A stretch of DNA of 64,000 nt from Terriglobales bacterium. GTDB lineage: Bacteria; Acidobacteriota; Terriglobia; Terriglobales; Acidobacteriaceae. Shown here in pieces: positions 1-64,000 of this stretch. The notes beneath the pieces are model-generated. The model was not told the DNA's origin. It did no database searches and saw only the letters and a program-made list of their open reading frames with translations. The position numbers and the translations under genes were made by a program. Each line of letters starts with the position of its first letter. The stretch's first letter is position 1. Where the stretch lies: NCBI GenBank assembly GCA_035691485.1, contig DASSIZ010000103.1:1-64000 (forward strand), written 5' to 3'.

Positions 1-114
1 CCCGCGGCGCTTTTCTTCTTCCAGGCGGTCGGCATCAATCCCGGTAAGCGCCTTAACCAAAGCGGTTTTACCGTGGTCGATGTGCCCGGCCGTGCCTACG
101 ATCACCGATTTCAT
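1..114 (-). CDS. selB: selenocysteine-specific translation elongation factor SelB (N-terminal part)
   Basis: SelB is the GTPase that delivers selenocysteyl-tRNA to UGA codons marked by a SECIS element. Only the first 38 codons lie in the window; the rest runs off the left edge. The start is the ATG whose complement ends at position 114. The visible protein has the G1 P-loop AGHIDHGKT at about residues 9-17, followed by [17 protein letters not shown]. The [11 protein letters not shown] stretch is characteristic of SelB and differs from the equivalent in EF-Tu, which has the same P-loop. The gene is divergent from purL. Its presence implies the organism reads UGA as selenocysteine somewhere in its genome; I saw no Sec codon in this window. 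Confidence 0.85.
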
Positions 115-232
115 TAACAGCAGTATAGAAGCAGCGCTTGCTCTTTGGCCGTTGGTCGTCGGCAATATCAACACAGAGCGGCGGGCTCACGATTGAACAA
201 TCCGTGGTCAGCGGCTGCCGCGCATGCGACAA

Positions 233-248
233 TAGAATTTCCCATATG
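233..248 (+). promoter_or_regulatory. -10-like hexamer placed for leaderless transcription of purL
   Basis: TAGAAT at 233-238 is followed by seven bases and then the ATG at 246. There is no Shine-Dalgarno sequence before this ATG. A start of transcription 7 nt after the hexamer would coincide with the A of the start codon. No convincing -35 hexamer is visible, so this is a motif-position argument only. Confidence 0.35.
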
Positions 249-2588
249 CCTACCGCAGTTCCTACCGCCGTCACCTCGGAAATTGTGCGCGACCACGGGC
301 TCACTCCCGAGGAGTACGAAAAGATCAAGCACCTTCTCGGCGGACGCGAGCCGACCATCACCGAACTGGGTATCTTCAGCGTGATGTGGAGCGAGCACTG
401 CTCTTACAAGTCTTCGCGCGTGCACCTCAAGCGCTTGCCGACGCGCAGCCGCCGCGTGGTGCAGGGTCCGGGCGAAAACGCGGGCATTCTCGACATCGGC
501 GAGGGCTGGGCCTGCGCCTTCAAGATCGAGTCGCACAATCATCCTTCCTTCATCGAGCCGTTCCAGGGCGCAGCGACCGGCGTCGGGGGAATCCTGCGCG
601 ACATCTTCACCATGGGCGCCCGGCCGGTGGCCGTGATGGATTCGCTACGCTTCGGCCCCATCGGGCCGGTTCAGGGCGAGAACGATCTCAAGACCGTGCA
701 TCGCAACCACGCCATCCTGGAAGGCGTCGTGAGCGGAATCGCCAGTTACGGCAACTGCTTCGGTGTCCCTAACCTCGGCGGCGAAACCAAATTCGAACCC
801 AGCTACTCGCAGAATCCGCTGGTCAATGCCTTCGCGCTCGGGCTCGTACGCCGCGACAAGATTTTTTATGCGCGCGCGGCAGGCGAAGGGAACCCGGTGA
901 TTTACGTGGGCTCCAAAACCGGGCGCGACGGCATTCATGGCGCCACCATGGCCAGCGAGGAATTCAGCGAGACCAGCGAGCAGAAGCGTCCCAACGTGCA
1001 GGTGGGCGACCCGTTCCTGGAGAAGTTGCTGCTGGAGGCGTGCTTAGAGGCAATGGAAACCGGAGCCGTTGTCGGCATCCAGGACATGGGCGCGGCCGGG
1101 CTTACCTGCTCCACCTGCGAGATGGGCGCGCGCGGGCAGGTTGGCCTGGAAATCGAACTTGACCTGGTGCCGCAGCGCGAAACCGGCATGACTCCCTACG
1201 AGATCATGCTCAGCGAATCGCAGGAGCGCATGCTGCTGGTCGCGGAAAGAGGCAGGGAAGAAGAGGTCTTCGCCGTGTTCCGCAAGTGGGGGCTGGATGC
1301 TTCCACCGTGGGGCGCGTCACCAATGACGGCCGCATGCGCGTGCTCGATCATGGTGAAATCGTCGCCGATATTCCCAATGACGCCCTCACCGACGAAGCG
1401 CCGTTGTACAAGCGTCCGCTGGAAAGGTGGGAAGTGCCGGTGGCGCGCGAGATTCCAGAGCGAGTGCGCATCGGCATGGAAGAAGATTTGACGGCGAACT
1501 TGGAGCGGCTGCTGGCGTCGCCGAACATCTGCAGCAAGCGCGGGATCACGGAGCAGTACGAAAGCTACGTTCAACTGGTGGGTACGCAGCGGCCCGGCGG
1601 CGATGCCGGCGTGATTCGCGTTAAGGGCACCGAACGGGGCCTGGCGATGTCGCTCGACGGCAACGGACGCTGGTGCTGGCTCGATCCCAAGCTGGGCGCC
1701 ATGCACGCTGTCGCCGAGGCGGCGCGCAATGTTGCCTGTGCCGGCGCGCGTCCCATCGGCGCCACCAATTGCCTCAACTTCGGCAACCCGGAGAAGCCGC
1801 ACATCATGTGGCAGTTCTCGCAGGTCGTGGACGGCATCACCAAGGCATGCGAGGAACTGGAAACCCCCATTACCGGCGGCAACGTCAGCTTCTATAACGA
1901 AACCCTGGGCGAGGGAATCTATCCCACGCCGGTGGTTGGCATCGTCGGCCTGATCGATCATGTCGATCGCGGCATGACCCACGACTTCCGCGATACCGGC
2001 TGCGCCATCATTCTGCTCCGCGGCTCCGAACCTGGCGACGCGGTGGACGCCGAAGTTGAGTTCGGCTCCTCCGAGTACGCAAAAGAAATCCTGGGCGAGG
2101 TTTGGGGCTTCCCGCCGGCGCTGGAACTGGAAAAGGAAAAAGCGGTGCAGGACTGCATCATCGAGCTTATCGGACAGGGACTGGTTGAAAGCGCGCATGA
2201 CTGCTCCGATGGCGGTCTTGCGGTTGCATTGGCCCGGTCGTGCTTCCCGCGCGAAATCGGCGCCCGCCTGGACCTGAGCCGCGACAGTCTGGGCAGCGAG
2301 GACCTCCATCCCGAGTACGTGTTGTTCGGCGAGGATGCCAGCCGGATCGTGATCTCCTGTATCCGCGAGAATGTGCCGAGAATCAAAGAAATGGCGGTAA
2401 AATGTGGTGTGGCTGCTCTCCCGATCGGCATCACGCAATCTGAAAATCTGGAAATTGTTGTGGATGGCCAGGTCGTGGTGTCGGCGCCGGTTTCACGGTT
2501 GAAAGATGCCTGGGAGCACACTTTAGAACGCGCGCTGCACTCGGAAACCGAAGAGCGCCTGGTGCCGGAGATTTTGCAGAAGAGCTAA
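246..2588 (+). CDS. purL: phosphoribosylformylglycinamidine synthase subunit PurL
   Basis: PurL is the ATP-dependent synthetase part of FGAM synthase (fourth step of de novo purine synthesis); in organisms with this short form it works with PurS and the glutaminase PurQ. The product is 780 residues, close to the short Bacillus-type PurL rather than the ~1300-residue fused form. It shows two AIR-synthase-type halves: the first contains [11 protein letters not shown] and [11 protein letters not shown] near the start, the second [21 protein letters not shown] around residue 500. The reading frame is open further upstream, but I chose ATG 246 because family PurL proteins begin shortly before the [17 protein letters not shown]-like segment. 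purF follows 20 bases after the stop. purS and purQ are not in the window. Confidence 0.93.
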
Positions 2589-2608
2589 AGGCTAAGAGCT
2601 AAAAGCGA
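2585..2608 (+). repeat. dispersed intergenic word: GCTAAGAGCTAAAAGC copy 1
   Basis: The purL-purF junction is built from repeated AGCTAA units. The 16-mer GCTAAGAGCTAAAAGC at 2591-2606 recurs exactly at 17747-17762, also directly before a start codon. It replaces any recognisable ribosome binding site before purF. Confidence 0.6.
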
Positions 2609-4054
2609 ATGGCTGCTTTGGACAAATTCCGCGAAGAGTGTGGCGTGGTCGCCATCTACGGCCATCCCGAAGCCTCGACCCTCGCCTATCTTGGCCTGCA
2701 CGCTCTGCAGCACCGCGGGCAGGAATCGGCCGGCATCGCTGCTTCCGACGGCTCCAACATTCGTGTCCACCGCGCCATGGGCCTGGTAGGCGATATCTTT
2801 ACCGCGGCCGTGCTCGCCGGACTTCCGGGGGCGCTCGCCATCGGACACACGCGCTATTCGACCACCGGCGACTCCGCCCTGCTCAACGCGCAGCCTATTC
2901 GGGTGGACTGCAACAAGGGCATGATCGCGGTCGCGCACAACGGCAACCTGGTCAATGCCAGCGACATTCGCGCGCGCCTAGAATCCGAAGGCTCCATCTT
3001 CCAGACCACGAGCGATACCGAGGTCATCGTGCACCTGATCGCGCATTCCCGCGAGCAGGCGCTGCCCGACGCCATCGCCGACGCGCTCCGCCGCATTGAT
3101 GGCGCTTTTTCCCTGGTCATTCTGACTCGCGACCGCATCTTCGCCGCCCGCGACCCGCGCGGCTTTCGTCCGCTTTCCGTGGGGCGCATTCCGGCCAGCG
3201 GCACGCGCGTGAACGACGCCGTTGCTTTCGCCTCGGAGAGCACTGCTTTCGACCTGATCGGCGCCACCTTTGAGCGCGACGTCAGGCCGGGCGAACTGGT
3301 GGTGGTCGGTCCGGAGGGAATCCAGTCTCGTTTCTACGCACCCGCGGCACCGCAGTCGGCCTGCATCTTCGAGCACGTTTACTTCTCGCGCCCTGATAGT
3401 TTTGTTTTTGGCCGCACGGTAAACGACAGCCGAGAAGCCCTCGGCCGCCAGCTTGCCCGCGAAGCGCCCGTCGATGCCGACATCGTTGTCGCGGTGCCGG
3501 ACTCGGGTGTGCCCGCCGCCATCGGGTACGCGGCCGAAAGCGGCTTACCTTTCCGGGTCGGACTCATCCGCAGCCACTACGTCGGGCGTACCTTCATCGA
3601 ACCCGAGCAGCGGGTCCGTGACTTCGGCGTCAAGCTCAAGCTCAACCCGGTGCGCAGCGTGCTCGCTGGCAAGCGCGTCGTCCTGATCGATGATTCCATC
3701 GTTCGCGGCACGACGAGCCGCAAGATCGTGCGCCTGGTCCGCAATGCCGGCGCCCGCGAAGTCCACATGCGTATTTCCTGCCCACCGACCATTTCGCCCT
3801 GCTATTACGGCGTGGACACTCCGTCGAAGCGGCAGTTGATAGCCGCCAACAAGAGCGTGGAAGAAATCCGCCAGTTCATCGGCGGCGACTCCCTCGCTTA
3901 CGTGTCGCTGGAAGGATTGAAAACGGCCTGCGGCGAAGGCGAGCAGACCAACTACTGCACTGCCTGCTATACCGGCGAGTATCCCACCGACTTCGTTGCC
4001 ATCGACGACGTCAAGCCGGCTATCTTCGAGAACGAAAACGTTAACGCAGACTAG
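2609..4054 (+). CDS. purF: amidophosphoribosyltransferase (glutamine PRPP amidotransferase)
   Basis: PurF makes phosphoribosylamine from PRPP and glutamine, the committed step of purine synthesis. The product is 481 residues. The N-terminal nucleophile glutaminase domain begins with an apparent 10-residue propeptide (MAALDKFREE) before Cys11, the catalytic cysteine exposed after processing. The phosphoribosyltransferase domain has the PRPP loop VLIDDSIVRGTT around residue 360. The C-terminal part keeps cysteines (CGEGEQTNYCTACYTG) in the positions that ligate a 4Fe-4S cluster in the oxygen-sensitive Bacillus-type enzymes; that the cluster is present here is inference. It forms a two-gene purine operon with purL, and is convergent with the next gene. 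Confidence 0.95.
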   Translation: MAALDKFREECGVVAIYGHPEASTLAYLGLHALQHRGQESAGIAASDGSNIRVHRAMGLVGDIFTAAVLAGLPGALAIGHTRYSTTGDSALLNAQPIRVDCNKGMIAVAHNGNLVNASDIRARLESEGSIFQTTSDTEVIVHLIAHSREQALPDAIADALRRIDGAFSLVILTRDRIFAARDPRGFRPLSVGRIPASGTRVNDAVAFASESTAFDLIGATFERDVRPGELVVVGPEGIQSRFYAPAAPQSACIFEHVYFSRPDSFVFGRTVNDSREALGRQLAREAPVDADIVVAVPDSGVPAAIGYAAESGLPFRVGLIRSHYVGRTFIEPEQRVRDFGVKLKLNPVRSVLAGKRVVLIDDSIVRGTTSRKIVRLVRNAGAREVHMRISCPPTISPCYYGVDTPSKRQLIAANKSVEEIRQFIGGDSLAYVSLEGLKTACGEGEQTNYCTACYTGEYPTDFVAIDDVKPAIFENENVNAD

Positions 4055-4067
4055 CGCGACACGCTAG
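4051..4067. other. short inverted repeat spanning both convergent stop codons
   Basis: CTAGCG at 4051-4056 and CGCTAG at 4062-4067 form a perfect 6-bp inverted repeat with a 5-base loop. The purF stop (4052-4054) and the stop of the convergent ferredoxin/MBL gene (4064-4066) both lie inside it. There is no T-run, so it is not a classical intrinsic terminator. Confidence 0.4.
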
Positions 4068-4933
4068 CCACTCGCCTTCATCCAGTGCACGCAACGCTCC
4101 AGGTGGCGGTGCATCGTCTCCGCGCTCCCCTGTCCGATCCGTCCATGACCCGGGAGCACCCACTCGAACCGGTACTCCAACAAGCGCTCCATCGATCGCG
4201 TCTGCTCCGCCCAGGAGTACCAGCAGGCGCCGCGAAATGCGGTCAGCGTCTGTTCGTCCGGGTCCCATGCCAGGTGATCCCCGGTAAACAGAATCTTGTC
4301 GCGGTAGAGCAGTACCTGGTGCCCGCGCGTGTGTCCCGGCGTCGGCACAACCAGCAGGTCATCATCAATTCGCGCCGGATCGGCGCCCGCAATTACTTGC
4401 TCGATGCCGCGCCGTGCTGCGCCATCGCTCTCATGCATGATCCGCGGACAATGGAAGTGGGCGGCGAATTTCGCGTGGTCGGCGATGTCATCCTGGTGTG
4501 ACAGGAACATGAGTTTCACCCCGCCCATTTCTTCCATCCTGCGCACCAGTGGTGCGGTGAACCGTGGGGAGTCCACCAGCACGTTGCCCTCCGGACGCAC
4601 CACCAAGTATGCCCAGGCGCCAAAACTCGATTCGGCTGTGAATCCGCAGAAATACACGTTATCCACGACATGGGTGGGAAACGCCTCCACGCCTTGCCGC
4701 GCATCGCGGTGCGACACCGTGCCGATCGAGGCCGTCGGGCACGCCACGAGCGCCATCAGCGCCCGATGCAGTTGTCCGGGATCGCTCGGCTGGTGGAACA
4801 CCACCGAATGCTCGCCGTCCTCGCGAAACACGGCAGGCGCAATCTGCCGGCAGGCATCGCAATCAATGCAGCTCTCGTCCACGTAAAAGTCGCCGGACAC
4901 GTTGCCCGCCAGCCTGCGTTCAATCTGGGCCAT
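4064..4933 (-). CDS. ferredoxin domain fused to metallo-beta-lactamase fold hydrolase
   Basis: A 289-residue protein with two domains. Residues about 15-70 are a single-cluster ferredoxin: C22-x2-C25-x2-C28 (CIDCDAC) and a fourth cysteine at about C65 in ACPTASI. Residues about 95-289 are a metallo-beta-lactamase fold with SHQDDIADH, PTPGHTRGH, FTGDHLAW and the late VLPGHGR. The first metal motif therefore reads HxDDxxDH rather than HxHxDH, as in a family of ferredoxin-linked MBL proteins. The start at 4933 was preferred over an upstream in-frame Met because the ferredoxin fold begins directly after it. The substrate is unknown; a redox or thioester/hydroperoxide-type hydrolase is possible but not shown by the sequence. 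Confidence 0.8.
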   Translation of the reverse strand: MAQIERRLAGNVSGDFYVDESCIDCDACRQIAPAVFREDGEHSVVFHQPSDPGQLHRALMALVACPTASIGTVSHRDARQGVEAFPTHVVDNVYFCGFTAESSFGAWAYLVVRPEGNVLVDSPRFTAPLVRRMEEMGGVKLMFLSHQDDIADHAKFAAHFHCPRIMHESDGAARRGIEQVIAGADPARIDDDLLVVPTPGHTRGHQVLLYRDKILFTGDHLAWDPDEQTLTAFRGACWYSWAEQTRSMERLLEYRFEWVLPGHGRIGQGSAETMHRHLERCVHWMKASG

Positions 4934-4968
4934 GGTTATACAGATGAAAACTTGTCCCGTTTGGACGT

Positions 4969-5030
4969 TGGTAGCTGATAGTTGGAGTTGGGCGGCGGTT
5001 GTTTGGCATGAACCTATGACCGAGCTACCA
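4969..5030. repeat. inverted repeat between divergent genes
   Basis: TGGTAGCT (4969-4976) is matched by AGCTACCA (5023-5030). The stretch GGTAGCTGATAGTTGGAG resembles words in other intergenic gaps of this window. It lies in the 170-base gap between the MBL gene and ccdA. Confidence 0.35.
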
Positions 5031-5090
5031 GCCACCCCCTGCGACTTTTGTAACGCCCTGCTTCTTTGCACATCGAATCAGCAGGAAAGG

Positions 5091-5106
5091 TAAAATAGTC
5101 TACGTG
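5091..5106 (+). promoter_or_regulatory. -10-like hexamer placed for leaderless transcription of ccdA
   Basis: TAAAAT at 5091-5096 ends seven bases before the GTG start at 5104. A possible -35 (TTGCAC, 5066-5071) has a long 19-base spacer. An AGGAAAGG stretch at 5083-5090 is too far upstream to act as a normal ribosome binding site. Confidence 0.35.
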
Positions 5107-5829
5107 TCCGGAACACCCCTTCCCATCGCGGCGTTTATCGCGGGCCTACTCTCGTTTCTGTCGCCATGCGTGCTGCCGCTGGTGCCCGGCTATGTTTCGC
5201 TGATTTCCGGCGCCGGCGCGGGAACCCTGGAAAACCAGGACAACCGTCGCGCCCTGCGCACGGTCATGCTCCACTCCGTCACCTTTATTCTCGGCTTCAG
5301 CATCGTTTTCATCCTGCTGGGGGCGGGTGCGACAGTCCTGGGTCAAGTCCTGGGCCGCTTTCGCCGCGACCTGACATTCGTTGCCGGCATCGTCATCATC
5401 GTCTTCGGCTTGCACCTTACGGGGTTGCTGAAGATCAAAGCGCTCTATGCCGACAAGCGCATGCATGACGTGAAGGGCGGAAGTTCGCCCCTGGGCGCTT
5501 TTCTGGTCGGCTTTGCATTCGCCTTCGGCTGGACGCCGTGCATTGGCCCCATCCTGGCAGGCATCCTGACGCTGGCCGCCGCCGAGGAAACGGTCGCCAA
5601 GGGCATGGCGCTGCTGGCGGTTTATTCCGCCGGCCTGGCCGTCCCCTTTCTGCTGACTTCGCTCGGCGTCGATCGCTTCCTTGCCTTCTACAGCCGTTTC
5701 CGTCGCCACCTGCACGCCGTGGAAGTGGTCAGCGGCGTTCTGCTGATCGTGATCGGCGCCCTGGTGCTGACCGGGCGCTTCACCGTGCTCTCCGGTTATC
5801 TGTCATTTCTGAACCGTTTTGCGTTGTAA
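5104..5829 (+). CDS. ccdA: cytochrome c biogenesis / DsbD-type transmembrane electron carrier CcdA
   Basis: CcdA moves reducing equivalents from cytoplasmic thioredoxin across the inner membrane to periplasmic thiol proteins. The 241-residue product is almost entirely hydrophobic with about six membrane segments. It carries the two family cysteines: FLSPCVLPLVPGY near residue 20 and FGWTPCIGPILAG near residue 140. GTG 5104 starts just before the first membrane segment. It is followed by a membrane-anchored thioredoxin (11 bases later) and a DsbD-alpha-like domain protein; together they rebuild the three domains of a DsbD from separate genes. Confidence 0.92.
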   Translation: MSGTPLPIAAFIAGLLSFLSPCVLPLVPGYVSLISGAGAGTLENQDNRRALRTVMLHSVTFILGFSIVFILLGAGATVLGQVLGRFRRDLTFVAGIVIIVFGLHLTGLLKIKALYADKRMHDVKGGSSPLGAFLVGFAFAFGWTPCIGPILAGILTLAAAEETVAKGMALLAVYSAGLAVPFLLTSLGVDRFLAFYSRFRRHLHAVEVVSGVLLIVIGALVLTGRFTVLSGYLSFLNRFAL

Positions 5830-5840
5830 TGAGGTCGTAA

Positions 5841-6533
5841 TTGAATCAACCGTCAACCAACCCGTCGGATACGAAAGAAGAACGTGGCCCGGGACTCGTC
5901 CCGCCGCCTCCACAGGCTGCGGCGTCATCCAGCGGCGTGAGGCGCGACGCCACCGTCATCGTTGTCGTCGTGCTCGTCATCGCCGGCATGCTGATCGCCG
6001 GTAAGCACCTGACCAGGCCGCAAACCCCGGGCGCGACCATCTCGGGCAGCAACAACAATGTGAAGGGCCGTCCCGCGCCCGATTTTCAACTCGTGGACCT
6101 CGAGGGCCGCAACGTTCGCCTCGCCGACTTGCGCGGCAAGGCGGTATTGCTGAATTTCTGGGCCACCTGGTGCCCGCCTTGCAAAATAGAGATGCCGTGG
6201 TTTGTCGATCTGCAGAAGCAATACGGGCCGCAGGGATTACAGGTCGTAGGCGTGGCCATGGATGAAGGCAATGCTCACGATGCGGTGGCCAAGTTCGCCA
6301 AGGAGATGGGCCTCAATTACACCGTGCTGCTCGGGAACGATAAGGTTGCGGATCAGTATGGCGGGGTTGACGCGCTGCCCACCACTTTCTACATCGGCCG
6401 AGACGGCAAAATCGTGACCCGGGTTTTTGGGCTGGTGAGCCACAAGGAAATTGAAGACAACGTGCGCGCCGCGTTGAATCAGGGACCTGCCGTCGCTCAA
6501 AATACCGCGCCGGCCGCGGGAGCAGCTCGCTGA
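5841..6533 (+). CDS. membrane-anchored TlpA/ResA-like thioredoxin
   Basis: A periplasm-facing thiol-disulfide protein of 230 residues. The N-terminus is a proline-rich cytoplasmic stretch and one membrane anchor (about residues 36-53). The redoxin domain contains LLNFWATWCPPCKIEMPWF with the WCPPC active site, as in TlpA and ResA, and the cis-Pro region DALPTTFYIGRDG. I took the TTG at 5841, preceded by GAGGT six bases upstream. It probably receives electrons from CcdA and passes them to cytochrome c apoproteins or other oxidised periplasmic thiols. The next gene overlaps its stop codon (ATGA), so the two are translationally coupled. Confidence 0.88.
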   Translation: MNQPSTNPSDTKEERGPGLVPPPPQAAASSSGVRRDATVIVVVVLVIAGMLIAGKHLTRPQTPGATISGSNNNVKGRPAPDFQLVDLEGRNVRLADLRGKAVLLNFWATWCPPCKIEMPWFVDLQKQYGPQGLQVVGVAMDEGNAHDAVAKFAKEMGLNYTVLLGNDKVADQYGGVDALPTTFYIGRDGKIVTRVFGLVSHKEIEDNVRAALNQGPAVAQNTAPAAGAAR

Positions 6534-7126
6534 TGAATGGTCATGGTTGGGTCGCACCTGCTTTCAAGGCGAGTGTCCGGAGAGCGCTTCTTCCCGCTTG
6601 CGCCGCGTTGCTCCTCTTGTCCTCAGGGTTTTCCCAGGTCGAAAAATCCAAGCCACCGGCTACGCAGCGTGTCACCGCGGCTCCGGTCACGAAGGTCACC
6701 ATTCCAGCGGGAAAATCCGCTACCGTCGAGCTTCCATTCCGCGTCACGCCCGGCTATCACATTAATTCCAACAAGCCGAATTCCGAGTTGCTCATCCCAA
6801 CCGCTCTCAGTGTCAGTCCGCCGACAAACATTTATGTAGCCACCACCTATCCCCCGGGAGAAGACCGCAGCTTCCCGTTTTCCCCGGGAGAAAAGCTGAA
6901 CGTTTACACTGGCGACTTCGCCGTCTCGGCGCTGGTACGCGCCGCGCGCACCACGCCGCCGGGCACCTATCGTGTGAAGGGATTGCTGAAATACCAAGCC
7001 TGCGATGATCGCGCCTGCTATCCGCCGGGACAGCTTCCGGTTGCCTTCGACGTCAAAATCGGCAAGGCCGCCAGCACCGGGAGACATCGCCGCAACCCGG
7101 CGCAAAGCCCGCACGTTCACCAGTAA
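6533..7126 (+). CDS. DsbD N-terminal (alpha) domain-like secreted protein
   Basis: A 197-residue protein with a signal peptide (LLPACAALLLLSSGFSQ) and one immunoglobulin-like domain. The segment YQACDDRACYPPGQLPVAF carries the paired cysteines of the DsbD alpha domain, which shuttles reducing power in the periplasm. In DsbD this domain is fused to a CcdA-like membrane core and a thioredoxin; here all three are separate neighbouring genes. The ATG at 6533 overlaps the TGA of the thioredoxin gene. The partner served by this module is not certain; the cytochrome c at 12855 is one possible client. Confidence 0.8.
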   Translation: MNGHGWVAPAFKASVRRALLPACAALLLLSSGFSQVEKSKPPATQRVTAAPVTKVTIPAGKSATVELPFRVTPGYHINSNKPNSELLIPTALSVSPPTNIYVATTYPPGEDRSFPFSPGEKLNVYTGDFAVSALVRAARTTPPGTYRVKGLLKYQACDDRACYPPGQLPVAFDVKIGKAASTGRHRRNPAQSPHVHQ

Positions 7127-7160
7127 TTTTAGGCACGCGCCCTCGCGTGTGCAGGCCGCG

Positions 7161-7649
7161 ATGGCTGACACGCCGTTCTCAATTCGTCGCGCCACCGCTG
7201 CCGATGCCGGCGCCATCCTCGCCTGTCTGGCCTCCGCATTCGAACCTTACCGCGCCCGGTACACCCCCAATGCATACAGGGACACCGTCCTCGACGCGAA
7301 TACCATTCAAAATCGCATGGCTTCCATGTCGCTGTTCGTGGCCGTTAGTGAAGCGGGAGAAATCGTCGGAACCATCGGCTGCCAGGCGCTGCCCTCCGGC
7401 GAGGGCCATCTGCGCGGCATGGCGGTCCTGCCGGACTGGCAGGGACGGGGCGTCGCCGCCCAGCTGCTCGAGACCGCGGAGGCCGCGCTTCGCCGCCAGT
7501 CCTGCACCCGGATTACGCTCGATACCACCGAGCCTCTCCAGCGCGCCATGCGCTTCTACGAAAACAACGGCTACCGGCGCACCGGATGTGTCGCGGATTT
7601 CTTTGGCATGCCGTTGTTCGAGTACGCCAAGGTAATCTCCAAGCCATGA
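7161..7649 (+). CDS. GNAT-family N-acetyltransferase
   Basis: A 162-residue single-domain acetyltransferase. The acetyl-CoA loop is in LRGMAVLPDWQGRGVAAQLLETAEAAL (Q/R-x-x-G-x-G/A type), followed by the C-terminal RFYENNGYRRTG segment typical of the fold. The frame is open further upstream into the previous gene, so the ATG at 7161, just before FSIRRATAADA, was chosen. The stop overlaps the start of the racemase-like gene (ATGA at 7646-7649), so they are probably co-translated. The substrate cannot be read from sequence; the linkage suggests an amino-acid-like compound. Confidence 0.85.
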   Translation: MADTPFSIRRATAADAGAILACLASAFEPYRARYTPNAYRDTVLDANTIQNRMASMSLFVAVSEAGEIVGTIGCQALPSGEGHLRGMAVLPDWQGRGVAAQLLETAEAALRRQSCTRITLDTTEPLQRAMRFYENNGYRRTGCVADFFGMPLFEYAKVISKP

Positions 7650-8341
7650 AGACCCTTGGCATTGTCGGCGGTCTCGGCCCTGAATCGACGATCGAGTACT
7701 ACCGCTTCATCCTCGCTGCCTGCCGCGAGCGCCGCCCCGGTGCGTCTCCCGCCATTCTGATCAACAGCCTCGACGTGGACTATGGCATCTCCCTCCTCGA
7801 CGCCAACAAGCTTGACGAGCTTGCCGGCTACCTTGCGGATGCGGTTGAGGCTCTGGCCCGGGCGGGCGCCGACTTTGCACTGATCGCCGCCAACACGCCG
7901 CACATAGTTTTCGACCCGGTGCAGCGGGGGTCGCCTATTCCTTTGATCAGCATTGTCGAAGCGACTTGCGGCGAGGCGCAGCGGCTCGGGCTCACCAAGC
8001 TCGCGCTCCTCGGGACGGGCTTCACCATGCGCGGACGCTTCTACCCGGATGTGTTCGCGCGCGCCGGCATTGAATTGGTGGTTCCGGGCAATGAAGAACA
8101 GGCGTTCATTCACGACAAGTACATCCACGAGCTGCTCAAGAATATTTTTCTTCCGGCGACGCGCGACGGATTGTTCGCAATTGTGGAGAAGATGAAGGAA
8201 CGCGAGGGCATCCAGGGGATCATTCTGGCCGGCACCGAGCTGCCGCTGATTTTGCGCGAGGTCCAGGACCGCGCCGGCATTTCGTTTCTCGACACCACCA
8301 AGATCCACGTCGAGCGTGCGGTACTAGAGTTGCTTTCCTGA
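7646..8341 (+). CDS. aspartate/glutamate racemase-family protein lacking the catalytic cysteines
   Basis: A 231-residue protein of the Asp/Glu racemase fold, starting MKTLGIVGGLGPESTIEYY, a hallmark N-terminus. Classical two-base racemases use one cysteine in (C)NTxH and one in GCTEL. Here the first motif reads AANTPH and the second AGTELP, so both cysteines are absent. The only two cysteines (AACRERR and EATCGEAQ) are elsewhere. Many family members with such motifs are annotated as racemases, but this one may use other residues or catalyse a different reaction. It overlaps the GNAT gene by four bases. Confidence 0.8.
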   Translation: MKTLGIVGGLGPESTIEYYRFILAACRERRPGASPAILINSLDVDYGISLLDANKLDELAGYLADAVEALARAGADFALIAANTPHIVFDPVQRGSPIPLISIVEATCGEAQRLGLTKLALLGTGFTMRGRFYPDVFARAGIELVVPGNEEQAFIHDKYIHELLKNIFLPATRDGLFAIVEKMKEREGIQGIILAGTELPLILREVQDRAGISFLDTTKIHVERAVLELLS

Positions 8342-8351
8342 AACTTCCTGC

Positions 8352-8738
8352 CTATTGCGTTTCGACCTGCATGGTTTCGCCAACGCTTAACAACTTCGGT
8401 GTGCCCGGCATTTCCGGACCGGAATAGGTGGCGGTGATGCGGAAGCTGGTCGCGCTGACCTCCGCTGAATAGCTGTAGGGACCGCGGCGGTCCTGCGGCA
8501 GCGCCGTTCCCTTCGACCGCAATTCATCCAGCGACAGGTATTTTCCTTCCAGCGCGTATTGCTGTTTCTCTGCATTGGCGAACGACAGCAGGTCGTTGCG
8601 CACTCCGGTCACGTCGATCGCGGCCTTCGGCGTAGGGCCTCCCGCCGCCGAGGAAACCGTTTGTGCCTGCTGCGTGTATACGTACCAGCCGATCGCCAGC
8701 GCGATCAGCAGCCCAATCAGCCCTAGAGCTTTCGTCAT
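8352..8738 (-). CDS. small membrane-anchored protein of unknown function
   Basis: A 128-residue protein beginning MTKALGLIGLLIALAIGWYVY, a single N-terminal membrane segment, then a periplasmic domain containing NDLLSFANAEKQQYALEGKYLSLDELRSKG and a beta-rich C-terminus. The layout (one helix, then a short soluble domain with FANAEKQQYALEGKY) resembles type IV pilin-like or minor pseudopilin proteins, which I have seen in Acidobacteria, but the prepilin G/FTLxE cleavage motif is absent. GAGGA six bases before the ATG at 8738 favours this start over the upstream GTG at 8753. It is convergent with the racemase-like gene. Confidence 0.65.
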   Translation of the reverse strand: MTKALGLIGLLIALAIGWYVYTQQAQTVSSAAGGPTPKAAIDVTGVRNDLLSFANAEKQQYALEGKYLSLDELRSKGTALPQDRRGPYSYSAEVSATSFRITATYSGPEMPGTPKLLSVGETMQVETQ

Positions 8739-8813
8739 ACCGGTTCCTCGCACCCGATAGCCACGATTCCTTACGTCACTTCCACGATTTGTAGGACTCG
8801 TTGATGGTCATCG

Positions 8814-10268
8814 CTACCTGCGCTTCAATCTGTGCCAATAGAAATACCCCGGCAGTCCAATGGCGGAAAGTAGCATGCAGGAGACCGCCTCCTTGGGCCG
8901 CTCGAAGGTGGTGTTCGCCAGCCATCCGGCAATCAGCAGTACGTAGAGGGCGGGCAGCCAGGGATATCCCCAGCAGCGGTAGGGACGCGGAATTTCCGCC
9001 CGCGTCCGCCGCAACACGAAGAGCGCGCCCACCGTCGCCGCGTAGGAGAGGATCATTCCGAACACGGTGTAGGTGAACAACTGGTCGTAGGTTCCGGAGA
9101 GAGCAAACACGCAGGCGAGCACGCCCTGCGCGACCAGCGCAAACGCCGGCGTCCGATATCTGGGGTGAACGTTCGCCATGCGCTGGAAGAACAGCCCGTC
9201 GTGTCCCATGGCGTAGGAAATACGCGCCCCGGCAAGAATATTGCTGGAGGTGGCGCTGAAACAGGAAATCGCAATTACGGCCGTCAGCCAGAACGCCACC
9301 ACCGGCGAAAATAAGGCTTGCGCCGCCGCCTGACCGATCGCCTCCTGGGTCGCTATGCTCGTGGTGGGCAGCGCGTACAGGTATGCCGCGTTGATAGCGC
9401 AATAAATCAGCGTCACGCTGAGGACGCCCGCGATCAGAGCGCGCGGCACCGTGCGCTCCGGCCTGCGCATCTCACCCGCTACCCAGGCCACATATACCCA
9501 GCCTTCATACGCCCACATCACGGCGATGAAAGCCACTCCCATGGCCGACAGGAAAGGGCTCACCCCGCCAGCCAGCGCTTCCTGCATACCGCTCATCCGG
9601 AAGTGCGACCACGAGCCTTTGCCCACCGCGAATCCGAGGACAATGAACGCCGCCATCGCCGCGTACTTCATCCACGTGGTCACGTTTTGCAGCAGTACCG
9701 CCGGACGCAATCCGCGCGCGTTGATCAAGGTCAGCAGGACTATGGCCGCCAACGCCACCACGTCGCCACGCGTCAATGCCCACGATGTCTGCGCAAGATG
9801 GCCGGACCTCCACCCCAGTCCGGGCAGTGATACCACCGCGATTCCCGCCTGCAGCGGCGGCGCTACTTTGCCCAGGTAAACGGCGAAGGCGACCGCAATA
9901 GTGGCGATGCCGCCCGTGTTGCCCGCGACAAACATGAGCCAGCCGTAGAGGAACGCCGCCAGGTCGCCGAAAGCTTCGCGCAGGTACACGTACTGGCCGC
10001 CGGCTTCCGGAAACATCGCTCCCAGTTCGGAAAATACCAGCGCGCCCATCAGCGCCAGCACTCCCCCGGCCACCCACAGCCCCAGAAATAGCGGCGGCGC
10101 GGGCGCCGCTGCCGCCACATCCTTGGGCACAAGAAAAATCGCGCTGCCGATGACCCCGCCGATCACCAGCAGCACGCCATCCCATGCTGAAAGCCCGCGC
10201 ACCAGCCCGGCCGTTTCCTGCTTCGCGGGTTGCAATCGCACCTCGCCCGGCCCTGCTTTGTCTGGCAA
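8814..10268 (-). CDS. APC-superfamily amino acid permease
   Basis: A polytopic inner-membrane transporter of up to 484 residues with about 12 hydrophobic segments. The first helix region GVLLVIGGVIGSAIFLVPKDV matches the GxGxIxG-like substrate-binding loop of the APC family, and FSELGAMFPEAGGQYVYLREAFG is the following LAT/APC-type motif. The outermost in-frame start is a TTG at 10268. A second TTG at 10235, preceded by GAGG, is an equally good start. It is divergent from the Rieske oxygenase with only 44 bases between the outer starts, so promoters must overlap coding sequence. The substrate is probably an amino acid or amine. Confidence 0.88.
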   Translation of the reverse strand: MPDKAGPGEVRLQPAKQETAGLVRGLSAWDGVLLVIGGVIGSAIFLVPKDVAAAAPAPPLFLGLWVAGGVLALMGALVFSELGAMFPEAGGQYVYLREAFGDLAAFLYGWLMFVAGNTGGIATIAVAFAVYLGKVAPPLQAGIAVVSLPGLGWRSGHLAQTSWALTRGDVVALAAIVLLTLINARGLRPAVLLQNVTTWMKYAAMAAFIVLGFAVGKGSWSHFRMSGMQEALAGGVSPFLSAMGVAFIAVMWAYEGWVYVAWVAGEMRRPERTVPRALIAGVLSVTLIYCAINAAYLYALPTTSIATQEAIGQAAAQALFSPVVAFWLTAVIAISCFSATSSNILAGARISYAMGHDGLFFQRMANVHPRYRTPAFALVAQGVLACVFALSGTYDQLFTYTVFGMILSYAATVGALFVLRRTRAEIPRPYRCWGYPWLPALYVLLIAGWLANTTFERPKEAVSCMLLSAIGLPGYFYWHRLKRR

Positions 10269-10312
10269 CTCGAAACTGGAAACCGGATAATGAGTCCGGA
10301 GGTTATCCGCAG

Positions 10313-11416
10313 ATGTCGGACAGCGTCAAGGCGGCGGAGATCGCGCCCGGCATTGAGCGTGCCTACACGCTTTCGTCAGAGCATTATTTTGACCCCGCCA
10401 TCTACCGCCTTGAGTGCGAGCGTCTCTTTTGGCGCACCTGGCAGTGCGTGGGATGGCGCGAGCAGGTCGCTGCTGCCGGCGATTACTTCACCTTCGACCT
10501 TGGCGGCGAACCGCTTCTGATTACCCGCGACTCTTCCGGCAGCCTGCGCGGTTTCTACAACGTTTGCCGGCATCGAGCCGGTCCGGTTGCCGAGAATTGC
10601 GGATCGCGCAAGGTCTTTCGCTGCGGCTACCACGGCTGGACCTACTCTTTGGAGGGAAAGCTTCTCAATGCACCCGAGATGGAAGGCGCCTGCGAGTTCT
10701 CGCACTCCGACTTCGCGCTTCGCTCCTTCCCCGCCGCTGAATGGGAAGGCCTCGTCTTCGTCAATCTCGATCCCGGCGCCGAACCGCTGCTCACCGCGCT
10801 CGGCGAACTCCCCGCGCAGGCCGCCAAGTTCGATTTCTCGCACATGCGGTTCTACAAGCGCCACGACTACGTCATGGAGTGCAACTGGAAGGTCTACATC
10901 GACAACTATCTTGAGGGTTATCACCTTCCTTCCGTGCACCCCAGCCTGAATCGCGAGCTTGACTACAGCCAGTACGTGACCGCCATCTTCCCGCGCCACT
11001 CCCTGCAGTCGTCGCCCATTCGCGGCCCGGAGAACGAGTCGGGCGTTTCGCGCCGCTACGCGCAATCTCGCGGCGATCTGGCCGCGGAGTATTACTGGAT
11101 TTTTCCCAACTGGATGTTGAACTGCTATCCCGACAATATGTCACTCAACATCGTCCTGCCCCTGGGCCCGGAGCGCTGCGTCGCTATCTTTGCGTGGTTC
11201 TTCCCGCCCGAGCTAATGAGCACCGGGGCTCCGGAAAGCACTTTCCGCTTCAGCGATGAAATTCAAAGCGAGGATGGACACATCTGCGAGGTCGTGTACC
11301 GCAATCTGAAGTCCCGCAGCTATTCCCGAGGCCGCTACAGTGTCAAGCAGGAGCAGGGCCTTTATCATTTTCACCGGCTCTACGCGGCGGCGCTAGCCGG
11401 GAACGCCGTAAGCTGA
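10313..11416 (+). CDS. Rieske non-haem iron oxygenase, alpha subunit
   Basis: A 367-residue aromatic-ring-hydroxylase-type alpha subunit. The Rieske 2Fe-2S motif is CRHRAGPVAENCG...CGYHGWTY (C-x-H...C-x2-H) around residues 85-110. The mononuclear iron site lies in NWKVYIDNYLEGYHLPSVHP around residue 190-210. The closest functional classes by these motifs are choline/glycine betaine/carnitine monooxygenases. ATG 10313 has GGAGG about ten bases upstream. No reductase or ferredoxin gene is adjacent, so electrons must come from elsewhere. Its divergence from an amino-acid permease suggests uptake and oxidation of an amine, which is inference. Confidence 0.88.
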   Translation: MSDSVKAAEIAPGIERAYTLSSEHYFDPAIYRLECERLFWRTWQCVGWREQVAAAGDYFTFDLGGEPLLITRDSSGSLRGFYNVCRHRAGPVAENCGSRKVFRCGYHGWTYSLEGKLLNAPEMEGACEFSHSDFALRSFPAAEWEGLVFVNLDPGAEPLLTALGELPAQAAKFDFSHMRFYKRHDYVMECNWKVYIDNYLEGYHLPSVHPSLNRELDYSQYVTAIFPRHSLQSSPIRGPENESGVSRRYAQSRGDLAAEYYWIFPNWMLNCYPDNMSLNIVLPLGPERCVAIFAWFFPPELMSTGAPESTFRFSDEIQSEDGHICEVVYRNLKSRSYSRGRYSVKQEQGLYHFHRLYAAALAGNAVS

Positions 11417-11532
11417 GCTGTAGCACAGACCCTCGCGACGAGCAGGCCGTCCGCTTATTGATTGCGATTGCAAGGGGCTTAGCCGCGAGCAATCTGGGTC
11501 TTGTACACAGAGACCGGGCATTGAGAACGCCA

Positions 11533-12024
11533 ATGAACATCACCCTTATCCCCATCGCCACCGTCCACTCCGCGATCCGCGAGCCCCTCGACGAAGTTTT
11601 CGGCGGGCTCACCGCGCGCATCGAGCTCGATGCCGCGCGCTTCACCGCTGAATCGTTGCGTGGCTTGCAGGACTTTTCCCACGTCGAAATCCTCTTCTAC
11701 TTCCACCAGCTGGATGAGTCGGAAATTGTCACTGCCGCCCGGCACCCACGCAATCGAGCCGACTGGCCCGAGGTCGGCATCTTCGGCCAGCGCGCCCGCA
11801 TGCGCCCCAGCCGTATCGGGTCCACGGTCTGCCGCCTGGTCAGCGTCCAGGGTCTCGCTATCGTGGTGGAAGACCTCGACGCCATCGACGGCACTCCCGT
11901 TCTCGACATCAAGCCCTGGATGTCGGTCATGGGTGCGCGCGGCGAAATTCGCGAGCCTGCATGGGCGCGCGAACTTGCCACAACCTACTGGCGCCCGCAA
12001 AATCGGGCAACTCGCAAGCCTTAG
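11533..12024 (+). CDS. trmO: tRNA (N6-threonylcarbamoyladenosine37-N6)-methyltransferase TrmO
   Basis: TrmO (YaeB, UPF0066) methylates t6A37 of threonine tRNA using S-adenosylmethionine. The 163-residue product has PIATVHSAIREP at the start, FSHVEILFYFH, and the signature MRPSRIGSTVCRLVSV...LDAIDGTPVLDIKPW. It is shorter than the E. coli protein, which has a C-terminal extension. Longer family members usually have RPNPIG where this has RPSRIG. ATG 11533 was chosen because the beta-barrel begins there; the frame stays open upstream. The following signal-peptide protein starts 13 bases after its stop. Confidence 0.85.
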   Translation: MNITLIPIATVHSAIREPLDEVFGGLTARIELDAARFTAESLRGLQDFSHVEILFYFHQLDESEIVTAARHPRNRADWPEVGIFGQRARMRPSRIGSTVCRLVSVQGLAIVVEDLDAIDGTPVLDIKPWMSVMGARGEIREPAWARELATTYWRPQNRATRKP

Positions 12025-12037
12025 CCACATCGAATCC

Positions 12038-12817
12038 ATGACCATGTCGCGACTCCTGCTCGTTGCTGTTGCCGCGCTCTGCCTCTGTTTTCCGGCGCTG
12101 GCGCAGGATAATTATGAAATCCAGGTATATGCCTCCGACACTGTTGAGCCCGGCGCGACCATGGTCGAGTTCCACACCAACTTCACCCCGATCGGGGGGG
12201 CGTCACAGCAAGGCCTTCGCCCCACCGACCATGCCCTGCACGAAACGATTGAAATCACTCACGGCTGGACGAACTGGATGGAAACCGGGTTTTACATCTT
12301 TACCTATGCCCATTCCGGCTACGGATGGGAATACGTCGGTTCCCACATCCGCCCGCGCGTTCGTGTTCCGGAATCGTGGCGTTGGCCGGTGGGTGTGAGC
12401 CTTTCCACCGAATTCGGTTGGCAGCGCCGCATCATTTCCCTGGATACGTGGACCCTCGAAATACGGCCTATTGTGGACAAAAAAATTGGCCCTTGGTACC
12501 TTGCCTTCAATCCGACGATTGGGAAATCCCTGGTCGGAGTGAATGCAAACAAGGGTTTCGACTTCTCGCCCAACGTCAAGTTCAGTTATGACCTGACCCG
12601 GAAGGTGGCGGTGGGCCTGGAATACTATGGTTCGCTCGGGCCGATCGGAAACTTCGATCCCCTCGCCGAGCAACAGCAGCAGATTTTTCCGACCGTGGAT
12701 TTGAATTTGTCGCCGAACTGGGAATTCAATGCCGGCGCCGGGGTAGGCACGACACGTTCGACCGACCGCTTGATTTTGAAAATGATCATCGGCTACCGGT
12801 TCATGAAAAAAAAATAG
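12038..12817 (+). CDS. secreted/outer-membrane beta-barrel-like protein of unknown function
   Basis: A 259-residue protein with a clear signal peptide ending FPALAQ and then alternating aromatic/polar strands (GWTNWMETGFYIFTYAHSGYGWEYVGSHIRPRVRVPE, KVAVGLEYYGSLG, LILKMIIGYRFMKKK) typical of outer-membrane barrels. The terminal strand ends in F-M-KKK rather than a C-terminal Phe. I recognise no named family. Start ATG 12038; ATG 12044 two codons on is equally possible. It lies between trmO and a cytochrome c. Confidence 0.65.
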   Translation: MTMSRLLLVAVAALCLCFPALAQDNYEIQVYASDTVEPGATMVEFHTNFTPIGGASQQGLRPTDHALHETIEITHGWTNWMETGFYIFTYAHSGYGWEYVGSHIRPRVRVPESWRWPVGVSLSTEFGWQRRIISLDTWTLEIRPIVDKKIGPWYLAFNPTIGKSLVGVNANKGFDFSPNVKFSYDLTRKVAVGLEYYGSLGPIGNFDPLAEQQQQIFPTVDLNLSPNWEFNAGAGVGTTRSTDRLILKMIIGYRFMKKK

Positions 12818-12854
12818 CTGGTAACGGTTTGACCGTCGTTCTCGGAGAAGAACA

Positions 12855-13418
12855 ATGAAAGGCTTTATCTTCGGCGTGATCATCACCCTGCTCGTCCTTG
12901 CCGCCGGTGCGTACATCTACTTTGCTGGTGGTTATGCGCCGGTCGCCACTTCCGCCCAAGCCATGCCGTTCGAAACAGCCATGGCCAACAAGGCACTCAA
13001 CGCGCGCGTGGACAAGGAAGCGCCGAAGAATGCCCCCTTCCAGCCCGACGAGGCGACTTACCTGGCCGGCGCCGCCACCTACAAAATGAATTGCGCCGTC
13101 TGCCACGGTCTTCCCGGCGGCGAGCAAAGCCCGGTTGCCAAGGGCGAGTACCCCAAGCCGCCGCAGCTGTTTAAAGGACACGGCGTCACCGACGATCCTC
13201 CCGGCGAAACTTACTGGAAGGTAGCCAATGGCATCCGCCTGACCGGTATGCCTGCCTTCAAACCTTCGCTCTCGGAAACGCAACTATGGCAGGTCAGCTG
13301 GCTGTTGAAGAATGCCGACAAGCTGCCCGCCGCTGCCCAGAAGGAACTCGGTGGCGCCATCCAGATGAGCGCGCCCACTGGCCGCGCCGGCGGCGAACAT
13401 CAGCACGACCACGACTGA
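12855..13418 (+). CDS. membrane-anchored monohaem cytochrome c
   Basis: A 187-residue protein with one N-terminal hydrophobic helix (residues 4-24), a haem attachment site CAVCH at residues 80-84, and a probable axial methionine in TGMPAF. The rest is a class I cytochrome c domain (YLAGAATYKMNCAVCHG...LWQVSWLLKNAD). The C-terminus is histidine-rich (GGEHQHDHD), a possible metal-binding tail. GGAGAAGAACA precedes ATG 12855. It is likely an electron carrier in the respiratory chain, and a possible client of the CcdA/TlpA module at 5104-7126. Confidence 0.85.
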   Translation: MKGFIFGVIITLLVLAAGAYIYFAGGYAPVATSAQAMPFETAMANKALNARVDKEAPKNAPFQPDEATYLAGAATYKMNCAVCHGLPGGEQSPVAKGEYPKPPQLFKGHGVTDDPPGETYWKVANGIRLTGMPAFKPSLSETQLWQVSWLLKNADKLPAAAQKELGGAIQMSAPTGRAGGEHQHDHD

Positions 13419-13538
13419 CCTTGGGCAGGCTTGGAAGATATGTTGCGGGCCATGTGAGGCGGGAAACATCGCCCGCGGATCCGGCAATTCCAGAATTACC
13501 CGACTTTGAATTGCCCGGTTCGCCTACCAGCCAACAGC

Positions 13539-13559
13539 TATAATCAATGGTTCACGATG
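13539..13559 (+). promoter_or_regulatory. perfect TATAAT upstream of trpC
   Basis: TATAAT at 13539-13544 lies 12 bases before the trpC ATG at 13557. No good -35 sits at 16-18 bases (TTGCCC at 13511 is 22 bases away). There is no ribosome binding site, so a very short leader is expected if this is the promoter. Confidence 0.35.
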
Positions 13560-14393
13560 CCCACGACCTTGGACCAGATCGTAGCTTCGGCGCGCCGGCG
13601 TGTCGCTTCCGCCAAGCCTCTGGCCAACCGCGCCGATCTGGCTCGCCGCGCCGCTGAACACGTTCCTCGCGGCTTCGCTTCCGCAGTGCGCCGCGCTGCT
13701 GCCGGGGCTCCCGCCGTGGTCGCGGAATTAAAGAAAGCCTCGCCTTCGCGCGGGGTGATCCGCGGCAGCTTCCATGTCTGCGACCTGGCCTACCAACTTG
13801 CTTCCGCCGGTGCCGCCGCCCTGTCCGTCCTCACTGACGAAGAATATTTTCAAGGCTCGCTCGCCTGCCTGTGCGAGGCTTCTGCCGCCGTGGACCTTCC
13901 TTGCCTGCGCAAGGACTTCATCATCGACGAATTTCAGCTGCTGGAATCGCGCGCCAATCATGCCGACGCGGTGCTGCTGATCGTCGCTGCGCTTACCGCG
14001 ACGGAACTCCGCCGCCTGCACGCGGTCGCCCGCGAGTTCTCGCTCGACGTGCTCTGCGAGGTCCACGACGAAGACGAACTTGGCCGCGCTCTCGACCTTG
14101 GCTGCGACATCATCGGGGTGAACAGTCGCGACCTGCGCACCTTCCAAGTGGACCTGAATACCGCGCTACGGCTGGGCCGAAACATTCCTCCCGGCGTGCT
14201 CAAAGTGGCGGAAAGCGGCATCGGATCCGGCACCGACATCCGCCGCCTTCGCGATGCCGGCTATGAAGCTTTTTTGATCGGCGAATCGCTCATGCGCGCC
14301 GAGTTCCCCGGCGAAGCTCTCAAACAATTGCTGGCGGAGGCGAAATCGGTGGAATCTAAACCGCAATCTCCGGTGATTAGTGCTCAACCATGA
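13557..14393 (+). CDS. trpC: indole-3-glycerol phosphate synthase
   Basis: TrpC closes the indole ring in tryptophan synthesis. The 278-residue TIM barrel shows the family order: VVAELKKASPSRG (KxSPS phosphate motif), SVLTDEEYFQGS, LPCLRKDFIIDEFQL, IGVNSRDLRTF and VAESGIG. ATG 13557 was chosen over upstream in-frame codons because the family begins with the LDQIV-like helix. It starts the run trpC-trpF-trpB-trpA. trpE, trpG and trpD are not in this window. Confidence 0.93.
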   Translation: MPTTLDQIVASARRRVASAKPLANRADLARRAAEHVPRGFASAVRRAAAGAPAVVAELKKASPSRGVIRGSFHVCDLAYQLASAGAAALSVLTDEEYFQGSLACLCEASAAVDLPCLRKDFIIDEFQLLESRANHADAVLLIVAALTATELRRLHAVAREFSLDVLCEVHDEDELGRALDLGCDIIGVNSRDLRTFQVDLNTALRLGRNIPPGVLKVAESGIGSGTDIRRLRDAGYEAFLIGESLMRAEFPGEALKQLLAEAKSVESKPQSPVISAQP

Positions 14394-14399
14394 TTTTTC

Positions 14400-14440
14400 A
14401 TAACTCCTGACGTCTGGCTACTCGCCCCTGCTACTGTTTT
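14400..14440 (+). repeat. dispersed intergenic word (CTCCTG/CCCCTG type)
   Basis: The trpC-trpF junction contains AACTCCTGACGTCTGGCTAC and CCCCTGCTACTG. Similar words occur at 15125-15146, 41645-41695 and, on the minus strand, at 63401-63423 and 21700-21747. Confidence 0.4.
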
Positions 14441-14441
14441 T

Positions 14442-15143
14442 ATGATTTGGATCAAAATCTGCGGCACTACCACTCTCGACGACGCCCTTGCCGCAGTCGA
14501 CGCCGGCGCCAATGCTGTCGGCTTTGTCTTCGCCTCCAGCCCACGCCGCGTAACGCCGGAGGCCGCGCACGAAATTGCTGCCGCCCTGCCCCGGGACATC
14601 GAAAAGGTCGGCGTGTTTGCCAACGAATCCGCGGAACGAGTGGAAACCATCGCCCGCCAAGTCGGCCTCGACATCATTCAACTCCACGGCGATGAGACTC
14701 CTGATTTCGCGCGCAACCTTCGCCGCGGCGGTGACGGCCGCGCTCGCACGCGCGTCTTCAAGGCCGTCTCTGTGTTGCCGGGCGCCGAAGCCGCGCTCGG
14801 CGAATTCGACTCCGCTGGCGTGGTGGATGGCATCCTGCTCGATTCCGCCGTGCTCCGCGTTGCCTGCATGGGCCAGGGCACGGAACTCGTTCGCGGCGGC
14901 ACCGGGGTCAGCTTCGACTGGAAGCGCGCCGCCGAATTCGTTCCGGCCCTTGCGCAGCGCACACCGGTCATTCTTGCTGGTGGCCTTTCGCCGGCGAATG
15001 TTGCCGAAGCAGTTCGCATTCTGAAACCCTGGGGAGTCGATGTCTGCACCGGTGTCGAAGCTTCCCCTGGCATCAAGGATCGGGCAAAGGTCCGCGCCTT
15101 TGTGTCTGCAGTACGCGATAGTGAACCGACTCCTGGCTCCTGA
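14442..15143 (+). CDS. trpF: phosphoribosylanthranilate isomerase
   Basis: TrpF isomerises phosphoribosylanthranilate to the carboxyphenylamino intermediate used by TrpC. The 233-residue barrel has the family signatures KICGTTTLDDALAAVDAGANAVGFVFASSPRRV at the N-terminus, IQLHGDE near residue 80, and GGTGVSFDW followed by ILAGGLSPANV. The strand after LLDS carries an insert of about 18 residues (AVLRVACMGQGTELVRG) before GGTG, longer than usual. The ATG at 14442 follows a T-run and has no ribosome binding site. trpB starts nine bases after the stop. Confidence 0.93.
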   Translation: MIWIKICGTTTLDDALAAVDAGANAVGFVFASSPRRVTPEAAHEIAAALPRDIEKVGVFANESAERVETIARQVGLDIIQLHGDETPDFARNLRRGGDGRARTRVFKAVSVLPGAEAALGEFDSAGVVDGILLDSAVLRVACMGQGTELVRGGTGVSFDWKRAAEFVPALAQRTPVILAGGLSPANVAEAVRILKPWGVDVCTGVEASPGIKDRAKVRAFVSAVRDSEPTPGS

Positions 15144-15152
15144 CTAGCGATT

Positions 15153-16367
15153 GTGACTGTGTCTACAACTGCCAAACGCGTGACCCAGACTTCCGGCCGC
15201 TTCGGTCTCTACGGGGGACGCTACGTTCCGGAAACCCTCGTGGCCGCGCTCGATGAACTCGAAACTGCTTACGGCCGCGCTCGTCGCGACAAGAAATTCC
15301 AGGGCGATCTCGAGTACCTTCAAAAGCAGTATGCAGGGCGCCCCACCCCGCTCTTTTTTGCCCGGCGTCTTACCGGGAAGCTTGGCGGCGGGCGCATTTA
15401 CCTGAAGCGCGAGGACCTGCTCCATACCGGCGCGCACAAAATCAATAACTGTCTGGGACAAGCGCTGTTGGCCGTGCGCATGGGCAAGCGCCGCATCATT
15501 GCGGAAACCGGCGCCGGCCAGCATGGCGTTGCTGCCGCGACCGTGTGCGCGCTGTTTGGTCTGGAATGCGTCGTCTACATGGGAACCGAGGACATGCGCC
15601 GCCAGGAGTTGAACGTCTTTCGCATGCGCCTCCTCGGGGCCGAAGTTCGCGGCGTCAGCTCCGGTTCGCGCACGCTGAAGGACGCCATCAACGAAGCCAT
15701 GCGCGATTGGGTCACCAATGTCCGCACCACGCATTACCTGCTGGGCAGCGTGCTCGGCGCGCATCCTTATCCGACCATGGTGCGCGACTTCCAGTCCGTC
15801 ATAGGCCGCGAAACCCGCTCTCAGATCCGCCGCGCGACGGGGAAGCTGCCCAACGCCATCATCGCCTGCGTCGGCGGCGGCTCCAATGCCATGGGAATTT
15901 TTTACGAGTTTGTGAAAAAGAACGATAAACGCGTGCGCCTGATTGGGGTCGAAGCCGGCGGACGCGGCTGTGCCCTCGGCGAACACGCAGCCCGCTTCCA
16001 TGGCGGCTTTCCCGGCGTCTTGCAGGGAACCTATTCGTACGTACTTCAGGACGATGCCGGCCAGATCGCCGCCACCCACTCCGTCTCCGCCGGGCTCGAT
16101 TATCCCGGCGTCGGTCCCGAGCACGGCTGGCTGAAAGACATCGGACGCGCCGAATACGTCTCCGCCGACGACAAGGAGGCACTCGAAGCCTGTGTTCTGC
16201 TTGCCCGCACCGAAGGCATCATTCCGGCCCTTGAGTCGGCCCACGCCGTCGCCGAATGCCTGAAACGCGCGCCGAAAATGAAGAAATCGGAAATCCTCGT
16301 CGTCAACATCTCCGGCCGTGGAGATAAGGACATGGGAATCCTGCAGGAAAACCTATCCATCGGGTGA
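15153..16367 (+). CDS. trpB: tryptophan synthase beta chain
   Basis: TrpB condenses indole with serine using pyridoxal phosphate and forms a complex with TrpA. The 404-residue protein starts from a GTG at 15153 and has the TrpB1 signatures [15 protein letters not shown], the PLP-lysine segment [37 protein letters not shown] and the phosphate-binding GGGSNAMG. The C-terminal SGRGDKDM is complete. It is the standard TrpA-associated type, not TrpB2. The 71-base gap to trpA contains a GGGAGG and an A-run. Confidence 0.96.
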
Positions 16368-16438
16368 TTTTGATTGGGGGCCGGCTTTGCACGGCTTAAC
16401 ACAGCAAGTCCCATAGGGAGGCAAAAAAAAATAGCCGA

Positions 16439-17281
16439 ATGCCCCTGGAATTCCAATCGCGTCCCGGTCTCATTGCATACATCACCTGTGGCGATCCAAG
16501 TCTTGCTACCACCAAGGACATTGCGCTCGCCGCCATCGACGCCGGCGCCGCCGTGATTGAACTCGGCGTGCCGTTCAGCGATCCGGTGGCCGATGGTCCT
16601 GTAATTCAAAGGGCGAGCGAACGCGCATTGCGAAACGGCACGACCCTCAGCGACGTGCTGAATTTGGCGAGAGAAGTGCGGAGAGAGCGCCCCGCCGCCG
16701 GCCTCATCGTCTTTTCTTATCTGAACCCGATCTTGCGCTTCGGCCTGGAGCGCTTCTGTTGCGCCGCCGCTGACGCCGGACTCGATGGCGCTCTGGTCAC
16801 CGATCTGCCCGTCGAAGAAGCCGCGGAGTATCTGCGCTGCATGCGCCGCCGTCATCTCGCCACCATCTTTCTGGCTGCGCCGACCTCGACCGATCGCCGC
16901 CTGAAGCTCATCGCCGAGCTTTCCACCGGGTTCCTCTACGCTGTCTCGCGGACCGGCGTCACCGGAACCCGCCAGGAACTTGCTGTCGACGCGCGCCAAC
17001 TGGTCGCGCGCCTGCGCCGTTTTACCCGCCTGCCCATCGCCGTGGGTTTTGGCATCTCCACCGCGGAACATGTGAAAGAAGTGGCCCAGTTCGCCGACGC
17101 CGCTGTCGTCGGCAGCGCCATCGTTCAAGCCATCGAACAAGCCACTCCGCAGGGTAAAGCGCCGCAAGCTGTGGCAGAATTGATCCGGCAACTGTCGGCA
17201 TCCGGCAACCAGGCTTCTTCCAGTTCCGCGACCGGGCAGGCGACGGCTTCCCCGCTGCCCGCCCGCACGCGTAACCTGTAG
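16439..17281 (+). CDS. trpA: tryptophan synthase alpha chain
   Basis: TrpA cleaves indole-3-glycerol phosphate to indole, which is channelled to TrpB. The 280-residue barrel shows LIAYITCGDP, VIELGVPFSDPVADGPVIQRASERAL with the catalytic Glu, DGALVTDLPVEEA with the catalytic Asp, and GFGISTAEHV. Residues after about 250 form a Ser/Ala/Gln-rich low-complexity tail (SASGNQASSSSATGQ) not found in typical TrpA. A GGGAGG lies about 20 bases upstream, rather far for a ribosome binding site. Confidence 0.93.
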   Translation: MPLEFQSRPGLIAYITCGDPSLATTKDIALAAIDAGAAVIELGVPFSDPVADGPVIQRASERALRNGTTLSDVLNLAREVRRERPAAGLIVFSYLNPILRFGLERFCCAAADAGLDGALVTDLPVEEAAEYLRCMRRRHLATIFLAAPTSTDRRLKLIAELSTGFLYAVSRTGVTGTRQELAVDARQLVARLRRFTRLPIAVGFGISTAEHVKEVAQFADAAVVGSAIVQAIEQATPQGKAPQAVAELIRQLSASGNQASSSSATGQATASPLPARTRNL

Positions 17282-17334
17282 TCGAAGACGTAATCTGTTA
17301 ATCTGGCATGCAATCGGTTAGCGCAGCTCCCGCT

Positions 17335-17370
17335 CAGAGCTGTCGGCTGAGAGCAAAAAGCTTAGAGCTG
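17335..17370 (+). repeat. dispersed intergenic word, degenerate GAGCTAAAAGC type
   Basis: The stretch before the chorismate mutase ATG reads GGCTGAGAGCAAAAAGCTTAGAGCTG. It is a degenerate relative of the GCTAAGAGCTAAAAGC word at 2591 and 17747, and likewise sits directly before a start codon. Confidence 0.45.
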
Positions 17371-17372
17371 TT

Positions 17373-17693
17373 ATGGATATTTCCGACTGGCGCAACAAAA
17401 TCGATGAACTCGATCGCAAGCTGGTGGACTTGCTCAACCAGCGCGCCCGCTACGCGCAGGAAATCGGACGGCTCAAGCGCGGCACTAATCAGCCGGTTTA
17501 CGAGCCCGAGCGCGAGAAGGTAATCTACGAGAACGTGCACCGCGCCAATCCCGGTCCGCTCGCCGACCGCGACCTGACTATGATTTATGAGCGCCTCATC
17601 GACGTCATGCGCAAGATTCAGAAGGAAGAATTTGTCCCCAAGCCCAAGGCCGGCGCCAGCGACACCGAACTGGAGGCTGAAGTTAACGATTGA
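17373..17693 (+). CDS. chorismate mutase, AroQ class
   Basis: A free-standing 106-residue chorismate mutase, which converts chorismate to prephenate for tyrosine and phenylalanine synthesis. The all-helical AroQ pattern is complete: WRNKIDELDRKLVDLLNQRARYAQEIGRLK (catalytic Arg and Lys), VYEPEREKVIYENV and DRDLTMIYERLIDVMRKIQ with the late catalytic Glu/Arg. The C-terminal 15 residues are acidic and probably disordered. It sits between trpA and the DAHP synthase gene, so the operon couples the entry to aromatic synthesis with the tryptophan and tyrosine/phenylalanine branches. Confidence 0.92.
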   Translation: MDISDWRNKIDELDRKLVDLLNQRARYAQEIGRLKRGTNQPVYEPEREKVIYENVHRANPGPLADRDLTMIYERLIDVMRKIQKEEFVPKPKAGASDTELEAEVND

Positions 17694-17736
17694 GGGTGGC
17701 GGTAACTTGCCTACGATATCGCCGAATTAAGAAGGT

Positions 17737-17763
17737 GGAGCTAGCAGCTAAGAGCTAAAAGCT
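17737..17763 (+). repeat. dispersed intergenic word: GCTAAGAGCTAAAAGC copy 2
   Basis: GCTAAGAGCTAAAAGC at 17747-17762 is identical to 2591-2606. It is preceded by GGAGCTAGCA and followed by TATTTTCTT and the ATG of the DAHP synthase gene. Confidence 0.6.
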
Positions 17764-17771
17764 ATTTTCTT

Positions 17772-18791
17772 ATGATTGTCACCATGCAGGAAGGCGCCTC
17801 CGAGCAGCAGATTCAAAATGTGATCGAGCATCTTGTCTCGCTCGGCTTTTCCGTCCACCGCTCCACCGGCGAGCGCCATACCGTGCTGGGGGCGGTCGGC
17901 GCGCGCAACGACTTCGATACGCGCGACCTCGAGGTCCTCGACGGCGTCCATCTCGTTCACCGCATCAGCGCGCCTTACAAGCTGGTGGCCAAGAATTTCC
18001 GACCCCAGGGCACCATCGTCAAGCTGCCCAACAACCTGACCGTTGGCGGCGAACAGGTTGTGGTGATGGCCGGCCCGTGCTCGGTGGAATCGCGCGAGCA
18101 GCTGTTCTCGACCGCTGAAGTCATCTCCCAAGCCGGCGCACGCGTCCTCCGCGGCGGCGCCTTCAAGCCGCGCTCCTCGCCATACTCTTTTCAGGGTATG
18201 GGCGAAGAAGGCTTGAAGCTGCTCAAGGAGGCCGGCGAAAAATACAAGATGCTGGTGATCAGCGAGGTCATGGAAATCTCCCAGATCCCGTTGATGCTGC
18301 CTTACGTCGACATCCTGCAGGTGGGCGCGCGCAACATGCAGAACTTCAACCTGCTGCGCGAGCTTGGCAAGGTCCGCAAACCGGTGATGCTCAAGCGCGG
18401 CATTGCGGCCACCATCGAGGAAATGCTGCTCTCCGCCGAATACATCATGGCCGGCGGCAATTACGATATCGTCCTCTGCGAGCGCGGCATCCGCACCTTC
18501 GAGACCTATACCCGCAACACCATGGATATCTCCGCCATTCCCATCGTGCACAAGCTCTCGCACCTGCCTATCTGTGGCGACCCATCGCACGGCACCGGAC
18601 GCCGCGACAAGGTTTCGCCCATGGCCCGCGCCGCGGTTGCCGCCGGCGCCGACGCCATCATCGTCGAAGTCCACAGTAATCCCGACAAGGCCCTTTCCGA
18701 CGGCGCCCAGTCCCTCTATCCCGACCAGTTCAAGACTTTGATGGAACAGTTGCGCATGATCGCCCCCGCCGTCGGCCGTTCCATCGCCTGA
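17772..18791 (+). CDS. aroF: 3-deoxy-7-phosphoheptulonate synthase, type I-beta with N-terminal ferredoxin-like regulatory domain
   Basis: DAHP synthase condenses PEP and erythrose 4-phosphate, the first step of the shikimate pathway. The 339-residue protein has an N-terminal ferredoxin-like domain of about 70 residues (MIVTMQEGASEQQIQNVIEH) that in Thermotoga-type enzymes mediates feedback inhibition by tyrosine or phenylalanine. The catalytic barrel contains VVMAGPCSVES, RGGAFKPRSSPYSFQG, LQVGARNMQNF, KRGIAATIEEML, and SHGTGRRD. It ends the aromatic operon started at trpC, next to the chorismate mutase. Confidence 0.94.
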   Translation: MIVTMQEGASEQQIQNVIEHLVSLGFSVHRSTGERHTVLGAVGARNDFDTRDLEVLDGVHLVHRISAPYKLVAKNFRPQGTIVKLPNNLTVGGEQVVVMAGPCSVESREQLFSTAEVISQAGARVLRGGAFKPRSSPYSFQGMGEEGLKLLKEAGEKYKMLVISEVMEISQIPLMLPYVDILQVGARNMQNFNLLRELGKVRKPVMLKRGIAATIEEMLLSAEYIMAGGNYDIVLCERGIRTFETYTRNTMDISAIPIVHKLSHLPICGDPSHGTGRRDKVSPMARAAVAAGADAIIVEVHSNPDKALSDGAQSLYPDQFKTLMEQLRMIAPAVGRSIA

Positions 18792-18837
18792 GCTCCGAAA
18801 AAATGCGCCTTGACGATGGCTGAGCATGGCCGCGCTT

Positions 18838-20730
18838 CTATTCCATGCCCGCCCTTGCAAAATCTTCCCTGTCGAGCGCAGGCAGGTACACCCCGCGATA
18901 TTCTCGCTTCCACCATGAGCCCGTTTCACGCCGCTCCCGCCAGTTCGTGAACTGGTACTCGTAAACACTCGCGCGTACGTATGCCGGCGGCGCCTTGGCA
19001 AATGGATTGCCGGCCAGCAGCTTCGATACCTGCGGAGATCCCTGCAACAGGCGCAGCATGAACCGCAGCAGCCACGGGTTCTGCTGGTAATTTCCCAGTG
19101 CCGCGAACCACATCTGCCAGTCCACGCGCGGCTGGTGCGGCTCCACCCAGCTCGGCGGCCGCTTCACCTCTCCCGGCTTGTACTTGAACTCGTACGCTTG
19201 CCAGTTCACGCCGTCGCTCGATCCTTCGATCACGATCTCCGGTCGCGTTGTCGTCATCACCGCGAACAGCCCGTATGAATTTACGATCTCGAATGGCGCC
19301 AGCGTGGCCTGCGCCTGATCCGATCCCGGCAACGTCCAGTGCAAGATCGGCCCGGTCACCTCGGCCAGGCTGGTAAACAAAATCAGGATCGACACCCCCG
19401 TCCCGATCGCCACCTTGGCCACGCTCTTGGTTGTTGCTGACCATCTTTGCCCGGCTCGAGACGTGATGGTGTCCCACATTTGCCTGCTTTTGACAGATGC
19501 GAGTCTGATCCGAGATTTCTCCCACCTCGCGTCATCCACCAGCCACAGGCACAGCGCGATCGTCAGCAGGTTGAAGAACGCATAATTTCCGGTGAGCATG
19601 ATCAGGACCTGGAACACGATCAGGATTCCAGCCGCCAGCAGCCTTGCCCGCCGCGGAAACCAGATCAGGAACGGCACACCCAGCTCTACCAGCAGCACCA
19701 CCGCAGTCGTCAAGCTTTGGAACCACGTCGGCAGCTGGAACATGTACCAGGCCAGAGGTGTCGGCAAAGGCTGCGTCTGGTAGTGGTAGCGCATCGCGGT
19801 CAGCGCGTGCCAGCTCTTGTCGCCGCTCGCCAGCTTCACTACCCCGGACATGAACATCAGCCGGAACAGCAGCCAGCGAAACATCCACGGCATCATTCTC
19901 GACCAGCCCAGGAAAATCGCCAGGAACCCGGCTTCCAGCAGCAGCGCGTCCCATTGAAAGCTCATGAACGCCTGCCCCGCCGTCGCGATTGACAAATAGA
20001 GTACGAACGCGCCCGCGCACGCTATCCGCCGCATCAGGCCCAGGACCAGCAGCAGGGCAAACACGCAGCCCGCGATCCAAACCGCCGCCAGGAAGCGGTC
20101 GTCAGCGCTCAGCAGAAACACGCTCGGGAACACGCGAAACGCCGCCCCGCCGTAATAACGCTGGATCGCGCTCATGGTTTGAGCCAGCGGGTAAACCCCG
20201 TTTCGCCCGACCAGCCCGGGCGCCTGCACTCCAAAGGACACGAATGCGATCAGGTAAATTATCCCTAGAGCGCGCAGGAACAGCTCCGTCGCCACCGCGT
20301 AACGCTGCCGGCGGACTGGGATGCCCCACAGCAGCCTGGTGAGCTTGTATCCCGCATCGCGGTGGGCCGCGATCGCGCCGTAGGCCGCTTCCGTAACCGT
20401 CTCGACGAGCGGCACGTGCTCATAGGCCCACAACGGCCAGGTTTGTCCGCCGGTGGCCATCGCGGTGAAGGCCGCGTGCGCACCACTGCGCCGCTGCCCA
20501 TCCGGGAGGAATATCTGCACCGCCTGCGCAAATTCTTCGCGCGGAACATCCGGGAACTCCGCTGCCTTCTCCTGGAACGGCGCATACTCGACGCGCTCGC
20601 CCGTCAGTTCTTTCCAGTACTCGATCCAGGCGCGGCAGAACCCGCAATCGCCGTCAAATACCATCAGCGGCTTGGTTCGCCCGTGTTCTTCTTGCTCAAA
20701 GCTCGTCAAAACGCCTCCGCGGCCGACCAC
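18838..20730 (-). CDS. DCC-type thiol oxidoreductase domain fused to lipase maturation factor-like membrane protein
   Basis: Up to 630 residues. Residues about 20-130 are a DCC/DUF393 domain with the CxxC site FDGDCGFCRAW. The remainder is a membrane protein with many helices and the LMF1 family pattern (RNGVYPLAQ, FMSFQWDALLLEAGFLA, MLTGNYAFFNLLTIALCLWLVDD, then a soluble domain with FEIVNSYGLFAVMTTTRPEIVIEGSSDG and PRVDWQMWFAALGNY). LMF proteins assist folding of disulfide-containing lipases in animals; a folding or thiol role here is inference. The outer start is a GTG at 20730; a TTG at 20709 preceded by GGAGG is an alternative. The gene separates the aroF block from tyrA on the opposite strand. 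Confidence 0.82.
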   Translation of the reverse strand: MVGRGGVLTSFEQEEHGRTKPLMVFDGDCGFCRAWIEYWKELTGERVEYAPFQEKAAEFPDVPREEFAQAVQIFLPDGQRRSGAHAAFTAMATGGQTWPLWAYEHVPLVETVTEAAYGAIAAHRDAGYKLTRLLWGIPVRRQRYAVATELFLRALGIIYLIAFVSFGVQAPGLVGRNGVYPLAQTMSAIQRYYGGAAFRVFPSVFLLSADDRFLAAVWIAGCVFALLLVLGLMRRIACAGAFVLYLSIATAGQAFMSFQWDALLLEAGFLAIFLGWSRMMPWMFRWLLFRLMFMSGVVKLASGDKSWHALTAMRYHYQTQPLPTPLAWYMFQLPTWFQSLTTAVVLLVELGVPFLIWFPRRARLLAAGILIVFQVLIMLTGNYAFFNLLTIALCLWLVDDARWEKSRIRLASVKSRQMWDTITSRAGQRWSATTKSVAKVAIGTGVSILILFTSLAEVTGPILHWTLPGSDQAQATLAPFEIVNSYGLFAVMTTTRPEIVIEGSSDGVNWQAYEFKYKPGEVKRPPSWVEPHQPRVDWQMWFAALGNYQQNPWLLRFMLRLLQGSPQVSKLLAGNPFAKAPPAYVRASVYEYQFTNWRERRETGSWWKREYRGVYLPALDREDFARAGME

Positions 20731-20752
20731 GGTATCGTTTCCAAAATAATAC

Positions 20753-20777
20753 GGCGGCAGACGCCTCGCCTGCCGCC
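20753..20777. repeat. perfect 8-bp hairpin in the LMF / tyrA divergent region
   Basis: GGCGGCAG (20753-20760) and CTGCCGCC (20770-20777) can pair with a 9-base loop. It would lie in the 5' leader of the LMF-like gene or act as a binding palindrome. No T-run follows on either strand. Confidence 0.4.
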
Positions 20778-20828
20778 AAACCTGAACCGACGACCGTAAC
20801 CGATCACCGTCAACCTCACGAAATATGT

Positions 20829-20844
20829 TTTAATCGCATCCGTG
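20829..20844 (+). promoter_or_regulatory. -10-like hexamer placed for leaderless transcription of tyrA
   Basis: TTTAAT at 20829-20834 ends exactly seven bases before the GTG start at 20842, the same spacing as at purL, ccdA, the micropeptide and the hydrolase gene. No ribosome binding site is present. Confidence 0.3.
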
Positions 20845-21687
20845 CGCCAGCTCACCATCATCGGAACCGGCCTGATCGGCGGGTCGCTCTCGCTCGCTCT
20901 GAAAGCGCGCGGCTTTGCCGGACGGGTCATTGGCTGCGACCGCGCCATTGTCCTAGGGCAGGCGAAATCGTGCGGCGCCATTGATCTCGGTATCGAAGAC
21001 CCCGTCCAGGCTTGTGCCGGCTCCGACCTCGTGGTCCTGGCCACGCCGGTGGGCGCCATCATCGATCTTCTCGAGAAACTCGGTCCCGTGCTTCCACCGG
21101 AGGTTCTCTTCACCGACGTCGGCAGCACCAAGGCCGACATCCTCGCTCGTGCCCGCGACATATTCGGCGAGCGCGCTGCGGAGCGTTTTCTGGCCGGCCA
21201 TCCCATGGCAGGGAAGGAGCACAGCGGCATTGAGCAGGCGGACGCCAGTCTTTTCTCCGGCGCAGTCTGGCTCTTCACGCCGTTTCCCGGCCAAGTCGTC
21301 CGCAGCGGCCCGGCCGGTGAATTGGTGCAGTGGGTAGAGCGCATTGGCGCCCGCGTACTGGAATTGGATGCGCAACGTCACGACCGAATATGTGCCTGGA
21401 TCAGCCACCTGCCGCAGATGCTCTCGGTCTCGCTGGCGGCTACCGTGGAAGAGGAATTCGGCAATGATGCCGACATGAAGGCCATTGGCGGACGCATGCT
21501 GCGCGAGATGACGCGGGTTGCGGTCAGCCCTTACAGCATGTGGCGCGACATCGCGCTCACCAATACCAGCAACCTACAGGAGGCGCTCCTCGCTCTCGAA
21601 CAGCGCCTCGCCCATCTGCGCGAAAATCTCCGCACCCGCGAACTCGAAGTCGAATTCGACACGGCTCGCCGTTTTCGTGGTGAATGA
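20842..21687 (+). CDS. tyrA: prephenate dehydrogenase
   Basis: TyrA oxidatively decarboxylates prephenate to hydroxyphenylpyruvate using NAD(P)+, the tyrosine branch. The 281-residue protein begins from a GTG with the Rossmann motif IIGTGLIGGSLSLALK. It continues with VVLATPVGAIIDLL, TDVGSTKADI, FLAGHPMAGKEHSGI, and the helical dimerisation region with HDRICAWISHLPQMLS. There is no ACT domain and no fused chorismate mutase; the mutase is the separate gene at 17373. It is functionally part of the aromatic block though cut off by the oppositely oriented LMF-like gene. Confidence 0.93.
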   Translation: MRQLTIIGTGLIGGSLSLALKARGFAGRVIGCDRAIVLGQAKSCGAIDLGIEDPVQACAGSDLVVLATPVGAIIDLLEKLGPVLPPEVLFTDVGSTKADILARARDIFGERAAERFLAGHPMAGKEHSGIEQADASLFSGAVWLFTPFPGQVVRSGPAGELVQWVERIGARVLELDAQRHDRICAWISHLPQMLSVSLAATVEEEFGNDADMKAIGGRMLREMTRVAVSPYSMWRDIALTNTSNLQEALLALEQRLAHLRENLRTRELEVEFDTARRFRGE

Positions 21688-21699
21688 TTGCTTGAAGAG

Positions 21700-21747
21700 C
21701 AGGGGCTGGGGCTGGGGGCTGGTAGTTAGGCAGTTTGGGGCTGAGGC
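21700..21747. repeat. dispersed intergenic word (GGGGCTGG type)
   Basis: AGGGGCTGGGGCTGG repeats with GGCTGGTAGTTAGG follow tyrA. The reverse complement has the CAGCCCC and CCCCTG words seen at 14400-14440 and 41645-41695. Confidence 0.4.
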
Positions 21748-21748
21748 T

Positions 21749-22711
21749 TTACGGCCCTTTTATTTCCCCCGAAATGTCGGATTCATGACGGCCTTGCCTG
21801 TTTCCCGCGAGCGTCATCTGGTCTTGCGCCGGGCCGTAGCCGCGTTGCGCTGCTTTCGAAAACCATGCCTGTGCCTCGGCTTCGTTGCGCACCACGCCGC
21901 GGCCGTCCAGGTAGAGGAGACCGAGGTTGTATTGTGCCTCGGTTACGCCTGCTTCCGCTGCCATCCGGTACCACTTGGCGGCTTCGGCAAGGTTCTGGGC
22001 CACGCCGGCGCCGTGCTCATAGCACCACCCGAGATTGTTACTCGCGGCCTTCGACCCCTTCGCCACTGCCTCCTGGAACAGGCGAATAGCCTCGCCCGCA
22101 TTCTGCTGGATCCCGTGCCCGTGCAAGTACATCTCTGCCAGGTTACCGATCGCCGGCGCGAACCCATGGTGTGCCGCTTTCATGAACAACTTCACCGCCG
22201 CCGCGTCGTCCTGCGGAACCCCGCGGCCGTGTTGATACATGTAGCCCAGGTTCGACATCGCCGGCACATAATTCATCTCCACGGCCTTGCGGTACCAGTG
22301 CACCGCCGCCTCGTCATTGCGAGCGATGCCGCGTCCGGTGGCGTACATGTAGCCCAGATTGGTCATCCCAGGCGCGTATTTTGCTACCGCCGATCGCAGG
22401 TACCACTTGACCGCCGTCTGATCGTCACGAGTCACGCCTTCGCCCGAAGCATACATTCGTCCCAGGTTGCACTGCGACGCGGGTTCTCCACGATCGGCGG
22501 CGCGCTCGTACCATCTCAGAGCCTGCGCGTAATCCTGCTCCACGTCCTGGCCCAGTTCGTAATCACGGGCGGCCGCAAACTGGGCGCTTACGTCGCCTGC
22601 CTCCGCTTTCTTCAGCAGGGTGGAAAACTTCGACGACACTTGTCCCGCGCCCGCCTGTGCCAGCGCACACGCGCACAGCGCAAACACCGCTACTGTTGAT
22701 TGCAGCCGCAT
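21749..22711 (-). CDS. secreted Sel1-repeat (TPR-like) protein
   Basis: A 320-residue protein with a signal peptide (RLQSTVAVFALCACALAQAGAG) and seven consecutive Sel1-like repeats of 36 residues, each of the form A-x-x-NLGxMYxxGxGVxxDxxxAxxWYxKAA, followed by a partial repeat. Sel1 repeats are helical scaffolds for protein-protein contacts; a periplasmic scaffolding role is inference. ATG 22711 was preferred over the GTG at 22723. It is convergent with tyrA. Confidence 0.85.
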   Translation of the reverse strand: MRLQSTVAVFALCACALAQAGAGQVSSKFSTLLKKAEAGDVSAQFAAARDYELGQDVEQDYAQALRWYERAADRGEPASQCNLGRMYASGEGVTRDDQTAVKWYLRSAVAKYAPGMTNLGYMYATGRGIARNDEAAVHWYRKAVEMNYVPAMSNLGYMYQHGRGVPQDDAAAVKLFMKAAHHGFAPAIGNLAEMYLHGHGIQQNAGEAIRLFQEAVAKGSKAASNNLGWCYEHGAGVAQNLAEAAKWYRMAAEAGVTEAQYNLGLLYLDGRGVVRNEAEAQAWFSKAAQRGYGPAQDQMTLAGNRQGRHESDISGEIKGP

Positions 22712-23082
22712 TGCCTCACCCACTTGTTGCGCGGCACCCCACGCGCCGTTTTCAGGGCCGGTTGTGTTGCCAAGTAAAACGCGAGCTAGAGAAATGCGGA
22801 CTAAGAATGGTCGAACGACTACTTAGTATTTAGACGCGCGCCGGCTCGGCAAAGCCTATAAATTTTCGAATGAAAATAATTGCGGTGTCCAAAAAGACCC
22901 CATTTGCCGGAAAGGTATTCCGCCGACGAAACCGTGTCAACGAAAATCCGAGATGACTCGAATCAACTTTTGACGGTTCGCTTTTTTGCCGCTGTCGCCT
23001 ACTTCCTCGATGTTCGGACGTCGGCTGGGGCTGCTGCATTCCGCAACACCTCTCCTCGCCAACTGCTAAAAAGCTAATGTTC
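22712..23082. other. 371-base gap, no convincing gene
   Basis: This is more AT-rich than its surroundings and must hold the promoter of the Sel1-repeat gene. It contains an inverted repeat ATTTTC-GAAT-GAAAAT at 22862-22877. A 28-codon basic ORF (22870-22956) has no ribosome binding site and is not called. CTGCTAAAAAGCTAATG at its right end resembles the GCTAAAAGC words. Confidence 0.4.
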
Positions 23083-24951
23083 TCACGCCGCCTCGCCCGC
23101 CTCCGCCTTCCTGGCTTCTGTCTTCGCTGGCCGAGGACGCTCGAAGACACACTCGCGTGCCGGCTTATCGAGACGCAGACCCTGGAACACCGGGGCCCTC
23201 ATTTTGACGGCGCCACTCTGGCCCTCATGCGTCCACTCGGTGAACTTGATCTCCGCCACCAGTTCCGGTTTCACCCAGTGCGGCCGCCGCGTCGATTCCA
23301 CCCTGCCGTAAAACGGACTTCGATCTGTCTGCAGCTTTTGCAGTTTTCGCCACATGTCGGCATGCGAGGCTCCGGTGAAGCCGCTTCCGGCATTGCCCAC
23401 GTGAATAAGTCTCCCTTTCTCGTCGTACAGTCCCAAGACCAGGGAGCCGAAGTTTTCGCGCCCGCCGCGCGGGTCGGTATAGCCGCCAACCACGCACTCC
23501 TGTCGCCGCGTGATCTTCACCTTCAGCCATTCCCGGCTGCGCTTCTGGATGTAGCAGCCGGCGCGCCGCTTGGCGACAATTCCCTCCAGGCCGCGTTCCT
23601 TGGCCGCCTCGTACAGCTTCAGGCCATCGTCGAAGTGGTCCGAGTAGCGCACCAGGTCGCTGGTATCCAACCGCGCCCGCAGTAGTTCCTTGCGCTTCTC
23701 CAGATCCACGCGGAACAAGGAATAGCCGTCGAGGTAGAGCAAATCGAAGGCGTAATAAACGATCTTGACGCCGCGGTTGGTGACGATGCGCCTGCCTCGC
23801 CCAGTTAAACCCGGTCGTTGCTGCATCAGGCTGAACGACGGCCGTCCCTGCTCGTCGAGCGCCGCCAGTTCGCCGTCCACGATTGCCTGTTCGGCCTTCA
23901 ACTGCGCCGCCAGCTCCTTCATCTCCGGAAACTCGGCGGTCATCTCGTTCCGATTGCGCGAGAACAGCTTCACGCGACCGTCTTCCAGGTAAGCGATCGA
24001 GCGGAACCCATCCCATTTCACTTCGTACAGCCATTCACTGCTGTTAAACGGTTCATCGACCAGGGTGGCCAGCATGGGGCGGATCGCCCGCGGCATGGAA
24101 GTTCTTTCAGCGCCTTTTATCTGCGCGATTTCGTTTTTTTTTATTGACGTCTTAGCCACGGAGGACACAGCGGATTTTTTTTCTTTTTCGGCTGTCAGCC
24201 CCTGATTCACACGCCGCGACGGCTTCGTCACCGCCGCCGTCTTTGTTTTCGGCTTTGCCTTTGTCTCTTTCTTTGCTTCCTCTGCCGCTAAGTTCTTCTT
24301 GCGGACCTTGGCCAGCGTGTCGGCCAGCCATGCATTCTTGCCTTTACCGGAGGGCGCGGCGGGCCGGTTGCTTTGCCACTCCGCCGAACCCGCATCTCCG
24401 GCAATCTGATCCAGCGACCGCTTGGTGAGCACCGACCAATCCAACTTATCGATGTCGAAATCTTCCTTCGCGCCCTGGTCGCGCTTCTTGATCAGCAGCC
24501 ACTCCGTGCCTTTCGATCCCGGACGTCGCGAGCGCATCCGCGCCAGCACGAACTCGCCCTGCAATTTCTTGCCGTTGAGCCGGAACTTCAGGTCGCCCTT
24601 GGCCAGCATTTCGTTTTCGTCGCCCAGCGGTTCCCAGGTGCCGGTGTCCCAGACCATGACTGTGCCCGCGCCATAATTGCCCTCGGGAATGATGCCTTCG
24701 AAGTGAAAGTAGGAGACCGGATGGTCCTCGACCATCATCGCCAGCCGCTTGTCGCCAGGCGAGAGCGACGGCCCCTTGGGCACGGCCCACGACTTGAGCA
24801 CCCCATCCATCTCCAGGCGGAAGTCATAGTGCAGGTGCGATGCCTGGTGTTTCTGGACGACGAAGCGGTGTCCTGCCTTTTTCTCAACCTTGGGCGGGGG
24901 CTCGGGGGTGGACTGGAAGCGCCGCTTGCGTTGGTATTCCTCAAGAGCCAT
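23083..24951 (-). CDS. ligD: DNA ligase D with phosphoesterase and ligase domains but no polymerase domain
   Basis: LigD seals double-strand breaks in bacterial non-homologous end joining with Ku. The 622-residue protein has an N-terminal 3'-phosphoesterase domain ([34 protein letters not shown]...GNYGAGTV, residues about 25-160). A Lys/Ala-rich linker follows (about 200-280). The ATP-dependent ligase domain then has the nucleotidyl-lysine motif EVKWDGFR and an OB-fold ending [16 protein letters not shown]. The primase-polymerase domain found in Mycobacterium and Pseudomonas LigD is absent. ATG 24951 has GGGAG upstream; a TTG three codons earlier is possible. No ku gene is in the window. Confidence 0.93.
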
Positions 24952-25066
24952 ATCGAACAATCTCCCGGGCGCGCCCGGAATCCTGCATTTCCTAACCTTG
25001 TTAGTTGCGAGTTACGGCTGGTGAGTTTCGAGGAATTGCGATGCCCGACAACCTGGGTGCTCACTT

Positions 25067-25429
25067 TTACCGGTGAGCCAGCCATCGCCAGAGCACGACC
25101 AGTTCATTGACCAGGAACAACGTCCCGAAGATGACTTTGTTGTGGCGGGCCAACCAGTTCGGCAGGTAAATATCGAAGTTGTCGGCGCGGTCATTCGTGT
25201 AACCTGCCGCCCAATCGGTGAGGGGGCAGCGTCCCCGATTGATCGCGAGAACGGCGCATTCGCCGGCGATAATTACCGTCAGCAGGAGCGCCCACCGGAA
25301 CTGCGCCAGAATGGCTGTCACCGGCAATGCGAGAATTGCTCCCGCCAGCAAGGCCCAAACGATGGTGTGCAGGAGCTTAATCGCCGTGAGCCGGCGATCG
25401 TACCGAAAAACCTGTTGAGAGGTGGCCAT
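25067..25429 (-). CDS. small membrane protein of unknown function
   Basis: A 120-residue protein with three to four hydrophobic segments (LLHTIVWALLAGAILALPVTAIL, WALLLTVIIAGECAVLAIN, VIFGTLFLVNELVVLW). Between them is the conserved-looking loop NRGRCPLTDWAAGYTNDRADNFDIYLPNWLARHNK. The CPLT segment is reminiscent of DUF2784-type membrane proteins, but I cannot assign it. It lies between ligD and an ABC-2 exporter on the same strand. Confidence 0.65.
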   Translation of the reverse strand: MATSQQVFRYDRRLTAIKLLHTIVWALLAGAILALPVTAILAQFRWALLLTVIIAGECAVLAINRGRCPLTDWAAGYTNDRADNFDIYLPNWLARHNKVIFGTLFLVNELVVLWRWLAHR

Positions 25430-25534
25430 CGGGGCACCAGTGCGGCGTGCGGTTGCGTTTTGATTATCGGCGGTTCTGTGCAGCGCCGGTTGTGACGCTC
25501 CTCACCGAGTGCCGTGATGAAGCTCGATGGGGCG

Positions 25535-26338
25535 CTACGACACGGTCTCCGCACTATAACGCGCGATCAATCCGGTGCGAACCGCGTAGCGATAAATGCG
25601 CGCGAAGAACCAGCACGCCAGCACGACGTACAACAGCGCCAGCCAGATGCCGCCCAGCAGCAGCATGGAAGAAGCGGCCTGCCCGGCTATGACCGCCCGC
25701 ATTCCTTCGAAGACGTAGGACGGCGGCAGACCATGCGCGATGACCTGCATCCAGTGCGGCAGAGTAGCCAGCGGGTAGAAGACGCCGACAAAGGGCGAGA
25801 TGGTCGCCGGGATAGGCCAGATGAACCATTCCGCCGCGGGGCCGAAGCGCAGCACGATGGCGGTACCCACAATGCCCATCGCGATGCCGAATAGAAACAG
25901 CACCAGCAGGAAGGGAATCAGCACTACGCCATAGGAGAAAAACGAGAGTCCGAATGCCAGCATGGCCAATGCCAGCATCACCGCCAGTCCGACCAGGCTG
26001 GTCGCAACCGCCGAAAGCACCAGCCCGCCAAGGTATTCGAAAATGGAGAGCGGCGTGGCGAAGATGTTGAGGAAGTTGCGCGACCACACGTCTTCAAAGA
26101 ACGTCATGGTGACGCCGTGCATCACCCGGCTGAAAAAATCCCACAGCAGCACCGCTCCCAGCAGCACGGGAACGAAGTTGAAGCCCGAACCGGTCACCGA
26201 GTTGAGGTATCGCGTGATGAAGCCCCAGAGCACAATATCCACCGCCACCCAGGCAAACAACGGGATGACGCGCGAGGCGCTGCCGCGCACCAGGTAGTAT
26301 TGCCGCAGCACGATGGCGAAGATGCGACTGAGCTTCAT
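25535..26338 (-). CDS. ABC-2 type transporter permease
   Basis: A 267-residue inner-membrane permease with six predicted helices and a cytoplasmic N-terminal amphipathic stretch, as in the ABC-2 family that exports drugs or polysaccharides. The start codon overlaps the stop of the ATPase gene by four bases (26335-26338), so the two are translationally coupled and form one exporter. The substrate cannot be inferred. Confidence 0.88.
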   Translation of the reverse strand: MKLSRIFAIVLRQYYLVRGSASRVIPLFAWVAVDIVLWGFITRYLNSVTGSGFNFVPVLLGAVLLWDFFSRVMHGVTMTFFEDVWSRNFLNIFATPLSIFEYLGGLVLSAVATSLVGLAVMLALAMLAFGLSFFSYGVVLIPFLLVLFLFGIAMGIVGTAIVLRFGPAAEWFIWPIPATISPFVGVFYPLATLPHWMQVIAHGLPPSYVFEGMRAVIAGQAASSMLLLGGIWLALLYVVLACWFFARIYRYAVRTGLIARYSAETVS

Positions 26339-27078
26339 GCGCGCTCCAGCGCCAACGGTTCGCGTGCCACGGCGATAAATAATTCTTCCAGGGATTTGTG
26401 CCCGTGCTGTTGCGGCAGGGTCTTAGGATCGCCTTCCAGCAGGATCTTGCCGCGGGAAAGAAAGAGCACGCGGTCGCAGACCTCCTCGACTTCGTACATG
26501 TTGTGCGAGGTCCACAGCACGCCGCATTGGCCGCGGGCGGCGAATTCGCGGATGATGTTGCGGATGTCCCGCGCCGTCGCCGGATCCAGCGATGCCGTGG
26601 GTTCATCGAGCAGCAGCAGGTGGGGGCTGTTCAGCATGGCTTTGGCGAGCGAGACCCGCGTCTGCTCTCCGGAGGAGAGCACGCCGCATTTTGTGTCGCG
26701 AAACCGAATCAAATCGAATTCATTGAGCAGAGACTCGATGCGTCCCGACAGATTCTCCACGGCGTAGATCATGCCGAAGACACGCAGGTTCTGTGCCACC
26801 GTCAGGTTGCCGGGGAGCGGAGCGTAGGCGGCGGCAAAATTGGTGCGCGACAGCGCCTGCGTTCGTCGCCGCTCGATGTCCACTCCTTCGATGACGATGG
26901 TGCCCGTGGTCGGTTCCAGCACCCCCAGCACCATGCTGATGGTGGTCGTTTTGCCCGCGCCGTTGGGCCCCAGCAGGCCCACAATCTCATTGCGGAGCAC
27001 TTGAAAGGATATGTTGTCCACGGCGACGGTGCTGCCGTAGAGCTTGCGCAAATCGGTAACCGACAACATCGCGGACAT
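26335..27078 (-). CDS. ABC-2 type transporter ATP-binding protein
   Basis: A 247-residue ABC ATPase with Walker A GPNGAGKTTT around residue 36-45, the signature LSSGEQTRVSLAKAM, Walker B LLLLDEPTASLDP and the H-loop TSHNMYEVEE. The signature reads LSSGEQ instead of the usual LSGGQ, a common variant in exporter ATPases. It forms an operon with the permease that overlaps its end. Confidence 0.92.
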   Translation of the reverse strand: MSAMLSVTDLRKLYGSTVAVDNISFQVLRNEIVGLLGPNGAGKTTTISMVLGVLEPTTGTIVIEGVDIERRRTQALSRTNFAAAYAPLPGNLTVAQNLRVFGMIYAVENLSGRIESLLNEFDLIRFRDTKCGVLSSGEQTRVSLAKAMLNSPHLLLLDEPTASLDPATARDIRNIIREFAARGQCGVLWTSHNMYEVEEVCDRVLFLSRGKILLEGDPKTLPQQHGHKSLEELFIAVAREPLALERA

Positions 27079-27129
27079 TGTAGTAGTCAGATGCCGGCAA
27101 CATCCTGTATTCCTTGCTTCCTTGGCCGG

Positions 27130-28173
27130 TCAGTCCACCCAGTCGGCGATGAAGACGTTGGTTTCGTGCGGTCGGGAGCCGTTGCGGTTCGACGAAAAGA
27201 CAAGCTTCTTACCGTCGGGGCTGAATACCGGGAAACCGTCGAAGGCTGGGCTATAGGTGATGCGCTCCAGGTTGCTGCCGTCAATGTTGACCGCGTAAAG
27301 CTCGAAATTCCCCATGCCCTTGGGGTCCGCCAGGTTGGAACTGAAGATGACGCGCTTGCCGTCGGGGAAAAAGTAGGGCGCGAAATTGGCGGCGGTGTTG
27401 TTGGTGATCCGGCGTTTGCCGCTGCCGTTGGCGCGCATGACCCACAAGTCGAGGCGCGTGGGACGAATCAGGTTCTGCGCCAGCAGCTCTTTGTATTCCA
27501 CAATTTCTTCCTTCGTCCGCGGGTGGTATGCCCGGTACACGATCCATTTCCCGTCCCGCGACCAGAACGGGCCGCCGTCGTACCCGAGTTCGTGCGTCAG
27601 CTGGCGGACGTGGCTGCCGTCGCTGTTCATGACGTAGATGTCGAGATCTCCATTGCGACTGGAGGTGAAGACGATGTGCTTGCCGTCGGGGGAAATCGTG
27701 GACTCGGCGTTATACCCCTGGTTGTGAGTGAGCGGCCGGGGATCGCTGCCGTCAGGGTTGGCGACGTAGATGTCGTAGGTCGGATAAACCGCCCAGCGAT
27801 AGCCCTTGGACCAATCCGGCGGAGACGGGCATTCCGGCGCGGCCGCATGGGTGGAGGAATAGAGGATGTGCTTGGCGTCAGGGAAGAAGTACGCGCAGGT
27901 GGTGCGTCCCCGGCCGGTTGAGACCATGTGCGCGCCCGAGCCGTCGGCGTTCATGATGAAGATCTGATCGCACTGCAGGCTGTCGCGGCGGGATTGAAAG
28001 ATCAGCTGCGCGCCGTCGGAGCTGAAGTAGGCCTCCGCGTTTTCCCCGCCGAAGGTGAGCTGGCGGACATGGCGAAGGTGCCTTTCTTCGGGAGTGCGAA
28101 GATCCCGCGCCGACGGCGTTTGGGCGAAGAGGACGACGGCAAGGTTGAGGACAAGCAGAGCAGCGATTCGCAT
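27130..28173 (-). CDS. secreted TolB-like beta-propeller (PD40/WD40-like) protein
   Basis: A 347-residue exported protein with signal peptide (RIAALLVLNLAVVLFAQ) and about six PD40 blades, each containing xxPDGKxIVFxSxRxGxxDIYVMNxDGSxxRQLT. Such proteins form propellers in the periplasm and usually mediate protein contacts. The strong blade conservation makes the fold certain; the partner is unknown. A TACATT hexamer lies 10 bases before its ATG. Confidence 0.85.
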   Translation of the reverse strand: MRIAALLVLNLAVVLFAQTPSARDLRTPEERHLRHVRQLTFGGENAEAYFSSDGAQLIFQSRRDSLQCDQIFIMNADGSGAHMVSTGRGRTTCAYFFPDAKHILYSSTHAAAPECPSPPDWSKGYRWAVYPTYDIYVANPDGSDPRPLTHNQGYNAESTISPDGKHIVFTSSRNGDLDIYVMNSDGSHVRQLTHELGYDGGPFWSRDGKWIVYRAYHPRTKEEIVEYKELLAQNLIRPTRLDLWVMRANGSGKRRITNNTAANFAPYFFPDGKRVIFSSNLADPKGMGNFELYAVNIDGSNLERITYSPAFDGFPVFSPDGKKLVFSSNRNGSRPHETNVFIADWVD

Positions 28174-28302
28174 CTGGACGACTAATGTACGAAAATGCGC
28201 TGCCGGTGGCTAGTGGCTGGACCTTCGGGTAGCCTGCGAAGGGTTGATCGGGTGATTTACCTTCTCAGCCGGGGATCACCCGATCATCCAATCGCCGGAT
28301 CG

Positions 28303-28629
28303 TTAAGCGGCTTTGCCGAAAGCGATTCGATGCTGAGTGGAGATCTCCACCGTGTAAAACACCGGCCGGATGTCGTTGGCGAGCAGCGGCTGAAGCTTGT
28401 TGCGGATCGCGTTGTACGCAGCCGTGTCCGCGAAGGTATCCGCTTGCTCGCGATTCTGCCAGTAGCTGATGGAGAGCGTCACGTTAGGATCGGTCTCGCG
28501 CAGCAATGTCTCGTAGCCGGCGAATCCGGGCTGCTTCTGCAATAGCGGCAGAAGTTCATTCTGCAGGATGGTTTCGACTTCCTGTTTCTTTCCGCCCTTG
28601 ATGTTGACTTCAACAACTCTGGCCAGCAT
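28303..28629 (-). CDS. antibiotic biosynthesis monooxygenase (ABM)-like small protein
   Basis: A 108-residue ferredoxin-like-fold protein (LARVVEVNIKGGKKQEVETILQNELLPLLQKQPGFAGYETLL...VTLSISYWQNREQADTF). This is the ABM/heme-degrading dimeric alpha-beta barrel pattern, whose members act as small oxygenases or are of unknown role. AGGAGG four bases before the ATG at 28629 fixes the start and excludes the much longer upstream reading frame. Confidence 0.8.
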   Translation of the reverse strand: MLARVVEVNIKGGKKQEVETILQNELLPLLQKQPGFAGYETLLRETDPNVTLSISYWQNREQADTFADTAAYNAIRNKLQPLLANDIRPVFYTVEISTQHRIAFGKAA

Positions 28630-28909
28630 AAGACCTCCTCGCGTTTTCAATTCGTGATGGCACCAAGGCCCTCCGCCGGGGTAGTGGCGGGAAACATCAG
28701 CCACTGGGTTGAGTTGACGATTTTGCCGGTCGGGCGACCAGCCCCACATCGTTTCGAGGCAAATTATATCCGTGCTGCGGCGGCCCGAACCGCAGAAATT
28801 TTCCGTCCCCGACAAATGCCAGTGCTTACCTCGCTTTGCTGTGGTCGATTCCGAAGGCGAAAGCTGCAAGCTGTAAAATGGCCGGCACTCCGGAGCGAGA
28901 GGAATTTCC

Positions 28910-29452
28910 ATGCGCAAGTTCGCGCTCGCCGTCGCTGTTTTTTTCGCCTTCAGCTGGTTTTCCGCTCTCGCGCAGCAGGAGCCGCCCTCTTCCGCGCCGC
29001 CGCAAGAGGAAAGAAAAGACGCGGGCAAGGATGCGAAGGACAAGAAGAAAAAGAAGGACAAGAACAAGCCCCAGGACGCCTATGACAGCGCGATCTTTTC
29101 CCAGGCGGTCGCCAATCGCGTACTGAGCGACCTGCGCGACGGCCTCGAGGGCCACAGCCAGCGCCTTGTGCTCTCTGCCTTCGACCAGGACAAGATGGAC
29201 GGCTACCTTACCTTTGAAGACCAGATCGAAGCCATGATGCAGCGCTATGATTACTTCCGCGTCCACTTCAGCATCACCCAGAGCACGATCGAAGGTCCCA
29301 AGGGCGTGGTGCTGGTGGACTGGCAGATGGAAGAAATTCCCCGCACCGGCGGAGCGCCCATCCGCCGCAACGGCCAGGTCAAGTTCGAAATGGAACGCGG
29401 CCGCAAGGGATGGAAGATTGTGGACTTCAATCCCCGCGGGTTTTTCTCGTAA
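28910..29452 (+). CDS. secreted protein of unknown function with Lys/Asp-rich linker
   Basis: A 180-residue protein with a signal peptide (FALAVAVFFAFSWFSALAQ), then a charged lysine-rich linker (DAGKDAKDKKKKKDKNK, residues about 38-54), then a folded domain with FSQAVANRVLSDLRDGLEGHSQRLVLSAFDQDKM...VLVDWQMEEIPRTGG. The C-terminal half has the look of an NTF2/SnoaL-like cone fold, but this is not certain. GAGAGGAAT precedes the ATG. It heads a run with the Nudix and DinB genes. Confidence 0.6.
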   Translation: MRKFALAVAVFFAFSWFSALAQQEPPSSAPPQEERKDAGKDAKDKKKKKDKNKPQDAYDSAIFSQAVANRVLSDLRDGLEGHSQRLVLSAFDQDKMDGYLTFEDQIEAMMQRYDYFRVHFSITQSTIEGPKGVVLVDWQMEEIPRTGGAPIRRNGQVKFEMERGRKGWKIVDFNPRGFFS

Positions 29453-29492
29453 GCTCTTGGCTGGTAGCCGCTGTGGTGCGCTGCTCGTTTGC

Positions 29493-29523
29493 GGCTAAAA
29501 GCCAAAAGCGAAAGCTGAGAGCT
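29493..29523 (+). repeat. dispersed intergenic word, degenerate GCTAAAAGC type
   Basis: GGCTAAAAGCCAAAAGCG followed by AAAGCTGAGAGCTT lies between the secreted protein gene and the Nudix gene. It is another degenerate relative of the word at 2591 and 17747, again just before a start codon. Confidence 0.45.
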
Positions 29524-29528
29524 TCTTC

Positions 29529-29954
29529 ATGAAACGCGATTATCCTGAGCGTCCGCTGGTCGGCGTCGGTGCCGTCATCGTCAGCCAGGGGAGGGTCGTG
29601 ATCGTGCAGCGCTCCGCAGAGCCGCTGAAAGGGCAGTGGTCAATTCCCGGCGGCGCGCTCGAGATCGGCGAGACTTTGCGCCAATGCGCCGCCCGTGAAG
29701 CCCTGGAGGAGACCGGGCTGCAGGTGGAGGCCGTAGATGTGCTCGATGTCTTCGACAGCATTTATGCCGACCCCGACGGGCGTACCCGCTACCATTACGT
29801 GCTCATCGATTTCTTTTGCCGCGTGCTCGGCGGCGAACTCAAGGTCGGCAGCGACGCCGCCCAGGCGCGCTGGATTAGCCGCGACGAGCTTGCAAACTTC
29901 AACATCGCGGAAACGGCGCAGAAGGTTATTATGAAGGCCCTCGATCGACATTAA
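29529..29954 (+). CDS. Nudix hydrolase
   Basis: A 141-residue Nudix enzyme. The Nudix box GALEIGETLRQCAAREALEETGL fits G-x5-E-x7-REUxEExGU exactly at about residues 44-66. The start RPLVGVGAVIVSQGRVVIVQRS and the RYHYVLIDFFCRV strand are typical of MutT/ADP-ribose-like members. The substrate (a nucleoside diphosphate derivative) cannot be fixed from sequence. The DinB gene follows after 33 bases with a GAGAGAG ribosome binding site. Confidence 0.9.
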   Translation: MKRDYPERPLVGVGAVIVSQGRVVIVQRSAEPLKGQWSIPGGALEIGETLRQCAAREALEETGLQVEAVDVLDVFDSIYADPDGRTRYHYVLIDFFCRVLGGELKVGSDAAQARWISRDELANFNIAETAQKVIMKALDRH

Positions 29955-29987
29955 CTCCCGGCGCGCTGCGCTGAAGGCGAGAGAGAT

Positions 29988-30518
29988 ATGTTTGCCGTGA
30001 ATTTGAACGATTTCATCGCCTACACCGATTGGGAGCGCAAGCTCTGGTACAGTTGGTTCCTGCAGCATGGTGAGCAGGTTCTGAAGATCGGCGTCGGCCC
30101 GCACAGCGACGGACGCTTTCAGACCGTCGGCGACATGGTTCGTCACATCTTTTCCGCGGAAAAACGATACGCCGAACGCCTCTCCGGGCAGCCCTTAACC
30201 GACACCGCTGCCATCCCCACCGACAATGTCGAGGCGCTTTTTCAATTCGGCGCGCAGAGCCGGAAAGAATTCCGGGCCATGCTCAATGCCGTCCCGGCGG
30301 GCGATTGGGATACTCCCAGGGAGTTCAAGATCTTGACCTCTGTCGTCCAAGCTACTCCGAGAAAAATCGCTGTACATGTCCTGGTGCATGAAATCCGCCA
30401 CTGGGCCCAAGTTGCCACCATGCTTCGCTTCAACGGGCTGAAAGGCGACTTTCACGATTTTCTTTTCAGCCCTGTGCTCGGCAGCGAAAGCGCCCGCGAA
30501 CAGAACCAGTCTCGCTAG
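29988..30518 (+). CDS. DinB-family putative metalloprotein
   Basis: A 176-residue four-helix-bundle protein of the DinB/YfiT type. The three metal-binding histidines are recognisable: VRHIFSAEKRYAERL near residue 50 and HVLVHEIRHWAQVATMLR near residue 130. DinB-family proteins include thiol-dependent transferases; the reaction here is unknown. GAGAGAGAT precedes the ATG at 29988. Its 3' end faces the terminator of the minus-strand RNA candidate. Confidence 0.85.
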   Translation: MFAVNLNDFIAYTDWERKLWYSWFLQHGEQVLKIGVGPHSDGRFQTVGDMVRHIFSAEKRYAERLSGQPLTDTAAIPTDNVEALFQFGAQSRKEFRAMLNAVPAGDWDTPREFKILTSVVQATPRKIAVHVLVHEIRHWAQVATMLRFNGLKGDFHDFLFSPVLGSESAREQNQSR

Positions 30519-30524
30519 ACTACG

Positions 30525-30567
30525 ACAAAACAAAACGACCCGCGGCTCGATTGCGGCACGCGGGTCG
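30525..30567 (-). terminator. intrinsic terminator of the minus-strand RNA
   Basis: On the minus strand, CGACCCGCG pairs perfectly with CGCGGGTCG (9 bp; plus-strand arms 30536-30544 and 30559-30567, 14-base loop) and is followed by TTTTGTTTTGT. The T-run is only on the minus strand, so it ends a transcript coming from higher coordinates and not DinB. Confidence 0.85.
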
Positions 30568-30756
30568 CCGGTAGTCTGTTGGGATTGGCCTGAGGCGGTC
30601 ACTCTTCTTCACCCCGGCTCTGCTTGCGGTCCGGGACGACTGCGACCTGTTAGCCTCCGGGACTCCAGCACTGACTCTGGAGTGGCGTTGGGCCAAACAC
30701 ACCGGAACTTGAGGTTGGTTTAGAGCGCACCGCTCTAAGCCTCAGACACCTCACTG
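30525..30756 (-). ncRNA. structured free-standing RNA, 6S-like candidate
   Basis: Between DinB and the ZIP gene there is no protein-coding signal, but the minus strand can fold extensively. A distal stem pairs CUGAGGC (30745-30739) with GCCUCAG (30596-30590). Inside it a perfect 8-bp hairpin UUAGAGCG-gug-CGCUCUAA (30738-30720) is followed by a perfect apical 7-bp hairpin ACUCCAG-n8-CUGGAGU (30683-30662). Extra pairings (GCC/GGC, UCCGG/CCGGA) extend the apical arm into a rod. The intrinsic terminator follows. The size (about 190-230 nt) and closing stem / bubble / terminal stem layout resemble 6S RNA. SRP RNA, tmRNA and RNase P core motifs are absent. The 6S assignment is inference. Confidence 0.55.
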
Positions 30757-31016
30757 CGGTTTTGTATATGACTGTCAATCATGTTGACCTGGACCACCCC
30801 CTTTCTCAGTGTAGCCGCAGATTAATACAGGTCGCGGAAACCCGTCAAATTCAGCTTCTCTGCCGCTGATTACTACCGGGATGCTGATTTCCCGGGTTCC
30901 GGCCAGAATTCAGTTGCTTTTCGATCGTATCCGTCGCACGAGCCTATTTTCCAATTCCAATTTTCGCAATTCCGCAATTGTTCCATTGTTTCCCTCTGCT
31001 ATGCTGCTGCGTCCTC
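30757..31016. other. leader region between RNA candidate and ZIP gene, with AT-rich repeat words
   Basis: TTGACA (minus strand, 30778-30773) and TATACA (30768-30763) are promoter-like pieces near the 5' end of the RNA but are not correctly spaced to each other. CCAATTCCAATTT (30951-30963) is shared exactly with 37877-37889. A plausible plus-strand promoter for the ZIP gene is TTGTTC (30978-30983), 16 bases, TATGCT (31000-31005). Confidence 0.4.
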
Positions 31017-31745
31017 ATGAGTCCCATAGCCATCAGCATCCTGCTCGGACTTACCGCCGCCGCTGCCAACGTGGTGGGGGGCGCGGTCATCGTGCAGAAG
31101 CAGTGGCACCACAGCTACCTGAAATATTTCATCGCGCTCGGGGCCGGCTTCATGCTGGCGACCTCGCTGGTGGAAATGGTGCCAGCCAGCGTCCGCCTGC
31201 GCTCCGACGCCGGCTTCCTGGTGTTGGTGGGGTACCTGATTGTTCACTTCTTCGAGCACACCGTCGCATCGCACTTCCATTTCGGGGAGGAGACGCACGA
31301 AGACGAGTTCGTGCAGAAGCACAAATCCTGGTCGGTCCTGCTGGGACTCATCATCCACACTTTTTTTGACGGCATTGCCATTGCGTCCGGCTTCCTGCTC
31401 TCCCGCTGGCTGGGATGGATCGTATTCATGGCCGTGTTCCTGCACAAAATCCCAGAAGGGTTCACCGTCGCCTCGGTGATGCTGGCCGGCGGGCGCAGCC
31501 GGGTAGTCGCGTGGGGCTCCTCGGCGCTGCTCGGCGCCGCCACCCTGCTCGGCGTGCTCACCATGGTCATCACGCGGCAGGCGGTCGGCGTGGGATTGCC
31601 GGTCTCGGCCGGCGTCACCGTTTACGTTGCCGCCTCCGACCTGATCCCGGAAGTCAATCGCGAGCCCGGCATTAAGATGGCGATCGTCGTCTTCCTCGGA
31701 GTCGGTTGTCTCTTCCTCATGGACTACCTCTTTCATATGCACTAG
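31017..31745 (+). CDS. ZIP-family divalent metal transporter
   Basis: A 242-residue ZIP transporter, which imports Zn2+ or related metals into the cytoplasm. Eight hydrophobic segments are visible. The conserved helices are VQKQWHHSYLKYFIALGAGFMLATSLVEMVP, VLLGLIIHTFFDGIAIASGF (the HxxxDG metal path) and AVFLHKIPEGFTVASVM (HKxPEG). A loop with EETHEDEF lies between helices. ATG 31017 was chosen because an upstream Met would add a non-family extension; no ribosome binding site is visible. The DHp-like gene starts 29 bases after its stop. Confidence 0.92.
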   Translation: MSPIAISILLGLTAAAANVVGGAVIVQKQWHHSYLKYFIALGAGFMLATSLVEMVPASVRLRSDAGFLVLVGYLIVHFFEHTVASHFHFGEETHEDEFVQKHKSWSVLLGLIIHTFFDGIAIASGFLLSRWLGWIVFMAVFLHKIPEGFTVASVMLAGGRSRVVAWGSSALLGAATLLGVLTMVITRQAVGVGLPVSAGVTVYVAASDLIPEVNREPGIKMAIVVFLGVGCLFLMDYLFHMH

Positions 31746-31774
31746 TTGCGGCAGCGCGGTACAATCCGGTTTCC

Positions 31775-32296
31775 GTGGAAAACCTCAGGCAACGTGCGGA
31801 TTTCGCAGACCCCGCTTTCGAAGAAGGTGGGCCGCGCCTGCAACGGTTGTGGCTTTCCATGCTGACGCGCAGGCTCTGGCTCATTGCCGGGGCCATGGGC
31901 CTGGTGATGTTCTTTGGCAGTGTGGGCCTTGATGTCTTGTTGCTGGAGCACGAGGCAGGGGTCGCGATGGTTGTTTCCAATGGCCTGGTCGCGCTCCTCG
32001 CTGCGTCTCTGGTCTATACCCTGCTGGCCGTCGGTCGGACACAACGCCGCCGCGTCATCGAGCGCATGGACGCCCTCCAGGAAGTGAACCACCACATCCG
32101 CAACGCGCTGCAGGCGCTCTCGTTCACCGCGGGCACGATGAAAAATACCAAGGAAGGCGACACTATCAACGAAGCCATCCAGCGCATTCAGTGGGCGCTG
32201 CACGAAGTCTTGCCGAAGGTTGAACCGACCTTCGAGCCCTTTCAGGGCAGCGCCCGTGAGGCGCACGATGCTTTACGCCGCGACGACAAATCCTGA
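31775..32296 (+). CDS. two-helix membrane protein with HisKA_2-like H-box and no kinase domain (paralogue 1)
   Basis: A 173-residue protein from a GTG start; TACAAT ends nine bases upstream at 31765. It has two membrane helices (about residues 37-57 and 70-86) and a cytoplasmic helix with ALQEVNHHIRNALQALSFTAG (about 102-121). This resembles the phospho-acceptor helix of HisKA_2-type sensor kinases (E-x-x-HRVKNNLQ-x-I). A second helix IQRIQWALHEVLPKV follows, as in the second helix of a dimerisation/phosphotransfer hairpin. No N, G1, F or G2 box of a HATPase domain exists. The downstream gene encodes a clear paralogue. The function is unknown; phosphotransfer from a separate kinase or simple dimerisation are options. 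Confidence 0.75.
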   Translation: MENLRQRADFADPAFEEGGPRLQRLWLSMLTRRLWLIAGAMGLVMFFGSVGLDVLLLEHEAGVAMVVSNGLVALLAASLVYTLLAVGRTQRRRVIERMDALQEVNHHIRNALQALSFTAGTMKNTKEGDTINEAIQRIQWALHEVLPKVEPTFEPFQGSAREAHDALRRDDKS

Positions 32297-32341
32297 CGCT
32301 CTCCACCCCACTCTTATTTTGTACAATGGAATCTGCCGACC

Positions 32342-32818
32342 ATGAGTACCGCATCTCCTACCCCGAACCAGCCGCGAGCCATTCCAGGTTTTCCCAGGCT
32401 TCCCGATGAGTTGCGGCCCGCCGCTCCTCGGCGGTCTTTCCTGTTTTCCAGCTGGACCACGATGTTGCTTGCCGGACTCCTGGCGGCGCTCCTGGTGTTC
32501 ATGGTCGGGGCGGGGCTGGACTGGTTCGTGATCCACGAAAAGGAATCTCGCAACATCGCCATCAGCGTGTCCGACAGCCTGGCAGCCGTCATCGCCGGCG
32601 TTCTCGTGTTCCGCCTCCTGCAATACGAGCGCGACCGGCGCAACCTTCTCCGGCATCGCCTAGAAATTATTGCGGAGATGAATCACCACGTGCGCAACGC
32701 GCTGCAGGTAATTTCACTGTCGGCTTATTCCAATGCCGACCAGCAGCAGCTCAATGCGGTGAAGGAGAGTGTCAACCGCATCCAGTGGGCATTGCGGGAA
32801 ATCCTTCCCAAACTGTAG
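32342..32818 (+). CDS. two-helix membrane protein with HisKA_2-like H-box and no kinase domain (paralogue 2)
   Basis: A 158-residue paralogue of the preceding gene. A Pro-rich cytoplasmic start (about 35 residues) is followed by two membrane helices (about 38-57 and 77-93) and the H-box helix IIAEMNHHVRNALQVISLSAY (about 109-129). It ends with VKESVNRIQWALREILPKL, aligned to IQRIQWALHEVLPKV of paralogue 1. It stops right after the second helix, so it is a membrane-bound DHp hairpin only. TACAAT ends 14 bases before its ATG, so each copy may have its own promoter. Confidence 0.75.
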   Translation: MSTASPTPNQPRAIPGFPRLPDELRPAAPRRSFLFSSWTTMLLAGLLAALLVFMVGAGLDWFVIHEKESRNIAISVSDSLAAVIAGVLVFRLLQYERDRRNLLRHRLEIIAEMNHHVRNALQVISLSAYSNADQQQLNAVKESVNRIQWALREILPKL

Positions 32819-32871
32819 TTCCTGTCCTTCTACACCAGCCGGACTTCCAGCTTCTAGTCCGTGCCCTTGTC

Positions 32872-34083
32872 TCACTCCACCGTGTGCTTCGCCGTGTACC
32901 CTTCGCGCGCGATGACCTGGAACTTCAAGTCCTTACCTTTCTGATCGCGGACGTGGAACTGCCCTCCATCGGGCGCTACCACCTCCACCTTCAGCTTGCG
33001 ATAGCTGCCATCCAATTTCGGGTTTGTGGGGTGATAGGCCAGCACGTACTGGTTGCGGATATTCTGCGCGATGTCGCGGAAAATTTCCGGCAACTCGCCT
33101 TCGAAGCGCGGCTTGAACCAGCGTCCCCCCGTCATCTTCGCGAACGTCTGCATCTGGTTGTCCGCCTGCAAGAAATCGATGCTGGAGGTCACGTTGCACG
33201 GCATGATGCCGGGGCCTCCCCCGCCGTACTGCTCGGCCCACATGCGCAATGCCTCGCCGGTGCTGATCGTGAAGATGCTGACGTTGGGCGTGTCCTTCAC
33301 TTTCTTCAGCACCTTGTCGTAAGTCATCCTGCTGAACGTATCGCAGCCGCTGGCGATCAGCACCACGTACTTGCGGCCCTCGATTCCATCCACCCGGTCA
33401 AGCGTGTCGTAGAGCGCGTCAAAAACGTTGGTTTCGCTGAACCCGGGAATGCGCAAGCTGTTGATCGCGGCAAGCACCTGGCGCTTGTCCTGGGTGAAGT
33501 CGGCAACGATCTGCGGCTTCATGTCGAAGGACACTACCGCGATCCAGTCTTCCGGCTTCAGGGTCTGGGCGAACATCCATGACGCGTTGAGCGCGTCGTA
33601 AACGAAGCGGTAGTAACGGGCGGCGAATTCGACCAGCAGCACCGCCGTGATCGGCGCCTTCGAGACCTCGAACTTTGTGATCCGCTGGGGCACTCCGTCT
33701 TCAAGGACACGGAAGTTGCCTTCCTTCAACCCCGGAATGAACTGCCCATCCTTGGTCGTCACCAACACCGGCACCTGCACCAAGGTGGTGTCCACCTTGA
33801 TCGAGTAGTCGGGCATTCCCTCGACCTTCTTCGGGCCTGGTTGCGGCTTGGGCTGGGGTGGCTCTTCCGCCTTCTTCGGAATCGCCATCGGCCCGATGTC
33901 GCCTTCCGGGCCGCCGGCTTCCGCCGGTGTTGATTGCGTGGGCTTGCCGGGAGGCGGCGGCTGCGGCGGCGCTTGCTGCGCAAAACTCGCCGCTCCGGCT
34001 AGCAACATCAGCATAATCGCCAGGACTAGGCCGCGCGGGCTAGTCCTCCCGCGCACGGAATTAGGGTACTTCTGGCACCACAT
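32872..34083 (-). CDS. secreted VWFA-related Acidobacterial domain protein
   Basis: A 403-residue exported protein with signal peptide (VLAIMLMLLAGAASFAQQ) and a Pro/Gln-rich linker. A short domain DTTLVQVPVLVTTKDGQFIPGLKEGNFRVLEDGVPQ follows, which is the hallmark of the acidobacterial VWFA-related family. A von Willebrand A-type fold then ends around VFTISTGEAL. The metal-binding MIDAS motif DxSxS is degenerate: the segment reads LLVEFAARYY. GAAGGG lies upstream of the ATG and TATACT further upstream. It is divergent from the S55 peptidase gene. Role unknown, probably envelope protein contacts. Confidence 0.88.
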   Translation of the reverse strand: MWCQKYPNSVRGRTSPRGLVLAIMLMLLAGAASFAQQAPPQPPPPGKPTQSTPAEAGGPEGDIGPMAIPKKAEEPPQPKPQPGPKKVEGMPDYSIKVDTTLVQVPVLVTTKDGQFIPGLKEGNFRVLEDGVPQRITKFEVSKAPITAVLLVEFAARYYRFVYDALNASWMFAQTLKPEDWIAVVSFDMKPQIVADFTQDKRQVLAAINSLRIPGFSETNVFDALYDTLDRVDGIEGRKYVVLIASGCDTFSRMTYDKVLKKVKDTPNVSIFTISTGEALRMWAEQYGGGGPGIMPCNVTSSIDFLQADNQMQTFAKMTGGRWFKPRFEGELPEIFRDIAQNIRNQYVLAYHPTNPKLDGSYRKLKVEVVAPDGGQFHVRDQKGKDLKFQVIAREGYTAKHTVE

Positions 34084-34316
34084 AGGGAATTCCCTTCGGA
34101 GTATCTCTGCAGTAGTATAGATGCGCTATTCCGCTTTTTCACTGCGCGTTGATTTTGTTCTCCCCCTCAAACGCAGGGGAGCGGCCCGCAACTCTCGCCT
34201 CCCAGGCGGGTTTGCGGAAATATCCAAAGACTGCGGAAGTCCGGGGGCCCAGCGTGCGTCACGGTTTTATTTTTAGCGCGCCGGGATGGATGGCGTCAGT
34301 GGTCTTAGCAGGTGGT

Positions 34317-36122
34317 ATGAAAAACCCTGGTTGCTCGCGGCTCCTCTCTTTGTTCTTCCTCTGGTTGATTTCGATTGCTGCTGTGTGCGCCGAGCCGCCC
34401 GCCGCCGCCTCCCAACCGGCCACGCCGATTCTGCCGTTGTCACAAGTGCAAACCGGCATGCATGGTGTTGCCTACACCGTCTTCGAGGGCGTCACCCCCG
34501 AACCGATGGATGTCGAAGTCCTCGGCGTCATGCGCAATTCCAACGGCCCGCGCGGCGACATTATTCTTGTCCGCCTTCAAGGCAAGAAAGTCGAGTACAC
34601 CGGGGTGGTGGCCGGCATGAGCGGCAGCCCGGTCTATATCGATAACAAGCTGGTGGGCGCCATCGCATTTCGCATCGGCGAATTCGCCAAGGAACCGATC
34701 GCCGGGGTCACGCCGATCGAGGAGATGCTGGAGATCAACGCTCTCGACCAGACTCCGGCTCCCGATGCCCAATCGGAAACCGCGGGCACGGCATCCACTA
34801 CTCGCACCAACGGCCCGGGTGTGGCGAAAGGCTTGCAGGGCTTCGCGAACCTGCTGCAGCCGATCGAGACCCCGCTCGTCTTCAGCGGCTTCACCCAGGA
34901 CGCGATCAGCCGCTTCGCGCCGCAATTTGCCTCCGCCGGGATTGTTCCCGTCATGGGCGCCGGTTCGGTTTCCGATGAAAAACAGCCGGAACCGCTGGAA
35001 GCCGGCTCCGCCGTCAGCGCCATCCTGGTGCGCGGTGATTTGAACATCGCCGCTACCTGCACCGTCACCTACATGGACCCACAGCGCCTGCTGGCTTGCG
35101 GCCATCCCCTGCTGCAGTTCGGCGTGGTCGACCTGCCGATGACGAAGGCGCGCGTGCTCGCTACCCTGCCCTCGCCGATGAACGCTTTCAAGATCATCAA
35201 TACCACCGAATCTGTCGGCGCCTTTGTGCAGGACCGCCACACTGGCATCCTCGGCCGCTTTAATAAAGAGCCGGAGATGATCCCGGTCACCCTCAGCATT
35301 CACGGCACCAACAAGCCCAAGCAATTCCACTATGAAGTTCTCAACAACAGCAAACTGACGCCGGTCGCCATCATGGCCACTGTCTACAGCGCGCTGCAGG
35401 GCGTCAACGACGGCGGCGAAGATGTTACCTACCGCATGAACGGCAACATCAGCGTCAACGGCTATTCCCAGGTCCATCTGCAGAACATGTTTGCGCCCTC
35501 GGATGGGAACCAGCCCACCGCCTTGCAAGCGGCGCTTTCCCTCGGCGATCGTTTCGGGCGGATCTACCAGAACCCCTACGACAAGGCGAAGGTCAAAGGT
35601 GTCGAACTCGATTTTGACATCGTGCACGAGCGCCGCTCCGCGCAGCTCGAGAGCGCCCGCACCGACGTCACCGAAGCGCGTCCTGGGGACGAGATCGTGG
35701 TGGAATCCGTGCTTCGCCCTTATCGCGGCGAGCGTATCGTCCGCCAGGTGCCGGTGAAGATTCCGACTTCCACTCCTAACGGGACGCTGCGCATTCTGAT
35801 CAGCGACGGCAACACGCTGGATCGCATGCGCAATATGGGAGGCAGCTTCGGCCGCCGCATGGACCTGGCCTCCACCATCGCTCTGCTCAACAAGGAGCAC
35901 GCCAACGACCGCCTCTATGTCTCGCTACTGGAAGCCAATCCTCAGGCCATGGTCGAAGATAAGGTGATGCCGACCATGCCCATCTCGGTGATGAACGTCA
36001 TGGAAAGCATGCGCGGCACTCAGGACATGGTGGTGGTCGGAGAGTCCTCGGTCAACGAGTCGTCCACCCCGCTGGATTACGTCGTTTCTGGCGCGCAGAT
36101 CATCACCGTGAACGTGAAATAA
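34317..36122 (+). CDS. SpoIVB-like (S55) peptidase domain protein, exported
   Basis: A 601-residue exported protein with signal peptide (LLSLFFLWLISIAAVCAEP). The S55 domain follows: LSQVQTGMHGVAYTVFEGVTPEPMDVEVLGVM, then GVVAGMSGSPVYID at about residues 97-109, which contains the catalytic-serine motif GMSGSPV of SpoIVB. A long C-terminal region (about residues 300-601) is rich in beta structure. SpoIVB cleaves an anti-sigma-processing partner in spore formers; this non-sporulating host must use it for something else. ATG 34317 has AGGTGG just upstream and gives a correct signal peptide. Confidence 0.85.
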   Translation: MKNPGCSRLLSLFFLWLISIAAVCAEPPAAASQPATPILPLSQVQTGMHGVAYTVFEGVTPEPMDVEVLGVMRNSNGPRGDIILVRLQGKKVEYTGVVAGMSGSPVYIDNKLVGAIAFRIGEFAKEPIAGVTPIEEMLEINALDQTPAPDAQSETAGTASTTRTNGPGVAKGLQGFANLLQPIETPLVFSGFTQDAISRFAPQFASAGIVPVMGAGSVSDEKQPEPLEAGSAVSAILVRGDLNIAATCTVTYMDPQRLLACGHPLLQFGVVDLPMTKARVLATLPSPMNAFKIINTTESVGAFVQDRHTGILGRFNKEPEMIPVTLSIHGTNKPKQFHYEVLNNSKLTPVAIMATVYSALQGVNDGGEDVTYRMNGNISVNGYSQVHLQNMFAPSDGNQPTALQAALSLGDRFGRIYQNPYDKAKVKGVELDFDIVHERRSAQLESARTDVTEARPGDEIVVESVLRPYRGERIVRQVPVKIPTSTPNGTLRILISDGNTLDRMRNMGGSFGRRMDLASTIALLNKEHANDRLYVSLLEANPQAMVEDKVMPTMPISVMNVMESMRGTQDMVVVGESSVNESSTPLDYVVSGAQIITVNVK

Positions 36123-36450
36123 GTAGCCGAGTCAGGACTTACTCGTGTTCCCACCCGGGCTGCTTTTTCCCGGTTGGGTTGCTTAACTCCGCCCGCCACT
36201 AACCACTAGGGCTCCTCACCCCTGCGCCATTTCACCCGGATGGCAACGCCCGCTGTGAGCTTCCGCTCACAAAATTAAGTGATGTCGCGCACGCCCAGAA
36301 GCGGCTTGCCCCCCTAAGTCACTGATTCATAAGCACTGGGTGGGTTGTCACCCACTTTTGTGATCTTTGGCTATCGTCGTGCTTTTCTGCTCTGTGCAAT
36401 TCCGGTCCTGGTGGTTTTGACAAGCTACAAGCCTCCCAGAAAGGATGGCA
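36123..36450. other. 328-base gap with hairpins upstream of the FNR-like gene
   Basis: It contains a GC-rich stem after the S55 gene (36150-36159 with 36169-36178, one mismatch, T5 in the loop). It also has a perfect palindrome TGTGAGC-TTCC-GCTCACA (36254-36271), and a small stem GTGGGT-TGTC-ACCCAC followed by TTTT (36340-36359). The palindrome resembles a CRP/FNR-class half-site pair (TGTGA...TCACA) but with an 8-base spacer instead of 6. No tRNA or ORF is seen. Confidence 0.45.
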
Positions 36451-37305
36451 ATGTCTACCTACCGAACGCCCTACAACCTGCAACCGAGCGAGTCCTGTGA
36501 CCACTGCGGCGCCCACTCCGCCGGCTTTTTCTGTCAGTTGCCGGCGCCGACGCTGAAAAAGCTGGAAGCGATCTCCTTTGTCACCTCCTACCCGCAGAAT
36601 GCCGTGTTGTTCGTGGAAGGGCAGACACCGCGCGGTGTGTACATGATCTGCCGCGGGCAGGCGAAGCTCTCCGTGGTTTCCCAGGACGGCCGAACCCTTA
36701 TTTTGAAGATTGCCGGTCCCGGCGAGGTCCTCGGCCTCAGTTCTTGCGTTACCGGCAAACCCTACGAATGCACCGTCGAGACGCTGAGCCCCTGTCAGGT
36801 CAACTTTGTTCGCATCGACGACTTCCTCCGCTTCATTCGCGACGACGCGGAAGCCTGCCTGCGCGCCGCCACCCAGATCAGCCGCCAGTACAACAATGCT
36901 TGCCGTGAATTGCGCTGGGTCGGCTTGTCCCGCTCTGCCGATTGGAGACTGGCCAGCCTGCTCATCGGTTGGAGTGAAGATCAACTCGACGGTAACGTTA
37001 CCAATGGGACGCGCGGCGTCAAACTCACGTTGACCCATGAGGAGATTGCGCAGATGATCGGAACCACGCGTGAGACAGTGACGCGTGCGATGGCTCGATT
37101 CAAGAAGCAGAAGCTCATCGAGGTCCGCGGTGCAACGCTGGTGCTGCTCGCGCCGGCGGCGTTACAAGCCATCGCCGGACGCGGCGCCCCGGTGGAAATG
37201 GAAGATCACCGTCAGTTGGGACATCCGGGCAGGGAACCAAGGGAGCGACAAAATTCGCCGATTCGGGTTTCTAGAGACAAACAGGTCGCCTGCGTGACCG
37301 TCTAA
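36451..37305 (+). CDS. Crp/Fnr-family transcriptional regulator with N-terminal cysteine cluster
   Basis: A 284-residue regulator. After about 30 residues containing C16-x2-C19-x8-C28 (SCDHCGAHSAGFFC) there is a cyclic-nucleotide-binding-type jelly roll (FVEGQTPRGVYMICRGQAKLSV...KIAGPGEVLGLSSCV). A long dimer helix and an HTH (LTHEEIAQMIGTTRETVTRAMARFKKQKLIEVRG) follow. FNR uses four cysteines, three near the N-terminus, for its oxygen-sensing 4Fe-4S cluster; the similar arrangement plus further cysteines in the jelly roll suggests Fe-S or redox sensing (inference). ATG 36451 has AAAGG at proper distance; ATG 36445 overlaps it. Confidence 0.88.
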   Translation: MSTYRTPYNLQPSESCDHCGAHSAGFFCQLPAPTLKKLEAISFVTSYPQNAVLFVEGQTPRGVYMICRGQAKLSVVSQDGRTLILKIAGPGEVLGLSSCVTGKPYECTVETLSPCQVNFVRIDDFLRFIRDDAEACLRAATQISRQYNNACRELRWVGLSRSADWRLASLLIGWSEDQLDGNVTNGTRGVKLTLTHEEIAQMIGTTRETVTRAMARFKKQKLIEVRGATLVLLAPAALQAIAGRGAPVEMEDHRQLGHPGREPRERQNSPIRVSRDKQVACVTV

Positions 37306-37332
37306 TACTCAGGCGTGGCCTAGGAGGCTCCA

Positions 37333-37743
37333 ATGAGCCGGGTCCAAAGTTACAAATGCGAAGTCTGCGGAATGCAGGAACTGGATCACAGCCGCTGGCT
37401 GCTGGTCAGCGACCGGCCCCGCGCCTGCGATATCGACATCCTCAGCTGGGATGAAAAGCTCGCCGAGCAGCCCGGCATCTGCCATGTTTGCTGCACCGAG
37501 CACCTCCATGCGCTGGTTGGTTCCTGGATGATGCCCGATCTCGGCATTCCCGAACCTCCGCCCGAGCTTAACGCCGTCGACCGCGCTTCCATTCTTCGCG
37601 AATTCAATCTCGACCGCGCTTGCCTCAGCAGCGGCCTGCAGACCGACCGCGAGTCGCTTTTGGCCGTGCTCGATGCCGTCGAGGTCGTGCTCAAGACCTC
37701 CGGCTTCGAAGAGGACGAAAAATTGCCCGTCTTCGACGCCTAG
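37333..37743 (+). CDS. Cys-rich small protein, probable zinc-binding partner of the FNR-like regulator
   Basis: A 136-residue protein with C9-x2-C12 (YKCEVCGMQ) and a second cluster GICHVCCTEHLH about 40 residues later. This is a typical four-cysteine zinc or metal site. The second half is helical (ADRASILREFNL...DRESLLAVLDAVEVVLKTSGFEEDE). I do not recognise the family. AGGAGG seven bases before the ATG fixes the start. It lies 27 bases after the regulator gene and is followed by its own terminator, so the pair is a two-gene operon. Confidence 0.75.
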   Translation: MSRVQSYKCEVCGMQELDHSRWLLVSDRPRACDIDILSWDEKLAEQPGICHVCCTEHLHALVGSWMMPDLGIPEPPPELNAVDRASILREFNLDRACLSSGLQTDRESLLAVLDAVEVVLKTSGFEEDEKLPVFDA

Positions 37744-37759
37744 GACAGTCTCGTTTCCT

Positions 37760-37795
37760 AAGCCCCCGCGCCACGGCGAGGGCTTTTATTTTTTC
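37760..37795 (+). terminator. intrinsic terminator of the FNR-like / Cys-rich operon
   Basis: AAGCCC-c-CGC and GCG-a-GGGCTT pair with one bulged mismatch and a 6-base loop, followed by TTTATTTTTT. It ends the operon of the regulator and the Cys-rich protein. Confidence 0.8.
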
Positions 37796-37802
37796 TGGCG
37801 CC

Positions 37803-37905
37803 AGGTAAGTTTTCAAGAATTTAAGGTTTGAAACTTGAAATGTGAAATTGGTGGCCCGGAATTTGGAATTTCATCTCCAATTCCAATTTCGCCCGCTCCC
37901 CCTGC
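37803..37905 (+). repeat. AT-rich intergenic repeat words with an imperfect palindrome
   Basis: It contains AAGGTTTGAAACTTGAAATG, then AATTTGGAATT (37860-37870) paired imperfectly with AATTCCAATTT (37879-37889). CCAATTCCAATTT at 37877-37889 is identical to 30951-30963. Confidence 0.5.
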
Positions 37906-37954
37906 CCCTGCCTTCCTGTGTTACGCTGTTCTTAATTCCCGCTTAGGATTTCTG

Positions 37955-40282
37955 ATGCGAAAGCTGTTTTTGCCCGTCTCTCTGCTCATTCTTTCCATCC
38001 TGGTTTTTGCCGAAGGCACTCGCACCTGGGAACAGAGCAAATACGATGAACTGGAAAAAGGTACGGCCAAGGGTATCGCCATTCGCAGCGATGGCGGCCT
38101 GGAGTTGGCGCCCTCTTTGAAGCCGGTTTACACCACCCCTTCCACCTATATCTGGGCTATTGCCGGAGATGCGCAGGGCAACATGTATGCCGCCGCGGGC
38201 GCGCCCGCGCGAGTTTACAAGGTCACGCCGGCCGGGGATGCCGACATTATTTTCCAGCCCCAGGAACTGCAGGTGCAGTCGCTCGTGATCGATCCCAGCG
38301 GCGCCATTTACGCTGCCACCTCGCCCGACGGCAAGGTTTATAAGATCGTGCACAACACCGCGCCCGCGCCCAAGACAAAGCCGGAGGCCGGCGCCGGGCC
38401 CGGTCAGCCTGCGGTGGCCAAGACTGCCGTCGATCCCAGCTATTCTTCTTCCGTTTTTTTCGATCCCAAAACCAAGTACATCTGGGACATCGCCCAGGAT
38501 TCCAAGGGACGCATCTACGTGGCTACCGGCGACCAGGGACAGATCTTCCGCGTGGAAAAGAGCGGCGAGCACTCGCTGTTCTTCAAAAGCGATGAAGCCC
38601 ATATCCGCGTTCTTGATTTCGATCCCAAGGGCAACCTGATTGCCGGTTCCGATGGGAGCGGCCTGGTCTACCGCATCTCGCCTGCGGGCGAGGCTTTCGT
38701 CCTTTATAGCGCGCCGAAAAAAGAGATCACCGCGCTTGCCATCGACAAAGCCGGCAACATCTACGCCGCCGGCGTCGGCGAAAAGCGCGGCGTTACCGCC
38801 CCCGGCCCAGGGGCGCAGCTGCAGCCCGCCCCCTCTCCGGTCATTTCGGTGACCACCGGATCCGCCATGGGTACGACACAGTCGTCGCCACCCATGCCGG
38901 TGAACATTCCGTTTCCTGCGTTGGGTGCCACCGGCGGCTCCGAGGTCTACCAGATTGCTCCTGACGGCTCTCCGCGCCGCATCTGGAGCTCGCGCGATGA
39001 CGTTGTATATTCACTCGTTTTCGACCAGCGCGGGCAGTTGCTCGCCGGCACCGGCAACAAGGGCCGCATGTACATCATCACCGAAGCGGGCAGCTTCACC
39101 GACCTGGTGAAGGCCAGCGCGACGCAGGTGACTGCCCTCGCGCAGGCCCCTAATGGCGGCATTTATGCCGCGACCAGCAATTTGGGAAAGATTTTCACCC
39201 TGGGCGTGGCGCCAGATTCCGACGGCACCTACGAAAGCGACGTCTTCGATGGGCGCAATTTCTCCCGCTGGGGACGCGCCGAGGTGCGCGGACGCGGCGC
39301 CTTCGATGTCTATGCTCGCAGCGGCAACGTCGACAATCCCGACCGCAACTGGAGTCCCTGGCAGAAGATTGACCTTGCCCGCGGGGGCCAGCTCGATGTG
39401 CCGCCGGCGCGTTTCGTGCAGTGGAAGGCGGTGCTTCATCCCGGGCGCACCAACCCCGACATCAGCAGCGTGCTCATCAATTACCTGCCCAAGAATGTGG
39501 CGCCGGTGATTGACGACGTCTACGTTCAAACCGGCGCTCGATTTCAGTCAACTCCCAAACCTGCCATGGAGAGCGTCACCGTCGGCAGCAGCCCCGCGCA
39601 GCGTTTCGAGTCTTCTCCTTCCGCGGTCCGCGACCGTGAATCGGTTGCCGTGCGCTGGACCGCCCATGACGACAACGACGACGACCTCGTCTACTCCGTC
39701 TACTACCGCGGCGATAACGAGACCCAGTGGAAGCTGCTCAAGGACAACATCACGGAAAAGGTTTACTCTTTCGACGCTTCGCTGCTACCCGACGGCGGCT
39801 ACACCATCCGCGTCGTCGCCTCCGATGCCCCTTCCCATTCCCCCGATGAGGCCCTGACCTCAGCCAAAGAAGGCCAGCGTTTTGAGATCGACACCACCCC
39901 GCCGCAGGTAGTGAATCTGAACGTCGCCTTCGATAACAATGCGTTGCATGTCACCTTCCGCGCCATCGACGGCTTTTCCAACATCAAGCGCGCCGAGTAC
40001 TCGATCGATGCCGGCGATTGGCAGTACGTCGAGCCGGTCGGCCGGCTCTCCGACTCTCGCGTCGAAAATTACGATTACTTTGCCGCGCTTCCCGGAGAGC
40101 AGGTGAAGACTGCCGACGCCACGCCGCCTGCGCCTTCGCGGACCAAGAACAATCGTCGCGTCGCTGGAGGCGGAGACGGGGCCGCGCCGGCAGGCCCGCC
40201 GCAGGAACACGTCATCGTGGTGCGCGTCTACGATCGCTTCGACAACATGGGCTCGGCGAAGTTCGTGGTCCGAGGACGGTAA
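37955..40282 (+). CDS. large exported beta-propeller protein of unknown function
   Basis: A 775-residue exported protein with signal peptide (KLFLPVSLLILSILVFAEG). The first two thirds consist of propeller-like repeats of the form G-N/x-M/I-Y-A-A-x-G-xxGxVYKIxP-x-G (DAQGNMYAAAGAPARVYKVTPAG, DPSGAIYAATSPDGKVYKI, KGRIYVATGDQGQIFRVEKSG). The last third has Ig/fibronectin-like strands (SVYYRGDNETQWKLLKDNITEKVYSFDASLLPDGGYTIRVVASD). It ends in a charged, disordered-looking stretch. ATG 37955 has TAGGA upstream. A cell-surface sensor or polysaccharide-contact role is possible but not shown. Confidence 0.78.
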   Translation: MRKLFLPVSLLILSILVFAEGTRTWEQSKYDELEKGTAKGIAIRSDGGLELAPSLKPVYTTPSTYIWAIAGDAQGNMYAAAGAPARVYKVTPAGDADIIFQPQELQVQSLVIDPSGAIYAATSPDGKVYKIVHNTAPAPKTKPEAGAGPGQPAVAKTAVDPSYSSSVFFDPKTKYIWDIAQDSKGRIYVATGDQGQIFRVEKSGEHSLFFKSDEAHIRVLDFDPKGNLIAGSDGSGLVYRISPAGEAFVLYSAPKKEITALAIDKAGNIYAAGVGEKRGVTAPGPGAQLQPAPSPVISVTTGSAMGTTQSSPPMPVNIPFPALGATGGSEVYQIAPDGSPRRIWSSRDDVVYSLVFDQRGQLLAGTGNKGRMYIITEAGSFTDLVKASATQVTALAQAPNGGIYAATSNLGKIFTLGVAPDSDGTYESDVFDGRNFSRWGRAEVRGRGAFDVYARSGNVDNPDRNWSPWQKIDLARGGQLDVPPARFVQWKAVLHPGRTNPDISSVLINYLPKNVAPVIDDVYVQTGARFQSTPKPAMESVTVGSSPAQRFESSPSAVRDRESVAVRWTAHDDNDDDLVYSVYYRGDNETQWKLLKDNITEKVYSFDASLLPDGGYTIRVVASDAPSHSPDEALTSAKEGQRFEIDTTPPQVVNLNVAFDNNALHVTFRAIDGFSNIKRAEYSIDAGDWQYVEPVGRLSDSRVENYDYFAALPGEQVKTADATPPAPSRTKNNRRVAGGGDGAAPAGPPQEHVIVVRVYDRFDNMGSAKFVVRGR

Positions 40283-40304
40283 TTACTGCGGAATTGCCGA
40301 ACTG

Positions 40305-40343
40305 CAGAATTGCGGAACTGAATTCGTCAATTCGGCAGTTCTG
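40305..40343. repeat. 17-bp imperfect hairpin made of AATTGCC/GAACTG words
   Basis: CAGAATTGCGGAACTGA (40305-40321) pairs with TCAATTCGGCAGTTCTG (40327-40343), 15 of 17 pairs including one wobble, with a 5-base loop. An upstream near-copy (CTGCGGAATTGCCGAACTG, 40286-40304) makes it a tandem word repeat. There is no T-run. Confidence 0.6.
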
Positions 40344-40378
40344 TGAATCGGCACTTCTGCAAGCGAATCGAACGTCAG

Positions 40379-40951
40379 ATGCACACGCTCTACAGCGTCG
40401 CCTGGCTCATTGCCATCGTCTACGCGACCATTCCTTCTTACTGGCTGCTGGTGCATCCGAACATCCATTTCTGGCGCGCGCGGCGGGTTCGCCTCAGCCG
40501 GGTTGGCCCCCTGTGGCTGTTGTTGTGGCTCGTCGCCGCGATCATTACCTGGCCGTGGCGGACCATCGCGCTCTACCGCCTGCCCTGGACCTGGATTCCG
40601 GCCGCGGCGCTCATTTTGACTGGACTATTTGTGTACACGCGGGCGCGCTGCGATTTTTCTGCGGACCAGGTTCTAGGCCGCTCTGAGCTGGAACCGCATC
40701 GCCACGAGCAGCGGTTGAACACCTCGGGCATCCGCGGCCGAGTGCGCCACCCTTACTACCTCGGGCATTTATGCGAACTGCTCGGCTGGACGCTCGGGAC
40801 CGGGCTGCTCGTGCTCTACGCCCTCGCCATCTTTGCCGTCGTGACCGGCGCGGTCATGATCACCTCTGAAGAAAGGGAACTGGAATCACGCTTCGGGCAG
40901 CCCTACCGCGACTATAAGCAGCGCGTCCCCGCCATCCTGCCGCGGCTGTGA
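40379..40951 (+). CDS. isoprenylcysteine/phospholipid methyltransferase-like membrane protein
   Basis: A 190-residue integral membrane protein with about five helices. The C-terminal signature SGIRGRVRHPYYLGHLCELLGWTLGTGLL followed by EERELESRFGQPYRDYKQRVPAILP is the ICMT/PEMT-type SAM-binding pattern (RHPxYxG...EExxLxxxFGxxYxxYxxxVPRxIP). It probably methylates a lipid or membrane-associated acceptor; the acceptor is unknown. ATG 40379 was chosen over the GTG at 40343, which lies in the hairpin. Confidence 0.82.
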   Translation: MHTLYSVAWLIAIVYATIPSYWLLVHPNIHFWRARRVRLSRVGPLWLLLWLVAAIITWPWRTIALYRLPWTWIPAAALILTGLFVYTRARCDFSADQVLGRSELEPHRHEQRLNTSGIRGRVRHPYYLGHLCELLGWTLGTGLLVLYALAIFAVVTGAVMITSEERELESRFGQPYRDYKQRVPAILPRL

Positions 40952-40965
40952 ATCGCGGCTTGTTG

Positions 40966-41016
40966 AAGCTCGAACTTCGAAACTTTCTTCGCAACCTTGA
41001 AACCTGGAAGCTTTCG
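40966..41016 (-). repeat. left copy of inverted intergenic repeat (AGGTTTCAAGGTT)
   Basis: AACCTTGAAACCT (40993-41005) and AACTTCGAAA (40973-40982) are matched in inverted orientation by 41559-41571 and 41583-41592. The two copies flank the small secreted-protein gene at 41050-41538. Confidence 0.55.
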
Positions 41017-41049
41017 ACGGAGAATCATTGCCCGCGCAACGGAGGCTAC

Positions 41050-41538
41050 ATGAAGCGAACCTCGTGGGCTATCTTTACCGTCCTGCTGCTGGTCGTGGCC
41101 GCGCAATCGCAAAAGGTGACCATCACAGTCCACTGCGCCAAGGCTGACCAGGAGCACTCCATCCCCGCCGGCGACACGCCCGGGCACATCTACGGTCTTT
41201 CCCACACCACCTGTACTTACACCAAGCCGGGAACGCTGGCCGGGCTGCAGACTAAATCCGGCGCCGACACTATTTTTTCAGAGACCAAGGGCAATCGTGT
41301 CGAGTGGCACGGCATGTACGTGGAGACTTACAGCAACGGTGACCAGCTATTCTACGAGCACCACGGCAACGGCACGCTGAAGAACAATGCGTTCGAATCA
41401 GGCGACGATTACTACGAGGTGACCGGCAGCACCGGCAAGCTGAAAGGCTACGTAGGCAACGGCAGCTGCAAGATCAAAGGTGCGGCCGACGGAACCGCCG
41501 TCGATGAATGCAGCGGGGATTTCAGGACCCGAAAGTAA
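41050..41538 (+). CDS. secreted small protein of unknown function between inverted repeats
   Basis: A 162-residue protein with signal peptide (WAIFTVLLLVVAAQSQ). The mature part has four cysteines (VHCAKA, HTTCTY, GSCKIK, DECSGD) and a beta-rich sequence with NRVEWHGMYVETYSNGDQLFYEHHGNG. I recognise no family. ACGGAGG seven bases before ATG 41050 fixes the start. It is flanked by inverted copies of an intergenic repeat, which is unusual for this window. Confidence 0.65.
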   Translation: MKRTSWAIFTVLLLVVAAQSQKVTITVHCAKADQEHSIPAGDTPGHIYGLSHTTCTYTKPGTLAGLQTKSGADTIFSETKGNRVEWHGMYVETYSNGDQLFYEHHGNGTLKNNAFESGDDYYEVTGSTGKLKGYVGNGSCKIKGAADGTAVDECSGDFRTRK

Positions 41539-41540
41539 TC

Positions 41541-41605
41541 GGGAGTCGGGAAGCTCGGAGGTTTCAAGGTTTCAAAGTTCCATTTCGAAGTTTCGCGTTC
41601 ATGAG
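41541..41605 (+). repeat. right copy of inverted intergenic repeat (AGGTTTCAAGGTT)
   Basis: AGGTTTCAAGGTT (41559-41571) and TTTCGAAGTT (41583-41592) are the reverse complements of words in the left copy. The copies are degenerate overall; only the 13-mer and 10-mer are exact. Confidence 0.55.
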
Positions 41606-41741
41606 TTTGACCTTGAAATTGCTGACTATAGACCTCCGATCCTAAGCGCTGGCCCCTGGCCCTGGCTCCCTCAGCCCCTGTTACCATTGCTACTGTGCTG
41701 ACCACTGAGCACTGAATAACGATCGCTGATTACTGTTCCGC

Positions 41742-43085
41742 ATGTCCTTCGAACTCTTCATCGCGACTCGCTACTTGCGCGCCAAGCGCCGCCAGGCCGT
41801 TATCGGAATCATTACCGGCATCTCCATCGTGGGTGTCACAGCCGGCGTCGCTTCGCTGATCATCGCCCTCGCCATCAATAACGGTTTTCGCCAGGACTTG
41901 CAGAACCGGCTCCTCGGATCCACCGCACACGTGCAACTGCTCCGGGTCGAGAGCGACGGCATCCGCAACTGGCAACCGCTGCTCTCGCGATTGCAGAAAG
42001 AGCCGCAAGTGCAGGCCGCCTCGCCCGCCATTTATGAGCAGGTGCTCATCTCCCGCGGCGCCCGAGCCAAGGGTGCCATCCTGAAAGGCATCCTGCCGGA
42101 GTACGAGCGCAAGGTCAGCGACATGTTGAAGAACGTGACCGTGGGCTCAGCCGCGGTGCTGGAACCGAACGGAACAGGTCCGGGGCACATCGGGCCTGTC
42201 GATGATGGCAGGACAGCTCAGGACTTGGGAACTACTGATCAGGAGCTTAAGAACCGCGAGACCATGCCGGACGCACTCGCGAAAATCCGCTCTCTCCCTC
42301 CGCTTATCCTCGGCAAAGATATGGCCGACGACCTTGGCGCCACCGTCGGGTCCGTAGTCATGGTCATCAGCCCGCAAGGCGAACTCACGCCTTTCGGACT
42401 CGTTCCCAAGTACGCCCGTTTCAAGGTTGCCGGAATCTTTAACTCCGGCTTTTTCGACTACGACAGCTCCTGGGCCTTCATCCGCCTCGCCGACGCGCAG
42501 CAACTCTTCGGCCTCGGCGACCTCATCTCAGTCATTGAATTCAAGATTGGCGACATCTACCGCGCCGCCGAGGTCGGCAACGAACTTCAGCACGCTGCCG
42601 GACCCGGCTTCATGGCCACCAACTGGATGGAGCAGAACCGCGCCCTGTTTCGCGCACTTCGACTGGAACGCGTCGTCACTTTCATCACCATCGGCCTGAT
42701 CGTTTTTGTGGCTGCGCTCAACATCCTGATTTCGCTCATCATGATGGTGATGGAGAAGACTCGCGACATCGCTGTGCTTATGTCCATGGGCGCCAGGAAA
42801 CGCCAGGTGCGCCGCGTCTTCATTGCCCAGGGCGTGCTCATCGGAATTGTCGGCACCGTGCTCGGCCTGATCGTCGGATACTCGCTCTCCTGGGCCGGCG
42901 GGCACTACCATTGGATCTCGCTTTCTCCGGAGGTTTATTCCATTGACTACGTCCCCTTCGCGCCGCGTCTGATCGATGGCGCCTGGGTTGCGATCGTCGC
43001 CATTGGCGTTTCCTTCATCGCCACCATCTATCCCTCCTGGTCAGCTTCCCGCATCCTGCCGGCCGAAGCCTTGCGCTACGAGTAA
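41742..43085 (+). CDS. lolC: lipoprotein-releasing ABC transporter permease LolC/E
   Basis: A 447-residue inner-membrane permease of the MacB/LolC type. It starts FELFIATRYLRAKRRQAVIGIITGISIVGVTAGVASLIIALAI, followed by a large periplasmic domain (about 50-300). Three C-terminal helices contain FITIGLIVFVAALNILISLIMMVMEKTRDIAVLMSMGARKRQVRRVF, the FtsX-like coupling region. It extracts outer-membrane lipoproteins from the inner membrane together with LolD. The partner ATPase gene follows 273 bases later, an unusually long gap. Confidence 0.9.
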   Translation: MSFELFIATRYLRAKRRQAVIGIITGISIVGVTAGVASLIIALAINNGFRQDLQNRLLGSTAHVQLLRVESDGIRNWQPLLSRLQKEPQVQAASPAIYEQVLISRGARAKGAILKGILPEYERKVSDMLKNVTVGSAAVLEPNGTGPGHIGPVDDGRTAQDLGTTDQELKNRETMPDALAKIRSLPPLILGKDMADDLGATVGSVVMVISPQGELTPFGLVPKYARFKVAGIFNSGFFDYDSSWAFIRLADAQQLFGLGDLISVIEFKIGDIYRAAEVGNELQHAAGPGFMATNWMEQNRALFRALRLERVVTFITIGLIVFVAALNILISLIMMVMEKTRDIAVLMSMGARKRQVRRVFIAQGVLIGIVGTVLGLIVGYSLSWAGGHYHWISLSPEVYSIDYVPFAPRLIDGAWVAIVAIGVSFIATIYPSWSASRILPAEALRYE

Positions 43086-43358
43086 CCCTCTAGCTAACAT
43101 CCGGGCGGACGTCGCACTCGATTGTGTCTTTGTTCCAGAATCCTGAATTGGGAAAATCTTTACCACTTCCAATGAACTTTTCCGCACTTCGATGCATGTT
43201 CCATCATCCATATCCGGGGTCATCGTGCTCTGGTGACCGGTCTCTCGCCAACTCCAGCCTTGCAGCCTGTGGCATGATGGTAAAACGTAGGCGGGATGTG
43301 GGTTTTGGAATCTGGTCAACCGGGATTGTTGCACCGCGAGGGAAAGCGCCTGCATCCA

Positions 43359-44066
43359 ATGGATAAGATCGAGCTCCTGCGGGTCGATAACCTCAAGAAG
43401 GTTTTTCGTTCCGGCAGTTCGAGCCTCGTGCTCTTTGACAATTTGTCTTTCCGGGTGCACACCGGGGAAATGGTGGCTGTCGTGGGACAGTCGGGCGCCG
43501 GCAAGAGCACCTTGTTACACATCCTAGGAGCGCTTGATAGCGCTTCCGATGGTGACGTATACTGCGCCCAAGTAAAGCTGCAAGCGCTGGACGATGAAGC
43601 GGCAGCCGATTTTCGCAACCGCGAGATTGGTTTTGTCTGGCAGTTCCATTACTTGCTGCCGGAATTCACCGCGGCAGAGAACGTGGCTATGCCCTTGATG
43701 GTGCGGGGCCTGGCCCGGGCGCAGGCGGAAACGGAAGCTGCTCGGTGGTTGCGCGAAGTGGGATTGGAAGATCGCGCTCACCATCGTTCAGGCGAGCTTT
43801 CCGGGGGAGAGCAGCAGCGCGTTGCTCTTGCCCGCGCTTTGGTGACGAGGCCGCAATTGCTTTTGGCAGACGAGCCTACCGGCGATCTGGATAAACGGAC
43901 TGCTGAGGCGGTTTTTGACTTGATCGCCAGGTTACATCGCGACTATCAGTTAACTTCCCTTATCGCCACTCATAACCTCGCCTTTGCGCGCCGTTGCAGC
44001 CGTGTCATGCGGCTCGAGGCGGGGCGGTTACAGGAGGTTTCTCCCGGCTCATTGCCGATGGAATGA
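43359..44066 (+). CDS. lolD: lipoprotein-releasing ABC transporter ATPase LolD
   Basis: A 235-residue ABC ATPase with Walker A VGQSGAGKSTLLHILGALD, the Q-loop region FVWQFHYLLPEFTAAENV, signature LSGGEQQRVALARAL and Walker B LLLADEPTGDLD, the LolD/FtsE/MacB pattern. It powers the LolC permease encoded upstream. The reading frame is open back to 43296, but residues before MDKIELL do not resemble the family, so ATG 43359 was preferred. clpC follows 118 bases later. Confidence 0.9.
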   Translation: MDKIELLRVDNLKKVFRSGSSSLVLFDNLSFRVHTGEMVAVVGQSGAGKSTLLHILGALDSASDGDVYCAQVKLQALDDEAAADFRNREIGFVWQFHYLLPEFTAAENVAMPLMVRGLARAQAETEAARWLREVGLEDRAHHRSGELSGGEQQRVALARALVTRPQLLLADEPTGDLDKRTAEAVFDLIARLHRDYQLTSLIATHNLAFARRCSRVMRLEAGRLQEVSPGSLPME

Positions 44067-44184
44067 CGATTGCTACTGTGCCTAGAGCACGAGTCTCTCT
44101 TTTCGGGTTCTACGTCTAACCGGGCGGCCCGCAGAGGTGGATGGATGGATGGTTTAACAGGCTCAGGTCTTGCGGAGATAACCA

Positions 44185-46629
<2,445 letters not shown>

Positions 46630-46660
46630 CGGTTATCCGGGTTCTTGACGAAACCAAATC

Positions 46661-46684
46661 GCCACCCACTACGGGTGGCTTTTT
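46661..46684 (+). terminator. intrinsic terminator of clpC
   Basis: GCCACCC (46661-46667), loop ACTAC, GGGTGGC (46673-46679), then TTTTT. It lies 32 bases after the clpC stop. Confidence 0.9.
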
Positions 46685-46799
46685 GGCATTCCCTTTCTTC
46701 GGCCATTGGCGGCAGCCTCAGTACCTCAGCATCAAGAGAGTACCGTCCTCCTGCCCACCGAACCGAAGTAGAATTCTGACTAAGAGTGAGGGATCTCCC

Positions 46800-46988
46800 A
46801 TGGCATCCAAGCAGGTCATCGTCTATTTTGAATCACCCGCCGACGCCCTCCGCTTTACCCTCGCAGCCAGTTCGGCGATCACCGGCGAGCGGGCCCCCAA
46901 GTCGGCCGCTGGCGGCGATGTCAACCAGGAAATCAGGCGAGCCACCCGTATCGTGGTGGAGAACGTCGGCCTACTCGGCTCCGAGTAG
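46800..46988 (+). CDS. 62-residue protein of unknown function
   Basis: A small soluble protein, MASKQVIVYFESPADALRFT to RIVVENVGLLGSE. It has a GAGGGA ribosome binding site seven bases before the ATG, which supports expression. The residue pattern (a beta strand, then an amphipathic helix and a second strand) is compatible with a small alpha/beta fold. It lies between the clpC terminator and the minus-strand helical-repeat gene, so it has its own promoter. No family recognised. Confidence 0.6.
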   Translation: MASKQVIVYFESPADALRFTLAASSAITGERAPKSAAGGDVNQEIRRATRIVVENVGLLGSE

Positions 46989-47054
46989 CGGCTCGAGAAG
47001 GCTCTCCTATGGGCGAGAGTCGTGGCCATCCTCCGCAACTGCCTCGCCACCGGG

Positions 47055-48152
47055 CTAGGATCCGGCTTCGATATAAATCTTCAACACTCGCGGTGAAATG
47101 TACTGCACCGGAGGCGCAAACGACGGCGCCGCCTTGCGCGCTGCCCGGAAATGTTCCACTGCGCGCTCGTAAAGCTCCTTCGGAGAGTTGGCCGGGGTGG
47201 CCAGGAAGTACTGCGACAGCTCGCACGCGCCCAGGTAAAACAGCGCCAAGGCTTTCTTCGGGCCGTCGCCGGCATAGCTCGCCAGTTTGCTTCCCGACTG
47301 CTGGTATTCGCCCCGGTAGTACCCCGAGATCGCATCCGCCAGCGCGCTGTCTTCGGCGGACAGCCCGGCTTGCCCGCCCGCAGCCGGTTGCGCGGCAGCC
47401 GCAGCGGCCGCTTTCGCCTCCTGCTGCAAGTGAGCCAGCTTCTTCCCGACTTCCCACGGCCCGTCCGCCTTGATCTTCAGGATCTGGCGATAGCGTTCCG
47501 CCGCCTGCTTCGTCTTGCCCGCCTTCTCCAGTTTGAAGCCTTCGTTAAACCCGGCGGTGTACTGGTCGATGTTTTGCAGCAGGCGTTTCGCCTCGGCTGC
47601 ATTCGGCCCGGTAACTCGCAACAAGAGCGCCTTTGCGCCGTCGAAATCGTTCTGCTGGTAGGCTTCCGTTCCCTGCTTCAGCCGGTCTGCGTTGTGAGCT
47701 TCTTCCTCGCGCTGCTGGCGCTGCTGGCGCTGCGCCTGTTCGGCAGCAAATGCCTTCTGCGCCTCCGGAATGTCTTTCGACAGATAGCGCGACGCCTCGT
47801 CCTTGTACCGCTTCGAGGTCACGCTCTTGAAGGCCGCAATGGCGTCCTGAAAACGATGCTCCGCCAGGGCCGACTTCCCCGCAGCCATTGCCTGCGTGTC
47901 CTTTGCGTCCAGCGCTTGGTTGCGCTGGGTGTACTCGTCGCACTTGGCTTTCGCCGTCTTGTTCTTCTTGTCCACTTGCAGGAGTTCGCAGTACAGGGCT
48001 CCCGCCTGGTCGAGATCGCCGTTCTGCTCCGCCGCTGCGGCTTGCTTCGCCAACTCTTTCTTCTTGTTGGCGGCATGGGCCGGCTGTTCTGCCGCCAGGC
48101 CGAGTCCGAGCAGCAACGCGCAACTAATAAGAGCTGACGATTTTCGCGCCAT
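47055..48152 (-). CDS. exported helical-repeat (TPR-like) protein linked to the Ser/Thr kinase
   Basis: A 365-residue protein with signal peptide (LISCALLLGLGLAAEQPAHA) and several 34-residue-type helical repeats (EQNGDLDQAGALYCELLQVDKK, AEHRFQDAIAAFKSVTSKRYKDEASRYLSKD, EKAGKTKQAAERYRQILKI). A Gln/Arg-rich coiled-coil stretch (QAQRQQRQQREEEAHNADR) lies in the middle, and an Ala-rich linker before the last domain. ATG 48152, preceded by AGGTGG, lies inside the end of the kinase gene, so the two overlap by 29 bases and are probably co-expressed. A function together with the kinase tail is inferred from gene order. Confidence 0.75.
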   Translation of the reverse strand: MARKSSALISCALLLGLGLAAEQPAHAANKKKELAKQAAAAEQNGDLDQAGALYCELLQVDKKNKTAKAKCDEYTQRNQALDAKDTQAMAAGKSALAEHRFQDAIAAFKSVTSKRYKDEASRYLSKDIPEAQKAFAAEQAQRQQRQQREEEAHNADRLKQGTEAYQQNDFDGAKALLLRVTGPNAAEAKRLLQNIDQYTAGFNEGFKLEKAGKTKQAAERYRQILKIKADGPWEVGKKLAHLQQEAKAAAAAAAQPAAGGQAGLSAEDSALADAISGYYRGEYQQSGSKLASYAGDGPKKALALFYLGACELSQYFLATPANSPKELYERAVEHFRAARKAAPSFAPPVQYISPRVLKIYIEAGS

Positions 48153-51100
48153 CGACCACCTCAAACGTGTGCTGGTATTGCACTCGCTGTTTCGCAGTCA
48201 CGGATACATGGTCCGTCTGCTCCTCACCGTTCGGTCCAACTACCGTGAGCGAATACTCGCCCGCCGGCGCCGACACCACGAATGGGGTGAATTCCCCGAT
48301 GTTGGTGACCTTGCCGTCGGCTCCTTGCAGGCTCTTTACCGTTCCCCAAGGCTGCAGCACCACTTCGATGTATCCTTCGACCGGAGCCGTCGCGGCTGGC
48401 GTTGCGGGCGTGCGATGGCGCAGCCCTGCCACCGCCAGAACCAGCAGCAAAGCCGCCGCCGCTGCCCAAATAATCCAGATCGTGTTCTTGCTTGCTGGTT
48501 TTAGATGTGGCGCAGGTTTCTGGCCGGTGGGTTTGGTGCCGGTTTCGCCCGGCATGGGTGGCACAATCTCGCCCGGTTGTGGCACGGTCGCGCCCGCCGT
48601 GTGTGGCACGGGTGTCTGACCCGTGGGTATCTGGTCGCGCCCCTCGCCCACCTTCGGCCCAGGCTCGACGACACCCGAACCCGCTGCGGCGGAGGCAGCG
48701 GCGGCTGAGCTCGCAGGTGCAGCGGCGGAATTTGTGACCGCAACGGGTGGCGCCGGTTCGGCGCCCATGCCCATCTCCGTCACCGCATCGGATGCGCCCG
48801 AGCCCATCGCCGTAGGCGCATCCGGTCCGAAAGTGGAAACCTTGTTCATCCACGATTGCCGTGTCTCCGCGTCCTGCGGCAGGCTGGTAGCGGTCGACGC
48901 CATGGATATTTCCGCCTGACGCTTGGCCTGTTTCTTCTCGCGGCGCGCTCCCCGCTCCGCCTCGCCGCGCAGATTCTCATATCGCGAGCGGACATTTTTC
49001 GGCGCCAACTTCACCGAAGCTTCCACCGCGTCCAGGGTTTCCAGCGCTGCCTGGTAGGAACGCGCCAGCAGCAGCATGCGGGCGTCGGCCACCGCCTTCG
49101 ATACCACGCTGTTGGCCGCCTCGCGCCGCCGTGAAGCCACTTCCTCCGCTACCTGCTTCAGCTCGGCATGATCGCCAAACGTTTTCTTGCATTCTTCGAC
49201 CGCCGCCGCCGCATCGTCCAGGTTCTCCGCCGACAGCGCTGCGCGCGCGCTGCGCACCGCGGCGGCAACCGCTAGCATGCGCTCCTGCTCGTGTCGCGCC
49301 CGTTCCACCACGGCTTGAAACTCCGGTGACTTCCCGCACGTCGCCGCCTGCGACTCCAAGTAGCGAACCGCTTCCACGTAGCGTTCGGTTTGCATCAGGC
49401 GCTCGGCGGTCGCGACCGCATCCTTCACTCGACGATGAAATTCGCTCAATTGCCGCTGCGCGTCCGCCAGCAGGATGTCCAGTTCTTCGTCCGCGACCTC
49501 CTTCAGCACGCCCTGCAAAAACGCGATGGCGTCCTCGTACTGCTCGGCCGTCACCAGCCGGTGCGCTTCCTGCGCGGCTACGTCCAACACCTGGCGCTTG
49601 GTTTGCGTCGCCGCTTCTTCCCGGACGAACTGCAACAGGTCTTCGATCTCGGCCGGCGCATTCAGCTCCGCGCTTGCCGCCTCCAGGATCTCCACCGCCT
49701 GGTCGTAACGCTTGCGGCGCAGCGCCTCTTTCGCTCTCTGCACGAACTCCTGCTTGCGCGATTCGACCCTCTCTTGGTCCAGGTTCTCGCGCACCACCGT
49801 CACCAGCGACAGCAGCGCCGGCTCGCTCGGGTACCGTTGGCAAGCTGTCTCCAGGATTTCCAGCGCCTGCCCGGTCTGTCCGCTCTCCAGCAGCTTGCGC
49901 GCCCGCGAAACGTGTTCTTCGACGAACTGCCGTTTCTCCCCCGCCTGTTTCTGCCGCTCCGCCAGCGTGTGCAATTTCAAAAGTCCGTTGTCGTGGGGAA
50001 AACGCGCCACCGCTTCATCGGCCTTTTCGCAGGCGCCCCGATAGTCGTCGCGGTTCAGGTGCTCCTGGATCTCCGCGCTCAACTTCTCGATCTCCTTGCG
50101 CTTGAGCTCCTGCTCCTGCCCGGACGCTGCCAGCGCCATCAGTTCTTTGACCGCCGGCGCCGAGGGATCCAGCGCCTGCGCCTTCTTCAGCGCGTCGATT
50201 GCGGTGGTGAAGCGTCGCGACGAAATCTGGCGTTGCGCCTCGGTCAACAGCACATTGATTTCGGATTGCCGGCTCCGGGTCACGATTTCCCGCGCGATCA
50301 CTCCGCGCAGAGCGTGCGCTTCCGAGCTGTCCGGCTCGATCTGCAGCGCTTCCTCGACCGCCGCCAGCGCTTCATCCAGTTCGCCGGAACAATGCGCCGA
50401 TTCAGCGCGCCGCAGCGCATCCTGGACCTTCTCCACTTGTTGCTTCGCCTGGCGCGCGGCGTCGCGCAAGGTTTGCAGTTCCGCGCTTTGTGAATCCAAG
50501 CCGATAGCCTGTTCCAGGCATTCCAGGGCGCGATCGAATTGCTTTGCACCCATCGCTTCCTCGGCGCCCGTGCGCAGTTCCCGAAGCCGCTCGCTGCGCT
50601 GCTGGTCATGCATCAGCGACTGGATTTGCTTCAGCAGTTCGTTGCCGCGGCGGTTTTGCCGGTCCACCTTCAGGATTTGGAATACCTGGTCCTTCGCCTT
50701 GTTCAGCTCGGAGCGCGCGATCAGGCCTTCCGCCGCCTGCAGGTACTCGGAGATCATCTGCCGCTTCAGCTGGTCCTGCACCTGCCCCAAGTCGAAAGCG
50801 AAATCCTCCGCCGTCGCATAGCGCTCCTCGCGCGTTTTCGCCAATGCCCGCTGCAGGATCGCGTCCAGCTCCAGCGGATAGGTGGCCAGGCTGTGGTCGA
50901 GCGTCGGCGGCGGCTCGTTGATGATCTTCAGCAGCGTCGATCCCGTGTCCCGGCCCTGGAACGGCAGCGAGTAGGTCAGCAGTTCGTACAGCACCACCCC
51001 CAGGGAAAAGATGTCGGTCCGGCAATCCACCGGGTTGCCGTTGATCTGCTCCGGCGACATGTACTGGATTGTCCCGATCACCTGGCCAGTGCGCGTCACG

Positions 51101-51588
51101 CTCTCATTGCCGATTCGCGCCACCCCAAAATCCACGATCTTCACCACGCCGTCCTTCAGCACCATCAGGTTGGCCGGCTTGATGTCGCGATGCACGATGT
51201 TGCGCTGGTGCGCGTAATGCAACCCGTCGCACGCCTGCGTGATGTAATTGAGCTTGTCCAGCAACGGCAGCGGACGCCGCTCGTTGATGATCGACTGCAC
51301 GCTTTCTCCTTCCAGATACTCCATCACCAGGAAGGGTGCGCCGTCCTCGTCCCCGAGGTCGTGCACGATCACGATATTGGGGTGCTGCAATTTGCCGGTG
51401 GACTGCGCCTCGCGGTAGAAGCGCTTCAGGAATTCGGCGTCATCGTACAAGCCGCCGGTGATCATTTTGATGGCCACCAGCCGGCCGATCGCCGGATCGG
51501 TGGCCTTGTACACCACGCCCATGCCGCCCTTCCCCAGGACATCCAGGACGTGGTACTTCGAGATCGTTTTGACTTTTGTCGATCCCAT
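48124..51588 (-). CDS. Ser/Thr protein kinase with long TPR/coiled-coil region and C-terminal membrane anchor
   Basis: A 1154-residue PknB-type kinase. The catalytic domain (residues about 12-280) is complete: G-loop LGKGGMGVVY, Lys41 in VAIKMI, HRDIKPANL, DFGVAR and the activation-segment GTIQYMSPEQ. Residues about 290-900 are tandem helical repeats rich in Glu, Arg and Gln (for example YDQAVEILEAASAELN, FDRALECLEQAIGLDS). A Pro/Gly/Ala-rich linker follows. A single membrane helix (TIWIIWAAAAALLLVLAVAGL, about 1045) precedes an extracytoplasmic PEGA-like beta domain. The kinase thus faces the cytoplasm with a sensory domain outside. The target is unknown. TATAGT on the minus strand about 60 bases upstream may be its -10. 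Confidence 0.93.
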   Translation of the reverse strand: MGSTKVKTISKYHVLDVLGKGGMGVVYKATDPAIGRLVAIKMITGGLYDDAEFLKRFYREAQSTGKLQHPNIVIVHDLGDEDGAPFLVMEYLEGESVQSIINERRPLPLLDKLNYITQACDGLHYAHQRNIVHRDIKPANLMVLKDGVVKIVDFGVARIGNESVTRTGQVIGTIQYMSPEQINGNPVDCRTDIFSLGVVLYELLTYSLPFQGRDTGSTLLKIINEPPPTLDHSLATYPLELDAILQRALAKTREERYATAEDFAFDLGQVQDQLKRQMISEYLQAAEGLIARSELNKAKDQVFQILKVDRQNRRGNELLKQIQSLMHDQQRSERLRELRTGAEEAMGAKQFDRALECLEQAIGLDSQSAELQTLRDAARQAKQQVEKVQDALRRAESAHCSGELDEALAAVEEALQIEPDSSEAHALRGVIAREIVTRSRQSEINVLLTEAQRQISSRRFTTAIDALKKAQALDPSAPAVKELMALAASGQEQELKRKEIEKLSAEIQEHLNRDDYRGACEKADEAVARFPHDNGLLKLHTLAERQKQAGEKRQFVEEHVSRARKLLESGQTGQALEILETACQRYPSEPALLSLVTVVRENLDQERVESRKQEFVQRAKEALRRKRYDQAVEILEAASAELNAPAEIEDLLQFVREEAATQTKRQVLDVAAQEAHRLVTAEQYEDAIAFLQGVLKEVADEELDILLADAQRQLSEFHRRVKDAVATAERLMQTERYVEAVRYLESQAATCGKSPEFQAVVERARHEQERMLAVAAAVRSARAALSAENLDDAAAAVEECKKTFGDHAELKQVAEEVASRRREAANSVVSKAVADARMLLLARSYQAALETLDAVEASVKLAPKNVRSRYENLRGEAERGARREKKQAKRQAEISMASTATSLPQDAETRQSWMNKVSTFGPDAPTAMGSGASDAVTEMGMGAEPAPPVAVTNSAAAPASSAAAASAAAGSGVVEPGPKVGEGRDQIPTGQTPVPHTAGATVPQPGEIVPPMPGETGTKPTGQKPAPHLKPASKNTIWIIWAAAAALLLVLAVAGLRHRTPATPAATAPVEGYIEVVLQPWGTVKSLQGADGKVTNIGEFTPFVVSAPAGEYSLTVVGPNGEEQTDHVSVTAKQRVQYQHTFEVVDGAKIVSSY

Positions 51589-52043
51589 GAAGGCTGGCCC
51601 GTGTGCGGCCGCGAATGCTGTCCCCGCCCAGCAATGAAACGCCGGTGACTATAGCCTTTTTGGGGCCGGAGCCGCCCGAGCTTCATGATTCGACATCACG
51701 AAACGCGGTTCCAATGGCTTCGAAAGGCGTGGGATCCCGTGCCCTCGCCCTCACCTCAGCTCACAAATTGGCGCACATTCGCTGGCGATTCGCGACTCTT
51801 TCGATCGCGATAAAGGTGCTCAGGATACCACGAAACCCGCGTCTGCTGGCCTCTCCACCACTGCTCCGCTGCACCCGGTTCGGGCTCGGAAAACGTACCC
51901 CTACTTGCAGAACCCTGGAGCATCAAGCTCCGGCGTCGGGCAATGTTTGTTTCTAATTGGGACGGATGGTGCTGGCCGGCGCAACACCAAAGTTACTAGC
52001 GTGTCGATATCGCCCGCGGGACAATGAGCATGGAGATGTACTC
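51589..52043. other. 455-base gap between divergent genes, no feature seen
   Basis: This gap holds the 5' regions of the kinase (minus) and of the 77-residue gene (plus). Apart from a -10-like TATAGT on the minus strand at 51653-51648, I see no hairpin with T-run, no repeat word and no convincing ORF in it. Confidence 0.4.
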
Positions 52044-52277
52044 ATGGCAGGCGAGTTAAAAATAGATCCCACCGTGGCCGCCGAAACCGGCTACCTGCAA
52101 AAGCTTGTGGTCACCTACGAGCGTTCCAAGGATGCTGGTCCACAAGCTGGACAAGACGCCAAGCACGTCATCGCAGTCTGGCTGGATGCCATCGTCGAAG
52201 GCGAAGGAACCGTCGAAGAAAAAGTAAAATTCCTGAAACTGCATCTGCAGTCGGGCAAAGCCGCCGCCAGCAAATAG
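52044..52277 (+). CDS. 77-residue helical protein of unknown function
   Basis: A small soluble protein (MAGELKIDPTVAAETGYLQK... to ...GKAAASK) with two amphipathic helices, the first of which holds LVVTYERSKDAGPQAGQ. GGAG eight bases upstream gives a good start at ATG 52044. It is convergent with the Ycf48-like gene. No family recognised. Confidence 0.6.
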   Translation: MAGELKIDPTVAAETGYLQKLVVTYERSKDAGPQAGQDAKHVIAVWLDAIVEGEGTVEEKVKFLKLHLQSGKAAASK

Positions 52278-52365
52278 CAGCGTTCGAACCGAAGCCTTGC
52301 CTTTTTGTTTCCCGGTGCCCGCGGCGTCGCCTGCGGTTGGGGTTTTCACTAATGCCAAGCGCCGC

Positions 52366-53490
52366 CTACGGCGTGATCGCACCCGCCCTCAACTTGCCAA
52401 TCCGTCCCTTCGGTCCGACCACGTAAGGCAGCGACACCGCATTCCAGTCGCCCTCATCCAGCGGCTGCCAGCTTTTCCCGTCATCGCGGGAGACGTCGCT
52501 GCCATTGGTCCCAGCGGCGATCCACGTGTGTTTCTTCGCGTACCACCCTACGGCCGAACGGTAGCCGTGTGGTGGTTTGGCAGCCGCGGTCCAATGGCGC
52601 CCGCCGTCGGACGTCCATGCTGCCGTGCCCGAGGATTCGCCGGGTTTCTTGTAGTCGCCTCCCAGCACAATGCCACGCTTGAGATCACGAAACCAGATCG
52701 AGAACGCGCCTGCCGAATCGCTCCCGCTTGCCAGCGGAATCGCCGCTTCCGCGCACGGCTTGGAAGAAACTCCATAAGCCAGCAGGGGCGATAGCAGGGC
52801 TCGCGGCCCACCCTTGCCGCCCGTCACAACCACGTAACGGCGCGACCCGAACACAAAGAGCGAAGAATTGCTGGCCGCGAAAGCTGCCTCGCCCTCGCGC
52901 GCAGCGCAGGAAGCATCGTCCACGGTCCATCCTTGCCCAGGGACCATGACGCGCGTGTCGAAATGACCACGCAATGGATCGCCGATCAATACCCCGGTGT
53001 TGCCCCCTCCCCACATGCGGTGGTCACGCGACGCAAACACGACTGCGTCCCAGAAACCGTCTTTGTCGTTGTTTCTTAACTCTTCGGTCCACTGGGCGCA
53101 GCCATCGCTCGTCTTGTACAGTCGCGACTGCTCCCCCGGCCCGGCTGACAGGACGACTGCGGTCCTGGAATCCCATGCCCACACGCCGCGAAAGTCGAGC
53201 TGATCCCCGCCCGCCGGAGTTGCGCACCTCTGCCAATGCGAGCCGCCATCTTGCGTGCGCAAGACGGTGCCCTCGCTGCCGCTCGCCCACGCGACCTCCC
53301 GGTCCACCGCGTGAATTCCGCGCAGGTTCGCCGTGGTATGCGACTCCTGCATCTCCCATTGTCCGTATGCGGCTCCCAGCCCGGCGAAGAGGAGCACGAT
53401 CAAGACTAAGATCATGGCACCCGAGTGTAGCGAAGCGCGGCTTACCCGTCTACGAAGCTCGGTCTCGTCACCCTGCGATATGACTTGCAT
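52366..53490 (-). CDS. membrane-anchored Ycf48/BNR-repeat-like beta-propeller protein
   Basis: A 374-residue protein with an N-terminal hydrophobic helix (MILVLIVLLFAGLGAAYG, about residues 26-43) preceded by a basic stretch. Propeller repeats follow, with the BNR/Asp-box type signature (SEGTVLRTQDGGSHWQ, TAAWTSDGGRHWTAA, GSDVSRDDGKSWQPL). The pattern matches photosystem II assembly factor HCF136/Ycf48-type propellers, common in non-photosynthetic bacteria too. Role unknown; it probably contacts envelope proteins or glycans. The start at 53490 includes a basic N-terminus; ATG 53415 would start inside the helix. Confidence 0.75.
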   Translation of the reverse strand: MQVISQGDETELRRRVSRASLHSGAMILVLIVLLFAGLGAAYGQWEMQESHTTANLRGIHAVDREVAWASGSEGTVLRTQDGGSHWQRCATPAGGDQLDFRGVWAWDSRTAVVLSAGPGEQSRLYKTSDGCAQWTEELRNNDKDGFWDAVVFASRDHRMWGGGNTGVLIGDPLRGHFDTRVMVPGQGWTVDDASCAAREGEAAFAASNSSLFVFGSRRYVVVTGGKGGPRALLSPLLAYGVSSKPCAEAAIPLASGSDSAGAFSIWFRDLKRGIVLGGDYKKPGESSGTAAWTSDGGRHWTAAAKPPHGYRSAVGWYAKKHTWIAAGTNGSDVSRDDGKSWQPLDEGDWNAVSLPYVVGPKGRIGKLRAGAITP

Positions 53491-53578
53491 TACAGTTTGT
53501 TGAGCCGCGACTTTGTGGCACGGTCTTCGATCCGCGGGTACCTCTTGACCCCCCTGCTAAGTCTTTGCCGGTCAAGGT

Positions 53579-53607
53579 TTAACAAATCATGTCCAGATGG
53601 CTATACT
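53579..53607 (+). promoter_or_regulatory. near-consensus promoter of the 37-residue micropeptide
   Basis: TTAACA (53579-53584), a 17-base spacer, then TATACT (53602-53607). Each hexamer has five of six consensus bases. The first base seven bases after the -10 is A53615, the first base of the ATG. Confidence 0.65.
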
Positions 53608-53614
53608 CTGTTCC

Positions 53615-53728
53615 ATGGGGCGCAAACAACGTTCAGACCTCCGGTTATCAAATCGGGAATTCTGGCTTCTGATCGCGGCTATGTGCCTTCTCGCTATTCT
53701 CGTAATGGTGAGGAAATTACTGCGCTGA
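53615..53728 (+). CDS. 37-residue single-span membrane micropeptide
   Basis: ATG 53615 to TGA 53726-53728 encodes MGRKQRSDLRLSNREFWLLI followed by AAMCLLAILVMVRKLLR. The N-terminus has four Arg/Lys residues, one hydrophobic helix of about 18 residues follows, and the C-terminus ends RKLLR. This is a clean small membrane protein layout. It has no ribosome binding site but sits at exactly leaderless distance from a strong promoter. It lies in the gap between the Ycf48-like gene and the HtrA-like gene, with no overlap to either. No family recognised. Confidence 0.6.
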   Translation: MGRKQRSDLRLSNREFWLLIAAMCLLAILVMVRKLLR

Positions 53729-53846
53729 ATATCCAGCCCAAGCAGCCCTAGACCTATCAAGAAGCGATCTGGTATTTCGGCAAACCCGACAACGGGTTGC
53801 CTCGACCTAGGGGCTGGGACCGGCCTCGAACATAAAAATCCAAATG

Positions 53847-54881
53847 CTAGCGCAAGTTGTCGGAGACTGCCGGAACGCTGAACTCCGTGGCCGAAGACTC
53901 GTCGCTCGCTACTTCCGCTCGTGCCGGCTTGGTTTTCAGGCGTGGCTTCTGGGCCTCCGCGATCAGCGGCTTCAGCGCTTCGACGGAGATGCCGAGTGTT
54001 CCCCCGGCGAAGCCGTCAATGTAGGCGGCGTTCACGCCGATTACCTGGCCGTCGGAATTAAACACCGGCCCGCCACTGCCGCCCTGCGCTGTGGGCGCGT
54101 CGTAGATGAGCTTGTCCTCGACCACGTCGCCGAGATGGCCGTAGGTCGCCGACGGACGAATCAGATAGTGTTGCGCCAGGTCGCGCGCGATCTCAATCGT
54201 CTCGCGCGAATATGCCAGCCGCTTGTAAACCTTGCGCGGCGACTTTGCCAGCATCGCCGTCACGCCCATCGGATAGCCGACCACGACCACCGCATCGCCG
54301 GGCACCGCGGCGTTGGCGGCCAACGGTACCGGCCGCGGAATGGATTCTTCTGGAGGCGACGAGAAGCGCGCCACCGCCAGGTCGTGTCCTCGCGACACCG
54401 TCACATCCGTGAGTTCCACCGGGTTCGAGTGGCCAGGGAAAAAGGCCATCAGTTTTTCGATCTTGGGCACCGCGCCGAGGCGAATCTGCGTCTGGTCTTC
54501 CTCGTCTTCAAACCATGGCTCGACCACATGGCGATTGGTAGCAATAAGCCCATCGGCGACCACGAAGCCGGTGCCGGAGACGCGGGTGCGCACCGGCCGA
54601 TAAAATCGGCGTCCCCGTCCGCCCGGTGTCAGCGAGTAAAGTGCGTAGACGTAGCAGATGGAGTCGCGATGCCGCGCTACCACCACGCTGGGCATCGCTT
54701 GCTCCTGCGACAGCCGGCTGACCTGCGCCGTCAGCCGCGTCACCATTTCTGTCATGCGGGCGTTCTGCCGGGTTGTGGCGGGAATACGCGAGATCGCAAC
54801 GAGGGCTGCGAGAATCAGCGCCAGCAGCGCTCCGCATAGGAAAGCGTGCGCCGTGGCCGCGAGCTTGGTTCGAGCTTTCAC
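53847..54881 (-). CDS. membrane-anchored trypsin-like (HtrA-type) serine protease
   Basis: A 344-residue S1C-type protease with one N-terminal membrane helix (FLCGALLALILAALVAIS, about residues 14-31) and a short coiled segment. The catalytic triad is legible: His in DGLIATNRHVV, Asp in SRGHDLAVARF and Ser in AQGGSGGPVFN, and the chymotrypsin fold ends LKPLIAEAQK. There is no PDZ domain, unlike DegP or DegS. It may act in envelope quality control. The 110-base gap to the glutaredoxin gene separates the two minus-strand genes. Confidence 0.88.
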   Translation of the reverse strand: MKARTKLAATAHAFLCGALLALILAALVAISRIPATTRQNARMTEMVTRLTAQVSRLSQEQAMPSVVVARHRDSICYVYALYSLTPGGRGRRFYRPVRTRVSGTGFVVADGLIATNRHVVEPWFEDEEDQTQIRLGAVPKIEKLMAFFPGHSNPVELTDVTVSRGHDLAVARFSSPPEESIPRPVPLAANAAVPGDAVVVVGYPMGVTAMLAKSPRKVYKRLAYSRETIEIARDLAQHYLIRPSATYGHLGDVVEDKLIYDAPTAQGGSGGPVFNSDGQVIGVNAAYIDGFAGGTLGISVEALKPLIAEAQKPRLKTKPARAEVASDESSATEFSVPAVSDNLR

Positions 54882-54990
54882 CGAGCTGTGCCCGGCTGGT
54901 TCACCGGGGCTGCTAGATTGGACTTCTCGGCTGGAATCAGGGATGCCTGATCGGGGACGAGGAAGGCGGGCAACTCCGGGCCGTGCGGGC

Positions 54991-55260
54991 TCAGTCGTTG
55001 GCGGCGAGGTCGTCTACGCCAAGCAACCTGCTCATTTCGTCATACAGGAAACCCTCGCCGGGACGGTAAGGCTGGACCCAGACACCGTCAATCACAAACT
55101 GCGGGATACCGCGCTTGCCCGTCTGGGCTACGATCTCCTGCGCCGCGCCGGGCGTTTCCTCGATGTCGATTTCTTTGTAAGGAATGTTGTGTTTGGCGAG
55201 AAATCGTTTGGCAATGTGGCAGTCAGGACACCAGTTGGAGGAATACACGATCAGTTCCAT
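54991..55260 (-). CDS. glutaredoxin-like thiol protein
   Basis: An 89-residue thioredoxin-fold protein with active site WCPDC at residues about 10-14 and the cis-Pro motif GIPQFVIDGV. It starts MELIVYSSNWCPDC, a mycoredoxin or glutaredoxin-like opening (the usual CPYC/CVYC is CPDC here). ATG 55260 was preferred over the upstream TTG. It would reduce protein disulfides or mixed disulfides in the cytoplasm. Confidence 0.88.
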   Translation of the reverse strand: MELIVYSSNWCPDCHIAKRFLAKHNIPYKEIDIEETPGAAQEIVAQTGKRGIPQFVIDGVWVQPYRPGEGFLYDEMSRLLGVDDLAAND

Positions 55261-55409
55261 GTAGCTCTGCAAGACCTCAGAATGTGCAGTTTGCGCGGGC
55301 CAGCCCGCTATTACTGAGTAGATGATCCAGAGCAGGATTGGATGCGTGAATCAGGATCGAGTGCCTGAGTACTTAAGTAACGTACTCGAATCACGAGCAG
55401 CGCTGGCCG

Positions 55410-57281
55410 CTACCTTTTCGCAAAGCGCTTGATCCAGCCGGGTTCGCGGACGTGCTCCTCTTCCAGACGCTTCAGGCGCGCCGCCATGATTCCGGAGCGG
55501 CCCAGGTAGCCCACCATCTGCGTCGGATCCGTGCGGCTGACCACCAGCAGGCGGCCCACGCGGTTGTGCAGCATCTTCTCCGCCGCCGTGTAGAGCAGTT
55601 CATCCGGATAGGTCACGATCAGCGTCTTACTGCCTGCCTCCAGCACCGTCATGGCGCCGGCCGGGTCCTGCTCCAGCGCGCGCAGCACGTCTCCCCGAGT
55701 GATGATGCCTTTGAGCTTGGCATCGGCGTCCACCACCGGCCACGCGTAGTGGCGCAAGTGGGGGTCGTTGGAGGCGAGGCGCCGCGCCAGTTCCGCCACG
55801 GTCAACGTTTCAGGAATGGTGGAGATGTCGGTAGACATGGTCTCCGACACCGGGACGGATTGCAGCACGTCGGGTTCATAGTCCTGGTGAATGTGCAGGC
55901 CGCGGCGCGCCAGCTTCTCGGTCATGATGGAGGTTTGCGTGAAGAACATGGAAATACCGTCGGCGATGACGCACACCAGCATGAGCGGCAGCACGGAGTT
56001 GTAGTCGCGCGTGATTTCGAAGGCAAAGATGATGAAGGTAAAAGTGGCGCGCGACGCCGCGCCGAATACCGCGCCCATGGCAACCAGCGCGAAGGCGCCC
56101 GGCGCGAGGTGCGTTCCGAGCCCGTAATTCAGTCCCAGGGCGAAAGCGCCGCCCATGGCCGCGCTCGACATGAACATGGGCGCCAGCAGGCCGCCGGAAG
56201 TGCCCGAGCCCAGCGAGATCACCAGCGCCAGAGCCTTGAACAGCAAGACCAGGAGAAGCGTTTTCAGCAGCAGCTGGTTGTTGAGAATGGCGGTGATGGT
56301 GTCATAGCCGACGCCAAGCACGCGCGGAACGAAATAGCCGATGATGCCGAGGCCGAGCGCGCCGATGGCCGGCCACCACATGTCGTCCAGCGGCAATCTT
56401 TCGAACTGGTCTTCCACCCAATAGAGCAGCTTGCTGAAGCCAACCGCGGCGAGCCCGCAGAGCACGCCGAGCACGACGTACCACGGCAGCGCCGCCGGTA
56501 GTCCGAAGTCGACGGCCGAGACCTTGAACATCTGTCCCGGCCCCATCAGTTCGATGTGCACGCTGGTGGCGATGGTGGCAGCGATCACCAACGGGATAAA
56601 CGAACGCGACTTGAATTCAAAGAGCAGCAACTCGATGGCGAGCACGACGGCGGCGATGGGTGTGTTGAAGGTCGCCGCCATGCCGGCGCCGGCGCCGCAG
56701 GCCAGCAGTACTTTGCGTTCGGCGGCGGTCATGTGAAAGAGCTGGCCGACCAAAGAGCCGACGGAGCCACCGGTCTGGATGATGGGACCTTCAGCGCCGA
56801 AGGGGCCGCCGGTGCCGATCGCAATCGCTGCCGAGATCGGCTTCAGAATGGCCACCTTGGGCTCGATTTTGCTGCGGTTGACGAGCACAGCTTCCATAGC
56901 TTCGGGAATCCCGTGGCCGCGGATTTTGGAGGAGCCGTACTTCGCCATGACTCCGACAACGATCCCGCCGACGACCGGGATGACGATCACCCACAGGCCG
57001 AGCGTGTTCGCCTCGGGGCTGCGAAAACGAAACGAAAGCTGGTGATAAAAGGATAGGTTGGTGAACAGGCCGATCAGGTTATAAAGGACCCAGGCGATGA
57101 CGCCCGCGCCGGCGCCGATCGCGGCCGCCAGAAAAGACACCAGCAGCATGCGAAACTTCACCGCCGTGGGAATGGGGCCTTCGACGAGCCCGGCGACACT
57201 GAGTCCAGATGCATCGTCAGAAGGGCGCTTGTTACGAGGTTGGTGATGGGAGGCCTTGTTGTGGTCTTGCGATTGTGTCAT
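55410..57281 (-). CDS. ClC-family chloride channel/transporter with CBS domains
   Basis: A 623-residue ClC protein. The membrane part has GHGIPEAMEAV, the chloride path segment GTGGPFGAEGPIIQTGGSVGS with the gating glutamate, ATFNTPIAAVVLAIELLLFEF and GSGTSGGLLAPMFMSSAAMGG. Two CBS domains (about residues 465-600) follow, with VSETMSTDISTIPETLTVAELARRL and VVDADAKLKGIITRGDVLRAL. E. coli-type transporters have GKEGP where this protein has GAEGP. The MarR regulator gene lies 14 bases upstream on the same strand, so it is likely expressed from a common transcript. Confidence 0.94.
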   Translation of the reverse strand: MTQSQDHNKASHHQPRNKRPSDDASGLSVAGLVEGPIPTAVKFRMLLVSFLAAAIGAGAGVIAWVLYNLIGLFTNLSFYHQLSFRFRSPEANTLGLWVIVIPVVGGIVVGVMAKYGSSKIRGHGIPEAMEAVLVNRSKIEPKVAILKPISAAIAIGTGGPFGAEGPIIQTGGSVGSLVGQLFHMTAAERKVLLACGAGAGMAATFNTPIAAVVLAIELLLFEFKSRSFIPLVIAATIATSVHIELMGPGQMFKVSAVDFGLPAALPWYVVLGVLCGLAAVGFSKLLYWVEDQFERLPLDDMWWPAIGALGLGIIGYFVPRVLGVGYDTITAILNNQLLLKTLLLVLLFKALALVISLGSGTSGGLLAPMFMSSAAMGGAFALGLNYGLGTHLAPGAFALVAMGAVFGAASRATFTFIIFAFEITRDYNSVLPLMLVCVIADGISMFFTQTSIMTEKLARRGLHIHQDYEPDVLQSVPVSETMSTDISTIPETLTVAELARRLASNDPHLRHYAWPVVDADAKLKGIITRGDVLRALEQDPAGAMTVLEAGSKTLIVTYPDELLYTAAEKMLHNRVGRLLVVSRTDPTQMVGYLGRSGIMAARLKRLEEEHVREPGWIKRFAKR

Positions 57282-57295
57282 CCCGGTCGGTTTTC

Positions 57296-57766
57296 CTAAC
57301 TGCGAGTTGTCGCCTTGCTGCGCGCGGGGCGCGAGCCATTCATGGTTTGAGTTTCGCGGATCACTTTCTTCAGGGCGCTAATCAGGCCGGGAGCCATGTC
57401 GCGGTATTCAACCCAGTGGCGCAATGCCAGCTCGTGAAGCACTTTGTCGCCACGCGGCGTAAGTTCCAGCATCACCTCGCGGCGGTCGGAATCGGAACGG
57501 CGACGCCGGATCAACGCGCGACGCACCAGCCGGTCCACAAGCTCTACTGTACTGTGATGCTGAATCTGCAACCTCTCGGCGACCGCGCCGATGCGCGGCG
57601 GCACTTCAGGGTCCATGCTCTTGAGGGTCAGCATCAGCTGGTATTGCTGCGGCTCCAACCCGCCGCCGCGCGCGGTGTCTTCGCTGAAACGCAGGAAGCG
57701 GCGGATCTGGTAGCGAAATTCCGCCATCAACTTGTAGTTGGGATAAAGAATTCCGCGCGGGCTCAT
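57296..57766 (-). CDS. MarR-family transcriptional regulator
   Basis: A 156-residue winged-helix regulator. The wHTH spans LEPQQYQLMLTLKSM, RIGAVAERLQIQHHSTVELVDRLVRRALIRRRRSDSDRREVMLELTPRGDKVL, the MarR signature with the DxRxxxLxLTxxG wing. Long dimerisation helices flank it. It is upstream of and in the same direction as the ClC gene, whose expression it probably controls. GAGGTGAGC precedes the ATG. Confidence 0.92.
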   Translation of the reverse strand: MSPRGILYPNYKLMAEFRYQIRRFLRFSEDTARGGGLEPQQYQLMLTLKSMDPEVPPRIGAVAERLQIQHHSTVELVDRLVRRALIRRRRSDSDRREVMLELTPRGDKVLHELALRHWVEYRDMAPGLISALKKVIRETQTMNGSRPARSKATTRS

Positions 57767-58099
57767 AAGCTCACCTCAACTTCAAGATGCCGAACGCTAA
57801 GGACTGGACCGGGCTGTCGTCGCCGGACGCAAAGCGCAGCATGCGCTGTCAATTGCGCCAGTCGAGCTAATACGAAAGGAACCTGGCTTTGCCCACCCCT
57901 ATTGGGCGTGATGCGGGTCGAGGAAATCTTAACGCAAGTCCAGCAAAATTCAATCACGATACGATGTATTTCCGGTATGGCACTTTTGTGCTTCGGCCAT
58001 GTTGCAATGTCGCCAAACCCACCGAGTACTAGGTGCCAGAGCGATGTACATTTAGAATGACGCGTTCAGCGATTCCGGTTGCACCCGATAGGAGGGGTC
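57767..58099. other. 333-base gap between MarR and purB with short palindromes
   Basis: It holds divergent promoters. Short perfect inverted repeats ATAC-GAT-GTAT (57959-57969) and GCAC-TTTT-GTGC (57980-57991) lie in it and could be MarR operators. A -10-like TAGAAT is at 58052-58057, and an AGGAGG ribosome binding site for purB is at 58090-58095. No small gene is seen. Confidence 0.4.
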
Positions 58100-59428
58100 T
58101 TGATCGCCCGTTATACGCGCCCGGAAATGGGCCGCATCTGGAGCGAGGAAAACAAGTTTCGCCAGTGGCTGGCAGTAGAAATAGCGGCGACGGAGACGCT
58201 GGCGGAAGCCGGACTGGTCCCTCACCAGGCCGCCAAGGCAATCCGCGAGAAGGCGGACGTCGAGTTGGCGCGCATCCAGCAGATCGAAGTCGAGGTGAAG
58301 CACGACGTGATTGCCTTCACAACTGCGGTTGCCGAGAAGATCGGCCCGGAGTCGCGCTGGCTGCATTTTGGGATGACCTCGAACGACGTGGTGGATACGG
58401 CGCAGGCGCTGCAGGTGAAGGCGGCGTCGGCGATCATCCTGGACGATCTGAAGCGGCTGCGTGACATCCTGAAGCGACGGGCGGTTGAATTTCAACACAC
58501 GGCGATGGTGGGGCGCACGCATGGCATGCATGCCGAGCCGATCACGTTTGGCCTGAAGCTGGCCAACTGGTACGCGGAAATGGTGCGCAACCTGGAGCGC
58601 TTTGAGCGGGCGGCGGAGGAAATGCGGGTCGGTAAGTTTTCCGGCGCGGTGGGAAACTTCGCGCACCTGGAGCCGGAGTCGGAAGAAAAGATTTGTGCGC
58701 GACTGGGGTTAGAGCCGGCGCCCATCTCGTCGCAAGTGATTCAGCGCGACCGCCATGCCAGCTACCTGGCGACGCTGGCAGTGATCGCTTCCTCGCTGGA
58801 CAACATGGCGGTGGAGCTTCGGCACCTGCAGCGCACCGAGGTCCGTGAGGCGGAAGAGTTCTTCAGTGAAAAGCAAAAGGGCTCGTCGGCGATGCCCCAC
58901 AAACGGAACCCGGTGAACTTCGAGCAGGTGAGCGGCCTGGCGCGGGTGGTCCGGTCCAACGCGCAGGCGGCGCTGGAGAATGTGGCCCTGTGGCACGAGC
59001 GTGACATCTCGCACTCATCAGTGGAGCGCATCATCCTGCCCGACTCGACGATACTCGCTGACTACATGCTGGCGAAGATGGCGAACTTGATCGACACGCT
59101 GGTGGTCTATCCCGAGCGCATGAAAGCTAACCTGGAGAGCACGGGCGGGCTGGTATTCAGCGGGCAATTACTGCTCGATCTGGTGGAGGGCGGGACGCTG
59201 ACCCGCGAAGAGGCATACCGCATCGTACAGCGCCATGCGATGAAGGCATGGCGGGAGGGCGGGAATTTCCGCGAACGGATTGAAGCGGATCCGGAGATCG
59301 CGTCGCGGTTTTCGAAGAAGCAGATCGAGAAAGCATTCGACCTGAAGCGGCAGTTGCGCAACGTAGACAAGATTTTTGCGCGGGTGTTTGGGGAAAGTAA
59401 AAAGGCGAAAGTACAAAGTAAAAAATAA
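58100..59428 (+). CDS. purB: adenylosuccinate lyase
   Basis: PurB splits fumarate from SAICAR and from adenylosuccinate in purine synthesis. The 442-residue protein has IARYTRPEMGRIWSEENKFRQWL at the start, HFGMTSNDVVDTA, the catalytic His region GRTHGMHAEPITFG, and the signature SSAMPHKRNP. The start is a TTG at 58100 preceded by AGGAGG at five bases; an earlier in-frame TTG has no ribosome binding site. The last 11 residues (ESKKAKVQSKK) are encoded by a repeat and are closely similar to the tail of the convergent acetyltransferase. It is far from purL and purF in this window. Confidence 0.96.
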   Translation: MIARYTRPEMGRIWSEENKFRQWLAVEIAATETLAEAGLVPHQAAKAIREKADVELARIQQIEVEVKHDVIAFTTAVAEKIGPESRWLHFGMTSNDVVDTAQALQVKAASAIILDDLKRLRDILKRRAVEFQHTAMVGRTHGMHAEPITFGLKLANWYAEMVRNLERFERAAEEMRVGKFSGAVGNFAHLEPESEEKICARLGLEPAPISSQVIQRDRHASYLATLAVIASSLDNMAVELRHLQRTEVREAEEFFSEKQKGSSAMPHKRNPVNFEQVSGLARVVRSNAQAALENVALWHERDISHSSVERIILPDSTILADYMLAKMANLIDTLVVYPERMKANLESTGGLVFSGQLLLDLVEGGTLTREEAYRIVQRHAMKAWREGGNFRERIEADPEIASRFSKKQIEKAFDLKRQLRNVDKIFARVFGESKKAKVQSKK

Positions 59429-59560
59429 GAAGTCAGAAGTGAAGAGCAGGAAGCAAAAGAAACGAGGACGAATTGAGTCGGCGCAAGATGCTTATTCTTA
59501 GTTTTCCGACTTCTGACTTCTGACTTTCTGTTTCTTACTTTCGACTTTCTCTGTCTCGCT
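59395..59560. repeat. inverted polypurine/polypyrimidine repeat extending two convergent ORFs
   Basis: Both sides consist of GAAAGTA and AGAAGTCAGAAGT words, in inverted orientation. AGAAGTCAGAAGT (59428-59440) pairs exactly with ACTTCTGACTTCT (59509-59521). The purB-side copy encodes ESKKAKVQSKK and the acetyltransferase-side copy ESKKQKVRSQKSEN. The pair can form a large stem-loop between convergent genes and might end transcription. Confidence 0.7.
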
Positions 59561-60127
59561 CTCCCAATCCTGGCGCAGGATAGCGTACATTCTGGCGTCG
59601 CGCGGGTGGCCGTGCAGAATGATGTTCTGCCGAAGCACACCTTCAAACTTCATTCCCGCCTTTTCCATCACGCGCCAGGAGCCGGTGTTTTCCACGTCGC
59701 AGCGGGCCTCGATGCGGTTGAGTTGCAGCGTGGCGAAACCGAAGTCGATCATGGCGCGAACGGCCTCCGTCATCAGTCCCTGCCCCCAATATTTGCGCGC
59801 CAGCGCGTAACCGACTTCCCCGCGCAAATTCATGATGCTGATGTCGTGATAGGCGCAACCGCCGATGATGGCGCCGTCGCGCACGTGTTGCAGACCCCAC
59901 ACCGGCGGCAGTCCCTCGTCATAGCCGCGGAGAGTGCGCTGCAGGAACTCGCGCGTGTCGTCCAGGGTGCGATGCGGCTCCCAGAACACGAAGCGAGTCA
60001 TTTCGGGATCCCGCGCGTAGGCGAAGACGTCGTCCGCATCCTCCATCCGCAGGCGCCGCAGCAGCATGCTGGGCGTGCGCAGATCGGGGAAATTGCGGAA
60101 GGTTCCCTGAAGCGCCGAGGCCTGCAT
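59498..60127 (-). CDS. GNAT-family N-acetyltransferase, RimJ-like, with repeat-encoded C-terminal tail
   Basis: A 209-residue acetyltransferase of the RimJ/RimL type. It has LLRRLRMEDADDVFAYARDPEMTRFVFWEPHRTLDDT, the acetyl-CoA segment GEVGYALARKYWGQGLMTEAVRAMIDFGF and LNRIEARCDVENTGSWRVMEKAGMKFEGVLR. The catalytic domain ends around residue 190; the last 19 residues (ETEKVESKKQKVRSQKSEN) are lysine-rich and come from the inverted repeat shared with purB. N-terminal protein acetylation is the usual job of this group; the substrate here is not known. Confidence 0.85.
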   Translation of the reverse strand: MQASALQGTFRNFPDLRTPSMLLRRLRMEDADDVFAYARDPEMTRFVFWEPHRTLDDTREFLQRTLRGYDEGLPPVWGLQHVRDGAIIGGCAYHDISIMNLRGEVGYALARKYWGQGLMTEAVRAMIDFGFATLQLNRIEARCDVENTGSWRVMEKAGMKFEGVLRQNIILHGHPRDARMYAILRQDWESETEKVESKKQKVRSQKSEN

Positions 60128-60252
60128 TTACGAAGGGTAACACGGGACTTGCATGACGCGTGTCCTTGTCGGACCTGCGGTCCACCGGCAGCCGGCTGGC
60201 CGAGTCCGTCACGGTGCTTCCTCAAGTTCCTGCTTCGCTTGCGGGCGGATGC

Positions 60253-60268
60253 TACACTCCCGCGCATG
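60253..60268 (+). promoter_or_regulatory. -10-like hexamer placed for leaderless transcription of the hydrolase gene
   Basis: TACACT at 60253-60258 ends exactly seven bases before the ATG at 60266. No ribosome binding site and no clear -35 hexamer are visible. Confidence 0.35.
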
Positions 60269-62281
60269 AAAATACGCCTAACTGCCGTGCTGCTGCTGAT
60301 TTGTGCTGCTTCCGCCCTCCCGGCGCGCGTGCTGCGTGTTGAGGTGGCATCGAGAAGCGACGTGCTCGGCGGGCAGTCGTTTGGAAGTGTGGGCGCCTAT
60401 GAGCGGATCAAGGGACGGGTGCACTTTGCGGTGGCGGTGGCCAATGCCCATAACCGGCGCATCGTGGACCTCGACAAAGCGGTCAACGCGAAAAATGGCG
60501 AGGTGGAGTTCTGGTCGGACTTCGTGCTGGTACGACCCAAAGAGATGGCGCGCGGCAACGGTTCCATGCTGCTCGAGGTCCCAAACCGCGGGCGATCGCG
60601 AATTATTAGGCTGGTGGATGGCGGGGATTGGGACCTGAGCCAAAGTGCCGGCGACGGTTGGCTGCTGGCGCGCGGGTACACGATCGTTGCGCTGGGATGG
60701 CAGTGGGATACCACCGGTGACGATGCGCTGCGCATGAGCGCGCCGGTGGCAAAAGATCATGGCAAAACCATCCACGGCCTGCTGCGGGGCGACCTGATGC
60801 CCTCGAAAGCGATGGATGACATTCCGCTCGGGCACCTGATCGTGGGCAGCATCGGCGGGAGCGAGTACCCGGTGGCGGCGCCGGACGATCCTCGGAACAC
60901 GCTGACGGTGCGGAATTCAAGAACGGCGGAGCGAGCAGTGATTCCGCGAGCGCAGTGGCGCTTTGGACACGTCGTCGACGGAAAGTTCGAGGACAGCAAC
61001 CGGCACATTCATCTCGCGGGAGGCTTCCAGCCGGGCAAGATTTACGAATACGTGTATGCGGTGGACGATCCGGTAGTTGCAGGACTGGGATTTGCCGCGG
61101 TGAGGGACTTCGCGTCGTACGCGAAACACGACAAAGAGGCGATCGCTCCTGCCGCGCGCGTGATTGCGGAAGGCATCTCGCAAAACGGCCGATTCCTCCG
61201 CGATTTCCTCTACCAGGGATTCAACGCGGATGAGCAGGGAAGAAAGGCGCTGGACGGGGTGCTGGCGCACGTGGCGGGAGCGGGACGGGGCAGCTTCAAC
61301 TACCGGTTTGCCCAGCCCTCGCGAGATGCGCAGCCGACTTCGTCGGTGTTTTTCCCCACTGATATTTTTCCGTTTACCGATGGTGAAGAAGTGGATCCGG
61401 CGGCGAGCAGGAAAGTGGCTTTTGGACTGCTCGATCTTGCATTCCTTGAAAAGGTGGTGCCGAAAATCTTTTTCTCCAATACTTCTTACGAGTACTGGGG
61501 CCGGGCAGCGTCGCTGATCCACACCAGCGCTGACGGCAAACGTGACGTTCCGCTGTCGAAGGAAGTTCGCATTTACCACTACACCGGGCTGCAACATTTT
61601 TCCGGCCCATTTCCGCCCGCCAAAGAAGAAGATGATCTTTTCGGACAGCAGCCGCAATCGCCACTGCCCATCCGGTATTTCTGGCGCGCCATGATCCAGA
61701 ACATGGACCAGTGGGTGCGCGGCACCGGCACACCGCCCGAGAGCCGATATCCAAGAATCGCCGATGGAACGCTGGTGCCGCTGGAGAAATACACGTTCCC
61801 ATCGATTCCGGGAGTGCAGCGTCCGCACGAGGTCAACGAGGCGTGGCATCTCGATTTTGGGCCTGACTGGCGCGAGGGTGTGCTGAGCGTGCAGCCGCCG
61901 AAGGTGGGTGCGGCGTTCCCAGTCCTGGTCCCGCAGACGGATGAGGACGGCAATGAGCGCGCCGGCGTGAGACTACCGGAGGTCAGCGTTCCGCTGGCGA
62001 CCTACACCGGCTGGAACCTGCGCGATCCTTCGATCGGAGCGGCCGACCAGCGAGTGTCGTTTGAAGGATCGTTCCTGCCGTTCGCGAAGACGGCAGAGCA
62101 ACGGAAGAAGAATGGCGATCCGCGCAAGGCTGTCGGCGAGCGTTACAGCGGGCGCGATGACTACCTGAAGCGGTTTGGCGCGGCGTTGGATGAGCTGGTC
62201 CGACAGAAATATTTGCTGGAAGATGACCGCGGCGTATTGATGAAATTGGGCGAACAGGAGTGGGAGTACGCGAACAAGTAG
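60266..62281 (+). CDS. exported alpha/beta-hydrolase domain protein (Abhydrolase_10-like)
   Basis: A 671-residue exported protein with signal peptide (LTAVLLLICAASALPARV). It begins VEVASRSDVLGGQSFGSVGAYERIKGRVHFAVAVANAHNRRIVDLDKAVNAKNGEVEFWSDFVLVRPKEMARGNGSMLLEVPNRG, the opening of the Abhydrolase_10 type. Later segments include VRDFASYAKHD, AEGISQNGRFLRDFLYQGFNADEQGRKALDGV (a GxSxNGR nucleophile-elbow-like segment), and GRGSFNYRFAQPSRD. The catalytic serine is probably in EGISQNGR. The substrate is unknown. It directly abuts the ychF gene on the opposite strand. Confidence 0.8.
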   Translation: MKIRLTAVLLLICAASALPARVLRVEVASRSDVLGGQSFGSVGAYERIKGRVHFAVAVANAHNRRIVDLDKAVNAKNGEVEFWSDFVLVRPKEMARGNGSMLLEVPNRGRSRIIRLVDGGDWDLSQSAGDGWLLARGYTIVALGWQWDTTGDDALRMSAPVAKDHGKTIHGLLRGDLMPSKAMDDIPLGHLIVGSIGGSEYPVAAPDDPRNTLTVRNSRTAERAVIPRAQWRFGHVVDGKFEDSNRHIHLAGGFQPGKIYEYVYAVDDPVVAGLGFAAVRDFASYAKHDKEAIAPAARVIAEGISQNGRFLRDFLYQGFNADEQGRKALDGVLAHVAGAGRGSFNYRFAQPSRDAQPTSSVFFPTDIFPFTDGEEVDPAASRKVAFGLLDLAFLEKVVPKIFFSNTSYEYWGRAASLIHTSADGKRDVPLSKEVRIYHYTGLQHFSGPFPPAKEEDDLFGQQPQSPLPIRYFWRAMIQNMDQWVRGTGTPPESRYPRIADGTLVPLEKYTFPSIPGVQRPHEVNEAWHLDFGPDWREGVLSVQPPKVGAAFPVLVPQTDEDGNERAGVRLPEVSVPLATYTGWNLRDPSIGAADQRVSFEGSFLPFAKTAEQRKKNGDPRKAVGERYSGRDDYLKRFGAALDELVRQKYLLEDDRGVLMKLGEQEWEYANK

Positions 62282-63391
62282 TCAACCGCTGTGGCGTATG
62301 TGCATCACGTCGCCGTCCTTTACAACGTAGTCCTTGCCCTCCAGTCGCAAGGTGCCCTTGGCGCGTGCATTGGCTTCCGAGCCGGCGTCAAGCAGTTGGT
62401 CCCAATGAATTGTCTCGGCGCGGATGAAGTGATGCTCGAGGTCAGTGTGGATCACGCCGGCGGCATTGACGGCCCTGGTGCCGCGCTCGATGGTCCAGGC
62501 GCGGCACTCATCCTCGCCAACGGTAAAGAACGAGATGAGACCGAGTAGCTCGTAGGTTTTACGGATCAAGCGTGTAAGACCGCTTTCGGTCATGCCATAG
62601 CTGGAAAGAAACTCGGCGGCATCGGCGTCCGGCATCTCGGCCAGTTCCGCCTCCACCTTGCCGGCAATGGCCGTGGCGCCAGTATTGCGGCGCGAGGCAG
62701 CTTCCTTCAAATTGGATTTCTCGACCGCCTGTTCCAGTTCGCGTCCGAGCTCCGGACTCTCGCCGATGTTGAGCACGTGCAGGATGGGTTTCTCGCTCAG
62801 GAACATGAAGCCGCGGATGCGCTTCTTGTCCTCGGCGATGATTTCCATTTCGCGCAGCGGGCGCTCCTGCTCGAGAAACGCTTTGCAGCGCTGCAGCAAG
62901 TCAAATTCTTTTTCCAACTCGGGCGTTTTCTGCTTTTTCAGGTCTTTTTGCAGGCGCTCCAGACGTTTCTCCACCTGGCCAAGATCGCTGATCATGAGGT
63001 CAAAATCGACGTTCTGAGTGTCGCGCAAGGGGTTGACGTCGCCGACGTGCGGGATGGAAGGATCGTCGAAGGCGCGAATGACGTGCGCGATGGCATCGAC
63101 CTGGCGGATGTTGGTGACAATGGCATCGCTCAGCCCTGCTCCCGCCTTGGCTTCCGCCTTGGAAGAATGCGCAGGCATAGCGGCGACATCGACATACTCC
63201 ACCGACGCGTGCACCAGCTTGCGGGGATTGTAGAGAGCGGCGAGGCGGTCGAGGCGGTCGTCCGGAACCTTGGCAACGCCGACGTGCGCCTCGCGTGGGT
63301 TGACGTGCGCCGGGGCAAGCTGCGCCTTGGTAAGGATCTTGAACAGCGATGTTTTGCCTACCTGCGGCAGGCCAATGATGCCGGTCTTCAT
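62282..63391 (-). CDS. ychF: divergent YchF-like ATPase/GTPase
   Basis: A 369-residue Obg-related nucleotide-binding protein. The P-loop is GLPQVGKTS (canonical YchF GLPNVGKST). The specificity motif region is ILHVLNIGE, an NxxE-type (ATP-preferring) motif, in contrast with the NKxD of GTPases. The switch II region reads DVAAMPAHSSKAEAKAG in place of the canonical DIAGLVKGASKGEG, so the DxxG glycine is lost. A coiled-coil hairpin (residues about 128-180) and the C-terminal TGS domain (FFTVGEDECRAWTIERGTRAVNAAGVIHTDLEHHFIRAETI...GKDYVVKDGDVMHIRHSG) are complete. The canonical protein associates with ribosomes; whether this one does is open. Confidence 0.88.
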   Translation of the reverse strand: MKTGIIGLPQVGKTSLFKILTKAQLAPAHVNPREAHVGVAKVPDDRLDRLAALYNPRKLVHASVEYVDVAAMPAHSSKAEAKAGAGLSDAIVTNIRQVDAIAHVIRAFDDPSIPHVGDVNPLRDTQNVDFDLMISDLGQVEKRLERLQKDLKKQKTPELEKEFDLLQRCKAFLEQERPLREMEIIAEDKKRIRGFMFLSEKPILHVLNIGESPELGRELEQAVEKSNLKEAASRRNTGATAIAGKVEAELAEMPDADAAEFLSSYGMTESGLTRLIRKTYELLGLISFFTVGEDECRAWTIERGTRAVNAAGVIHTDLEHHFIRAETIHWDQLLDAGSEANARAKGTLRLEGKDYVVKDGDVMHIRHSG

Positions 63392-63400
63392 AAGAAAGTA

Positions 63401-63423
63401 GCGCCAGGGGCCAGGAGTTAGAG
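63401..63423 (-). repeat. dispersed intergenic word (CTCCTGGCCCC type)
   Basis: On the minus strand it reads TAACTCCTGGCCCCTGGCGC, just upstream of the ychF start. It is similar to CGCTGGCCCCTGGCCCTGG at 41645-41670 and AACTCCTGACGTCTGGCTAC at 14405-14424. Confidence 0.45.
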
Positions 63424-63493
63424 AGCGCGGAGCCGATCAACGCGAATCTGCTGCGAACTCGAAACTATTGATGATACCAAGTGCGCAGGCAAA

Positions 63494-64000
63494 TCAGGCG
63501 CGGGTGGAGTGGGAGCGCGCGCTGAGCGCGTTCACAACGGGAATCGTCCACTGGCCGGCGACCAGATAGAGCGTCACCAGACCGAGCAGCAGCACCACCA
63601 CTTCCAGCCCGGTAGACCAGCGGTGAAGCTGGTTGAACGCAATGCGGCGCGCGTCGGCGGCAGGGATGGCGTCGATTTCGCCCATCTCGGCGCGAAGCGC
63701 GGCCATCTTCGAGCTGACGACAATTTGCGAGAGCAGCGTCATCACCGTCATCAGCAGTACCAGGACATTGCGCGCGGAGAGGGCCTGCACGTTACCCGTG
63801 CTGGCGAACGCTTCGAAGAAGGAACAAATGAGGAAGACACCGCCGCAGATGGCGCCGATCCAGTGCAGCGTCGCGAGGGTGCGCGTGACCACCAGTCCCG
63901 AGAGATGACGCGTGGGCAGAATGCTGAACAGGGCGGGGGCGACCACGAACGAGAAGAAGATGATTCCGCCCACCCAGATCACCATCGAGAGCAGCATGAA
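63494..64000 (-). CDS. DUF4149-like membrane protein (5' end outside window)
   Basis: At least 168 residues with four hydrophobic segments, beginning within the window with MLLSMVIWVGGIIFFSFVVAPALFSILP. The reading frame is open to the window edge, so the true start is probably beyond 64000. The arrangement (helix with GGIIFFSFVVAPALF, conserved Arg/Leu-rich loops, ADARRIAFNQLHRWSTGLEVVVLLLGL) fits the DUF4149/YozB-like membrane family. Function unknown. Confidence 0.65.
   Translation of the reverse strand, partial: FMLLSMVIWVGGIIFFSFVVAPALFSILPTRHLSGLVVTRTLATLHWIGAICGGVFLICSFFEAFASTGNVQALSARNVLVLLMTVMTLLSQIVVSSKMAALRAEMGEIDAIPAADARRIAFNQLHRWSTGLEVVVLLLGLVTLYLVAGQWTIPVVNALSARSHSTRA

Follow-up and report, generated by a model that had tools for sequence, protein, structure and literature searches.

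A free-standing small RNA of Terriglobales, related to actinobacterial Ms_IGR-5, carries a conserved micro-ORF tied into its fold

We analyzed a 64,000-nucleotide stretch of Terriglobales DNA (the window) and found that the 498-base gap between DinB (ending at 30518) and a ZIP transporter gene (starting at about 31017) holds a small RNA gene on the minus strand. Comparison with relatives shows that this RNA has its own predicted promoter and its own predicted terminator, both of which are conserved. It is a divergent homologue of Ms_IGR-5 (RF02471) that lies below the Rfam threshold and, as far as sequence tells, works like Ms_IGR-5. The RNA contains a micro-ORF with a conserved frame, and the end of that ORF takes part in two covariation-supported helices, P1 and P2 (Table 1). 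This arrangement suggests that the RNA may report on translation, because ribosomes on the frame would need to unfold the RNA's own structure. We put at about even the chance that this homologue of Ms_IGR-5 stands alone, is translated, has a fold that translation opens, and acts in trans. The first-pass annotation had delimited the gap correctly and viewed it as gene-free. There is indeed no annotated gene in the gap, but the conserved 15-codon ORF had been overlooked.

Table 1. Features of the small RNA and its promoter in the window, in 5' to 3' order on the minus strand
Feature	Sequence	Positions	Strand	Remarks
-35 element of sigma70-like promoter	TTGACG	30843-30848	minus	upstream conservation peaks at TTG (75 acidobacterial loci aligned at ACAC)
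-10 element	TAATCT	30819-30824	minus	consensus TAnnnT, 18-nt spacer; from aligned upstream profile
Whole small RNA		30526-30813	minus	about 288 nt; 5' end placed from conserved UACAC start and promoter spacing
P1 5' strand	CACUG	30807-30811	minus	covaries with 30752-30756
Extended Shine-Dalgarno	AAAGGGGGUGGUCCAG	30789-30804	minus	pairs 16/16 (two G-U) with 16S tail CUGGAUCACCUCCUUU
Micro-ORF	MIDSHIQNRSEVSEA	30735-30782	minus	stop UAG; 15 codons; conserved frame
P1 3' strand	CAGUG	30752-30756	minus	within micro-ORF; covaries with 30807-30811
P2a 5' strand	GGUGUCUG	30743-30750	minus	codons of E-V-S, within micro-ORF; pairs with 30570-30578
P2b 5' strand	GGCUU	30737-30741	minus	last sense codons and first stop base; covaries with 30587-30591
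P3 hairpin	UUAGAGCG/CGCUCUAA	30720-30738	minus	contains stop codon; conserved in own family
Apical hairpin	ACUCCAG/CUGGAGU	30662-30683	minus	part of genus-specific insertion; only in same-genus loci L001, L003-L005
P2b 3' strand	AGGCC	30587-30591	minus	covaries with 30737-30741
8-nt side of 1x8 internal loop in P2	AAUCCCAA	30579-30586	minus	conserved; single downstream match in 173/188 loci
P2a 3' strand	CAG-acu-ACC	30570-30578	minus	pairs with 30743-30750
Intrinsic terminator	GCGACCCGCG...CGCGGGUCG, then UUUUGUUUUG	30526-30568	minus	stem sequences vary among relatives, pairing kept

A blastn search with the stretch gave matches in 106 of the 298 genomes of the order Terriglobales. Conservation, rather than folding energy, is what establishes the RNA. 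The earlier proposal of an independent RNA gene that ends in its own terminator is supported. Conservation was confined to query positions 31-144 and 256-335, which puts the beginning of the conserved unit upstream of 30756, the position previously taken as the RNA boundary; the predicted start lies about 57 nt further upstream, at 30813. When the 75 acidobacterial loci were aligned at ACAC, the upstream profile read TTG, an 18-nt spacer, TAnnnT and then 6 nt to the RNA start. TTGACG at 30848-30843 and TAATCT at 30824-30819 therefore place the predicted transcription start of the window RNA near 30813, and the RF02471 model begins at ACAC too. At the other end, the terminator stem precedes TTTTGTTTTG. 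This terminator is absent from the list of a consensus terminator scanner, presumably because its loop exceeds the length that the scanner allows.

We trained a covariance model (R1) on 23 own-family sequences only and searched the phylum with it. R1 matched 63 of 396 genomes, with one copy in each: 42 of the 44 own-family genomes, together with members of six other families, other classes included. The distant acidobacterial copies retain the anatomy of the RNA, and the order of elements in homologues is constant (promoter, UACAC, extended Shine-Dalgarno, short ORF, GUGAGGUGnCUG...UAG, hairpin, variable middle, AGGCCAAUCCCAACAG..UACC, terminator). When each species was represented by one genome, a scan with a sequence pattern for the 5' half gave at least 120 loci, mostly in Actinobacteria, with further loci in Zixibacteria, Sumerlaeota, Deltaproteobacteria, Spirochaetia and others. 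Loci L102, L133, L129, L096, L114 and L119 are the copies in Deltaproteobacteria, Spirochaetia, Sumerlaeota, Zixibacteria and one unassigned bacterium. Outside these groups, 12 whole genomes, including Streptomyces and Mycobacterium and all chosen via the 5'-half pattern, each gave a single significant match to R1.

The actinobacterial loci tested with cmscan, and the Zixibacteria locus, were named Ms_IGR-5. Coincidence of RF02471 with R1 provides a test of homology that is free of pattern bias. A search of 149 acidobacterial genomes with RF02471 returned six matches, every one at a locus already found by R1 (G315, G358, G382, G398, G414 and G422). Because the two models meet independently at six loci, the window RNA family and Ms_IGR-5 are homologous. 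Among the 149 genomes, a single relative (G422, 50.6 bits) passed the RF02471 gathering cut-off of 45 bits, and in the window stretch RF02471 found nothing at E<=10; it also had no match in the host genome or in the own-family genomes listed. The Rfam model of Ms_IGR-5 is shown to be too narrow, since it misses these own-family genomes though R1 finds the RNA widely. Both conserved blocks of Ms_IGR-5 are present in the window RNA: the 5' block ACAC..GGAAGGAGGUGGUCC..GUGAGGUGnCUG, and the 3' block AAUnCC..CAG..ACC adjoining the terminator, which was absent from the 5'-half search pattern. The two RNAs share 5' ACACnGGAAGGAGGUGGUCC, GUGAGGUGnCUG, the micro-ORF frame and stop, and 3' AAUnCCnnnCAGnnACC followed by the terminator, and both are free-standing with one locus per genome. 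They differ in that P2a is one pair shorter and P2b is shifted by one, and also by an extra middle domain and the family-specific stop-codon hairpin P3.

Rfam lists Ms_IGR-5 as an actinobacterial sRNA of unknown function; its discovery in M. smegmatis is attributed to Li et al. 2013, as cited in PMC10454040. Transcripts of Ms_IGR-5 homologues have been detected in M. smegmatis, S. lividans and S. avermitilis. In the open-access literature, we found no account of the Ms_IGR-5 ORF, its fold or its occurrence beyond Actinobacteria. The first-pass suggestion of an undescribed acidobacterial sRNA thus holds in that the acidobacterial form is unannotated, but the RNA is homologous to one already known.

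The same annotation had favored 6S RNA as the best known class, which the length, the free-standing position and the rod-like energy fold of the RNA would suit. However, RF00013 has no match at the locus, the host's 6S RNA is encoded on another contig (C24:18988-19178, 70 bits), and the supported fold lacks the rod-and-central-bubble shape. The separate 6S gene, together with the R1 and RF02471 matches at the same loci, refutes this assignment, to which we give virtually no credence. Neither Acido-1 (RF01686) nor Acido-Lenti-1 (RF01687), which had been proposed as Rfam checks, matches the locus with its covariance model, and no other relevant Rfam family was hit there. SRP RNA and tmRNA had rightly been set aside: their models have no match at the locus, and each RNA was found elsewhere in the genome.

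The micro-ORF is conserved in a manner that follows its reading frame. All 197 loci close the frame GAG-GUG with a stop exactly five codons later (15 nt after GAG), and the stop is UAG in 170, UAA in 14, UGA in 12 and unreadable in one. A stop whose position is fixed while its identity varies is hard to explain without translation. A start codon lies in this frame 6-15 nt after the Shine-Dalgarno, with the frame open throughout, in 187 of the 188 non-redundant loci, compared to 32 and 1 for the other frames. Modulo 3, the distance from Shine-Dalgarno to GAG takes each of the three values about equally often (68/61/59 of the 188 loci), which indicates that the RNA may freely vary in length ahead of the start codon but not behind it. 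The comparative evidence argues strongly that the micro-ORF is translated, and ribosome-protected fragments are on record for the mycobacterial homologues only, in M. abscessus and M. smegmatis (PMC4974804). A supposedly non-coding actinobacterial sRNA family proves to span several phyla, once per genome, with a frame-conserved micro-ORF tied into its fold, and mutants of the start and stop codons, beyond deletion of the RNA, become the relevant test. Since M. smegmatis and Streptomyces carry the RNA, the question is directly testable in model organisms. The prevalence of UAG (170 of 196 readable stops) is unexpected for GC-rich genomes and could stem from a release-factor-1 effect or from RNA pairing.

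Conservation of start, frame and stop over phyla would also be expected if the RNA were an mRNA for a functional micropeptide, with a structured 3' part that merely stabilizes the message or aids termination. Own-family peptides repeatedly show an acidic/serine pattern (D-S/C), and the first half of the ORF has a mild excess of synonymous changes (0.26-0.44 observed versus 0.18-0.27 expected within groups, transition bias uncorrected), which leaves room for some selection on the peptide. However, the peptides have 11-19 residues with a freely varying N-terminal part that is poorly conserved between groups before R/S-E-V, and only M and [R/S/G/C]-E-V-x-x-x are common across phyla. The E-V codons are invariant even at third positions in relatives found by blastn or covariance model, as expected from base pairing, and the 3' element AAUnCC...CAG..ACC is conserved as much as the ORF. 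We consider a micropeptide message unlikely. The peptide is probably for the most part a by-product, its second half fixed by RNA helices and its first half poorly conserved. A type I toxin was also rejected, the peptides being short and hydrophilic.

Translation of the micro-ORF would begin at an unusually long Shine-Dalgarno, and every copy of the RNA has a strong one. The 16S rRNA ends in CUGGAUCACCUCCUUU in two genomes of the order, and an exact match to this end was not found in the window's own assembly. The motif AAAGGRGGUGRUCC occurs in the genome solely at this locus. Contiguous complementarity of 13-16 nt to the 16S tail (G-U allowed) is present in 106 of 107 actinobacterial loci and in most distant loci, a count that for Actinobacteria is partly built in, as much of the complement was in the search pattern. 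The length and uniqueness of this complement would fit a decoy for the 16S 3' end, one that holds or meters free 30S subunits while the short ORF lets them cycle off. Yet a single inserted base splits the pairing in 36 of 51 own-family loci, and a decoy leaves the conserved P2 and 3' element unexplained, so we judge it decidedly unlikely. The Caulobacter sRNA CC2171 (RF01867) starts GAAAGGAGGUGAUCCAG, likewise a 16S-tail complement, and may thus be a second case of an extended Shine-Dalgarno on a free-standing RNA; its model matches 30717-30813 at only 13.4 bits (cut-off 75), and no further resemblance was seen.

The helices P1 and P2 tie the ORF to both ends of the RNA. In P1, CACN at the 5' end pairs with NGUG inside the ORF; the variable pair is G-C, U-A, C-G or A-U, the second pair is A-U or G-C, and A-U to G-C exchanges are seen across phyla. 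In P2a, ORF GGUGnCUG pairs with CAGnn(n)ACC, and in P2b the final sense codons, together with the stop's initial base, pair with the nucleotides just before AAU, the two parts being separated by the 1x8 internal loop. In alignment A1, 98.9% of P1 and P2 cells were paired, a value reached by none of 500 shuffles and compared to 28-40% in slid registers. The paired share of P2b was 90, 74 and 100% in three groups across phyla versus 5-71% when slid, and within Actinobacteria alone P2b pairing barely exceeded within-group shuffles. The matched changes include GGCUU/AGGCC, GACCU/AGGUC, GACUU/GAGUC, AACU/AGUU, UACUUAG/UUAAGUA and GCGAUAG/CUAUUGC. Because P2a is nearly invariant, its support comes from few changes, and parts of it (CAG, CC) were fixed by the regular expressions of the motif search.

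The hairpins and stems described by the first-pass annotation are all present on the minus strand. Its closing stem CUGAGGC/GCCUCAG (30739-30745 with 30590-30596) shows no two-sided changes, with 93.7% of cells paired versus 94.1% after shuffling; the compensatory changes sought there are found instead in the overlapping helices P1 and P2. In the own family, the P2 5' strand can alternatively form this stem, mutually exclusive with P2b, and the stem could be an alternative state that has no matched changes. Energy minimization of the window RNA yields a fold other than that with P1 and P2 (-90.6 kcal/mol versus -79.7 kcal/mol with P1 and P2 enforced). Compared to shuffles, the minus strand gave a z score of -2.7 (3/200 shuffles) and the plus strand -3.5; folding energy alone therefore proves nothing, because the plus strand scores better than the minus strand. 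A resemblance of CGAAUCC to a T-arm was dropped because the segment flanks the helix formed with the ORF.

These features are consistent with a two-state RNA. Pairing of the extended Shine-Dalgarno with the 16S tail would load 30S subunits, and elongation followed by termination at the fixed stop would carry the ribosome through the P1 3' strand and the P2 5' strand. Given the geometry of the ribosome, both of these strands lie under it during termination at the conserved stop. With the ORF occupied, both helices would be open and the 3' element AGGCC-AAUCCCAA-CAG-nnn-ACC unpaired, and P1 and P2 would close when no ribosome is present. The toggle between a translated, open state and an untranslated, closed state would control the action of the 3' element or the stability of the RNA in trans. 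In its fullest form, which we offer tentatively as a possibility, the RNA would be a switch that senses translation, found from Actinobacteria to Acidobacteriota, Zixibacteria, Sumerlaeota, Spirochaetia and Deltaproteobacteria, in which ribosomes are drawn by a near-complete complement of the 16S tail to a throw-away micro-ORF that serves solely to have P1 and P2 opened and the conserved AAUCCC-CAG element exposed to act in trans. The 3' element has 7 nt of complementarity to 16S rRNA, the same as shuffles, and rRNA was rejected as its target.

An ordinary trans-acting antisense sRNA would share the own terminator, the single copy and the lack of conserved neighbors. In such an RNA, the exposed C/A-rich 3' element or ACCGCCUC, which resembles anti-Shine-Dalgarno seeds, would pair with target mRNAs, and translation would be incidental. 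The conservation of frame and stop is too strict for incidental translation, however, and ACCGCCUC is not conserved beyond the own family; we regard this explanation as quite improbable. The RNA resembles dual-function sRNAs (SgrS, SR1, RNAIII) as a stand-alone RNA of regulatory size with a short ORF, but here the ORF overlaps both core helices, and conservation is stronger at its start and stop than in its peptide. Similarly, leader-peptide attenuators (trpL, rnTrpL) use translation of a short ORF to decide between RNA folds. In contrast, the window RNA has no downstream regulated gene, as examined at the locus and in other lineages, and its P2 adjoins the terminator without competing with it, so that termination appears constitutive.

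The neighboring genes are not conserved between lineages, from which we infer that the RNA acts in trans, and the downstream gene is convergent. A cis leader of a neighboring gene was rejected on these grounds, in agreement with the earlier view that the RNA is not a leader of DinB. At L007, a locus from another genus, a NUDIX gene like that at window positions 29529-29954 lies downstream of the RNA without an intervening DinB, which suggests that DinB came to adjoin the RNA in the window's lineage.
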